Virus record (IMG/VR): IMGVR_UViG_3300049222_000187
Coordinates: 1 to 38,095 of that record
Length of the DNA: 38,095 nucleotides
Direction: 5' to 3' (one strand)
Source of the DNA: a virus
Part shown: positions 1 to 38,095 of the stretch, in pieces
Position numbering within the stretch: position 1 is the stretch's first letter
Layout: each line of letters opens with the position of its first letter
Notes under the pieces: generated by a model
Databases searched by the model: none
What the model was told of the DNA's origin: nothing
Seen by the model: only the letters and a program-made list of their open reading frames with translations
Program-made: the position numbers and the translations under genes

Positions 1-123
1 GTCTTCTTTATTATATAAAGAATTATCTATATCTAATCTATTAGATTCTTTCTCTTTATCTTTATCCTCTTCTTCTACTTTAAGAGGTTGGAATCTAGGA
101 TCGTCTAGGCTAATCTTAGCCAT
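1..123 (-). CDS. Unknown protein, N-terminal 41 residues only (runs off the left edge)
   Basis: The ATG is at 123 and the frame stays open to base 1, so only the first 41 codons are visible. They start MAKISLDDPRFQPL and then become very acidic and charged, with runs of Glu, Asp and Lys. It begins 3 nt after the stop of the preceding gene, as the next member of the block of putative ejection or tail proteins. Position alone suggests a large internal virion protein, but nothing visible identifies the family. Confidence 0.6.
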   Translation of the reverse strand, partial: MAKISLDDPRFQPLKVEEEDKDKEKESNRLDIDNSLYNKED

Positions 124-126
124 ATA

Positions 127-978
127 CTACCTCTCTTCTGCTTCGTATGTTAACGGATCTAGTCTGTATGTATTACCTTGATTATCAAGTATTAAAAAGT
201 CTGCAGTTTGTGGATCATAGAATATATCTCCTGGTTGTCCTGTAGGCTCTGCTCTTACAATATTTCCACCTGTACCATATCCATAGTTTACAAAACCTTT
301 GAATTTAGATTGTATTTCTGGAGATGCGTTTACTTGAAATCTAACAAGTTTGCTAGCAGTTAAATTAGGATTTTGTGCTACAAGTAAGTTATCACTTTCT
401 GCAAATGTTTCAGTTAAATCTAATACTCTTGTTTCTGGTGAAGGGATAACACCTTTTTTAGCAGGATCTGCATCAGGGTTATCTATTTTAAATTGTAGTT
501 CAGCTATTTTGTTTTTACCTTCTTGTATTTTAACATCTATCCTAGCTTGTCTATCTGCATCACCTTCTGCAGCTTTAAAATCTCTATCTAATTGAGCAAT
601 TTCTGCTTGTTTAGCTGATTTCTCTCGCTCTAAATCTGCACCAATGTCTGCTTCAACACCTGCAAGTGCTACTTCTCTATCAACATCTTGTTTTGCTTGT
701 CTTGCTTTGAAAAAATCTGCTGTTGGATCTTCAAACGCTTTGGCTAAATTACCTAATGTACTACCACCGCCTGTTTCTGAAAAACCTCTTAGTCCACCTT
801 GAATTAATAATTGTGCTAATGGATCAAATGCAGGTTTATTGAATTTTTCTAAAGCTTTATTTATTCTTTCAGATGGACTAGGTGTCCCCTCTTCAAAATT
901 ACTTCTGATACCGGTCATGATACCACCACCGACTTCGCCGCCTTTTCTAAACATAGGTCTTTTAAATACTTTGCTCAT
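127..978 (-). CDS. Putative virion protein, function unknown
   Basis: 283 residues. The N-terminus is basic and Gly-rich (FRKGGEVGGGIMTGIRSNFEEGTPSPSERI). A long charged helical, probably coiled-coil stretch follows at about residues 85-165 (many Glu, Lys, Ala, Gln). The C-terminal 80 residues look like a compact beta domain (GFVNYGYG, DIFYDPQTADFLILDNQGNTYRL). It lies 2 nt from the neighbouring Gln-rich protein in what appears to be one transcription unit. This place, after tail genes and before the left-edge gene, fits a tail or ejected internal protein. I do not recognise a named family; the structural role is inference from context. Confidence 0.7.
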   Translation of the reverse strand: MSKVFKRPMFRKGGEVGGGIMTGIRSNFEEGTPSPSERINKALEKFNKPAFDPLAQLLIQGGLRGFSETGGGSTLGNLAKAFEDPTADFFKARQAKQDVDREVALAGVEADIGADLEREKSAKQAEIAQLDRDFKAAEGDADRQARIDVKIQEGKNKIAELQFKIDNPDADPAKKGVIPSPETRVLDLTETFAESDNLLVAQNPNLTASKLVRFQVNASPEIQSKFKGFVNYGYGTGGNIVRAEPTGQPGDIFYDPQTADFLILDNQGNTYRLDPLTYEAEER

Positions 979-980
979 TA

Positions 981-1799
981 TTAATTAGGTCCGAAGTTAC
1001 TAAACCCTTTGTATAGTCCAGCAAGTGTAGCACCTGTACTTAATGCAGTTTGTAATGGACTAGGTGTAGGTGATATTGTTTGTTGAATTTGTCCTGGGTA
1101 TCCTGATATTAGACCCATGATGCCTGATCCAAGAGTCTGTGCAGCTTGGAGAGGTTGTTGTGCTTGTGCTTGTAATAGTTGTTGTTGAGCTGATAAACCT
1201 GCTTGAGTTTGAGCCTGTTGTAATCCACCCAATGTAGATAATCCCGCAATTTGTGCACTCGCTAAAGCTGGAGAAGCTTGCGCTAAATTCATTTGTTGGC
1301 CAAAAGCTTGACCTGCTAATTGTTGTGCTTGTTGAAATCCTTGTTGCTGTAACTGTGCTTGTAAACTTGCTCTGTTTCTATCAGATGCTGATTGATACTC
1401 TGCTCTTTGTACACCTTCTCTACCACCACCAAAAGCACCTGCTGCAATTGCAGCCGCTGGAACACCTTGTGCACCTTTCTGAGCTTGTATATCAAAGTCT
1501 GCCATTGTAGTGTCAATAACATCTTGTTGATAGGGAGACATAAATTGTTTATATGCATTTGGTCCAGATAAACCTGCAGCAGTTTGTAAGTAAGGTGCAT
1601 ATGAACCTAGTCCACCTGCTTGCGCAATTGCTTGTTGTTGTAGTGGAGAAAGTCCAGCAACAAACTGTGAACCCATAATTTTTGATAAATCTTGTCCTTT
1701 AAAATCACCTACTGCTTGTTGTAACTCTGTAATATACGGTTTAGCTGCCGCTTCTATAAACTCAGGTGGTTGATTTATTTGTGTAACAGTATCAGCCAT
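981..1799 (-). CDS. Gln/Ala-rich putative tail or internal virion protein
   Basis: 272 residues. The segment from about residue 105 (SPYQQDVIDTTMADFD) through GAFGGGREGVQRAEYQ resembles a protein type common in podoviruses and environmental phages, next to tail genes. From about residue 135 to 220 it is extremely rich in Gln and Ala, predicting a long helix or coiled coil. The C-terminus is more hydrophobic (LGSGIMGLISGYPGQI). Its ATG overlaps the upstream stop as TAATG, implying translational coupling. A DNA-ejection or tail-tube role is plausible but inferred only from composition and position. Confidence 0.75.
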   Translation of the reverse strand: MADTVTQINQPPEFIEAAAKPYITELQQAVGDFKGQDLSKIMGSQFVAGLSPLQQQAIAQAGGLGSYAPYLQTAAGLSGPNAYKQFMSPYQQDVIDTTMADFDIQAQKGAQGVPAAAIAAGAFGGGREGVQRAEYQSASDRNRASLQAQLQQQGFQQAQQLAGQAFGQQMNLAQASPALASAQIAGLSTLGGLQQAQTQAGLSAQQQLLQAQAQQPLQAAQTLGSGIMGLISGYPGQIQQTISPTPSPLQTALSTGATLAGLYKGFSNFGPN

Positions 1800-2650
1800 T
1801 ATACTAGTCCTCCGTTTTCTAATTTTTTCATCATGTCATACATACGTTGTGCACCTTTGTTGACATCTCCGTCACCCATTCCTCTTACAGCATCTGCTGT
1901 AAATACAAATTCGTTGTTTGATAACATTGCAGGTATGTCATCTTCTTTTTCTTTTACACCAACTGGAGGAATAAATCCACCAGTATCTCTAAGATCCAAT
2001 TCTGTTACTCCTGCAGGGTTTTGATTTAATGGAAGATTCATGATGCCTGAAGCCTGAATCGCGTTCTCTTCTGGATTATCAGGTCCCATTGCAAAGCCCA
2101 TTCTACCACCATAAGCAGCACGTGCTCTATACATATCTTGATTATATTCAGCTAAATCAGCTTCTACTAATCCCGCTATTTCTTCTTCTGGGTATTGTAG
2201 TTCTCTGTACGCTTTTTCCAATCTTGTTCTAAGTGCTGCAACATTTCTTTCACCGCCTGTAGAATCTTCTTGTTCACGGCCAGCTAATACTCCGCCAAGC
2301 ACAGTTCCATAACCACCTACTTTTAACATATTACTTAACATTGCATCTTTACCTGGTTTTAAACCAAAAAAACCACTACCTATATTTTGTAAACCTGTTT
2401 TAGAAAATATTCCAGGTAAGTTACCCATAACCGCAGAGGGAGCATAAGTACCTAGTTTAAATAAACTACCTAAACCACCGCCACCAGCTAAAGAACCTAA
2501 TCCTGCTGTTCCTGCATATAAAAGAGCTGCTTTACCTAAATCAGACTTAGCAAATTTTTTAACACCTTTAGCTACACCTTTAACAGCTTTTTTTACAAAA
2601 CTGCCTAAGCCATACATTTGTCTTGGTTGTTGCATACGTGATATTGTCAT
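1799..2650 (-). CDS. Putative ejection or tail protein with cationic amphipathic N-terminus
   Basis: 283 residues. Residues about 15-40 form a Lys-rich amphipathic helix (GSFVKKAVKGVAKGVKKFAK), followed by a Gly/Ala/Leu-rich hydrophobic part to about residue 75. The middle is charged and helical. The last 60 residues carry a motif I have seen in many environmental phage proteins: DIPAMLSNNEFVFTADAVRG, then a Met/Lys-rich helix. No good Shine-Dalgarno precedes the ATG; the leader is almost pure A/T, so an internal ATG (Met6) is an alternative start. The membrane-active N-terminus next to tail genes suggests an ejected protein, an inference. Confidence 0.72.
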   Translation of the reverse strand: MTISRMQQPRQMYGLGSFVKKAVKGVAKGVKKFAKSDLGKAALLYAGTAGLGSLAGGGGLGSLFKLGTYAPSAVMGNLPGIFSKTGLQNIGSGFFGLKPGKDAMLSNMLKVGGYGTVLGGVLAGREQEDSTGGERNVAALRTRLEKAYRELQYPEEEIAGLVEADLAEYNQDMYRARAAYGGRMGFAMGPDNPEENAIQASGIMNLPLNQNPAGVTELDLRDTGGFIPPVGVKEKEDDIPAMLSNNEFVFTADAVRGMGDGDVNKGAQRMYDMMKKLENGGLV

Positions 2651-2706
2651 ATATTATATATTTAAACTAGTTTAGGGCAGGTATATAAACCTGTAAATGC
2701 TATACT

Positions 2707-3597
2707 TTATTTGATTTTTTTGTCAACGTCAACACGTTTTAAAGCTTCTAATTGATCGTAAAATCTACCACAATATTGATGCTCTCCTACATGTGTAATG
2801 TAGTCCAATGCATAGATATATACTTTACCTCCCATATCTGTCCACCTTTGACAGAAACCAAAGTCTTCACCAAAGTACCGCTTAGTCTCTACATCATGTA
2901 AAGTATCAAATAAATTATAAAAATTTTCTTTTGCTGTTTCTTTACCATTTACTATAGTGGGTTGATATATTTTTAATTCTGAATGATGTTCTATCATTTT
3001 TTCTATAACTTTTCTTTTAATTAACATACATCCAGTAGGAGCATGACTAACTTCTATAATACCGTGATCTATATTAATATTGTCCTTATTATCCATTTTT
3101 AATGGAAAAGAATAACCCGCTCTTAATAAATCATCTTTTGTTTTTATTAAATCTGTTTGATGTAGTTTTGCCCACATTCTATCTGTGTCAATCATTTTCA
3201 TTGGATAAGGACATGCAATTATATCTTTATCAGCACCTATCATTTTAAATATTGTATTTGCTTCAAAATCTATATCTGAATCAATAAACAATAAATAATC
3301 ATAATTATCAGAATGATTAAGAAATTCTGCTACACATAAATTTCTACCCTGAGTAACTAAAGATGATTTTAATAAACTAAAACTAACCAATATACCTTGT
3401 TTCATACATTCCATTTGAAATTTTAAAACTGCTTGTGCATAATGCATAGACACATCACTATGACACGGAGTACAAACCATTATTTTAGCTTTTGGTTGTT
3501 GGCCTATGTTTATTTCAATTGTTTCAGATTCTACTTTTCCCTCTTTAATTGTTTGATAAGTATCTTCGTTAAACCAAATGGGTTTATTGTTTTGCAT
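2707..3597 (-). CDS. GT-A type glycosyltransferase (family 2-like)
   Basis: 296 residues. After an N-terminal strand (AKIMVCTPCHSDVSMHYAQA, about 37-56), the hallmark is YLLFIDSDIDF at about 101-111. It contains the D-x-D metal and nucleotide-sugar binding motif (Asp106-Ser-Asp108) of GT-A enzymes. A later CGRF/GEDFGFC segment is also typical. It likely transfers a sugar from a nucleotide donor in the cytoplasm; the acceptor is unknown and could be a virion protein, DNA or host surface precursor. A good ribosome site (AAAAGGAG) precedes the ATG. It overlaps the next glycosyltransferase gene by 14 nt, so the two probably act together. Confidence 0.82.
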   Translation of the reverse strand: MQNNKPIWFNEDTYQTIKEGKVESETIEINIGQQPKAKIMVCTPCHSDVSMHYAQAVLKFQMECMKQGILVSFSLLKSSLVTQGRNLCVAEFLNHSDNYDYLLFIDSDIDFEANTIFKMIGADKDIIACPYPMKMIDTDRMWAKLHQTDLIKTKDDLLRAGYSFPLKMDNKDNINIDHGIIEVSHAPTGCMLIKRKVIEKMIEHHSELKIYQPTIVNGKETAKENFYNLFDTLHDVETKRYFGEDFGFCQRWTDMGGKVYIYALDYITHVGEHQYCGRFYDQLEALKRVDVDKKIK

Positions 3598-4525
3598 TAA
3601 TTGCTCCTTTTAAAAATCGGTTCCAGGTATTTCCTTTTATTTTCCAGTCATAAAAATAATTAACAAAATCTTTTTGCATTTTTAAATGTTTTATTATATT
3701 TGGATCTTGTAGGGATAACGCAGCCATTTCAATACTACCTGCAAATTTTTCAGCTAAACTTCTATAATTATTAGAATAAGGAACATACATTGGAAACTCA
3801 GCACCTGTTTCATATAAGGCTCCATAATTAGTTGTCACACAATATAATCCGGCAGCCATAGCTTCTAGTAGAGAAATACAAGATGTTTCTTCCCAAATAC
3901 TAGGGTACACAAACAATCTATAATTTTTTAAATTTTCTTTAATATATTCGTTTGATTTATATCCAATGTAATTAACGTTTGGTAATTTTTTAGCTTGATT
4001 ATATAAGTCATGGTAGTGATGATCATTATGATCATAAAATGCTTTACCGTATACTTCACAAGAAGAATAAACATCTAAACTAATTAATGGATTTTTAACT
4101 AATTGCATTGCACCTAATAAAACAGATAAACCTCTCCATGGAGTACAGTGGTGTATAATTTTTACAGGTTCTCCTTTTTTATAAATAGTTGGAATAGGTT
4201 CAATATTTTCTATACCATTTTTTATAACTAAACATTTTTCTGTGGGCAATTCAAATTTTTTAATAAATTGTTCAAAGTTCCAATTAGAGTTAAATACATA
4301 CCAATCATATTTATTATGATTTGATTTATCTTGAAACCAGTTAATTAAATTTCCTTGATCCCAAGAATTTTTTTGCCATAAAATATTTATTTTATTTAAG
4401 CTAGGGGGTATTTTTTCTGGAACTGATGTGCAAATTTGAACTTGATCTAATAACTTTGGATCAACATGTTTTATTAAATATTCAAATTGTAATTCTGTTC
4501 CGCCTCTAGGACTTTGATTTGTCAT
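3584..4525 (-). CDS. GT-B glycosyltransferase, family 4-like
   Basis: 313 residues. The C-terminal half has the GT4 signature: RLFVYPSIWEETSCISLLEAMAAG at about 203-226, containing the E-x7-E pair Glu213 and Glu221 that binds the nucleotide sugar. Strands such as VKIIHHCTPWRGLSVLL match the second Rossmann domain. It is shorter than typical GT4 enzymes (about 350-400), mostly at the N-terminus, and starts abruptly at MTNQSPRGGTELQFEYL, yet still has the GGTE donor-loop element. It lies between two overlapping genes (20 nt and 14 nt), an accessory insertion within tail genes. The acceptor cannot be inferred. Confidence 0.85.
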   Translation of the reverse strand: MTNQSPRGGTELQFEYLIKHVDPKLLDQVQICTSVPEKIPPSLNKINILWQKNSWDQGNLINWFQDKSNHNKYDWYVFNSNWNFEQFIKKFELPTEKCLVIKNGIENIEPIPTIYKKGEPVKIIHHCTPWRGLSVLLGAMQLVKNPLISLDVYSSCEVYGKAFYDHNDHHYHDLYNQAKKLPNVNYIGYKSNEYIKENLKNYRLFVYPSIWEETSCISLLEAMAAGLYCVTTNYGALYETGAEFPMYVPYSNNYRSLAEKFAGSIEMAALSLQDPNIIKHLKMQKDFVNYFYDWKIKGNTWNRFLKGAINAKQ

Positions 4526-4739
4526 TATTTTGATTCATAACTTTCTGTAAAACATTTAATCCTTTTGGTGATACTTGAACAGTAAGATCTTGAGCAATAT
4601 GCTCTGCTACTGTTTCAGTGTTTGGATCAGCTATATCAGCTTCTTTCTCTGCTTCGTCTTTATATATTTTATTTGTTCTAGTATTTCTTATTACTACTGT
4701 TGTAGTACAATGTATTTTTAATAAGTCTTCGTTTGCCAT
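4506..4739 (-). CDS. Small conserved-looking unknown protein
   Basis: 77 residues: beta-rich start (LLKIHCTTTVVIRNTRTNKIYKDEAE), an acidic middle, and a helical end (VSPKGLNVLQKVMNQ). It overlaps both neighbours: TAATG with the gene upstream and 20 nt with the glycosyltransferase downstream. The overlaps and sensible composition argue that it is a real gene. It sits with small structural genes, so a minor virion role is possible; no family is recognised. Confidence 0.65.
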   Translation of the reverse strand: MANEDLLKIHCTTTVVIRNTRTNKIYKDEAEKEADIADPNTETVAEHIAQDLTVQVSPKGLNVLQKVMNQNNDKSKS

Positions 4740-5074
4740 TAACCGTTCTCCTGTGATCTGTCTATTAAAGCATAACTTACAACACCTGTTATTTCATTTG
4801 CTGTGTCCGCTTTCATTTTTATAACATCTCCTGCTTCTAAATTCAAGGTATTTACAATCATATTTGTCATACTTTTATTAAGCTGTGCATGGCCTATTTC
4901 TACATCACTTCCACCAGATTTTTTTAAATATAAATCAGCATCTACATTTGATGCATCCATATGACTAGCTTGTACAGTTTTTACAATTGCTACTGCAGAA
5001 GTTGATATTGTTAGCACTGTGGTTAAATTAGTATCTGTTAAATCAAATACTGCGCTTTTATATTGTATTGTCAT
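4739..5074 (-). CDS. Small beta-rich structural protein
   Basis: 111 residues, almost entirely alternating hydrophobic and polar residues with Thr, Ser and Val. This is typical of a beta-sandwich head or tail accessory protein (AVFDLTDTNLTTVLTISTSAVAIVKTV, then DADLYLKKSGG and a C-terminal GVVSYALIDRS). Its start overlaps the upstream stop as ATGA. Two other genes in this window (20232-20501 and 20501-20791) have a similar size and fold type. Probably a virion decoration or tail-attached subunit; the exact role is unknown. Confidence 0.65.
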   Translation of the reverse strand: MTIQYKSAVFDLTDTNLTTVLTISTSAVAIVKTVQASHMDASNVDADLYLKKSGGSDVEIGHAQLNKSMTNMIVNTLNLEAGDVIKMKADTANEITGVVSYALIDRSQENG

Positions 5075-5235
5075 GATAAAAAGTAATTATACGTATCTTG
5101 CTCTTCTTTCAAGTCATTTTGAAATGAAAAATTAAGTTGATTTTTTACAGTATCTAATGCTTCTATAATTTGTCTTTGATTACTAACTTCGTATTCTTGT
5201 TTTGGTTCCGGTATATATGCTGCTATCTTTGCCAT
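5071..5235 (-). CDS. 54-residue unknown protein coupled to tail gene
   Basis: The reading frame can be extended upstream to 5286, but the ATG at 5235 overlaps the stop of the long tail gene as TAATG, the commonest arrangement in this window. I therefore take it as the start. The protein begins MAKIAAYIPEPKQEYEV and continues as a charged helix (RQIIEALDTVKNQLNFSFQNDLKEEQ). It ends in ATGA overlap with the next gene. The pattern, a short strand then a helix of about 30 residues, recalls small virion proteins, but function is unknown. Confidence 0.6.
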   Translation of the reverse strand: MAKIAAYIPEPKQEYEVSNQRQIIEALDTVKNQLNFSFQNDLKEEQDTYNYFLS

Positions 5236-7418
5236 TATCTTCTTCCGTCTGGTTTTATGTCTACCCTTAATGTTCCATAACGCCAAGTTTCACCTACAGC
5301 GTTATTTTCTATTTTAATTGCAAGTAGTCTTCCTCTAGCTCTAGTGTCTACTTTATCAGTAGATGATGTTATTGTAAAAGGTCCTAGCGGTGAGCTTGAT
5401 GCTGTATCACTTGGATAGTTGTTCAATAATAATGTTACTTTTGAATTACCTGTTAATACTTTAAAGTCTGGTATAAATCGTTTCATAGACATAATAAACT
5501 CACCATCACCTCTTAAATCAGCAAGACCGGTTGTTCCTCCTAAAGCACTTCGTCTAGCAGATATATCAAAATCACCTGATTGAATATAGGCATCAATTGA
5601 TGTTGTACCAGAACTATTTACTTGATCAGTTCCTATTTCATGTTCGTAATAAGTTGTTGCTCCATAAGTTGCTGTAACTCCTTGTATTGGAAAAGTAGGT
5701 AAACCAGTTTTATTATATTCAGTTGCATATGGTAAATCATATACACCAGTGTCAATGTAAGATGTTCTTGCTAGTGAAGAAGTAGTCCAAACGTTTTCTG
5801 CGTAGTTATATACTACACATCTATTAATTTGTTGTGAGTCAGAGGTTGGATAAAACCAACTAATTTCATTATATAAACTATTGTGTTCTGCATATACTAA
5901 CATACTAGAGTTGTAGTTAATACCTAGATTATCTCCATTTGTTGTAAAAACAAAATCTTCAACTAAACAAGGGATGGCTTTTACCGTACCATCAAACATA
6001 AAAAATCCACCCTCACCTGACATCCAAAATACAATACCATCAGAATAACTAAGTGCGTTTTGACCAATCAATCCACAGTTTGTACCTACTTGTCTAATAC
6101 TAAATGTAAATGGTGGACCAACATATTGAATTACATATGCCGAAGTATCTGTTAAAACCAAAGTATAATCTTTACCAGATACTGCTCCTATAATTTCATT
6201 ACCTTTATCTAATCTAAATGTTCCTGCTGTATTAATTGCTGTTGGAGTATAACTATTAAAGTTTTCTTGATCACTAAATCTAATAAACATTGGGTCTTGT
6301 GAAGTAGTGTCTCCAATAGTTGTTTCAGTCCCAAAATGAAATACATGTCTATCTCTATCAGATACTTGAGTTAATCTTGTTTTAGTAGGTGCATTTGCCA
6401 TAATAGTTGCTCTAACGTTTCTAGCTGACGCAGCACCGGCATTCCACGTAAACGTTTCTCCATTGTGAATAGTAGCAATTAATATTTGTCCAAAATTATC
6501 TAACGACCATAAACCTGGATCTAATGTTATAGTAGATGATATTGCAGATTGTCCCCAACCTATATAGTATTCAACAGAAGCACCATTGGAGTGAGCAGAT
6601 CTAGTTCCAGCTACAGCTCTTGTAATACCCGTTAAATCATTTCCAGATATTCCAGTATACGAAATATATTCTGCTCCTACTTTTATACTTCCAGTCGTTG
6701 GAAAATTAGCCGTTGAAGTTAAAGTAATACTTGTACCTGATCCTCCAGTACCAGCAGTGTCATCATTCAAAGCACCATTTAATGTTGTTGTAAGACCGGA
6801 AGCTCCTCCCCAGGCAGCCGTACTCCAACCAAGTCCAACTGTTTGAAATGTTGGTCCTACATTTATATATGGATCAATTTGTGCAGAACCGGTTCCCGAT
6901 GTACTTCCAGCTGAATTGGATGGCATAGTAATTTGAAAAGTGTTCGCAGCTTGATTTAATACTTCAAAACTATTATTAGTAAAATCAGTTGTTGCATAAC
7001 CAGAACCTGTTGGAACAGTAACTGATGAAAATGTTACATATCTTCCGTTTTGTAAACCATGCGATGTTTTGTTAACTGTTACTGTTGGAGATCCAGAAGT
7101 TGCACTAAAGGTTGCTCCAGTAATTACGTCATTATCTATTGGAGTAATATCAAAAAACTCACCTTCATAATATAAAAACAAACCCTGAGATGTACCTAAG
7201 GCTACATATCTGTCACCAGTAAGACTGGTAAAGGCATGTTGAGCACGTGCTACTCCAGGTAATGTAGTATTAGAATTTGTAAGTTGTGACCATCCACCTA
7301 TTTTTTCTGGAAGTCCATATCTAAATCTGACAAAGTCTCCATCAACCCATTGAGATTCAGCACCTGAATCTGTGACTTGTTTATTAAAACCAGGTTTAAA
7401 ATTAAGTTTTTGTAGCAT
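5235..7418 (-). CDS. Large tail or head-closure protein, P22 gp10-like
   Basis: 727 residues. The start (MLQKLNFKPGFNKQVTD...W.DGDFVRFRYGLPEKIGGW) matches the N-terminus of phage DNA-stabilising or tail-hub proteins of the P22 gp10 type and their marine relatives. The rest is beta-rich with propeller-like repeats (FHFGTETT, DYTLVLTDTSAYVIQY, GIVFWMSGEGGFFMFDG). Residues about 105-180 hold an inserted beta domain (TVTVNKTSHGLQNGRYVTF...NTFQITMPSNSA) also visible in the 164-residue protein at 19014-19508. No convincing Shine-Dalgarno precedes the ATG; a 16-bp perfect palindrome (ATTAAAATATTTTAAT, 7420-7435) lies there instead. Role: part of the connector or tail closing the head after packaging. 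Confidence 0.75.
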   Translation of the reverse strand: MLQKLNFKPGFNKQVTDSGAESQWVDGDFVRFRYGLPEKIGGWSQLTNSNTTLPGVARAQHAFTSLTGDRYVALGTSQGLFLYYEGEFFDITPIDNDVITGATFSATSGSPTVTVNKTSHGLQNGRYVTFSSVTVPTGSGYATTDFTNNSFEVLNQAANTFQITMPSNSAGSTSGTGSAQIDPYINVGPTFQTVGLGWSTAAWGGASGLTTTLNGALNDDTAGTGGSGTSITLTSTANFPTTGSIKVGAEYISYTGISGNDLTGITRAVAGTRSAHSNGASVEYYIGWGQSAISSTITLDPGLWSLDNFGQILIATIHNGETFTWNAGAASARNVRATIMANAPTKTRLTQVSDRDRHVFHFGTETTIGDTTSQDPMFIRFSDQENFNSYTPTAINTAGTFRLDKGNEIIGAVSGKDYTLVLTDTSAYVIQYVGPPFTFSIRQVGTNCGLIGQNALSYSDGIVFWMSGEGGFFMFDGTVKAIPCLVEDFVFTTNGDNLGINYNSSMLVYAEHNSLYNEISWFYPTSDSQQINRCVVYNYAENVWTTSSLARTSYIDTGVYDLPYATEYNKTGLPTFPIQGVTATYGATTYYEHEIGTDQVNSSGTTSIDAYIQSGDFDISARRSALGGTTGLADLRGDGEFIMSMKRFIPDFKVLTGNSKVTLLLNNYPSDTASSSPLGPFTITSSTDKVDTRARGRLLAIKIENNAVGETWRYGTLRVDIKPDGRR

Positions 7419-7446
7419 AATTAAAATATTTTAATGGATACTATAT

Positions 7447-7475
7447 AATATATACCATTTTAAATATATAGTAAA
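7447..7475 (-). promoter_or_regulatory. Possible promoter for the gp10-like tail gene
   Basis: On the minus strand TTTACT (7475-7470), 17 nt, then TATATT (7452-7447), about 30 nt before the ATG at 7418. The area is nearly all A/T, so chance matches are easy. A palindrome at 7420-7435 lies between the predicted start point and the ATG. Confidence 0.28.
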
Positions 7476-7477
7476 TT

Positions 7478-8152
7478 TTATAACTTAAACCAACTATTTG
7501 GTGAAGGCATACTATGTTCTGATTTAATACCTTCTTTCATAGTAATCATAATATCTCCAGATATAGATATACGTGGTTTTTCTTTTGTATTTTTACCAGT
7601 TTCATGAAATATCATAGATGGAAATATAATTACATTACCTGTTTCTGCAGGATATTCAGCTTTACCATAATTAGTGCTATTCCATTCTGTAAAATATGGG
7701 TTTCTTCTAGGTATATTTAATCCTACCTTATGGACATCGTCATCAACCAAAAATAAATTACCTTGTTTGTAAGCTTGTGGGTAGTAGACAAAACTAAAAT
7801 GACTACTCATATGTCTGTGATAAGAAATAAATTGTTCTTTATTAGATAAGGTAGCCCAAGATTTTGTTATATATACTTCGAACAAATCTAAATTATATTT
7901 TTGTGCTAATAAACAATCTTGAATTACTTTAGATAATTCATTATACAATTCATCAAATCTTTTATCTTTGTGTAGATTGTCATCAATTGATTGTAATTCT
8001 TTTGTCTTTACATCTGTAGTTGTTGAATACTGCGAATTAGTTGGAGTAATATCTTTTAATATTATAGGTACAATTTTTTTATTAATCTTTTCAAAGTTTT
8101 TTAATTTAGTTATATATATTGGATAACCAAACCATTTAGTTATGTTGCTCAT
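7478..8152 (-). CDS. 2OG-Fe(II) oxygenase-like protein (2OG-FeII_Oxy_5 type)
   Basis: 224 residues. The core is FISYHRHMSSHFSFVYYPQ (about 109-125), supplying His ligands (His112 or His114). It is followed by GNVIIFPSMIFHETGKN with His183 and by RISISGDI with Arg194, which would bind the 2-oxoglutarate carboxylate. The order H...H...R and the strand NVIIFPS match the double-stranded beta-helix of these phage oxygenases. The opening KWFGYPIYITKLKNF is typical of the family. It lies alone between structural genes, between the gp10-like protein and a Gly-rich adhesin. Substrate unknown; related proteins are common accessory genes in marine phages. Confidence 0.75.
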   Translation of the reverse strand: MSNITKWFGYPIYITKLKNFEKINKKIVPIILKDITPTNSQYSTTTDVKTKELQSIDDNLHKDKRFDELYNELSKVIQDCLLAQKYNLDLFEVYITKSWATLSNKEQFISYHRHMSSHFSFVYYPQAYKQGNLFLVDDDVHKVGLNIPRRNPYFTEWNSTNYGKAEYPAETGNVIIFPSMIFHETGKNTKEKPRISISGDIMITMKEGIKSEHSMPSPNSWFKL

Positions 8153-8176
8153 AATTCTTTCTTTTAAATTAGTATA

Positions 8177-9004
8177 CTAAATTACTTGTAAAAATCTATA
8201 CTTAATTTCTCCATTACCGCCTACAGATCCATTGGTAGTTGGATGCGCTCCACCTCCACCACCAGATCCTCTAGTTCCTGCAGTACTTGAACCACCTACT
8301 GGAGATCCTGAACCTCCAGATATATTACCCGAATAAGAATCACCTCCATCATTTCCAGAGATACTACAGTTATCTCCACCACAGTTTCCCGAACCTGATA
8401 AATCTCCTACTGCACCATTACCAGAATCATTAAATGTACTTGTTGGACCTGAAGTATTAGTATTTACATTTTTAACACTGTTGTCTGTATCTGCAAAAAT
8501 TCCTGAAGTAATAGCTGTTCCGTCAATAGTAGCTGTTCCTGCTGTTCCTGCATTATTCGTTCTTAAAGGTCCTTGTACACCACCACCTGTACCACTAGAT
8601 CCTCCTCCAGCACCTAGAGTAAATATTGACCCTGTAGTTGATCCAGATAAAGTTGTGTTTGTACCTGCAGAAGCAGTACGTGGTTGTCCAAAATTAGCTG
8701 TTTGATTTCCAGCTGCACCACCAGTTCCTATTGAATAAGTTATTGTCTCACCTTCAGTAACAGAAAATATTTTGTCAGATACATAAGCACCGGATCCACC
8801 ACCAGCACCAGCTGATTCTCCACCTGCTTTATCATATCCTATTCCACCAGCAGCTCCACCACCGCCACCTACAGCGTATTGAATATGAATTGCATTGTAT
8901 CCGTCTGGGACACTAAAAGTAGAAGATCCAGAAGTTAATTCAACAAAAGAAGTTGCTGAAAGACCACCTCCACTGGAACCTACTAATAAAGTGTAGTGAG
9001 TCAT
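8177..9004 (-). CDS. Glycine-rich tail adhesin or fibre-tip protein
   Basis: 275 residues. A short N-terminal domain (FVELTSGSSTFSVPDGYNAIHIQYAVG) leads into many Gly-rich tracts (GGGGGAAGG, GGGSSGTGGG, GGNGE) separated by variable Ser/Thr/Asn segments. The protein ends EIKYRFLQVI. This layout resembles phage fibre-tip adhesins built of polyglycine-II helices with variable recognition loops, as known for T2/S16 gp38-type proteins. Homology to those is not claimed. It precedes a fibre gene by 9 nt, supporting a receptor-binding role. A related Gly-rich protein is encoded at 13672-14742. Confidence 0.7.
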   Translation of the reverse strand: MTHYTLLVGSSGGGLSATSFVELTSGSSTFSVPDGYNAIHIQYAVGGGGGAAGGIGYDKAGGESAGAGGGSGAYVSDKIFSVTEGETITYSIGTGGAAGNQTANFGQPRTASAGTNTTLSGSTTGSIFTLGAGGGSSGTGGGVQGPLRTNNAGTAGTATIDGTAITSGIFADTDNSVKNVNTNTSGPTSTFNDSGNGAVGDLSGSGNCGGDNCSISGNDGGDSYSGNISGGSGSPVGGSSTAGTRGSGGGGGAHPTTNGSVGGNGEIKYRFLQVI

Positions 9005-9013
9005 AGTTTTTTC

Positions 9014-9907
9014 CTATGATAAAAGTCCACCCGTAATTACAAATGTATTAGTTCCTACACAAAGAACAGTTGCAACTCCTCTAGTTGCTAAAGTTCTATT
9101 TGCGTTTGTTCCATCGGTTACCCAATACATAGTGACACTAGAACGATTTATTGAAATATTACCTGAAGTATTGTTAAATATTGAAACTGTTTGACCTACT
9201 GAAAAAACTCCTGAAGGCACTGTAATAGTATTAGAAGCAATAATAACTTTTCCATGATCACTACCCACTAAAGTATATGTTGATCCTTGAGTATTTGCTG
9301 GAACCAATCTTACTTCACCTTTTTGATCTGTCATATTACCAGCAGATGAAACTACATCTCCAGATGTAGTTGTAATATTATTTGCTGCTGTAACATTGTC
9401 ACTTATAGTAATACCACTAACATTTGTGTCATTAGTTACTGTAAGATTGCTTGTATTAATAGTGCTTGAAGTAATGCCACCGGTAATTAAACTACCTGTT
9501 GATGTAATTCCTTCTTCAACATTAGTTCCATCAGAATATAAAATTTTTTTTCCTTTGTCTGTTGCAGACCAAGTAACCCCTGTTCCTGAACTTGTTTTAA
9601 AAGTTACAGTATGTGCTCCACTTGTTGCATTTTCTACAATATAAGTTTTTTCAATTGAATCAGGAATGGTTACATTTACATTACCAGAAATTGTACCTGT
9701 TAATTTTAATACTTGATTTTTACCATTAGATAACGCTCCATTTGAAAAAGTTAAAGTAGCACCTGATGCAGAGTTAACTGTATCATATCCACCAATAGCC
9801 TGTTCTAATATAAGTAAATTAGTATTGGTAATTTGTCCCCAAGTTCCTGAATTTTCTCCAGTTTGTTGAACTGTTAATTTTAAACTTGCTGATGTAGTAT
9901 TTGCCAT
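9014..9907 (-). CDS. Tail fibre protein
   Basis: 297 residues. The N-terminus TTSASLKLTVQQTGENSGTWGQITNTNLLILEQAIGGY is a pattern found at the start of many marine phage tail fibres, probably the virion-attachment part. The body is Thr/Ser/Gly/Asn-rich beta structure with repeats such as TISGNVNVTIP and SSTINTSNLTVTNDTNVSG. The end (VSIFNNTSGNISINRSS..TLATRGVATVLCVGTNTFVITG) looks like a fibre C-terminal domain. Ribosome site AAGGA; promoter candidate directly upstream. It likely trimerises and takes part in host recognition with the adjacent Gly-rich protein. Confidence 0.8.
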   Translation of the reverse strand: MANTTSASLKLTVQQTGENSGTWGQITNTNLLILEQAIGGYDTVNSASGATLTFSNGALSNGKNQVLKLTGTISGNVNVTIPDSIEKTYIVENATSGAHTVTFKTSSGTGVTWSATDKGKKILYSDGTNVEEGITSTGSLITGGITSSTINTSNLTVTNDTNVSGITISDNVTAANNITTTSGDVVSSAGNMTDQKGEVRLVPANTQGSTYTLVGSDHGKVIIASNTITVPSGVFSVGQTVSIFNNTSGNISINRSSVTMYWVTDGTNANRTLATRGVATVLCVGTNTFVITGGLLS

Positions 9908-9930
9908 ATTTTAGATCCTTAAATTACTGC

Positions 9931-9959
9931 ATATTATTTAATTTATTAGCAAGTGTCAA
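9931..9959 (-). promoter_or_regulatory. Sigma70-like promoter upstream of tail fibre gene
   Basis: Minus strand: a perfect TTGACA (9959-9954), exactly 17 nt, then TAATAT (9936-9931), with the ATG of the fibre gene at 9907. It lies in the 56-nt gap after the accessory gene ending at 9964, so it could restore fibre transcription downstream of the inserted island. Confidence 0.5.
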
Positions 9960-9963
9960 CTTG

Positions 9964-10296
9964 TCATTTATTTAGTATTGTGTTCCACTCTAATTTATCC
10001 AATAAATCATTTAAATTTAATTCTTTTATATTTGTTTTTTTAATATAATTTGTCAATTCTTGCGTATCTATTAGAATCCATTTATCCTTAAAATCAAAAA
10101 CTATTTTATCTGATTTTGATGAAAAATAACCTATTTTACCATAATCATCTTTTTTAAATTTTATTATAGGACTTAAATCAAATTTAAATTCTTGGTTTGA
10201 TTTATATTTTAGAATACCTTCAACATGCCAATGTTCTTCCTTAATTTGTTTTTTTGTAGCATGTTTAACTTTACTTAATTGTTCAATAAAACTCAT
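9964..10296 (-). CDS. Unknown accessory protein
   Basis: 110 residues from the ATG at 10296, which overlaps the upstream stop as ATGA. An ATG four codons earlier is possible but less well placed. The protein is Lys/Ile/Phe-rich (FIEQLSKVKHATKKQIKEEHWHVEGILKYKS) with an alternating beta centre (FKFDLSPIIKFKKDDYG) and a helical end. It is coupled to the oxygenase gene upstream and shares that region's high A+T content, so it belongs to the accessory island. I do not recognise a family. Confidence 0.65.
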   Translation of the reverse strand: MSFIEQLSKVKHATKKQIKEEHWHVEGILKYKSNQEFKFDLSPIIKFKKDDYGKIGYFSSKSDKIVFDFKDKWILIDTQELTNYIKKTNIKELNLNDLLDKLEWNTILNK

Positions 10297-10916
10297 TTTA
10301 TAAACCATGAGGGTAGACCTAAATGTGGTCGTTTATCAAACATATTATCTTTTGACCCCGGGGTCTTACGGTTATTGTAATGTAAAAAAACTTGTATGCA
10401 TTCTTTACCATTGAAATATTCTCTCCAATGTTCTAACTCACAGCCAGAATAAACTAACATATCTCCTGGTTTTAAATTTACTTTAATTCCTTTTTTATCT
10501 AATTCTCCAGAGGGTTCTAAAAATATAGGCCATTCATCACCTCCTAAATTCATAGTGGTAGATACTTCACAACTAAATCTATCTTTATGTCTTTTTAACT
10601 CATCTCCCTTTTTATAAATTCTTGCATAAGTATATGCTGGATATAATTTAAGACCTGTAACTTCTTCCATTTTAGGAAGGCATTTTAATAATAAAGTTTC
10701 CATAGCAATATCAGCATAATGTGAATAGGTATTTGGAACCTGTCTGTCTGCTCCTTCATAAAAACCAAGTAATGTTTCATAAGGTGAAATGTATCTAGTA
10801 TTAAGACAAGTATCATAAACTTGTTTTTTCATACTAAAATAATTAGCAATAAAAGTTGCTAAGTCTTTTGAGATTGCTTTTCGTATAATTGTATATTTAT
10901 TTTTTTTAAAACTCAT
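10293..10916 (-). CDS. 2OG-Fe(II) oxygenase (HxD...H type)
   Basis: 207 residues. The iron triad is visible as His110-Lys-Asp112 (ELKRHKDRFSCEVSTTMNL) and His163 (GDMLVYSGCELEHWREYF), with a GDM turn and a C-terminal strand ECIQVFLHY closing the barrel. These are the expected features of Fe(II)/2-oxoglutarate hydroxylases. Its first eight residues (MSFKKNKY) are identical to those of the next oxygenase gene. It probably hydroxylates a protein or small molecule; no substrate can be inferred. There is no clear ribosome site, only A/T-rich sequence. Confidence 0.85.
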   Translation of the reverse strand: MSFKKNKYTIIRKAISKDLATFIANYFSMKKQVYDTCLNTRYISPYETLLGFYEGADRQVPNTYSHYADIAMETLLLKCLPKMEEVTGLKLYPAYTYARIYKKGDELKRHKDRFSCEVSTTMNLGGDEWPIFLEPSGELDKKGIKVNLKPGDMLVYSGCELEHWREYFNGKECIQVFLHYNNRKTPGSKDNMFDKRPHLGLPSWFIK

Positions 10917-10917
10917 A

Positions 10918-11430
10918 TTAAAAATAATTAAAATTTAAAACCACTCTTCTTTTTTTGTTTGTAGTGGTAGTTCCTAAATGTTCTGTATCTGCATCAAAAA
11001 TAACCATTCTATTTTCAACAGAGTATATTTTCTCTTTAGTTTTTTTAAACTTTGTATAACCATTATTTGTATTTAAATAATATACAGCAGTTGTTGTTCC
11101 CTTATGTTTATTATCAACGTGATATGATCCTTCTATAATTTTATTAGTATAATAATTATTATTTGCTTTTATTTTTATCAATGAAATACATTCTAATTTT
11201 TTTATAATGGGAGCTAATAAATTAAGCTGTTTAGAGTTAGGACTATTGTGATTATAAAATATGTGAACAAATTGAGTTTTATCAAAATCCTTCTCATCTT
11301 CAAAATCTAAATCAGGGGAAAAATACCAAGGAAAGTATTCATTAGTTAAAATACCTGCTTGTATTTCTTTAAAGGTTTTATCGTCTAAAAAATTATCTAT
11401 AACTTTATATTTATTTTTTTTAAAACTCAT
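10918..11430 (-). CDS. 2OG-Fe(II) oxygenase-like protein, small
   Basis: 170 residues. His104-Val-Asp106 (EGSYHVDNKHKGTTTAVYYLN), then His151 (MVIFDADTEHLGTTT) and Arg161/162 (KKRRVVLNFNYF) give the complete H-x-D...H...R signature. It is near the minimum size for the fold. It lies 1 nt from the previous oxygenase, and the first 25 nt of the two genes are identical although the proteins diverge afterwards. The central QFVHIFYNHNSPNS and KKLECISLIKIKANN elements match phage and cyanophage members. Substrate unknown. Confidence 0.78.
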   Translation of the reverse strand: MSFKKNKYKVIDNFLDDKTFKEIQAGILTNEYFPWYFSPDLDFEDEKDFDKTQFVHIFYNHNSPNSKQLNLLAPIIKKLECISLIKIKANNNYYTNKIIEGSYHVDNKHKGTTTAVYYLNTNNGYTKFKKTKEKIYSVENRMVIFDADTEHLGTTTTNKKRRVVLNFNYF

Positions 11431-11433
11431 ATT

Positions 11434-12066
11434 TTATTTTAATGGATCTCCTAAACACCAAATCACTAATGAATACCTAGTGCCTTTTGTTACAGGTTTT
11501 ACCCTATGCCATACATGTGAGGGAAAAACAATAATACTTCCTTTAGGTAATATCTCTTTTGCTTGTTGTAAATGTTTAGTTTCTTTTCTCTTATTCGGTT
11601 CATAGTTTCTAAAATCAAATTCTAATTCTCCTCCTTCATATTCGGATCCATCCGTTAATTGACAAGTCATAGATAACTTTCTATTTTTACCGTGGTATGG
11701 ATGATTTGAATCTTTATTGTTAAAAGGTACGTCCCAACTATCACAATGCCAATCATAGTATTGATTTAATTTATATTTTGTAAATTGACAAGGCTCACTT
11801 TTTTCCCAAGTATAATTCCATCCAGCGTTTTTGTTTGCTAAAGTTATATAAGGATGTATTTCTTTATATATCCATGGATCATCTAACCATACTACATCTG
11901 AATCCCTGTGATTTTTTAAATCTTTAATTTCTTTTTTAGAAAGTTCTTTTTCACCATAGCCTCCAGTTAAAGCTATAGATTCTTTTTTAGATAATCCATA
12001 TTTAATTATGTCGTCACATAATTTAGGAGGTATTACAGATGTAAAATACCAATAGTAATATTGCAT
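11434..12066 (-). CDS. PKHD-type 2OG-Fe(II) oxygenase
   Basis: 210 residues. NQYYDWHCDSW contains His107-x-Asp109, SHVWHRVKPVTKGTRYSLVIW contains His187 and Arg197, and the intervening strands LSMTCQLTDGSEYEGGELEF are textbook for prolyl-hydroxylase-like (PKHD) enzymes. The N-terminus (YYYWYFTSVIPPKLCDDII) also fits. It is the most canonical of the four oxygenases here. It sits between the halogenase gene (5 nt upstream) and two smaller oxygenases. Candidate substrates are virion fibre proteins or host molecules, but that is speculation. Confidence 0.88.
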   Translation of the reverse strand: MQYYYWYFTSVIPPKLCDDIIKYGLSKKESIALTGGYGEKELSKKEIKDLKNHRDSDVVWLDDPWIYKEIHPYITLANKNAGWNYTWEKSEPCQFTKYKLNQYYDWHCDSWDVPFNNKDSNHPYHGKNRKLSMTCQLTDGSEYEGGELEFDFRNYEPNKRKETKHLQQAKEILPKGSIIVFPSHVWHRVKPVTKGTRYSLVIWCLGDPLK

Positions 12067-12071
12067 ATTAA

Positions 12072-13184
12072 TTACGCGACTTTATCTTGCCATTGTTTTA
12101 TACTAAAAGGAGGCCATAGACCAAATTCATTTTCTGAGTTTAAACTTCTTTCCATATCTTCAGAAGACATTCCTTTTGTTATTTTTAATTCTTTATCTAA
12201 CAAAAGTGTTTCAGTATTTTTCCATAAATTTTCTGCTTTTTTCCAAAAATTAGTATCGTAAATAGATCCGTTTGAATAGTGATACAAAATAAATTGTTCA
12301 ATTTGTTTTACGTAATTATGTATATCAATTTTAGTATCTTTTTTATGTTGGCTATTAAAGATATAATTATAATAAAATTGGTTTACTTTTATATAGGATC
12401 CCATAGCTGTTGCTTCTAAAGGCTCTAAAAAAAATAACTTATTACCATTTAATAAAACTCTGTCTTCTATAATAGGTTCTTTAGCGACATATTGATTGAA
12501 AGGAAATACATGATTTATTTTTTCTACACCAAATAGTTTTTTAAAATTAGCTTTTGCTTTTTCTACTGAGGTAATTTTATTATTAAATAAATATCCAATA
12601 GATGTTTTTTTAGGTAAAGGAATATAAAAACACCAACCATCAGGTGTTGCTGTTGTTCCAGTCCATGGGACGTCATTTTCTTTTTTAGGTAAATCAGCTA
12701 AAAGAGCACAGTTTAATGGATTAATTAAAGTATTATATTCTTTTAAAGATTTAGGAGTTCCCCTACAATCTATAATATAATCTGCATCTAAACTATTATA
12801 ATTTTTAATATTTTCATCTTTTTCTGTAAAATCTATATTTAAATTTTTACAAACATAATTTTGAAAATCTTCAGGATTAAAATGAATAGCATATCTTCCT
12901 AATGGGAAAGGGTGAAATATTTTTTTATTTTTCTTTCCCCAGTTTTCATACATAATTCCTGTTTTCAAAGTAGTAGGAAAACTATGCAAATGATTAGAAA
13001 AAAAATTTTTAAATAACCAATCGGGAAATTGTAATGTAGTTCCTTGACCAGTAGGAACTGGTTTTATTTTACTATCATAGATTAATTCTATTTCAACTTT
13101 AGTATTTAGAAATTTTCTAAAATAACCAAAATGCATTGCTGATATACAACCGGCATTACCTCTACCTAATATAATTAATTTCAC
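12072..13184 (-). CDS. Flavin-dependent tryptophan-halogenase-like protein, shortened
   Basis: 370 residues from a GTG start. The FAD-binding motif is at the N-terminus (LIILGRGNAGCISAMHFG; Gly7, Gly9, Gly12). Residues 71-93 (TTLKTGIMYENWGKK...FHPF) align with the family segment holding the catalytic lysine, here Lys74, which forms the halogenating adduct. The WxWxIP signature appears at 184-189 as W-C-F-Y-I-P, with Phe for the second Trp. The chain is much shorter than classical tryptophan halogenases (about 500-540), so the substrate-binding part is reduced. A flavin reductase would be needed in trans. It leads the oxygenase cluster. Confidence 0.8.
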   Translation of the reverse strand: MKLIILGRGNAGCISAMHFGYFRKFLNTKVEIELIYDSKIKPVPTGQGTTLQFPDWLFKNFFSNHLHSFPTTLKTGIMYENWGKKNKKIFHPFPLGRYAIHFNPEDFQNYVCKNLNIDFTEKDENIKNYNSLDADYIIDCRGTPKSLKEYNTLINPLNCALLADLPKKENDVPWTGTTATPDGWCFYIPLPKKTSIGYLFNNKITSVEKAKANFKKLFGVEKINHVFPFNQYVAKEPIIEDRVLLNGNKLFFLEPLEATAMGSYIKVNQFYYNYIFNSQHKKDTKIDIHNYVKQIEQFILYHYSNGSIYDTNFWKKAENLWKNTETLLLDKELKITKGMSSEDMERSLNSENEFGLWPPFSIKQWQDKVA

Positions 13185-13201
13185 TAATTACCTTTAATTC
13201 T

Positions 13202-13669
13202 TTATAAAAACTGATCTACTATAACCCAACCATCTGTATTGTCCAGCTCATATTTAGATTCATCCCAAATATATACCCATCTATTAGTAAGTGCTTGATT
13301 TTGTGATTCTTGTTCTTCTGTTAATTCAGGAGGATCACCAATTGGTGATTTCCAATCTGCAGTTGGAATATGTTTTACCCAAGATGGAAAAGGTTTTGGA
13401 GTCCAAAAAATTTGATTAGCTTCATCCCATGTATAATCTATACCTGCATAATTTCCTCTAAAAGGAGTTCCACCATTTATATGTTGATTGTAAAAAGTAT
13501 TATATGAAGTTTTAATCCAAAGATGAGCGGGCCAATTGTTATGAGTTTCTAAATAAGCTTGCCCAATTGATTCTACCTCAACTCCTTCTGAATTAATACA
13601 ATCTTTATCATCAAGTACTAATACTTGTAAAACTAAATTATCTTCTGATATTTTTGCAAAATGTGCCAT
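13202..13669 (-). CDS. Tail-fibre-associated structural protein of cyanophage type
   Basis: 155 residues beginning MAHFAKISEDNLVLQVLVLDDKDC. The central GTPFRGNYAGIDYTWDEANQIFWTPKPFPSW is characteristic of a small virion protein family in marine T4-like and podo-like phages. It often occurs beside Gly-rich fibre proteins, as it does here (2 nt downstream of one). The C-terminal part has Trp-rich strands (NRWVYIWDESKYELD). Likely a short fibre or fibre-associated virion subunit; the precise role of the family is not established to my knowledge. Confidence 0.72.
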   Translation of the reverse strand: MAHFAKISEDNLVLQVLVLDDKDCINSEGVEVESIGQAYLETHNNWPAHLWIKTSYNTFYNQHINGGTPFRGNYAGIDYTWDEANQIFWTPKPFPSWVKHIPTADWKSPIGDPPELTEEQESQNQALTNRWVYIWDESKYELDNTDGWVIVDQFL

Positions 13670-13671
13670 AA

Positions 13672-14742
13672 TTATTGATATTTATATCTGATTATTACTA
13701 AACCTGATCCACCATTTCCACCAGGAGGTGAAAAGTTAGGTCCCCAACCGTTACCGCCACCACCAGCTCCAGTATTAGAAGCTGCGCCTGAAATAGGACT
13801 AGTAGGATCTCTTCTTCCACTTACACCACCGCCAGGTCCACCGGACCCAGCAGGTCCACCTTCAGCTCCACCGCCTCCGCCACCAGCTCTTGTAGTTGAA
13901 GATCCGTTGATAGAACTTGTTGCTCCATTTCCACCATTTCCACCGCCAGGTCCACCCTGGCTACCTGAACTCGTGGCACCACCGCCACCTCCTCCACCAT
14001 TAGGAGGACCGGCTCCAGGATTCATAGGAAATGGATATCTTGGACCACCAGGATTTCCTTGAGATGGACTAACGGAGGGACTATTACCTGATCCACCTGC
14101 TCCAGGGGCATTTCTTCCACCACCACCACCTGATCCACCAGGATCACCATTAGCATTAACTGCACCATAACCACCTCCTGCGGCTGTAATACTTGAAAAA
14201 ACTGAATTAGAACCTCCGCTACCATTGTTCTGGTTACCAGAACCACCTCCACCTACTGTAATAGGGTAACCTTGTGCTGAAACAGATAAAGAAGAGGGTG
14301 TTGCTAAAGGAGAGTTTGACCAAGGTCCAGAAACTGCAGGATCATGAGATTCTCTATAACCACCTGCTCCGCCTCCACCACCGGTTTCTCTACCACCGCC
14401 TCCGCCGCCACCTGCTATTACCAGATAGTCAACTTTAGAACCAGTTGGTTGATTACCAACTGAATTAACAGTAAAAGTTCCAGGACCTGTAAATGTATGA
14501 ATTTTGTAATCTCCTGAAGTAGTTTCAGTACCACCACTCGCAGACATGAAAGTTATATTTTCTGATCCTCTAAATTGACCTATTGATATTTGTCCTGACG
14601 AAGGAATTGGACCATTAGGTGCAGGAGCACCTGAAGGTACTAAAGGTCCTCCAGAATAATATTCTGATAAAGATATAGGATTAGATCCTCCAAATTCATC
14701 TTGGATATCATCCATACTTGTATTTGTACTTGGTACTGCCAT
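13672..14742 (-). CDS. Glycine-rich tail adhesin with fibre-attachment N-terminus
   Basis: 356 residues. The N-terminal 75 residues (TSMDDIQDEFGGSNPISLSEYYSGG, GQISIGQFRG) are a motif of marine phage fibre proteins. Next comes a strand-rich part (YKIHTFTGPGTFTV, KVDYLVIAGGGGGGG). From residue about 115 to 340 the chain is mostly Gly, Ser, Pro and Asn (for example GAGGGGNGWGPNFSPPGGNG), ending SGLVIIRYKYQ. That matches a polyglycine-rich receptor-binding domain. At the DNA level it is the most G+C-rich gene of the region, because of Gly codons. Probably a host-range determinant. Confidence 0.75.
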   Translation of the reverse strand: MAVPSTNTSMDDIQDEFGGSNPISLSEYYSGGPLVPSGAPAPNGPIPSSGQISIGQFRGSENITFMSASGGTETTSGDYKIHTFTGPGTFTVNSVGNQPTGSKVDYLVIAGGGGGGGRETGGGGGAGGYRESHDPAVSGPWSNSPLATPSSLSVSAQGYPITVGGGGSGNQNNGSGGSNSVFSSITAAGGGYGAVNANGDPGGSGGGGGRNAPGAGGSGNSPSVSPSQGNPGGPRYPFPMNPGAGPPNGGGGGGGATSSGSQGGPGGGNGGNGATSSINGSSTTRAGGGGGGAEGGPAGSGGPGGGVSGRRDPTSPISGAASNTGAGGGGNGWGPNFSPPGGNGGSGLVIIRYKYQ

Positions 14743-14770
14743 TTATTCTCCTTTTACCATAATAATTTTT

Positions 14771-15484
14771 TTATGCTGCTGTGTCAACTTCTGTCCAAAC
14801 AGATGTTGACCCTGTGTCTACTTCAGTCCATACAATAGTTTTTACACTATTTAAAGACATTGTCATTTCAATTCCAGTCACCTCAGCACTTGCATCATCA
14901 ACCTCTACCTGACCTTCCTGCATAGTCATTTCTTGACCAGTTACATCAGCTAAAGTATTTGCATCTAATACAGCTGTTCCAAGTGAAGCTGCCATAGCTT
15001 GTCCAGTCAATGAAACATCTGTATCTGTAATAATTGTTACAGAATCATCTTGTACTGTTAATTCTTGACCGGTAACAGTAGTATTTGCGTTAGCAGTTGT
15101 ACTAACATTTCCTTCAGCTATAGATAATAATTCTCCGGTAACATCAGCTAAAGTATTTGCATCTAATACAGCTGTTCCTTCTGTCATAGCTAAAGCTTGA
15201 CCTGTAACAGAAACATTTGCATTTCCGACTGTAGTAACAGAACCTAAATTAGCATTAAAACCAATTCCTGTAGGAATTTCTTTAATTCCTACAAATATAT
15301 CAATACCACTATTATTTAAAGTGGTGGTTAAAGCCTGACCCGTGACAGAAACATTTACATCAATAACAACACCAGGAGATGTTTCTGCAATGGTAAGTTC
15401 TTGACCCGTTACGGCAGCAGTAATACTTGCAGCTCCCGCTGCTGCAAAAGGTGCTTCTGCAAATGCTGTAATACCAAAAGCCAT
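14771..15484 (-). CDS. Repeat-built structural protein with V-T-G-Q units
   Basis: 237 residues organised around repeats of the core VTGQ(E/A)(L/M) at roughly 20-35 residue intervals (examples: AAVTGQELTIAE, VSVTGQALAMTEG, TVTGQELTVQD, SLTGQAMAASLG, DVTGQEMTMQEG), suggesting a beta-solenoid or stacked fibre shaft. It ends with a short duplication (IVWTEVDTGSTSVWTEVDT). Two copies of a 38-nt sequence are identical. It lies between the S74-type fibre and the Gly-rich adhesin, so a fibre shaft or linker is likely. Repeat number could change by recombination. Confidence 0.68.
   Translation of the reverse strand: MAFGITAFAEAPFAAAGAASITAAVTGQELTIAETSPGVVIDVNVSVTGQALTTTLNNSGIDIFVGIKEIPTGIGFNANLGSVTTVGNANVSVTGQALAMTEGTAVLDANTLADVTGELLSIAEGNVSTTANANTTVTGQELTVQDDSVTIITDTDVSLTGQAMAASLGTAVLDANTLADVTGQEMTMQEGQVEVDDASAEVTGIEMTMSLNSVKTIVWTEVDTGSTSVWTEVDTAA
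14943..15178 (-). repeat. Exact 38-nt direct repeat within the VTGQ protein gene
   Basis: Bases 14943-14980 and 15141-15178 are identical, 198 bp (66 codons) apart and in the same frame, encoding TAVLDANTLADV twice. Identity at DNA level, including third positions, means a recent duplication or ongoing gene conversion. Confidence 0.85.
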
Positions 15485-15487
15485 TTG

Positions 15488-17893
15488 TTACGCTCCTGGG
15501 TTTTTAAGTAATTCTATTTCTTTTTTAAGTTCTTTGACGGATTCAATTAATAAAGCACATAGTCTTTCATATTTAACTGCTTTGGTTCCATCGTCTCTTG
15601 TTGCAACAATCTCAGGTAAAACTTTTTCAACATCTTGTGCAATAACTCCAACTTCTTTTTCAGCTTTTAAATGTTTATTTTTTTCTAAAGCTTCTTCAGT
15701 CCAATCATAGTATACACCGTTTATTTGTGAAACTTTATCTAGAGCACTATCAATGTTTACAACATTTTTCTTTAAACTTTTATCAGAAGTAGAAAATGCT
15801 GTTACATCTCCTGTTGCAGTAATAGCTCCTGTAACAGCTATTCCACCAGTTGTTGTTTCAAATTTTTTAGAGTTGTCGTAGTATAAATCTACTGCACCAT
15901 TATCATTAAATGCAGCAAATGTTTCATTACCACCCGCATCTTTAAATTTTGTTGCTGTGTCTGAAAGAAAAAATACTTGTCCAGTATTATTTTTAATTTG
16001 AGCATTACTTCCATCATGATAAATTTCAAAATCTGAACCTGCTCCAAAAAGTGCTTTATCACTATCTCCAAAATTTAAATCAGCAGAAGTAGTACCCCCA
16101 TCAAATGTAATTGTTCCAGTTACATCTACACCACCAGATGTTGTTTCTAATTTCTTAGCGTTGTTATGATAAAGTTCAACTGCACCATCTGCGATAGCTT
16201 TTATCATATCTTCGCCAGTATATCTTTGTATATAAACTCCATCATTACCTCTTAGATAAAGTCTACCAGTGCCAGTATCATCTATAAAAGAATGACTACC
16301 CTCATGATAAATTTCTAAATCACCACCATCACCAAAGATAGCTTTATCGCTATCTCCAAAATTAATATTTTCTGTAGTTGTTATAGGCACAGCAAAAGAA
16401 GCTGTGTCATTACCTGCATCTATTTTAAATGCATTTGCTTGATTATTTGATTCAACTCTAAAGTCTGTATCAAAACTTCCATCATTAAATACTACTTCTG
16501 TTGGAGTTAATTTTAAAATATCATTTCCAGATCCAGCGTGTCTAATTTGAAATCTTAATTGTGTATCTATAGAACCATCACTTACATCCAATGCTTGTGC
16601 TTCAATCTTTGCATATTCAAGTTTAGCACTTGCATCATCTTCACCCATGAAACGAATATCTCCAAGTATATCATTATCTGCTGGACTAGCAGAGTTTCTA
16701 TACAAAGAAAGTCTTGGGCCAACATTTGCGTCTGCATCTGTTGAGATAAGTTCAAGAGCAGCAGTATTATCCGATACTGTAATTGTTGCTCCAGCAGAAG
16801 ATGTAATCGCACCATCTACTTGTAATGTAGAAGCCATATCAACAGCTCCATCAATATCTACTACATCTAAATTTGCTGTACCATCAACATCAATATCACC
16901 TGAAATATCTAAAGAAGTTGCTGCAACTTCTCCAGTGACAGTAACACCAGCAGATGTTGTTTCTAATTTCTTAGAGTTGTTATGGTAAAGTTCAACAGCA
17001 CCATCTTTTACTCCTTTCACCATATTTTTAGCTGTGTCACCAGATGTAAGTTGAATTGCAGTTCCATTAGTATCTATGTATAAACTACCTGTACCAATAT
17101 CTTTAATAAAACTTTCGGTACTAGAATGATAAATTTGTAAATCTCCGCTATCGCCAAATCTTGCTAAATCATTATCTCCAAAATTAATATTACCAGTAGT
17201 AGTTAAACCTGCAAAAGTAGGACTAGCTGAAGTTGCCACACTTTGGCCAATAGCTATGTCGTCAGCGTTGACTGTAACACCGGTTCCGGCTCCAACGTTT
17301 AATGTAACATCTCCAGAAGATCCACCACCTGTTAAACCAGAACCTGCTGTGACACCTGTAATATCTCCAGTAGTTGGAGTTTGAAATTCTAAAGCAGTTG
17401 CTCCTGCGTTTACGGCAAGAACTTGGTTTGCAGTTCCAATAGCTGTTAAACCTGTACCACCTTTTGTTGTTGGTACTGTTGGTAATCTATCTGATGATAA
17501 AGTTCCTGAAGCTACGTTTGAAGCATTAAGAGCAGTTAAGTTAGATCCATTGTTTGCAACAATGTTTCCGCTAGCATCTTTAATAACTGCTTTGGATGCA
17601 GGAAGGGTACAGAAAACATCTTTAGTACCTGCAGCAAAATTTACTGCAGAGTCACTATTAGATGATGATAATATAGTATCTCTAGATAATGTATCAGGTG
17701 TAGCGTCTGTTACAGTACCAATACCAATTTCAAACGCACCATCTTCATTTACAATGGAATAATATGTTGTGTTTGTAGTACCAATACCTGCAACAAATGA
17801 TTCAAAACCTGAAACAGCTCCTGCAAGAGAAAGAGTTCCTGTACCAGTAGTGGTAGAGGTTTCTTTTACTCTATCATTAACGACTAATGCCAT
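15488..17893 (-). CDS. Long tail fibre with C-terminal S74 intramolecular chaperone
   Basis: 801 residues. The N-terminus (VVNDRVKETSTTTGTGTLSLAGAVSGFESF) is typical of fibres in marine phages. The shaft contains about three copies of a module with INFGD.D.A.FG..GDL.IYH and GAVELYHNNSKKLETTS.GV.VTG. From residue about 702 (TSDKSLKKNVVNIDSAL) to the end is the peptidase_S74 chaperone domain, with the Ser-Asp-x-x-Leu-Lys cleavage region, a GVIAQDVEKVLPE helix and a terminal coiled coil. This domain guides trimer folding and normally cuts itself off. The protein is probably the main side or central fibre for host recognition. Confidence 0.88.
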   Translation of the reverse strand: MALVVNDRVKETSTTTGTGTLSLAGAVSGFESFVAGIGTTNTTYYSIVNEDGAFEIGIGTVTDATPDTLSRDTILSSSNSDSAVNFAAGTKDVFCTLPASKAVIKDASGNIVANNGSNLTALNASNVASGTLSSDRLPTVPTTKGGTGLTAIGTANQVLAVNAGATALEFQTPTTGDITGVTAGSGLTGGGSSGDVTLNVGAGTGVTVNADDIAIGQSVATSASPTFAGLTTTGNINFGDNDLARFGDSGDLQIYHSSTESFIKDIGTGSLYIDTNGTAIQLTSGDTAKNMVKGVKDGAVELYHNNSKKLETTSAGVTVTGEVAATSLDISGDIDVDGTANLDVVDIDGAVDMASTLQVDGAITSSAGATITVSDNTAALELISTDADANVGPRLSLYRNSASPADNDILGDIRFMGEDDASAKLEYAKIEAQALDVSDGSIDTQLRFQIRHAGSGNDILKLTPTEVVFNDGSFDTDFRVESNNQANAFKIDAGNDTASFAVPITTTENINFGDSDKAIFGDGGDLEIYHEGSHSFIDDTGTGRLYLRGNDGVYIQRYTGEDMIKAIADGAVELYHNNAKKLETTSGGVDVTGTITFDGGTTSADLNFGDSDKALFGAGSDFEIYHDGSNAQIKNNTGQVFFLSDTATKFKDAGGNETFAAFNDNGAVDLYYDNSKKFETTTGGIAVTGAITATGDVTAFSTSDKSLKKNVVNIDSALDKVSQINGVYYDWTEEALEKNKHLKAEKEVGVIAQDVEKVLPEIVATRDDGTKAVKYERLCALLIESVKELKKEIELLKNPGA

Positions 17894-17905
17894 TTAAAAC
17901 TCCTA

Positions 17906-18358
17906 TTAACCAGAGATTCTTAATATAGCTGCTGAAGTCGTTGCTGCTGGAAACTGTACTGTGAAAGTTCCTGATGTAGCTGTTTTATCTCCTCCAAAAT
18001 CTAAAACTGCAACTGCTGCATTAGTAACTGCAGAAGATGTGTTGTAGATTAATGCACCTCTAGCTGTTAACGTTACACCTGTGAATGATAAATCTGCGAA
18101 GTCAACGAACGCAACACCTTTACCTGAACCAGTTCCGATGTTTGTGCTTTGACCTGTTAATGGATCACCACCCGCTGCGTAAGTTCCAGTGTTACTAACT
18201 TCATTAGTTGCACTGTAAGCAGTTGTAGTTGAGTTTAGAGTTGCTGAAGAAGTATAAAGAGCTAATTTAAAAACATCACCACCAGATGATTTAAAATTTG
18301 CATCACCTTCTAGTAATTGTTTTTTAAACGCATTTGCAATCGCTTGTGTTATAGCCAT
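17906..18358 (-). CDS. Virion structural protein (head or tail), beta-rich
   Basis: 150 residues. The start MAITQAIANAFKKQLLEGDANF followed by DVFKLALYTSSATLNSTTTAYSATNEV is a very common pattern in environmental phage structural proteins. The rest is a beta-rich Gly/Ala/Thr domain ending VQFPAATTSAAILRISG. The ribosome site AAGGAG fits. The neighbours are the fibre gene and an adaptor-like gene, so a tail or neck component is likely. I have no specific named function. Confidence 0.7.
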   Translation of the reverse strand: MAITQAIANAFKKQLLEGDANFKSSGGDVFKLALYTSSATLNSTTTAYSATNEVSNTGTYAAGGDPLTGQSTNIGTGSGKGVAFVDFADLSFTGVTLTARGALIYNTSSAVTNAAVAVLDFGGDKTATSGTFTVQFPAATTSAAILRISG

Positions 18359-18369
18359 AGTTTATCTCC

Positions 18370-19014
18370 TTATTTGCCTCCGACTCGAGGAACACCTGAT
18401 TGATATTCATCTCGTCTTCGCCTTCCCATTTGTTCAATCGAGAAGCCTTCTACCACTTGTTTATACTTTCCTTCGTATAATTGCAAGAGATCATTTGGCC
18501 CCTTTAAAAAAGAAAATGCTTCTACTAAGCATGCATACAATAGTCCGTTGGGAAAATACTTACTGATGTATGTTTGTGTATTTGTAGCAGATAAACCAGG
18601 GTCTTTCAAGATATAGTTTAACTGAATTTGGTAAGTTGAGTTAGGTGTAGGAGCTAAAACAATAGTATCTTTATCCCACATACTGTAATATTTTGGTTCT
18701 CCAGTAACACCTGTTGAATTATATTCAGACATAAAACTTGTATCTCTAAATTCTAAAAAATTTCTAGTTCCACCTGCTCCACCATTTACAATTTGAGCTG
18801 ATCGAACAATTAATAAATCAGAGGGCACATCAATAAATCTTTGTGATGCAATTAAATTAGCTGTTGCGTATCTTCGGTTATTGTCAGAATCTACCTCTCT
18901 ATATATTCTAAATTCAGCGTCGTTAATTATTCCATCTACAATAGTAGATGTTAAAACATTTGCATCTACTTCTGTATAATCTCTAATTTTTTGTACTAAT
19001 TCTGCGTATGTCAT
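18370..19014 (-). CDS. Head-tail adaptor-like protein
   Basis: 214 residues, helical and polar: TYAELVQKIRDYTEVDANVLTSTIVDGIINDAEFRIYREVD, a beta central part (QIQLNYILKDPGLS), then a helix with YLFPNG-like YISKYFPNGLLYACLVEAFSFLKGPNDLLQLYEGKY. This arrangement is typical of phage neck or adaptor proteins (T7 gp11-type or gp6-like connectors). The C-terminus is basic (MGRRRRDEYQ). Start overlaps the upstream stop as TAATG. Assignment rests on pattern and gene order (after the gp4-like gene), not on a diagnostic motif. Confidence 0.65.
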   Translation of the reverse strand: MTYAELVQKIRDYTEVDANVLTSTIVDGIINDAEFRIYREVDSDNNRRYATANLIASQRFIDVPSDLLIVRSAQIVNGGAGGTRNFLEFRDTSFMSEYNSTGVTGEPKYYSMWDKDTIVLAPTPNSTYQIQLNYILKDPGLSATNTQTYISKYFPNGLLYACLVEAFSFLKGPNDLLQLYEGKYKQVVEGFSIEQMGRRRRDEYQSGVPRVGGK

Positions 19015-19508
19015 TATGGTGTTAATGTAACTGGACCAGCGGTCACAGTCATCCCTCCTGAGTCTCCTGTTAATGTTGCATTACTTCCGCAATTAAAACT
19101 ATAACTATTTGTATCTATAACTGTTATACTAAATCCTGAAGAGTTTTCAAACACTGAATAAGCTAATCCACCTGGACTTCCATCTACATTTCTAAATACA
19201 ACAGTATTACCTGTAGATCTTTTATGATTAGGTTCAGTAACAGTTACAATACTTAATCCCGAAGTAAAATTAAATGGGTTACCTGGTAATAAACTTTCTG
19301 TTGCAGGTTCGACTCTTGCAGGTCTTGCAAATTGTAAACCTTGTGGATCAGCAACAGTTGGTTTAGGATCTAACTGTGGTTGCTTTGGTTCAAATTCAGA
19401 TGTGTGCACACGTGAGCCATTCCATTCAACGACCATTTCTTTGTATGGAAAAGCCATACCTGATCTGTCTGAAATAAATTGTGCATATTTTCCGTTTGAT
19501 CTAGACAT
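19014..19508 (-). CDS. Structural protein with shared beta (FCCH-like) domain
   Basis: 164 residues. The first 60 residues (SNGKYAQFISDRSGMAFPYKEMVVEWNGSRVHTSEFEPKQPQL) are a conserved-looking segment seen in many environmental phages. The C-terminal half (IVTVTEPNHKRSTGNTVVFRNV....GFSITVIDTNSYSF) has the same strand pattern as an insert in the 727-residue tail protein. Annotators often label this domain ubiquitin-activating E1 FCCH-like by fold. It overlaps the adjacent adaptor gene by 8 nt. Probably part of the neck or tail assembly. Confidence 0.65.
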   Translation of the reverse strand: MSRSNGKYAQFISDRSGMAFPYKEMVVEWNGSRVHTSEFEPKQPQLDPKPTVADPQGLQFARPARVEPATESLLPGNPFNFTSGLSIVTVTEPNHKRSTGNTVVFRNVDGSPGGLAYSVFENSSGFSITVIDTNSYSFNCGSNATLTGDSGGMTVTAGPVTLTP

Positions 19509-20223
19509 TTGGATAATAAGTTTTAGGGGTTATAAATGTACTTGAAGAAGAACCATCTTCCTCTAATGCTCTTTTTAATTCATCTTCATAAAGTAATTTC
19601 ATTTGTTGAACTAATTCTGGTTTAAATTTTTGTGATAAATAATATGCAAGTCCTGATACCATACAAGGTACAAATCTATAAGGTACATCTGCCTCGTTAG
19701 TATAGTTTCCTGTATCCTGAATCCGGCTAACATAATAATAGTTAAGAAAGTTTCCGGCTTCACTGGATCCTGGAGTTAAATATAAAGTAATTGTTACTTT
19801 ATCAATAAATCTTTGTACAAAATATTGTGTTGGAGTTCCTTTTTGTGTTTTTGAAGATAGACCTTGATAATTTGATCTATTAATTTTTGTCAAAGAAAAA
19901 TCAACATTTGAAGAGTTTCTATAAACAGCTTCTAAAATATCATCTACACCATAAACAGCAGTAGTACTCGATGTACCATCAGCTGTTGATCTAAACATTG
20001 TATATTCTGACTGACCATCAACTAATGTAATTGAATTATTTTTTACTTCCCAAAAATGCAAACCTCTGTTTCCCCATTCTTGAAACATTATGTTTAAAGA
20101 ACGTCTAGCTGTTTTTATATCATTACCAGAATAATCAAATCTACCTATTCTTTCATAAGCTTCAGTAATTACATCATCAATATAAAAACTTGATTCAAAA
20201 GTTGTAGTTCCGGAAGTTGCCAT
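19501..20223 (-). CDS. P22 gp4-like tail accessory/head completion protein
   Basis: 240 residues. YIDDVITEAYERIGR near residue 17, then DIKTARRSLNIMFQEWGNRGLHFWEVK and the late segment VPYRFVPCMVSGLAYYLSQKFKPELVQQMKLLYEDELKRAL, are characteristic of the gp4-type adaptor ring that docks under the portal in P22-like podoviruses. It joins portal and tail after DNA packaging. Gene order (upstream of other adaptor genes) agrees. The C-terminal FITPKTYYPNV is also a typical tail. Start ATG has a weak GGAG-like site. Confidence 0.78.
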   Translation of the reverse strand: MATSGTTTFESSFYIDDVITEAYERIGRFDYSGNDIKTARRSLNIMFQEWGNRGLHFWEVKNNSITLVDGQSEYTMFRSTADGTSSTTAVYGVDDILEAVYRNSSNVDFSLTKINRSNYQGLSSKTQKGTPTQYFVQRFIDKVTITLYLTPGSSEAGNFLNYYYVSRIQDTGNYTNEADVPYRFVPCMVSGLAYYLSQKFKPELVQQMKLLYEDELKRALEEDGSSSSTFITPKTYYPNV

Positions 20224-20231
20224 TTAATCTC

Positions 20232-20501
20232 CTATTTATCTAGAACAACAGTTACAGTAGAATTTGAAATAGCAGAAACAGTCATTCCACCTTCAAATAA
20301 AATTCCGTCTTCTGCTAGATTATAAGAAAATACATCACCTGCTGGTACATCTACTTGAAACTGTGTTACTGAGTTTCCATCCTGTAATGTAACTGAACCT
20401 GCAGAACCTGTTGATGCTAAAATAATTCCTCTTAGTCTAGTTCTTCCTGCGAATACAGAACCTGTCGCTGTTTTTCTAACTGCTTTTACGTCTGATCTCA
20501 T
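20232..20501 (-). CDS. Small beta-structured virion protein
   Basis: 89 residues: RSDVKAVRKTATGSVFAGRTRLRGIILAST followed by strands VTLQDGNSVTQFQVDVPAGDVFSYNLAEDGILFEGGM. The VDVPAG...Y.L...GI.FE pattern is shared with the adjacent 96-residue protein (LYVPGNGIRFEN), so the two are probably paralogues of a small beta-sandwich virion subunit. Start overlaps the neighbour's stop as TAATG. Likely capsid or tail decoration. Confidence 0.68.
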   Translation of the reverse strand: MRSDVKAVRKTATGSVFAGRTRLRGIILASTGSAGSVTLQDGNSVTQFQVDVPAGDVFSYNLAEDGILFEGGMTVSAISNSTVTVVLDK

Positions 20502-20791
20502 TAGCCTGTGTATCCTATTGTTACAGATCCTGATCCAGTTACATCTGCGTAAATAGTATTTTCAAATCTAATACCATTTCCAGGTACATAAAGATCTAGT
20601 CCTTCGCTTCCAAAGGTAGATTCAAATATAATATTTCCTGATGCAGTTGCTGCATCATAAAGTTTTATATTCGTAATACCTGTAGCTTGGATATATGTAA
20701 CTCTAGAAGGACCTATATTAGTAGATCCACCTGAAAAAGTTTTAACCTGTCCATCAGCTGTAAGTGTTGTAAATTTCTGATCTGAACTCAT
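20501..20791 (-). CDS. Small beta-structured virion protein (paralogue of neighbour)
   Basis: 96 residues from the ATG at 20791, chosen because GGAG lies at good distance before it and because an upstream extension would run into the hairpin at 20815-20834. Sequence SSDQKFTTLTADGQVKTFSGGSTNIGPSRVTYIQATGITNIKLYDA...GLDLYVPGNGIRFENTIYADV is all beta strand. It resembles the 89-residue protein downstream in its VPG.GI.FE region, suggesting tandem duplication of a decoration or tail subunit. Confidence 0.68.
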   Translation of the reverse strand: MSSDQKFTTLTADGQVKTFSGGSTNIGPSRVTYIQATGITNIKLYDAATASGNIIFESTFGSEGLDLYVPGNGIRFENTIYADVTGSGSVTIGYTG

Positions 20792-20814
20792 TTTTTTCTC
20801 CGTTAAAATTAATA

Positions 20815-20834
20815 TGTGGGGCCGAAGCCCCACA
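20815..20834 (-). terminator. UUCG-tetraloop hairpin downstream of the 160-residue protein
   Basis: In the minus-strand transcript it reads TGTGGGGC-TTCG-GCCCCACA: 8 perfect base pairs capped by the very stable C(UUCG)G loop. It lies 11 nt after the gene ending at 20846. The following bases (TATTAATTTTAAC) give only a weak U-tract, so it may reduce rather than stop transcription, or protect mRNA ends. Confidence 0.7.
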
Positions 20835-20845
20835 GTAATTATTTA

Positions 20846-21328
20846 TTATTGTGTGTCAGATGTTGAATCAATTCCAAATATTTTTAGAACGATTACAGTA
20901 TCTCCACCTGGATCACCTGAAACAACCAACTCAACTTCGTCTCCAGCTAAACCAGCTACTCCTGGTGCAAAACCAGACATACCTAGTACACCATTGCATC
21001 CTAAGAAACCTTTCCAACCAGTTGTGTTAAGAGCTAAAGAAGCTCCGTCAACATAACCGTCTGTGTCAGCATCTGTTCCAATGTCAACTAAGTTAACAGC
21101 GTTAACTGAAGCAGTAGTTACTACGACACCAATTCCTAATGGAATAAAGTTTGTAGGAATTTGAATAGAAGTTTCTTTTCCTGTAGTATCACCATTAGCA
21201 ACTGTAATAGTTGCAGTGAACTCTTTAAGACTCATTGTAGATGTAAGAGCACCTGTTGATGTGTTTTTAGTTATTACTTCAAAACCGTTTTCTGATCGTA
21301 CCGGTCCTGTAAATGTAGTATTTGCCAT
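20846..21328 (-). CDS. Probable capsid decoration or head fibre protein
   Basis: 160 residues: NTTFTGPVRSENGFEVITKN at the N-terminus, then beta-rich sequence (LKEFTATITVANGDTTGKETSIQIPTNFIPLGIGVVV) and a Gly-rich loop region. The TTFTGPVRSENGF opening is a frequent pattern in environmental phage virion proteins. Strong ribosome site (TAGGAGG). It is the first gene behind a strong-looking promoter near 21440 and is followed by a stable hairpin, an arrangement expected for an abundant protein. Decoration role is inferred. Confidence 0.68.
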   Translation of the reverse strand: MANTTFTGPVRSENGFEVITKNTSTGALTSTMSLKEFTATITVANGDTTGKETSIQIPTNFIPLGIGVVVTTASVNAVNLVDIGTDADTDGYVDGASLALNTTGWKGFLGCNGVLGMSGFAPGVAGLAGDEVELVVSGDPGGDTVIVLKIFGIDSTSDTQ

Positions 21329-21349
21329 AATTATATCCTCCTAGTTTTC

Positions 21350-21390
21350 GAACATAGTCTCTAGGCCGTCGACTATACGCGTCTATGTTC
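21350..21390 (-). promoter_or_regulatory. Inverted repeats in the mRNA leader of the 160-residue protein
   Basis: GAACATAG (21350-21357) and CTATGTTC (21383-21390) are perfect inverted repeats. An overlapping alternative is ATAGTC (21354-21359) with GACTAT (21371-21376). Both lie between the promoter candidate and the ribosome site at about 21340, so the leader can fold in two mutually exclusive ways. Confidence 0.5.
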
Positions 21391-21413
21391 TAATTAAATT
21401 GTATAGTGATTAA

Positions 21414-21442
21414 TTTATATACTAGATTTGTATAGAGTGCAA
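21414..21442 (-). promoter_or_regulatory. Sigma70-like promoter for the decoration/adaptor block
   Basis: Minus strand: TTGCAC (21442-21437), 17 nt, TATAAA (21419-21414). It sits in the 161-nt gap (21329-21489), one of the few real intergenic spaces in the structural region, upstream of the gene starting at 21328. Predicted start near 21407 gives a leader of about 80 nt. Confidence 0.55.
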
Positions 21443-21489
21443 GAGATCCCTAGGAATGATTGACGTTTTCAATAATGTCTAAGTTCTAA

Positions 21490-21702
21490 TTAACCAGCGA
21501 AAAGATGAACTTCACCATCTCTAGGATTATTATGAACTTTTGCTTCTTGTTCCCTGATGATTGATCTAATTACTATTTTAATCTCATCACCTAGAACAGA
21601 CATTTCTGGTGTTATTTGTCCTTTGTTTTCAAGAAACAACTCGTTCCATCTAGACTCGAGTTTCAGTTTCTTTGCGAACAATACCATGTTGTCCTGAGCC
21701 AT
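21490..21702 (-). CDS. Small charged unknown protein
   Basis: 70 residues from the ATG at 21702, preceded by GAGGAGG at about 9 nt. A start five codons upstream lacks such a site. Mostly helical and charged (LFAKKLKLESRWNELFLENKGQITPEMSVLGDEIKIVIRSIIREQEAK). It overlaps the preceding small gene by 53 nt in another frame, a long but believable overlap for a compact phage. Unknown function; lies between capsid and decoration genes. Confidence 0.6.
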   Translation of the reverse strand: MAQDNMVLFAKKLKLESRWNELFLENKGQITPEMSVLGDEIKIVIRSIIREQEAKVHNNPRDGEVHLFAG

Positions 21703-21907
21703 TTGTAACCTCCTCATAGGTTATATAAAAATCATTTGCAGTACTAGTGTATTGCATATCATTTTGTTCCCATTTTATATCAGATTTTCCTAGAAAGTCA
21801 ATGATATGAGGATTAAGCTCATTTACATCATTTATTTCTTTATCACTTTCGATTTCAAATTTTGTTTGAAGATGTTTTGTAAAAATTTTAATTAAGTATT
21901 TATTCAT
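21650..21907 (-). CDS. Small acidic unknown protein
   Basis: 85 residues: NKYLIKIFTKHLQTKFEIESDKEINDVNELNPHIIDFLGKSDIKWEQNDMQYTSTANDFYITYEEV. It looks like an alpha/beta mini-domain with Ile, Lys, Asp and Glu. It follows the capsid terminator at 21934-21958 closely, so its expression probably depends on readthrough. No family recognised. Confidence 0.58.
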   Translation of the reverse strand: MNKYLIKIFTKHLQTKFEIESDKEINDVNELNPHIIDFLGKSDIKWEQNDMQYTSTANDFYITYEEVTNGSGQHGIVRKETETRV

Positions 21908-21933
21908 GGTTTTGTCTTTCTATATATAAAATG

Positions 21934-21958
21934 AGGCGGGATTGTGTCCCGCCTCAAA
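21934..21958 (-). terminator. Strong hairpin terminator after the major capsid gene
   Basis: Minus transcript: TGAGGCGGGA-CACAA-TCCCGCCTCA followed by TTTTATATATAG. A perfect 10-bp GC-rich stem and short U-run lie 11 nt beyond the capsid stop. This fits an intrinsic terminator that lets capsid mRNA be made in excess over downstream genes. Confidence 0.8.
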
Positions 21959-21969
21959 TTTATTAATTA

Positions 21970-22872
21970 TTATGCACCTGGTGATGCAAAAATACCTCTA
22001 AAGTCAGATACACCAAATGAGTATCTTTCTCTAGCTTTGTATCTTACGTTACCAGTATCGAAGTCGCCTTCCATTGCAGTTTTGATAGGTGATCTATCAA
22101 ACATCTTCATACCGTTAGGCACGTCAGTGATAATGTAGAATGCATCTGGATCAGTTAAGAAATTGTTCACTCTGTAACCTTGAGGAACCATTCCCATAGA
22201 AACGATTGCATTGATGTCATTATCAGCAGTACCAACTCTGCCTTGAGACTTCATAAGTCTTTCAGCAGTGAACTGAAGTTCAGAAGGGATGATCATTTTA
22301 ACACCTCTTGCAGCAATTTTCAGACCTCTTTCGTCTGTCATTGCAGCAATATCGATTAATGATTGCTCTAATGAAGTTTCGTTCAAGTCAGCAGCCGTAG
22401 CTAATGTGTTTGATACAGTTCCACTAATAGTTGGGTGAGTAGTTGCAAATAATGCAGTACCATCACCTGAAGTGAATGTTCCAAAACCATTAATTAACGG
22501 GTTAACCGCTTTAACTTGTTTTGTGTTCGCCATAGATCTAGCAAGTGCTTTAGTATATCTACTAGCAAGTCTGTCATACAAGTTATCTTCAATCGCTTCT
22601 TCAGTGATTGAAAATGCTAAAGCTACAGTATCGTGAGTGTATCTTGCAGTGTAAGTTTCTTGAGCATTGTCAAAAACCACACCAGAACCCTCTGCTTTTG
22701 TCTGTGCTTGAGCAAAACCTGATAACATAACTTCTTCTTCAAACGCTCTGTCTGAAGACTCAGTAGTATATATTTCAGCATGCTGATTCTCATAACGTTT
22801 ATATTCCAGACCGAATAAAGCATTCAAACCTGGCTCTAGTTCTTTAACTAGTTGTCCTCTAGATATCGCCAT
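21970..22872 (-). CDS. Major capsid protein (HK97-fold)
   Basis: 300 residues. AISRGQLVKELEPGLNALFGLEYKRYENQHAEIY...FEEEVMLSGFAQAQTKAEGSGVVFDNAQETYTARYTHDTVALAFSITEEAIEDNLYDRL matches a capsid family of Mu-like and many environmental phages, with a long N-arm, the spine helix and a P-domain. Later segments GLKIAARGVKMIIPSELQFTAERLMKS and GDFDTGNVRYKARERYSFGVSDFRGIFASPG are also diagnostic. It assembles into the icosahedral shell with the scaffold and portal encoded upstream. Excellent ribosome site (AGGAGG) and strong terminator suggest high expression. Confidence 0.9.
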   Translation of the reverse strand: MAISRGQLVKELEPGLNALFGLEYKRYENQHAEIYTTESSDRAFEEEVMLSGFAQAQTKAEGSGVVFDNAQETYTARYTHDTVALAFSITEEAIEDNLYDRLASRYTKALARSMANTKQVKAVNPLINGFGTFTSGDGTALFATTHPTISGTVSNTLATAADLNETSLEQSLIDIAAMTDERGLKIAARGVKMIIPSELQFTAERLMKSQGRVGTADNDINAIVSMGMVPQGYRVNNFLTDPDAFYIITDVPNGMKMFDRSPIKTAMEGDFDTGNVRYKARERYSFGVSDFRGIFASPGA

Positions 22873-22885
22873 AATTATCCTCCTA

Positions 22886-23455
22886 TTATATTCCGGCTGT
22901 TTGTTTCAAGAAATGTTCGTTGATCGTAACGACCCAATTCACATTTGCTGCTGTTAGATCATTATTTGCAGGATCTTTAGAAACACCGATAACCTTTAAT
23001 TGGCCATCAGTAGTTGCTAGATCTGAATCATCTAACTCAACTTTTGAAACGTAGTTAGGTGTACTTCCTGCTGCATACACGATATTAGCTACATTACCAA
23101 TATCAGTTTGTGCAGAAGCACCTGTGTTATTTGATTGAACCTCAAATCTTTCATAAGGGTCGTCACTTACGAATCCAACAATGTCAGTTGCAGTGTTAGA
23201 TGCAGCTAAGTGATTAGCCCATGTAGGTTTTGAAGTTGAAGCGTCAGTATAGAATACACCGTTTAGTGAGCCTAATAAAACGTCTCCCGCTGCTGCTACA
23301 CCAATAGTTCCAGTAGCTAACATTTCTACTGGATCTCCTTGATAAATAGCTGTTGCAGAAGCTGCAATATCATATTCACTTAAACCTTGATTGTCTCTAT
23401 TCTGTCCGACTTTACCAATTGCTTTCAAACCGAAAGCGGCGTCTTGATTTGCCAT
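22886..23455 (-). CDS. Capsid-associated structural protein
   Basis: 189 residues: NQDAAFGLKAIGKVGQNRDNQGLSEYDIAASATAIYQGDPVEMLATGTIGVAA, a beta-rich domain, and a conserved-looking end (DLTAANVNWVVTINEHFLKQTAGI). Proteins with this opening are commonly encoded directly before the major capsid gene in environmental podo- and siphoviruses and are assumed to be decoration or accessory head proteins. Ribosome site AAGGAGG. It lies 13 nt upstream of the capsid gene, so the two are probably co-expressed. Confidence 0.75.
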   Translation of the reverse strand: MANQDAAFGLKAIGKVGQNRDNQGLSEYDIAASATAIYQGDPVEMLATGTIGVAAAGDVLLGSLNGVFYTDASTSKPTWANHLAASNTATDIVGFVSDDPYERFEVQSNNTGASAQTDIGNVANIVYAAGSTPNYVSKVELDDSDLATTDGQLKVIGVSKDPANNDLTAANVNWVVTINEHFLKQTAGI

Positions 23456-23519
23456 AGTAGTTGTCCTCCTTAGACTTTGTTTAGTTTAAGTGTACTCTGT
23501 TGGCTTAGAAATTCTTTAA

Positions 23520-23984
23520 TTAGGATTTCTTAGTACCACCAAAAGTTACACGCGTCTGCCTATCAATATTGATTGGCATACTTGGGTGCTGTTCCTTCAT
23601 AAGATCGTTGTCTACTGCCTCAACGTTATCCTGAGCTTGTTGTGTATAATAGTCAGTACGTTGTTTTGCGATCTCTTCCGGTACCCTTGCCAGCACAAGG
23701 CCGCCAACTCCGATCACTCCCTTGTATTTTCCGTCTTCTACAATTGGATAGTCTGCTTCTGGATATTCATCAGATCTAACTAATTCATATCCTGATCTAA
23801 TTCTTCCAGCGACATTTTTAGTGTCTTGGAATCCCATAGATTCAACTCTTATCCATCTATGTGTAAAACCTGTTGGAGCAGGGGGTGCATCTAAAGATGA
23901 TGGTGGAGTCCAAACTTTTGGTTTAGATTGTTTTTCTCTAGTTTGACTCGCACGCGAGGTTTTTTTGTCATTATTATTTTCCAT
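23520..23984 (-). CDS. Unknown head-assembly-region protein
   Basis: 154 residues. Basic disordered start (ENNNDKKTSRASQTREKQSKPKVWTPPSSLDAPPAPTGFTHRWIRVESMGFQDTKNVAGRIRSGYELVRSDEYP), then VIGVGGLVLARVPEEIAKQRTDYYTQQAQDNVEAVD and a basic C-terminus (DRQTRVTFGGTKKS). The RWIRVE...GYE.V...EYP..DYP...DGKY pattern is typical of a small protein found between scaffold and capsid genes in environmental phages. Function unknown; head morphogenesis is inferred from position. Confidence 0.68.
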   Translation of the reverse strand: MENNNDKKTSRASQTREKQSKPKVWTPPSSLDAPPAPTGFTHRWIRVESMGFQDTKNVAGRIRSGYELVRSDEYPEADYPIVEDGKYKGVIGVGGLVLARVPEEIAKQRTDYYTQQAQDNVEAVDNDLMKEQHPSMPINIDRQTRVTFGGTKKS

Positions 23985-23988
23985 ATGC

Positions 23989-24969
23989 TTATGCCTCCTT
24001 CGTGATTTTTAATTGTTTCGCATATTCTTCAAGTGGCACACCTAATTTTTTTGCGATTGCTACTTGTGATGGTGTGAGCCTCACTGTTCTGCGACCAGTA
24101 TTTGTACTTCGCTTCGCACTAGCTACTGTTTGTACGGGTTTGGTCGAAATTTCCCCTTTAGTATCTTCTGTTGTACCAAATTTGTGGGGGAATTCAAGTC
24201 TTATTCTTTTATCTATTTCAGAATAATACTCATCAGATTGGGGGTCATAACCTTCTTGTTCTGTCAACTTTTTATGTAAATCAAAAGCAGTATAAGTCAT
24301 AGCCGTATCTTGTCCAAACCATGTATTTTTAGATGCCCATGATTCAGCTTTTGGATCTGGTGTAGATTCAGCCGCTTGTTGTTTATTTAAGTTGATTTCA
24401 GGTTTAACCTCTTTAGCTTTATCAGCGTTAAACTCTTCTTGAGCTACTTTAGTCTCTTCGAGTTTTGCTCTTCTATAACCTAGCTCAGAAATAGCAGTTA
24501 AAGCTTCTGACTCCGCAGATAGATCATTTGCTTCTCTAGCTGCTGCAAGTTTAGCCTGTGCTGCTTGGATTCCTGATGTAATACTATCTTCTGTAGACTT
24601 CAGGTATCCGGGTTCAAGCTTCGAGATTTTCTTTTCAGCCGCCTCTTTTAATTTAATCTGCGCTCTTGCATATTCCGCAGCATCATCAGCTTGTCTCTGT
24701 GCTTCTCTCCATTTATGAGTTAGTTTAGCTATTCTTCTTTGTACAGATTCACTGTACTGTTCTAATTCTTTTTCTTTCTCTTCCTTAGCAGGTTCTTCTT
24801 TCTTTTCTTCTGTTGCTTCAACTTTTGTTTCAGTTGTTTCAGTTGTTTCTTCTGTGGATGTTTCTACTTCTGGTGATTCTGTTTCCTTAGATTCATTTTC
24901 TAATTCAATTTCAGCACCTGGACCAGATGTATCAATATCTACTGTTTTGTTTTCTTCTACGTCAGGCAT
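23989..24969 (-). CDS. Scaffolding-like protein
   Basis: 326 residues. The first 75 are strongly acidic and Glu/Thr-rich (ETSTEETTETTETKVEATEEKKEEPAKEEKEKELEQYSESVQRRIAKLTHKWREAQRQAD). A long coiled coil runs to about residue 180. The C-terminus is basic (TNTGRRTVRLTPSQVAIAKKLGVPLEEYAKQLK), as in scaffolds whose basic tail touches the capsid protein. The helical, charged composition and its place between portal and capsid genes are the evidence. Ribosome site AGGAG. Confidence 0.75.
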   Translation of the reverse strand: MPDVEENKTVDIDTSGPGAEIELENESKETESPEVETSTEETTETTETKVEATEEKKEEPAKEEKEKELEQYSESVQRRIAKLTHKWREAQRQADDAAEYARAQIKLKEAAEKKISKLEPGYLKSTEDSITSGIQAAQAKLAAAREANDLSAESEALTAISELGYRRAKLEETKVAQEEFNADKAKEVKPEINLNKQQAAESTPDPKAESWASKNTWFGQDTAMTYTAFDLHKKLTEQEGYDPQSDEYYSEIDKRIRLEFPHKFGTTEDTKGEISTKPVQTVASAKRSTNTGRRTVRLTPSQVAIAKKLGVPLEEYAKQLKITKEA

Positions 24970-24983
24970 AGTTTCTCCTATGA

Positions 24984-25451
24984 TTAATATTGATGAAGTA
25001 TATCTTCGGGGTTATCGATGGTTGCTAAAACTTCATCGTCATTTAGCATTCTTACTTCCCCACCATCTATCTGGATTCTTGATCCAGCATATCTTGCAAA
25101 AATTACCCAGTCACCTTTTTTACACCAAGGTCCTTCTGGAAATTTATCTTTGTCATTATAACAATCAGGACCCATTGCAAGGACTAAACCACATGTAGAT
25201 CCAATTTGTTGTCTCTCTAAAGTTTCTTGTCCAAGAATTAATCCACCCTTAGTTTTCTCCTTCATTTTAAAAGGAAGAACAACTAATCTCCATCCAGTTG
25301 GTTTAGGTAATTTATTTGATTCTTTTGTTTTAAGACGTTCGTAACCGTCTACTTCTTTTTTATGTTCATCGTCGTATTTGTCTAATAATGCAGACTTAAT
25401 CTTTGGGTTCGAATTGGACGACGTTTTCTGGTTGTTCTCTTTCAGTATCAT
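24984..25451 (-). CDS. GroES-like co-chaperonin
   Basis: 155 residues: a phage-specific charged N-terminal extension of about 48, then a Cpn10 domain. LPKPTGWRLVVLPFKMKEKTKGGLIL aligns with the GroES start and mobile loop (GGLIL in place of GGIVL). ERQQIGSTCGLVLAMGP and CKKGDWVIFARYAGSRIQIDGGEVRMLNDDEVLATI match the strands G-D-x-V and the YAG turn. It should cap the host GroEL during capsid folding, as T4 gp31 does. It lies directly before scaffold and capsid genes. ATG chosen with AAGGAG in front; overlaps the previous gene by 56 nt. Confidence 0.88.
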   Translation of the reverse strand: MILKENNQKTSSNSNPKIKSALLDKYDDEHKKEVDGYERLKTKESNKLPKPTGWRLVVLPFKMKEKTKGGLILGQETLERQQIGSTCGLVLAMGPDCYNDKDKFPEGPWCKKGDWVIFARYAGSRIQIDGGEVRMLNDDEVLATIDNPEDILHQY

Positions 25452-25647
25452 TTTTTTGCTCCTTAGGGTTTAGCAGGTTAGAGATTTCCTGTGATATTCT
25501 TAAATAGGCATGTGCCTGTCCCATCATATACTTGTATTTTTCCATATTGTCAATACCTCCGGCGATCATACTATCACCAATAGATTGATAGGATTCTTTA
25601 AGATGTTTTTGTACTTTGTTTAATATAGTAAGTTCTTCATTTAACAT
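25396..25647 (-). CDS. Small helical protein before the co-chaperonin
   Basis: 83 residues, mainly helix (LNEELTILNKVQKHLKESYQSIGDSMIAGGIDNMEKYKYMMGQAHAYLRISQEISNLL), then an acidic polar tail. Excellent ribosome site (AAAAGGAG). It overlaps the GroES-like gene by 56 nt and is itself overlapped by a 48-residue gene upstream. Similar short helical proteins occur at this place in marine phages, but no function is known to me. Confidence 0.65.
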   Translation of the reverse strand: MLNEELTILNKVQKHLKESYQSIGDSMIAGGIDNMEKYKYMMGQAHAYLRISQEISNLLNPKEQKNDTEREQPENVVQFEPKD

Positions 25648-25783
25648 TTTTCTTTCTCCTTTTATTTAGTAAATTTACTCGTGAATGCCAACACCATTCG
25701 GTCATTTTTATAACACCTGTTTCAACAAATGCAATAGCATTATCTAAAAAACCAAAAAATCTATATACTAATCTGTCTAGCAT
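25637..25783 (-). CDS. 48-residue basic protein, overlapped at both ends
   Basis: An ATG at 25783 sits within the stop of the basic protein upstream (ATGCTAG) and the frame runs to a TGA at 25637-25639, 11 nt inside the next gene. It begins MLDRLVYRFFGFLDNAIAFV, an aromatic amphipathic helix, and ends in a Lys/Arg cluster (NKRRKKNVK). It fills what would otherwise be a 129-nt gap exactly. The helix plus basic tail could bind membrane or nucleic acid; unknown function. Confidence 0.58.
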   Translation of the reverse strand: MLDRLVYRFFGFLDNAIAFVETGVIKMTEWCWHSRVNLLNKRRKKNVK

Positions 25784-26058
25784 TTCCAACGTCTTCTAGC
25801 TTGTCTAATTCTAGAATTAGGATCGTTTCTAGTTTTAGCAGAAGATCGTTTAAGTTGTCCAAGTGATCTAGCACAATATGACTTTCTTCTTTTTGCTGCA
25901 GCTGAACCTTTTTTAACTTTACCGGTTACTGCTGTTTTTAATTTTGATCCAGGATTTGCTGCTCTATAAGCTCTTACACCTTTAGCAGTCATACCGGCAC
26001 CAGATTTAGTTGGTCTATAATTAGCTCCAGGTCCTTTAGTTGTTTTTCTAATAGTCAT
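25777..26058 (-). CDS. Highly basic small protein (possibly DUF6321-like)
   Basis: 93 residues, about a third Lys or Arg. Features GMTAKGVRAYRAANPGSKLKTAVTGKVKKGS, AAKRRKSYCARSLGQLKR and a closing RIRQARRRWKC are, from memory, those of the DUF6321 phage family; a profile search is needed to confirm. The conserved Cys pair (KSYCARS and RWKC) could bind a metal. TAATG overlap with the gene upstream. Its charge suggests nucleic-acid binding, perhaps DNA compaction in the head. Confidence 0.72.
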   Translation of the reverse strand: MTIRKTTKGPGANYRPTKSGAGMTAKGVRAYRAANPGSKLKTAVTGKVKKGSAAAKRRKSYCARSLGQLKRSSAKTRNDPNSRIRQARRRWKC

Positions 26059-26213
26059 TAGATTTTCTGCATATCTGGATTAGTTGATAAAATATTTTTT
26101 TCTGCTCTAGGTCTAGCATTAGAATCTTTGCTTCTTTTTCTAAGTTGAGCAATAGCAGATTCTTTTAATGCTTTTTCTTTTTTTAATTTTTGTAAATCTT
26201 TTTCTAAATTCAT
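26058..26213 (-). CDS. 51-residue Lys-rich helical protein
   Basis: The frame begins MNLEKDLQKLKKEKALKESA, continues RKRSKDSNARPRAEKN and stops at 26058-26060. Both ends overlap neighbours as TAATG, so it fits the gap exactly and is very likely translated. It is a charged helix and then a basic disordered tail. Unknown function; one of a chain of small basic proteins. Confidence 0.62.
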   Translation of the reverse strand: MNLEKDLQKLKKEKALKESAIAQLRKRSKDSNARPRAEKNILSTNPDMQKI

Positions 26214-26467
26214 TATGCAAATGTTTTTACGTTAGTTGGTTTTCCTCCAGGATTACCTGCAGCTCTTTTTCGTTTGACAGCAGATGCCTTTTGTCCTTTT
26301 GTCATCCGTGTGGCTTTTGCAAGTGGTACGCATTTTGGATACTTTCTTTTGCTCCCCTTGCTTCTCCCGCATGGTTGATATTTTCCATTCTTCTTCGGTG
26401 CTCCAATGTCTACCCATTTCTCGGATACCCATTTTCTTAAACCACCTTCTGCAAAATTTCTACGCAC
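26213..26467 (-). CDS. Small basic Gly/Lys-rich protein
   Basis: 84 residues from a GTG at 26467, chosen because MRRNFAEGGLRKWVSEKWVDIG is how related phage proteins appear to start; the frame could begin at a GTG ten codons earlier. The middle APKKNGKYQPCGRSKGSKRKYPKCVPLAKA carries two Cys that may bind zinc or form part of a recurring K-Y-P-K-C-x-P motif. C-terminus is Lys/Arg/Gly-rich. It overlaps the upstream gene by 8 nt and the downstream one by TAATG. Confidence 0.65.
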   Translation of the reverse strand: MRRNFAEGGLRKWVSEKWVDIGAPKKNGKYQPCGRSKGSKRKYPKCVPLAKATRMTKGQKASAVKRKRAAGNPGGKPTNVKTFA

Positions 26468-26675
26468 AACCCATTCTCTTACGTCTAGCAAGACCACCTA
26501 CTCTGTATGAGTCACGCATCATTCCACCACCCATAGCTTTTTTTCTTTTCTTCTTGCCACCTGGTGTAACTTTACCTGAACATACTGCTGAACCATACAT
26601 GTTAGCATATGCAGATGGGTATACTTTAAATTTTCTTTTAGCTGCAGCTTTTCCTTTTGCGCAAAGTTTTGCCAT
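26460..26675 (-). CDS. Small basic protein (AKLCAKGKAAAKRKFKVYPSAYAN type)
   Basis: 71 residues. The N-terminal motif AKLCAKGKAAAKRKFKVYPSAYAN followed by VCSGKVTP is a very recurrent small phage protein pattern near capsid genes. The tail is KKKRKKAMGGGMMRD...GGLARRKRMGC. Strong positive charge and two Cys around the motif. TAATG overlap with the 47-residue gene upstream. Its abundance of Lys suggests DNA contact or virion incorporation, but function is unknown. Confidence 0.72.
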   Translation of the reverse strand: MAKLCAKGKAAAKRKFKVYPSAYANMYGSAVCSGKVTPGGKKKRKKAMGGGMMRDSYRVGGLARRKRMGCA

Positions 26676-26818
26676 TATTTTTTACCCTTCACAGCCATTG
26701 CCATCATAGATGGTTTTTTTTCTTTTTTCTTTTTACCCTTAATAAGTTTTTGAAGTGCTTCAGGTAAAGTTTTTTGTGCTTTAGTTAATTTAGTTCCGTT
26801 ACTATATTTTTTTCTCAT
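26675..26818 (-). CDS. 47-residue Lys-rich protein
   Basis: Starts MRKKYSNGTKLTKAQKTLPE at 26818, overlapping the stop of the holin-like gene as TAATG, and ends as TAATG with the next gene. Composition is extreme: about 17 Lys in 47 residues, with an amphipathic helix ALQKLIKGKKKKEKK and a Met-rich patch. Probably the first of the coupled basic proteins. Confidence 0.6.
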   Translation of the reverse strand: MRKKYSNGTKLTKAQKTLPEALQKLIKGKKKKEKKPSMMAMAVKGKK

Positions 26819-27204
26819 TATTTTTTTCCTCCGTTTTTAAATATTTGTGTACCCTTTATACCATAAATGCTCGCAACGACAAGAATCCAGAGATTTGTAA
26901 ACCAGCTCGGGAGCTGCGAGAACATATCAAAGAACAATTTTACCTTGTCCATCGCTGTCGGGTCATCCGATATCACTGCCCACGCGAGCACCAACACGGG
27001 CAAACTTAAAATTATCAAAACGGCCTCGTCCTTCCAGTCCGATTGTCTAGCTTCTAAAAGTTTTCCTTGGTAAGCTTCCTGACCTTGGGCCATTTTTTGT
27101 GCATGCATCAGTTGTGCATCTGACATAGCCATTTTAGTTCTTTGCTTGTTAGCATAAATTTTACTACCAGCAGAAACGGCTAATTTAATTGCCGATAACC
27201 ACAT
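26818..27204 (-). CDS. Holin-like membrane protein
   Basis: 128 residues. After an amphipathic, Gln/Ala-rich N-terminus come two clear membrane segments: AVLIILSLPVLVLAWAVI (about 61-78) and LWILVVASIYGIKGTQIF (about 105-122). The sequence WKDEAVLIILSLPVL...DDPTAMDKVKLFFDMFSQLPSWF resembles the gene-transfer-agent-type 3TM holins of marine phages. It would form or regulate membrane lesions in lysis; no endolysin is visible nearby. Its central coding sequence (26870-27020) is markedly richer in G+C than its neighbours. A connector or ejection role cannot be excluded. Confidence 0.62.
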   Translation of the reverse strand: MWLSAIKLAVSAGSKIYANKQRTKMAMSDAQLMHAQKMAQGQEAYQGKLLEARQSDWKDEAVLIILSLPVLVLAWAVISDDPTAMDKVKLFFDMFSQLPSWFTNLWILVVASIYGIKGTQIFKNGGKK

Positions 27205-27387
27205 TTAGATCCACCTAGCTTTTTTAGATTTCTCTTTCAGCATTCTTTTAGTTCCTCTAACTTCAACTTCTTCGCCTTTAGCGATGTAATTGAAAGAACC
27301 ATCAGCTGTTGTCTTAGATCTTGGGTCGATTTCAAGATTCATCTTGTCTTCTGACGGGATCTCAACAATTTTATCTAATTTTTCCAT
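27205..27387 (-). CDS. 60-residue conserved-looking small protein
   Basis: Sequence EKLDKIVEIPSEDKMNLEIDPRSKTTADGSFNYIAKGEEVEVRGTKRMLKEKSKKARWI is compact: a beta region with an FNYIAKGEEVEVRG turn and a basic helical end. Good ribosome site (AAGGAG) before the ATG. It touches the holin-like gene with no gap. The K-G-x-E-V-x-V-R-G-x-x-R-M motif recurs, from memory, in small phage proteins near the portal; function unknown. Confidence 0.62.
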   Translation of the reverse strand: MEKLDKIVEIPSEDKMNLEIDPRSKTTADGSFNYIAKGEEVEVRGTKRMLKEKSKKARWI

Positions 27388-27435
27388 ATTTTCTCCTTAG
27401 TTATATTATTTTAACTTCTTTTTTAGTTTTTGTCA

Positions 27436-29961
27436 CTAACCTTTACGCATGATTTCAATATTTGGAACCATGTTTTCAGTATTCTTCATCATTGAGTCTG
27501 CGCTAGGTATAGTTTTGCTTAAAATTGTCTTTTCAATTGATGTATCAGCTCTTAAATTTGCTAATTCTTCATTTTGTTCAAGTTTTTCATCTTGATTTTG
27601 TTGGTTCATCATTGTTTTCATCTTATCAAGGTCCATTCTCTCTCTTGCTTCACGTTCTTTTCGATCATTTTCCATTGCTCTAAGGTCTAATTCTCTTGAT
27701 CTTAGTTTTGCAATAGGATCATTGTCAAATTGTGAGGTAATTTTCTTCTCTTCGTTCATAAATTCTTCCATCATCTCAGCAATCAACTGTGCTTTTCTTG
27801 CTTCAATCTTTTGAGTTATCTGCATTGCTTGCATTTGTATCTGTTGAGCCATTTGTGGGTTCTGTTGAGCCTGCATTTGCATTTGTTGAAGTTGTTGCAT
27901 CTCATCTCTGTACTCTAATTCAACTTGTTCTTGCGACATTAGACTAATATGTTCAAAAATATTTTTCTCTAACGATGCCATTACCATTGGATTGTTTCTT
28001 GCAATATTAGTTGCCATGAAATTTAAGTGTGCAGTAATATGTGATCTGTGATCTTGACCTGGAAACGCTTGAAACTGTCTTCCACCTAAAGCATCAATGT
28101 GTTCTAATGCCGGATCTTTTGGTGTTGGCTGCATAGGTTTAACTAAAATGCCATCTATATTTTTTACACCTAAAGCTTCATACATATTTCTATATGCTTG
28201 ATATAGATTATGCATTTGCGGATTTGATTGTGCCAGTTGGAGTTCTGTTTGCGCGAGGGATATACGCTGTGTTTGTGAAAAAATGTTGGGGTCAGCAACT
28301 GGCAATATATCTACTCTATCATCAAAATCTGATTGCATAATCATTCTTTGACCCCCAACTACATCATACGGATATTGTTGTGGTAGATATAACTTGAATA
28401 CTCTAGCCATAAGTCTAAATTCATTTTTTAAAGCCGAGTAAATTCTTTTGTGAATAGCCGACATAGTTCTTGAACCACGTTCTAAAAGTGCAACTGTAGT
28501 TCCAACTGCTGCTTGTTGATTACCGTCACCAACTTGCATATCAGCAATTGATGCAAATCTTTGTCCTGCTTGAACAACAACTCCCATAAGTGAAAGTAAT
28601 GTTTGACTTGGTTCTTTAAACGGAAGCATCATAAATGAATCTCTTAAATTACCACCAGGTGCATCTACGTCTCTAAACTCACCGGGTTGAATTGATTGTG
28701 CATCATCTCTAATTCTAATACCACGCATTTTAAATCCTGCAGGTAAATTAGATAATGTCCCTGCATCTAATAATTGTCTTAATGCAGCGGTTGCAGTTCT
28801 ACTTAATCCACCAATCATATGTATTAAACCAAAACCATAAAAACCAAGTCCTGGTAAAAATTTAAAATGTACAAAATAGTTTACTTTGTTTTTATTTGGA
28901 TCACCTACTTCATAGTTTCTCTTAATCGAAAGAATCTCACCTGAGCTTTCTTCAATAGTTACAATGTAAGGTATTTTAATTCCGGACGGCTCACCAGTCT
29001 CTTGATCTGTATCTTCAAAACCTTCTAGATCTAAATCAACGTGACACTCCAATAATGTAAAGACATCATCGTTAGCATTTTTTGACATGCCTTCTAATTC
29101 TCTCTCTTTTTTATCTATATCAGATTCTTTGTCTCCAGGTTTTCCAATTTCAACATCTTTATAAAAACCTGCAACTTGTTGTTTTCGTAATTCGTTTTCT
29201 GAAACTTTAACACGATGAATAATTGCTTCCGCATCATCTAATGAGGTAGCTGTGTACGGAACAATTAAATCATCTGCTGGAACAAACTTTGATACTGCTC
29301 TTTGTTCCATTTCATCGTAGTATACTTTTTTAAATGTACTACCTGAAAGAGGTAAATGAAATAACATAGAATCAAACTCAGGTTCATATTCTTTCATCTG
29401 ATCCATAATTTGATAATTTAAAAAATCTTTTACACGTGATGCCTGTTGAACTTTTTCTGGAGTTTGAACTCCAATAATTTGTGTTCTAACCGGTCCATCT
29501 GCTGGTAATAATTCTTTATATGCTAATGCTTGAAATTGTGTAACTGCTTCAGCTAATACTGGGTGAGTTGCACCTGATGCACCACTGAATGGTTCTGTTC
29601 TGTTATCATATTTAAAACCTAAAAGGTCTAGTCCTTGTGTGTAAGTTTTTTCCCAATCTTTTCTACTTGAAACATATTCTTGATATTTAGCAGTTAAGTT
29701 AGATGACAATCTACCTAATACATCATCAGGTAAAAAATCTGCTAAATTTGCATAATGCTCATCACCACCCTCAGGAGATGCTGTTGCAGGATCTAAATTA
29801 ATATCAACCGAACCATCTTCATTCTCTGTGACTTCTACGTCATCAGGAGATTGTTGTTCTTCAGTTGCTTCTTCAATTACCTGTTCTTGAACTTCTTCTT
29901 CACCAGGTAAATTAAATTCTTTTCTGACTTCGTTTGGAAGTGCTTTGTCTATATCCGCCAT
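27436..29961 (-). CDS. Portal protein, large podovirus type
   Basis: 841 residues, longer than P22 portal (725). The core from about residue 75 to 640 (GFKYDNRTEPFSGASGATHPVLAEAVTQFQALAYKELLPADGPVRTQIIG, KDFLNYQIM, GSTFKKVYYDE, FVHFKFLPGLGFYGFGLIHMIGGLSRTATAALRQLLDAGTLSNLPAGFKMRG) is diagnostic for this family. The C-terminus has a long Met/Gln-rich coiled coil (residues about 680-745) and a charged tail, like the barrel of P22-type portals. It forms the 12-mer DNA gate at one capsid vertex, where terminase and gp4-like adaptors bind. Ribosome site GGAG. Confidence 0.9.
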   Translation of the reverse strand: MADIDKALPNEVRKEFNLPGEEEVQEQVIEEATEEQQSPDDVEVTENEDGSVDINLDPATASPEGGDEHYANLADFLPDDVLGRLSSNLTAKYQEYVSSRKDWEKTYTQGLDLLGFKYDNRTEPFSGASGATHPVLAEAVTQFQALAYKELLPADGPVRTQIIGVQTPEKVQQASRVKDFLNYQIMDQMKEYEPEFDSMLFHLPLSGSTFKKVYYDEMEQRAVSKFVPADDLIVPYTATSLDDAEAIIHRVKVSENELRKQQVAGFYKDVEIGKPGDKESDIDKKERELEGMSKNANDDVFTLLECHVDLDLEGFEDTDQETGEPSGIKIPYIVTIEESSGEILSIKRNYEVGDPNKNKVNYFVHFKFLPGLGFYGFGLIHMIGGLSRTATAALRQLLDAGTLSNLPAGFKMRGIRIRDDAQSIQPGEFRDVDAPGGNLRDSFMMLPFKEPSQTLLSLMGVVVQAGQRFASIADMQVGDGNQQAAVGTTVALLERGSRTMSAIHKRIYSALKNEFRLMARVFKLYLPQQYPYDVVGGQRMIMQSDFDDRVDILPVADPNIFSQTQRISLAQTELQLAQSNPQMHNLYQAYRNMYEALGVKNIDGILVKPMQPTPKDPALEHIDALGGRQFQAFPGQDHRSHITAHLNFMATNIARNNPMVMASLEKNIFEHISLMSQEQVELEYRDEMQQLQQMQMQAQQNPQMAQQIQMQAMQITQKIEARKAQLIAEMMEEFMNEEKKITSQFDNDPIAKLRSRELDLRAMENDRKEREARERMDLDKMKTMMNQQNQDEKLEQNEELANLRADTSIEKTILSKTIPSADSMMKNTENMVPNIEIMRKG

Positions 29962-29984
29962 TTATTTTTTCTCCAGATTGTTTG

Positions 29985-30004
29985 ACTGTTTTAACAGTAT
30001 TATA
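29985..30004 (-). promoter_or_regulatory. TATAAT box with adjoining dyad upstream of portal
   Basis: On the minus strand a perfect TATAAT (30004-29999) is followed at once by the dyad ACTGTT-AA-AACAGT (29998-29985). No good -35 is visible at 16-18 nt. The dyad would cover the start point, as an operator would. This is the only gap between the 666-residue gene and the portal. Confidence 0.35.
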
Positions 30005-30017
30005 CTTAATATTCAAG

Positions 30018-30044
30018 CCCTGAGGCAGGGGTCCGGACTCAGGG
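30018..30044 (-). terminator. Possible hairpin after the 666-residue gene
   Basis: CCCTGAG (30018-30024) and CTCAGGG (30038-30044) pair perfectly around a GC-rich loop that includes GTCCGGAC. It stands in a 107-nt gap that is otherwise A/T-rich, 24 nt beyond the stop at 30069. No U-tract, so terminator or mRNA-processing function is uncertain. Confidence 0.45.
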
Positions 30045-30068
30045 GGTAGTAGGTGTTTCTTTGGGTAT

Positions 30069-32069
30069 TTATTCAAGTGATCCACCTTCATCCATTAAAG
30101 CTTCATTGTAAGCTTTTCTTTCATCGGGATCCATGTTTTTTAATTTTTCTATTTCGTCTTTTGCAAACTTACTATATTGATATAAAGCTTCTCCTCCTAA
30201 AGATGCAATACCAAGTGGTGATGCAATTCTTGCAGCACGCATTGCCATTTTTGGAGACATGCCTAAATTTAAAATTCTCTGCATACCTGAAGTTGTTGCA
30301 GCTTGTTTCGCACCCTTAACAAGTGCTGGAGCAAATGCAGCTTCTGCGGCAAGTGCAGATCTATCAATTGCAGAAGTTGGATCAACACCAAAACCTGCTG
30401 TCAAAATTCCTGCGCCTAATGGTGTGCCTGCAATCTGTAAAGCATACTTACCATATTTTTTTAACATAGAAGGATCAGCCATTGGGTTTGCACCCAGTTG
30501 CATGGCTCTTTGTGTAATGTCTGGTGACATTTTAATATTTTTCTTTTTAAGCATATCAACTAATGGAGTTCTTGTGCCTACTTCTTGTTTACCAAGTTGA
30601 GCTGCTATATCTGGACCTAGTGAATCATAAAATTTATTTAAAGCTTTTTTCTTTCTGTTAAAATTTGATATACCTTCAGTGTCGCCGCCAGTTTTTGCTT
30701 TTTCTTCTTTTAGTATATTATTAAAAGTTGCTGTTAAAGTTTGTCTAGCATTTCCTTCTCGCAAATTTTGATCTGCAAAGGTAAGCTGAACATTAAAAGG
30801 ATTTTTACTGAAGCCCTCTACGTGATGAACATGAATAGGATTATCTCTTGCTCCCAATATTTTATCTGCATTTTCTACAATTTGTTTCATTAAATTTTCT
30901 TTATATAAAAAAGCTTTTTGTTCATAAGGTCTAAAAACTTGTTGTGGGTCTTGACCTGCTTTTGCAAGATCTTCTACTAAAGAATTATATTTAAATTTGT
31001 TTCCATTTTTATCTGTTAAAACAAATTTTTGTGTTTCGTCTTTACTATATTTTTTACCTTTAATTATTTTTTTATTTAATTTAAAAGGAGGATCTTTTAC
31101 AAGAGTTGTTCTTTTTAATAAATCTTCCCATAACAAAGTTTTACCTTCTCTAACATTTCTATAAAATGTATTTGCATCTTTATTTATTGCTCTTTTGTAT
31201 TCTGCTGCTTTCTCTAAATATATTTTTTGAGCCTCTTTTCCTCTTAAACCAGAGGATACTTCAAATCTATATTTACGATTTCTTTCGTTTTTAGCTTCTT
31301 GGAATCCTGGTTTTTGTATTTTATTTAAATAAGATCTTCTATCAAAAATTCTTGATTTTAACTTATCTTCAGGCAATTTTAAAATATCTTGATATTTAGA
31401 AGGAAAATTTTTTTTAATATATTGTTTATATTCTTTTATTTCTTTTGGTGTAACTGCTTTGCTAGCTTTAGAGCCTTTGTATGTAAAAGTTTTAGGAAAC
31501 AAACCTTTGTTTTTTGCAGCAGTAAATCTTCTTTCAACAGATATTTCTCCAAACTCTTTTGCTTGTCTTGGATCCGGAATATAATCAGTTTCTTTATTTA
31601 AATAATCAGCAAATTCTTTGTTTGTTAGATCTTTCTTTTGTTTTCTAAGTTTTACATAAGTTTCTTCATCTAAAAAATTTGGAACTGTTTCTTTTAAATT
31701 TTTTGCAGTGGTAGCTTTTGCAAAACCTGCTTTAGCAAATTCTTCTCTAGGTTCAATACCTGGTAACTCTTGCCCATAGTTTTCTCTTGCAAAATCTACG
31801 AGCTGTTGTTTTCTTTCTTTTAAATATTTTATTCCTTCTTGAGGTTCTATGGCTCCGGCATCGACAGCTTTATCTAAAACACTTTGTATTTTTAAAAGCA
31901 TTTCATCTTTTGGAAAGCCACCAATAAAACCTTTTATAAAGTCGTCTACTTCTAGTTTAAATACTTTTTCAGTATAAGGTTTTTGTTTTGGGATGATCTG
32001 TTCTGGAGTTTGTTTATTAGGTGGTCTTACGAGATCAGCTTTTGCTAATTTAAATTTTCCAATCTCCAT
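30069..32069 (-). CDS. Large unknown phage protein with HNH-like segment and hydrophobic C-terminus
   Basis: 666 residues, Lys-rich and helical over the first 400. Residues about 410-440 read NPIHVHHVEGFSKNPFNVQL...DQNLREGN. The His415-His416...Asn426...Asn435 spacing recalls HNH or related beta-beta-alpha-metal nucleases. From residue about 540 the chain has Ala/Gly-rich hydrophobic segments (ALQIAGTPLGAGILTAGFG, SPLGIASLGGEALYQYSKF). It sits between terminase and portal with another unknown gene. It could be a virion-carried, ejected protein or a nuclease linked to packaging; neither is proven. One nt separates it from the gene upstream. Confidence 0.7.
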   Translation of the reverse strand: MEIGKFKLAKADLVRPPNKQTPEQIIPKQKPYTEKVFKLEVDDFIKGFIGGFPKDEMLLKIQSVLDKAVDAGAIEPQEGIKYLKERKQQLVDFARENYGQELPGIEPREEFAKAGFAKATTAKNLKETVPNFLDEETYVKLRKQKKDLTNKEFADYLNKETDYIPDPRQAKEFGEISVERRFTAAKNKGLFPKTFTYKGSKASKAVTPKEIKEYKQYIKKNFPSKYQDILKLPEDKLKSRIFDRRSYLNKIQKPGFQEAKNERNRKYRFEVSSGLRGKEAQKIYLEKAAEYKRAINKDANTFYRNVREGKTLLWEDLLKRTTLVKDPPFKLNKKIIKGKKYSKDETQKFVLTDKNGNKFKYNSLVEDLAKAGQDPQQVFRPYEQKAFLYKENLMKQIVENADKILGARDNPIHVHHVEGFSKNPFNVQLTFADQNLREGNARQTLTATFNNILKEEKAKTGGDTEGISNFNRKKKALNKFYDSLGPDIAAQLGKQEVGTRTPLVDMLKKKNIKMSPDITQRAMQLGANPMADPSMLKKYGKYALQIAGTPLGAGILTAGFGVDPTSAIDRSALAAEAAFAPALVKGAKQAATTSGMQRILNLGMSPKMAMRAARIASPLGIASLGGEALYQYSKFAKDEIEKLKNMDPDERKAYNEALMDEGGSLE

Positions 32070-32070
32070 G

Positions 32071-33213
32071 TTACATTCCCATTAAATATTGTAGACCGCC
32101 CCCGTTAGCTACATTAACTCTTTCATTAAATGCTTCTCTGGCTTTTCTTGAAGCTTCTTCTGGAGAAAAACCTTGTTCTAAAAAATCTTCATATAATTTT
32201 TCTAAAAGTCTTTCGTTCATATCATCTGAAGCCATCAAAGTATTAATACCACCTCCTGCATTATCTTTTCTAGTTTTTTTAAGTTGTTGAAGAATACTAA
32301 CTACCTCATCAGTTCCTTTTCCTTCTTCAACTAATTTCATAGCTTGATCTAATGTTGCTAATGCTTCAGCTTTGTTTTGTGGATTAGGGTCCTCTACAAT
32401 TTGAGTTATTAGTTCGTCATCAATTCCTGGATACTTTTGTTTTAATTTAAATCTTTCTGTCATTTTAGGCATCATGTCTTCACCCTTATTTTCATCAATA
32501 AATTTCATAACTTCTTCATCAGACATTCCTTTTTGTGGATTTTTAGGAATTTCAATATCAAACAAACCTTCCATCTCTATCATCTCATCTATATTTTTTG
32601 ATCCTCCACCTCTTTGGTCTATTTCAATTAATTCTTCTGCAAGATTATTAACATCATTTATTGACTCACCAAAAACATCAGAGAAAACTCCTATTGGATC
32701 TCTTCCTGGAGGTATCTCAATATTTTTTCTATCTAATATTTTTCTAGCAATTGTTCTTGTAAGTCCTTCAGCTAATTGTAAACCTTGTTTAGGTTTATAC
32801 ATTGCTTCTTGTTCCTTCATTAATTCTTCAATTTTATTAGAAGCTTTACTTATTCTATCCATGATAGTCCCTGAGGCCTGACTCGGTGACTCTTCAACTC
32901 TCTTACCTCTTTTATCTACACCCGGTTTAAATGATGCTTCGATAACTTCACCTTTATCTTTAACTTTACCTTTGCTTAAAGATTCAATCCCTTCTTTTTT
33001 TCTAAAAGGAATAATATCTGCTGTTGGTTTGTTTGTAATTTTGGTGATTTCTTTTTGACCTTGATTAAAAGCATCTTTGATTTGATTTTGATATCTGCTG
33101 AATGTTTCACCTAATTCTCTTTGTGCAAGTCTATAAGCATCATCAAGAGATTTAATTCCACCTGATTTAGTTAAACCTCTAATTGCTTGTAATAATTTTA
33201 TGACTGGTCCCAT
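32071..33213 (-). CDS. Unknown charged helical protein next to terminase
   Basis: 380 residues, mostly predicted helix with many Lys and Glu (GETFSRYQNQIKDAFNQGQKEITKI, DRISKASNKIEELMKEQEAMYKPKQGLQLAEGLTRTIARKIL). Two acidic patches follow (NIDEMIEMEGLFDIEI, DENKGEDMMPKMTERFKLKQKYPGIDDELI). It ends NGGGLQYLMGM, a recurring C-terminal tag in environmental phage proteins beside terminase genes. ATG overlaps the terminase stop as TAATG. A virion-internal or packaging-associated role is guessed from context only. Confidence 0.65.
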   Translation of the reverse strand: MGPVIKLLQAIRGLTKSGGIKSLDDAYRLAQRELGETFSRYQNQIKDAFNQGQKEITKITNKPTADIIPFRKKEGIESLSKGKVKDKGEVIEASFKPGVDKRGKRVEESPSQASGTIMDRISKASNKIEELMKEQEAMYKPKQGLQLAEGLTRTIARKILDRKNIEIPPGRDPIGVFSDVFGESINDVNNLAEELIEIDQRGGGSKNIDEMIEMEGLFDIEIPKNPQKGMSDEEVMKFIDENKGEDMMPKMTERFKLKQKYPGIDDELITQIVEDPNPQNKAEALATLDQAMKLVEEGKGTDEVVSILQQLKKTRKDNAGGGINTLMASDDMNERLLEKLYEDFLEQGFSPEEASRKAREAFNERVNVANGGGLQYLMGM

Positions 33214-34694
33214 TAGTAATATGTCCTCTGTTTTTGTGGCATTGGTTCATCCTCATAGTCTTCTGGGTGTTGAATCAAACCACCTTGTCTAAATCTCATC
33301 ACTGCCTGAGTCATCGAGTCCACCAAATCATCGTGGTCTCCATATGGAAATGCAGCGCACTCTTCAATGACTTCTTGTGCGAACTCCATCTCTTTAGGAG
33401 CGTATATACGTCCTGACTCAAACAACGGCGAAACGCTGTTTACCCTCGTATGTTTATCGTTACCTTTAGAGGGAGTGTAATTTATAACAGGTATCCCTGC
33501 TTTTCGCAACTCATATGTTAATGGAAGCCCTGAAGCTTTTCCTTCAATGATTACTGTTTCCGGATTCCAGTAGCCGTACTGATCTAATGCAATACGACGA
33601 AGTTCAGGAAACTCATACCGTCCTTTGATTGCATCAACTAATATTAAACATTGGCCACTATCTTCATTAGGAGTGAATACTCCCCAAGTGGTAATAGCAG
33701 AGTAATCCGCTGTTTCCTTTTTCATAAATGCTGTATCATAAGATTGTATGACATGTTCTAATGGAGGAAGACCATCTGATTCCCAGTCCTGCCACCATTC
33801 ACGTTTGATTAATGCTCCTTCTTCTCCGGTTGGATTTTGCATGTACTGTGCATTCCATTTTGAAAGAGGGATTGATGCACGAACCCCTTCTAAATCCTTC
33901 AGGTTCCAGTATTCAGGCCACAGGGGCTTACCAGTTGGAAGGATTGCAGGGAACTCAATTACTTCCCATTGATCTGCTTTAGGTTCTTTTTGTGATTTAA
34001 TTAATCGTCCTGCTAAATCTTTTTCATTCCAACGAGTCATTACAATTACAATCGTTCCACCAGGTTGAAGACGTTGACGTGGACCAGATGTATACCACTC
34101 GTAAGTTCTATCTAATGCTTGTGCATTCATTGCATCTTGTTCAGTATGTGGGTCATCAATAATTAATAGGTCAGCACCCCTTCCTGTAATTGCAGATCCA
34201 ACACCAGCAGCATAGTATTCACCACCTTGTTGGGTTTCCCATTTACCAGCAGCCTGACTATCTTCTTTTAATCTTGTTTGAAATACTTCTTTGTATTCTG
34301 GTGAATCCATAAGTTGTTTTGCTTTACGACCAAACCTTACAGATAATTCAGTTGTGTTAGTTGATTGAATAATTTTTAGTTTAGGATTACGACCTACCAT
34401 CCAAGCAGGTAATAAGTATGACGCGAACTCAGACTTAGTATGTCTAGGTGCCATGTTAATTATAACACGTTTAACTTTACCTGTTGCTATATCATTAAAT
34501 TTTTTAGCAACTTGTTTGTGATGAGATCCTTCAATAAAATCTGGCCATACATGTTTAACAAAAGCCATAAAATCATTTTTAATATCAGCTTGTTTTTTCT
34601 TTTCTTTCCACTTAGCCATCACAAGAGATAATTCTCTTTTTACATCAGGTGGTAGCTTTTCAAATTTCTTTAACTTTTCTATGTCTATCTTCAT
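33213..34694 (-). CDS. terL: Terminase large subunit
   Basis: 493 residues with both domains. ATPase: Walker A-like APRHTKSE at 82-89 (a deviant P-loop, as in many phage terminases), Walker B LLIIDD at 176-181 and coupling motif MTRW at 219-222. Nuclease: Asp320 (QSYDTAF), Glu384 (VIIEGKASG) and Asp456/459 (HDDLVDS) form the RNase H-like metal site. It powers DNA packaging into the prohead through the portal and cuts the concatemer. No small subunit is recognisable directly upstream; the preceding gene is an 80-residue unknown beyond a 228-nt gap. Stop overlaps the next gene as TAATG. Confidence 0.95.
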   Translation of the reverse strand: MKIDIEKLKKFEKLPPDVKRELSLVMAKWKEKKKQADIKNDFMAFVKHVWPDFIEGSHHKQVAKKFNDIATGKVKRVIINMAPRHTKSEFASYLLPAWMVGRNPKLKIIQSTNTTELSVRFGRKAKQLMDSPEYKEVFQTRLKEDSQAAGKWETQQGGEYYAAGVGSAITGRGADLLIIDDPHTEQDAMNAQALDRTYEWYTSGPRQRLQPGGTIVIVMTRWNEKDLAGRLIKSQKEPKADQWEVIEFPAILPTGKPLWPEYWNLKDLEGVRASIPLSKWNAQYMQNPTGEEGALIKREWWQDWESDGLPPLEHVIQSYDTAFMKKETADYSAITTWGVFTPNEDSGQCLILVDAIKGRYEFPELRRIALDQYGYWNPETVIIEGKASGLPLTYELRKAGIPVINYTPSKGNDKHTRVNSVSPLFESGRIYAPKEMEFAQEVIEECAAFPYGDHDDLVDSMTQAVMRFRQGGLIQHPEDYEDEPMPQKQRTYY

Positions 34695-34787
34695 AATGTC
34701 ATTCGAAAAAATTTTTTAAAAAATTTTTGTACATACGTTTTTGACCCCGATAAGTATTTTATGCCTTTAAGTATATAAAACTCGCAA

Positions 34788-34807
34788 TAATACGTAACCT
34801 ATAGGGA
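34788..34807 (+). promoter_or_regulatory. T7-promoter-like sequence (weak case)
   Basis: TAATACG-N5-TATAGGGA on the plus strand resembles the T7 class III promoter TAATACG-N6-TATAGGGA but lacks one internal base and points away from the terminase gene. No phage RNA polymerase gene lies in the window. It is also part of the 228-nt gap 34695-34922, whose minus strand shows only vague -10 boxes (TATACT) for the terminase operon. Confidence 0.2.
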
Positions 34808-34881
34808 CCCCTTTTTGTACATGTATAATTGATTATATTTAAAATTGCAAATTTTGGATTGGGCCTGGTACCTCTATCCTA

Positions 34882-34927
34882 ACTAGTGAACCCGGGGAGC
34901 CTGGTCCCCGGGTTCATGATGCCTAGT
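34882..34927. promoter_or_regulatory. Long GC-rich hairpin between early genes and terminase
   Basis: TGAACCCGGGG (34887-34897) and CCCCGGGTTCA (34906-34916) form 11 perfect pairs around the loop AGCCTGGT. ACTAG (34882-34886) and CTAGT (34923-34927) extend it across a 6-nt bulge, reaching the stop codon of the 80-residue gene. No U-tract follows on either strand. Options: terminator or processing site for early mRNA, or a DNA site for packaging next to the terminase gene. Confidence 0.6.
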
Positions 34928-35165
34928 CTAACAGAACCATGTATGCTTCAGCATTATGTTGTCTGAACCAATTCAAATGTTTACGCATTATATCCCAATG
35001 CTTGGATGCACCCTGTCCTTTTGTTCTATCTTCTAGGGTTGCCATTACTTCAGCTAAGAAAATACAATCATGTCTTCTTGCTTCTTCTTTTGTAAGCATA
35101 ACAGACTCCCCGTTGAATCTGTTCTTACGTTCTTCTGTTTTGTTGTCTGTGTTTGTTTGTGTCAT
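34923..35165 (-). CDS. 80-residue unknown early protein
   Basis: Polar N-terminus, then MLTKEEARRHDCIFLAEVMATLEDRTKGQGASKHWDIMRKHLNWFRQHNAEAYMVLLD, a helical domain with many charged residues and a strikingly regular ending. The segment looks well conserved in style with small proteins upstream of marine phage terminases, but I know no function. It has its own promoter (TTGACA-17-TAGGAT) and the AACAGAAAGG leader, and ends inside a strong hairpin. It could be a diverged small terminase subunit by position only; size (80) is small for that. Confidence 0.72.
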   Translation of the reverse strand: MTQTNTDNKTEERKNRFNGESVMLTKEEARRHDCIFLAEVMATLEDRTKGQGASKHWDIMRKHLNWFRQHNAEAYMVLLD

Positions 35166-35171
35166 ATTATA

Positions 35172-35219
35172 CCTTTCTGTTAATAGGATAATCCTACTCT
35201 ACAATTTGTCCATTGTCAA
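35172..35219 (-). promoter_or_regulatory. Early promoter and leader of the 80-residue gene
   Basis: TTGACA (35219-35214), 17 nt, TAGGAT (35196-35191), nine nt, then AACAGAAAGG (35181-35172) and six nt to ATG at 35165. The -10 box overlaps the stop codon of the upstream gene. The dyad TAGGAT-A-ATCCTA style repeat surrounds the start. Same design as three other genes nearby. Confidence 0.65.
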
Positions 35220-35541
35220 CCCTTACAATATTATATTCTGGTCCCCACCTTGACTCATCATTCTTGACCTTGGCATAACCTTGGCTCTCTCGTCTGTGTC
35301 TTATAAACTCTATCGGTCGACCATGTTCAATGTGGTCCATGTTTTCAGATAACCATTCAATCTTACAACCTTGACTACAGAAATATTTATCTGAGTTATT
35401 AAAATAATAATGACCATTGTCATGTTTATCCATATCTAAATATGCATATCTTCCACGAATTACACCACGCGATTTTAAAAACCTATCTGATGTAACTCTA
35501 GTATGGCAATGTGGTCCTTGGCAAAAATGTTTGTTACTCAT
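35194..35541 (-). CDS. Small zinc-finger-like protein
   Basis: 115 residues from the ATG at 35541, which overlaps the stop of a 23-residue gene as ATGA; an in-frame earlier start lies within that gene. Cys and His residues are spaced as metal ligands: HFCQGPHCHTRV near the N-terminus and YFCSQGCKIEWL about 40 residues later, giving a possible treble-clef zinc site (four Cys/His). The rest is basic and aromatic (RHRRESQGYAKVKNDESRWGPEYNIVRVDNGQ). Likely nucleic-acid or protein binding in early infection; unknown partner. Confidence 0.68.
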   Translation of the reverse strand: MSNKHFCQGPHCHTRVTSDRFLKSRGVIRGRYAYLDMDKHDNGHYYFNNSDKYFCSQGCKIEWLSENMDHIEHGRPIEFIRHRRESQGYAKVKNDESRWGPEYNIVRVDNGQIVE

Positions 35542-35609
35542 GCTACTACCACCAATCCCATAATTAAACCAAAAAATGTGACAATACAATAAAATTCAAA
35601 ACTAGTCAT
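35538..35609 (-). CDS. 23-residue membrane micropeptide
   Basis: ATG at 35609 with a strong site AAAAGGAG about 6 nt before; stop TGA at 35538-35540 overlaps the ATG of the zinc-finger-like gene (ATGA), and the ATG lies inside the stop of the gene upstream (ATGACTAG). The peptide begins MTSFEFYCIVTFFG and continues LIMGLVVVA: after three or four residues it is one hydrophobic helix. Size and coupling suggest a single-pass membrane peptide such as a toxin, superinfection or lysis modulator. Confidence 0.55.
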   Translation of the reverse strand: MTSFEFYCIVTFFGLIMGLVVVA

Positions 35610-35778
35610 TCCAACTCCTTTTCATTCTTCTCATCTCAGAATATAACTCTAACATCTGAAATTTATTACAAGATTTAATCCACCTAATTAATTCCTCTCG
35701 CATTTCTTTTTGTTCTTCATGTGCTTTTGCTTTGTTGCTACTTATAACTTCAAAATGTTCTTCGTTTTGTTGTGCCAT
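35602..35778 (-). CDS. 58-residue charged helical protein
   Basis: Begins MAQQNEEHFEVISSNKAKAH and continues EEQKEMREELIRWIKSCNKF, then MLELYSEMRRMKRSWND: one long amphipathic helix with balanced charge. Good ribosome site (TAGGAG). TAATG overlap with the micropeptide upstream; ends inside the next start. No known family. Could be a small regulator or coiled-coil partner in the early operon. Confidence 0.62.
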   Translation of the reverse strand: MAQQNEEHFEVISSNKAKAHEEQKEMREELIRWIKSCNKFQMLELYSEMRRMKRSWND

Positions 35779-35843
35779 TATTTATCTCCTACTAATCTTA
35801 ATATAATTAATACTATTACTGTTGCGATAAAAAAATACTCCAT
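35778..35843 (-). CDS. 21-residue membrane micropeptide
   Basis: ATG at 35843 overlaps the stop of the 62-residue gene as TAATG and its own stop overlaps the next ATG as TAATG. The peptide begins MEYFFIATVIVLIILRLVG: an acidic start, about 15 hydrophobic residues and a positively charged end, the classic look of a single transmembrane helix with positive-inside tail. AGGT before the ATG is a modest ribosome site. Confidence 0.52.
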   Translation of the reverse strand: MEYFFIATVIVLIILRLVGDK

Positions 35844-36031
35844 TAGTACCTCACTTTCCAACTGCCACTTGCAGTTCTATATCCTTTTTTATCTAAATCA
35901 AAATAAGTGATCAATGCAGTTCCAACTTTACTAGTCCAATATCTGCACTTGTCATCAAACTTACCAAATCTAGTTACTTCCTCGCCATTGGCTTTTGTGA
36001 ATGTTATTCTAAATGTTTTATCTTTTATCAT
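35843..36031 (-). CDS. 62-residue unknown early protein
   Basis: Sequence IKDKTFRITFTKANGEEVTRFGKFDDKCRYWTSKVGTALITYFDLDKKGYRTASGSWKVRY alternates hydrophobic and polar residues and has several aromatic residues, suggesting a small SH3- or OB-like beta barrel with basic surface. It is the first gene of the micropeptide operon, with its own TTGACA promoter and AACAGAAAG leader. Function unknown; nucleic-acid binding is possible from the fold guess only. Confidence 0.68.
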   Translation of the reverse strand: MIKDKTFRITFTKANGEEVTRFGKFDDKCRYWTSKVGTALITYFDLDKKGYRTASGSWKVRY

Positions 36032-36035
36032 ATTT

Positions 36036-36083
36036 ATCTTTCTGTTATGGGACTATCTTATAGGATAGTCCCAAGATTGTCAA
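36036..36083 (-). promoter_or_regulatory. Early promoter with 10-bp hairpin before the micropeptide operon
   Basis: TTGACA (36083-36078), 17 nt, TAAGAT (36060-36055), eight nt, then AACAGAAAGAT (36046-36036). The stem TGGGACTATC / GATAGTCCCA (36048-36057 with 36064-36073) is perfect and spans the -10 box. As DNA it could be an operator; as RNA from an upstream promoter it could terminate or process the transcript of the 322-residue gene. Confidence 0.6.
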
Positions 36084-36085
36084 AC

Positions 36086-37054
36086 TTAATTTAGACTTTC
36101 TTCGTATTTTTTTCTAGCCAATATCTTCGCCTCTCTTGATTGATGTTTGTTCTTCATACCTTTAATCATACTAGCCAAGTTGCTTGGATTATAGATAGTC
36201 AAACCTGTTGAGTTAGTTCTAATCAACTCTGCCTCATCAACTTGTATTCCAAGTTCTGTTGCAAGTTCAATACCCTCTGAAAGATATCTATATGCTTTCA
36301 ATCCAATCTTTAACTGATCGCATTGTTTTTGAATTGTATCAATCCATGTTTGGTGTTTAGATACAACATTACCTTTTGCAATTCGCCAATCATTAAAAGT
36401 TTCATACTCGTCTTTAGTACATGCGATTGCTCTTGATCTGCAATAAGATGTTCCAATGACATCAAGATAGTATTGGTCATTAAAAGTTTTAGTCATGCCT
36501 GTATTATTATCACTACTAGAATAACTATTACCACTATATCCAAGTGCTTTCATACAAGCCTCAACATGTTTAGTCTTATGTGGGTTGTCCTTGTTCTCGG
36601 ATTGTTGAGCATAGATATCTGGGTTGCAATCCATAGCTTTTAGTTCTTCTCTAAAATATGCAACTGCAAATTTCTTTCCCTCCTCATCACTATACTCACT
36701 ACCATTTAGATTACCAAACAAACCAAAATCAAAGTGTGATTTAGTTTCTTTAATATCCCCCTCATCATCTTTGTCCTCACTATGTGCAAAGTAAAAACAT
36801 TTATCTTTTGCAACAACATCACAAGGTTGACCATATTTCTTTTTGAAAGAACGCAACACAGAAACATCTTCTGGTGGATATGATCTTTCAACAACTTGCT
36901 TTGCAAGTTTGTGTGCTATGTCATAATGATAATCAACACTCTCTCTTGCTGACAAGAAATCTTCTCGTTCTTGAGTGTCCTCGTTTTCAAAGACATTTTT
37001 TATTTTATTAAAGAGTTTGTTTCGCAACTCTGTATTCATTCTTATTTTTGTCAT
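36086..37054 (-). CDS. 322-residue unknown early protein
   Basis: Charged, mostly helical N-terminal half (TELRNKLFNKIKNVFENEDTQEREDFLSARESVDYHYDIAHKLAKQVVERSY), then a Cys- and Tyr-containing middle (QPCDVVAKDKCFYFAHSEDKDDEGD, TSYCRSRAIACTKDEYETFNDWRI) and a helical C-terminus (YLSEGIELATELGIQVDEAELIRTN). The last part (NSTGLTIYNPSNLASMIKGMKNKHQSREAKILARKK) is basic. Six or so Cys could bind metal, but the spacing fits no motif I know. First minus-strand gene left of the divergent control region; leader has AACAGAAAGG. Confidence 0.68.
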   Translation of the reverse strand: MTKIRMNTELRNKLFNKIKNVFENEDTQEREDFLSARESVDYHYDIAHKLAKQVVERSYPPEDVSVLRSFKKKYGQPCDVVAKDKCFYFAHSEDKDDEGDIKETKSHFDFGLFGNLNGSEYSDEEGKKFAVAYFREELKAMDCNPDIYAQQSENKDNPHKTKHVEACMKALGYSGNSYSSSDNNTGMTKTFNDQYYLDVIGTSYCRSRAIACTKDEYETFNDWRIAKGNVVSKHQTWIDTIQKQCDQLKIGLKAYRYLSEGIELATELGIQVDEAELIRTNSTGLTIYNPSNLASMIKGMKNKHQSREAKILARKKYEESLN

Positions 37055-37059
37055 AATGA

Positions 37060-37117
37060 CCTTTCTGTTAATTAATTTTTATTTTTTTGTTTTACTACTT
37101 GACAATAGGATTGTCAA
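37060..37117 (-). promoter_or_regulatory. Early leader and possible promoter of the 322-residue gene
   Basis: AACAGAAAGG (37069-37060) lies five nt before the ATG at 37054. Upstream, TTGACA (37117-37112), 17 nt and TAAAAC (37094-37089) form a weaker promoter. Its -35 is one half of the dyad TTGACAA-N5-TTGTCAA (37099-37117), whose other half is the -35 of the plus-strand promoter, so the two directions may compete or share a repressor. Confidence 0.5.
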
Positions 37118-37127
37118 GGATTATATA
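37099..37127 (+). promoter_or_regulatory. Sigma70-like promoter leading into the structured RNA
   Basis: TTGACA (37099-37104), exactly 17 nt, TATATA (37122-37127). Predicted start near 37134. Unlike the four early gene promoters it is not followed by AACAGAAAGG or any ribosome site, which fits a non-coding transcript. Confidence 0.65.
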
Positions 37128-37133
37128 TTAATT

Positions 37134-37589
37134 ACTCTAAACAAGTAGAGATCATTAGCACTCTGGAAGATAGCCATTGGGTGCTACTGATCCCTGATCC
37201 AATGGAGAGTAAGTTCAGCTATGCTTTAGAACTGGTAAATTGGATCTGGGATCAGTCATTATTGACTGTGGAAATAAACACTATAACAAGGGTATTACGC
37301 CAGGATATCTGTATGTCATGCAATGGGAGGCGTCATGACTACCCTCGTAGCATAGTGACTGATCATTATTTGCTGGACCAAGCTTATGGATGCATCCATA
37401 TAGACCCACGCGATTTATGGGTTTGCTTGGTCCTGCTAATAATGATGTATGACCTAGAGAAGGCGTCCAAATCTGCCCCTGGCATTTCCCTGTACGTAAG
37501 CAGTGACCGCAAGGTAGCAACGAAGTACTAGGACCAGTAGCGCCAAGCTTCCCTGATCAGGATGGCGCGCTGGTATATGATTGAAGGAT
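37134..37589 (+). ncRNA. Candidate large structured non-coding RNA (new or unidentified class)
   Basis: About 450 nt without a credible gene, clearly richer in G+C than its surroundings. Perfect or near-perfect helices seen: TAGCAC/GTGCTA (37156-37161, 37181-37186); an 18-nt arm pair with one mismatch (37186-37203, 37239-37256); GATCAGTCA/TGACTGATC (37250-37258, 37356-37364) enclosing AGGGT-ACGCC/GGCGT-ACCCT (37289-37301, 37329-37345); the junction GGACCAAGC/GCTTGGTCC (37375-37383, 37425-37433) holding two hairpins; TGCC/GGCA (37474-37484); CCTAG/CTAGG (37453-37457, 37528-37532); ACC-GCAA-GGT with a GNRA loop (37506-37515); and ACCAG..GCGCC/GGCGC.CTGGT (37533-37574). Strand is set by the promoter at 37099. 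It is not recognisably tmRNA, RNase P or 6S. GOLLD, ROOL and IMES classes need checking. The exact 3' end is unknown. Confidence 0.6.
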
Positions 37590-37617
37590 CAAGCGGCAAG
37601 CTCCAAGCAGCAAGCGC
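37590..37617. repeat. Four tandem heptads CAAGCNN
   Basis: CAAGCGG, CAAGCTC, CAAGCAG, CAAGCGC follow each other without a gap (37590-37617). The last overlaps the palindrome CAAGCGCTTG (37611-37620), which runs into the -35 box of the next promoter. The first five bases are constant, the last two variable, like iterons or protein-binding sites. Confidence 0.75.
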
Positions 37618-37659
37618 TTGACAGCTGGGTCAGGATAGTATAGGATAACATTGAAAGGA
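37618..37659 (+). promoter_or_regulatory. Early promoter of the 48-residue gene
   Basis: TTGACA (37618-37623), 17 nt, TAGGAT (37641-37646), directly followed by AACATTGAAAGGA (37647-37659) and the ATG at 37666. Same boxes as the promoter at 35191-35219 on the other strand. The leader would be only about 13 nt. Confidence 0.65.
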
Positions 37660-37665
37660 ATAATT

Positions 37666-37812
37666 ATGGATCAAGAAATAATAGTAGATGCAATAAAACA
37701 TAACACCGCTCAACAATCTAGAATTGCTGATGCACTGGAGGAGATCCTGAGGCTGGTGAAACTGGACCAGGAGAAGATGGCGAAAAGGTTCCCGGATGAA
37801 GATAAAGAATAA
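37666..37812 (+). CDS. 48-residue helical protein, plus strand
   Basis: Starts MDQEIIVDAIKHNTAQQSRI and continues ADALEEILRLVKLDQEKMAKRF, ending in a charged tail. It is a single amphipathic helix with heptad-like leucine spacing, so a small coiled-coil dimer is likely. Ribosome site GAAAGGA at a good distance; dedicated promoter. I recall very similar short proteins in marine phage sequences but know no function. It is the first plus-strand gene, facing away from the rest of the window. Confidence 0.7.
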   Translation: MDQEIIVDAIKHNTAQQSRIADALEEILRLVKLDQEKMAKRFPDEDKE

Positions 37813-37830
37813 CGATCTCACCCATTATTT

Positions 37831-37859
37831 CTTGCGGCCGCATAACCAGCTGCCGCAAG
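37831..37859. promoter_or_regulatory. 8-bp hairpin CTTGCGGC / GCCGCAAG
   Basis: Perfect stem at 37831-37838 and 37852-37859 with a 13-nt loop, 18 nt after the stop at 37812. A T-run (TTTTTT, 37883-37888) follows but 23 nt away, so it is not a standard terminator. The gap 37813-37999 otherwise contains the second CAAGCNN array and a promoter candidate. Confidence 0.5.
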
Positions 37860-37896
37860 GTTACCTGGACCATTGTCAAGAATTTTTTAGTAGCCT

Positions 37897-37938
37897 GAAG
37901 CTCCAAGCAGCAAGCTGCAAGCTTCAAGCGTCAAGCAT
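37897..37938. repeat. Six tandem heptads (C/G)AAGCNN
   Basis: GAAGCTC, CAAGCAG, CAAGCTG, CAAGCTT, CAAGCGT, CAAGCAT in register (37897-37938), then CAAAAAA. The 18 nt AAGCTCCAAGCAGCAAGC at 37898-37915 also occur at 37598-37615, exactly 300 bp away in the same orientation. Confidence 0.78.
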
Positions 37939-37948
37939 CAAAAAACAA

Positions 37949-37994
37949 TTGCACAAACCAGGTAGACGTGTTAAAAATAGATTTAACAGAAAGG
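37949..37994 (+). promoter_or_regulatory. Promoter and AACAGAAAGG leader of the Gp88-like gene
   Basis: TTGCAC (37949-37954), 17 nt, TAAAAA (37972-37977), seven nt, AACAGAAAGG (37985-37994), then five nt to ATG at 38000. The boxes are weaker than in the other three cassettes, but leader and spacing match. Confidence 0.5.
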
Positions 37995-37999
37995 TATAA

Positions 38000-38095
38000 A
38001 TGAACACACAAGAAGCACTAAAAATAGTTGGAGGACTTTCAAAACCTTCTAAGATGCCAGGATGGGCCTATGGTCTACCAGCAAAAGAATGCAAG
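38000..38095 (+). CDS. Gp88-family protein, N-terminal part (runs off the right edge)
   Basis: 32 codons visible: NTQEALKIVGGLSKPSKMPG followed by WAYGLPAKECK. The GGLSKPSKMPG(W/F)AY.LPAK.C segment is, from memory, the start of the phage gene product 88 family, whose later part carries more Cys residues; only the first Cys is visible here. Function of the family is not established to my knowledge. Plus strand, with the AACAGAAAGG leader, so probably expressed early with replication genes further right. Confidence 0.75.
   Translation, partial: MNTQEALKIVGGLSKPSKMPGWAYGLPAKECK

Follow-up and report, generated by a model that had tools for sequence, protein, structure and literature searches.

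The window, meaning the whole stretch of DNA analysed here, comprises 38,095 bases and is a complete virus record of IMG/VR. Its last 1.2 kb can be aligned with Pelagibacter phage HTVC027P at about 76% identity, and the virus is a relative of that Pelagibacter (SAR11) phage. The region of interest lies between a divergent homologue of HTVC027P gp35 on the minus strand and a small homologue of gp34 on the plus strand. HTVC027P has no annotated gene across the RNA, and its gp34 begins after it. The features of the locus are as follows.

36086-37054, minus strand: divergent gene, homologue of HTVC027P gp35, a conserved neighbour of the RNA locus
37099-37127, plus strand: sigma-70-like promoter of the RNA (TTGACA at 37099-37104, 17 nt, TATATA at 37122-37127)
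37133-37147, plus strand: P0, hairpin at the 5' terminus (UACU-CUAAACA-AGUA), located where the transcript is predicted to start
37157-37185, plus strand: P1, a hairpin whose sequence is wholly different in other phages
37186-37256, plus strand: P2, a hairpin (ACUGAUCCC...GGGAUCAGU) with a conserved base and an interchangeable tip
37250-37364, plus strand: core closed by P3 (37250-37258 with 37356-37364), with compensatory changes in L139, L045, L161 and L164
37268-37281, plus strand: P4, a GUG/CAC hairpin with an A-rich loop, 100% of cells paired and hardly any variation
37289-37345, plus strand: P5, a closing helix (37289-37293/37341-37345) enclosing an H-type pseudoknot
37297-37301/37329-37333 and 37315-37320/37334-37339, plus strand: the pseudoknot helices of P5, with compensated variation
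37304-37309, plus strand: P5a, the self-complementary hexamer GAUAUC
37362-37446, plus strand: P6, a long hairpin with a conserved foot (37362-37373/37435-37446) and an interchangeable tip
37454-37574, plus strand: domain matching Rfam RF02976 (Flavobacterium-1), 88.5 bits, E 7.4e-16, cut-off 58.9
37554-37559, plus strand: UGAUCA, self-complementary apical loop of the RF02976 3' hairpin, a proposed symmetric kissing loop
37618-37646, plus strand: promoter of the next gene (TTGACA-17-TAGGAT), 3' of the RNA
37666-37812, plus strand: small homologue of HTVC027P gp34 that has a ribosome site of its own and lies outside the RNA

Relatives of the gp35 homologue are encoded on 563 IMG/VR stretches, and family searches matched it to no known family. 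This protein was considered as a partner of the RNA and set aside, having neither a family nor a solved relative and only a poor model (pLDDT 50). Adjoining it, a small protein on the minus strand (35843-36031) scores 26.6 bits against Pfam WYL_2, just under the cut-off of 26.7. On the other side, the published annotation of HTVC027P gp34 is a peptidase C33-associated domain, which was not seen in the homologue in the window, and gp33, the gene after gp34 (L001, 5158-5757), matches Pfam GP88 with an E value of 2.5e-28. Repeats of the CAAGCTCCAAGCAGCAAGC type are found 3' of the RNA at 37583-37616 and 37892-37941; they recur many times in these phages and largely make up the gp32 reading frame of HTVC027P.

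Structure, strand and modularity of the RNA

The region was examined for several properties of a structured RNA. First, the predicted fold of 37134-37589 has an energy of -162.3 kcal/mol, compared with -130.3 +/- 5.1 in dinucleotide shuffles (z of -6.26, 0 of 100 shuffles), and 37134-37450 alone gives a z of -4.76. Secondly, the G+C content of the region is 0.454, whereas the adjacent gene has 0.337 and the window as a whole 0.345. Third, a 116-aa GTG reading frame (37181-37531) is open in just 17 of the 121 homologous cores among the matches listed, and a protein-coding gene was rejected because this frame is unconserved. Lastly, a TTGACA-like promoter with a spacing of 16 to 18 nt is found upstream of 100 of the 112 homologous cores; a simple promoter scanner overlooks the one in the window because it demands a T at the final -10 position. 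The first-pass annotation had described a large structured RNA with no plausible gene, higher in G+C than its flanks and driven by its own promoter (TTGACA-17-TATATA) in a divergent phage control region, and each of these points agrees with our results. An inverted repeat, TTGACAAT-AGG-ATTGTCAA, lies over the -35 of the RNA promoter (37098-37118), has a variant form in relatives and is a possible operator.

The strand of the functional molecule was assessed from 115 distinct P2 hairpins, all of them hairpins with a core downstream. Read on the plus strand of the window, their helices contain 51 G-U pairs and a single A-C mismatch. This asymmetry shows that the functional molecule is the plus-strand RNA, in agreement with the promoter. 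The noncoding RNA itself is almost certainly real.

No Rfam family matched the 5' two-thirds of the element (37133-37450); the best weak hit, SNORA79 (E 0.4), was attributed to chance. A profile and pattern search recovered at least 121 distinct versions of the core in at least 182 phage loci, some of these loci being two stretches of a single contig. Two core strands are conserved, GGGAUCAGUCAUUAUUGACUGUGGARAUAAACACUAUAACA and CGUAGCAUAGUGACUGAUCA, with P5 in between. P3 is near-invariant and its rare changes are compensated; here the helix proposed earlier between 37250-37258 and 37356-37364 proved exact. P0 is also kept paired in relatives that have CACU...AGUG. For P3, P4 and P5 together, 97.7% of cells are paired and 44 cells carry double changes, a result obtained in 0 of 500 shuffles. 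P5 differs in sequence among phages and is alike in plan, and its first pair is C-G in 38, A-U in 16, U-A in 11 and G-C in 3. The earlier pairing of 37289-37301 with 37329-37345 identified the right region, which is here refined to a closing helix plus two pseudoknotted helices. In the P5 class of the window, pseudoknot stem 1 occurs as ACGCC/GGCGU, AGGCC/GGCCU and UCGCU/AGCGA, and stem 2 as GUCAUG/CAUGAC, GUAUAG/CUAUAC and GUUGAC/GUCAAC. A generic pseudoknot count, which is a weak test alone, gave 99% compared with 79% in shuffles. In a tree-based test, run with a home-made null on a composite alignment from which the variable interiors had been excised, the four strongest covarying pairs were all predicted ones, two of them clearly beyond the null and two near-significant. 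The search for covariation in homologues that had been recommended at the outset revealed compensatory changes in both parts of the RNA, including the pseudoknot.

P2 and P3 share seven nucleotides (37250-37256) and their pairings compete, so no single fixed secondary structure holds both in full. Two other local pairings were tried and rejected. An alternative core helix, CACUAU/AUAGUG, is broken in L164 or L161 on inspection, and a local hairpin, AGUCA/UGACU (37254-37267), is backed by L139 only, its pairing being disrupted in L161 and L164.

The RNA is modular: P1, P2 and P6 keep conserved feet or places, and their tips are swapped between stems and between phages while the core stays constant. 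For example, 78 phage pairs have cores at least 95% identical, and in 76 of these the P2 tips have no 10-mer in common. Tips also move between positions, as 70 P2-P6 pairs have 15-mers or longer in common, and L022 carries the P6 tip of the window at P2. Arrays of P2 modules are seen both with a core and in its absence (L063, L074, L080), and cores occur without P1 and P2 (L038, L045).

Other modules were noted in these phages. The P1 modules of L023, L027, L055 and L097 have a common motif, CGTCACACCGC...GCCGTCTTCG, around inner helices that differ; it may be an RNA internal-loop motif that recurs. Another module, GGGACTTGCACCTACAAAAGCAAGTAGGATTA, occurs at the 5' end of the array in L063, L070, L074 and L127, and could form an H-type pseudoknot (CTTGC/GCAAG, CCTA/TAGG). 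A long perfect hairpin, TTTAGAATGATT-CTAAA-AATCATTCTAAA, recurs 3' of the RNA in L028, L060, L092, L143 and others as a further exchangeable module.

The RF02976 domain and its palindromic loops

The 3' domain matched the RF02976 covariance model over its full length (model positions 1-121) and above the gathering score. In this domain 99.3% of cells are paired, and both-side changes occur in 8 of 14 pairs (0 of 500 shuffles). The element had been called undescribed, and an Rfam search had been suggested. This holds for the 5' domain, a new class for which the search returned no family, and not for the 3' third, which is already catalogued as RF02976.

The name of this family is misleading. 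A 21-base signature of RF02976 retrieved 90 IMG/VR stretches, and the contigs with recognised flanking genes carry HTVC027P-like genes. By comparison, a 20-base signature gave two matches when one genome was searched for each of 84,980 prokaryote species. One of these, in Halobacillus (L169), extends over merely 26 nt and is due to chance. The sole true genome match (L168; KB911123.1, 1-6564) is a 6.6-kb scaffold of Flavobacterium sp. SCGC AAA160-P02, an assembly that is by its SCGC name a single-cell genome. Homologues of gp30-gp35 are encoded on this scaffold, which aligns with HTVC027P across positions 88-6564, with 56% of bases covered at 75% identity. The scaffold is by these features identified as an HTVC027P-like pelagiphage contig, from a phage on or infecting the sorted cell or from contamination. 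The element is present in 1 of 199 genomes of that Flavobacterium's family and absent from the other 198. Since the scaffold is phage-like and nearly all relatives lack the element, the best interpretation of RF02976 is that of a SAR11-phage RNA. The likeliest origin of the Flavobacterium label is a phage contig that formed part of a single-cell assembly. RF02976 was therefore not found to belong to Flavobacterium genomes, a result that concerns the name and not the covariance model.

Whereas the name and the sRNA label in Rfam offer no hint of a phage, RF02976 here makes up the 3' domain within a longer phage RNA and is in addition a 3'-end module of phage operons. Outside this locus nearly all copies lie 10-122 nt past a stop codon on the same strand, and a convergent gene or a terminator usually follows. 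RF02976 is thus a module too, one that sits at the 3' ends of phage operons.

The 3' hairpin of RF02976 is of two types, both with palindromic loops. Among 96 distinct copies, the loop is UGAUCA in 52, UGGCCA in 6, GUGCAC in 24 and GUCGAC in 13, and the one exception (L251) looks degenerate. Within each of the two hairpin types, parsimony gave six loop switches, all from palindrome to palindrome, counted on trees of the 80-nt domain that recombination can distort. In addition, identical 74-nt domains were found with different palindromes. A second palindrome is located in P5a, where a palindrome of at least six bases is found in 47 of the 61 distinct versions of the window's P5 class, compared with 13% in shuffles. 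The hexamer in other phages is GGGAUCCC, AGGAUCCU, GGAGCUCC, GUUAAC, GGGUACCC, GAGAUCUC or GACUAGUC, and P5a is palindromic in this one P5 class only. Because neighbouring bases cannot pair within one chain, the switching of palindromes is indirect evidence that copies pair with each other. RNA-RNA kissing was inferred by the same reasoning for OLE (GGCC/GAUC/AGCU) and GOLLD (GC/CG) (PMC12286853). Palindromes can also have causes at the DNA level, and on balance we lean towards self-association of the RNA.

Proposed mechanism and alternatives

With moderate confidence, we favour the following account of the nature and action of the element. A noncoding RNA of about 440-460 nt would be transcribed during infection on the plus strand, from a promoter of its own. 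The 5' part of this RNA would form a conserved scaffold (P3, the GUG/CAC hairpin and the pseudoknotted P5), its side arms P1, P2 and P6 would carry interchangeable cassette tips, and its 3' part would be RF02976, a mobile module that several phage operons also have as a cap at their 3' ends. The UGAUCA loop of RF02976 and the GAUAUC loop of P5 would each pair with the identical loop in a second copy, giving a dimer or larger assemblies. The RNA would serve as a stable structural molecule in which the scaffold is kept and the tips diversify, the tips probably contacting something under an arms race, either a host factor or competing phages. Sequence comparison establishes the secondary structure, the functional strand, the modularity, the retention of palindromes and the genomic placement; transcription, oligomerisation and stability of the RNA, and the partner of the tips, are inferred. 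A bolder version is more tentative, and we regard it as possible: a new class of self-assembling phage RNA, widespread in SAR11 phages, in which the scaffold oligomerises via palindromic loops and displays exchanged tips as an RNA counterpart of variable receptor-binding display.

Four alternatives were weighed; they are not all mutually exclusive, and the likelihoods attached to them need not add up to one. In the first, RF02976 is a mere mRNA 3'-end stabiliser or processing signal that blocks 3'-5' exonucleases, the 5' part is an unrelated hairpin array and there is no oligomer. Its compact fold would suit such a role, and so would its position, directly following stop codons and preceding convergent genes or terminators. 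However, this explanation leaves unaccounted for the palindromic 3' loops in 95 of 96 copies, with switching only between palindromes, as well as the strongly conserved, pseudoknotted 5' core, and is judged unlikely.

Secondly, the RNA could act in cis as the leader of the gp34-gp33 mRNA (as a riboswitch-like element, an attenuator or an antiterminator), with the competition between P2 and P3 as its switch. GAUCAGU (37250-37256) can indeed pair with either of two conserved partners, 37186-37192 or 37358-37364. No intrinsic terminator was detected 3' of the RNA in the window, so read-through into gp34 is possible. L029 and L041 showed no promoter separating the RNA from the gene that follows; there the RNA appears to continue directly into this gene and would belong to the mRNA leader. 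RNA-seq of HTVC027P also places gp34 and gp33, just downstream, in one expression cluster that is high at 6-9 h post-infection, early to middle (PMC12753301). These published data describe the two genes, and synthesis of the RNA itself early in infection, as the first-pass annotation inferred, is a possibility. However, a second promoter intervenes in 78 of 104 loci and the downstream genes vary, so a constant single gene without an intervening promoter, as a leader would have, was not found; several of the loci without a separating promoter are spurious ORFs within the RNA. Moreover, the core occurs without P2 and hence without the competing pairing (L038, L045), P2 is separate in L080 and L041, and RF02976 elsewhere is a 3'-end element. 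We therefore consider a leader rather improbable.

An antisense or decoy RNA, in which the scaffold presents variable tips as seeds against host or competitor transcripts, is given a similarly low likelihood. It overlaps the preferred account and differs in how the tips act, with no oligomer needed. Unrelated tips on near-identical cores (76 of 78 pairs) are expected if the tips set a fast-changing target, but the tips had no antisense matches to phage genes outside the RNA loci among the best hits inspected and the phage loci sampled. The last alternative, that the hairpins act as DNA, either as mobile inverted repeats (MITE- or REP-like) or as protein-binding palindromes, fits the relocation of cassettes between positions and phages, the P2 arrays and the prominent palindromes, but is very improbable given the G-U to A-C asymmetry in one orientation only, a sign of selection on one strand as RNA, the conserved promoter that would transcribe that plus strand and the covariation of the pseudoknot.

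The element matters in several respects. A large structured RNA is now known from phages that infect the ocean's most abundant bacterium, and a catalogued Rfam family would most likely owe its name to a phage contig. The locus also provides a natural model for the shuffling of hairpin tips upon a fixed scaffold. If the palindromic loops join copies, self-assembly of phage RNA would extend beyond GOLLD and ROOL. A direct test is possible in the cultured pair HTVC027P and HTCC1062, for which strand-specific RNA-seq exists.

Comparison with known RNA systems

Membership of the GOLLD, ROOL or IMES classes had been suggested, and this part of the first-pass annotation was not upheld, as none of their covariance models gave a match, either at Rfam cut-offs or with E<=5. 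GOLLD is likewise a large, structured, noncoding RNA encoded by phages, and its palindrome-switching loop L21a indicates symmetric kissing (PMC12286853). GOLLD acts as a homo-oligomer, a property for which the palindrome-switching loops of the present RNA are an indirect hint. It differs in that the RNA of the window is about half the length of GOLLD and has interchangeable tips. In addition, GOLLD is often (not always) near phage tRNA genes, whereas ARAGORN found no tRNA or tmRNA (0 genes) in the 38-kb window. ROOL is similar as a large ornate RNA of phages and prophages with pseudoknots and kissing loops (PMC12286853), but has another sequence and architecture. The IMES RNAs, known from marine metagenomes, have a marine origin and structure in common with this element, although no IMES family in Rfam 15 matches. 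OLE, which is not known as a phage RNA, gave no covariance-model match either. Its loop L9.3 alternates between GGCC, GAUC and AGCU (PMC12286853), much as UGAUCA alternates with UGGCCA here. RF02976 also has GUGCAC among its loops. The HIV-1 dimerisation initiation site has two natural self-complementary loop variants for RNA dimerisation, one of them GUGCAC; the logic is alike, and the RNA is unrelated. The best reading of these comparisons is that the element would be a phage noncoding RNA in its own right, which associates with itself and works like GOLLD and ROOL but is a member of neither.
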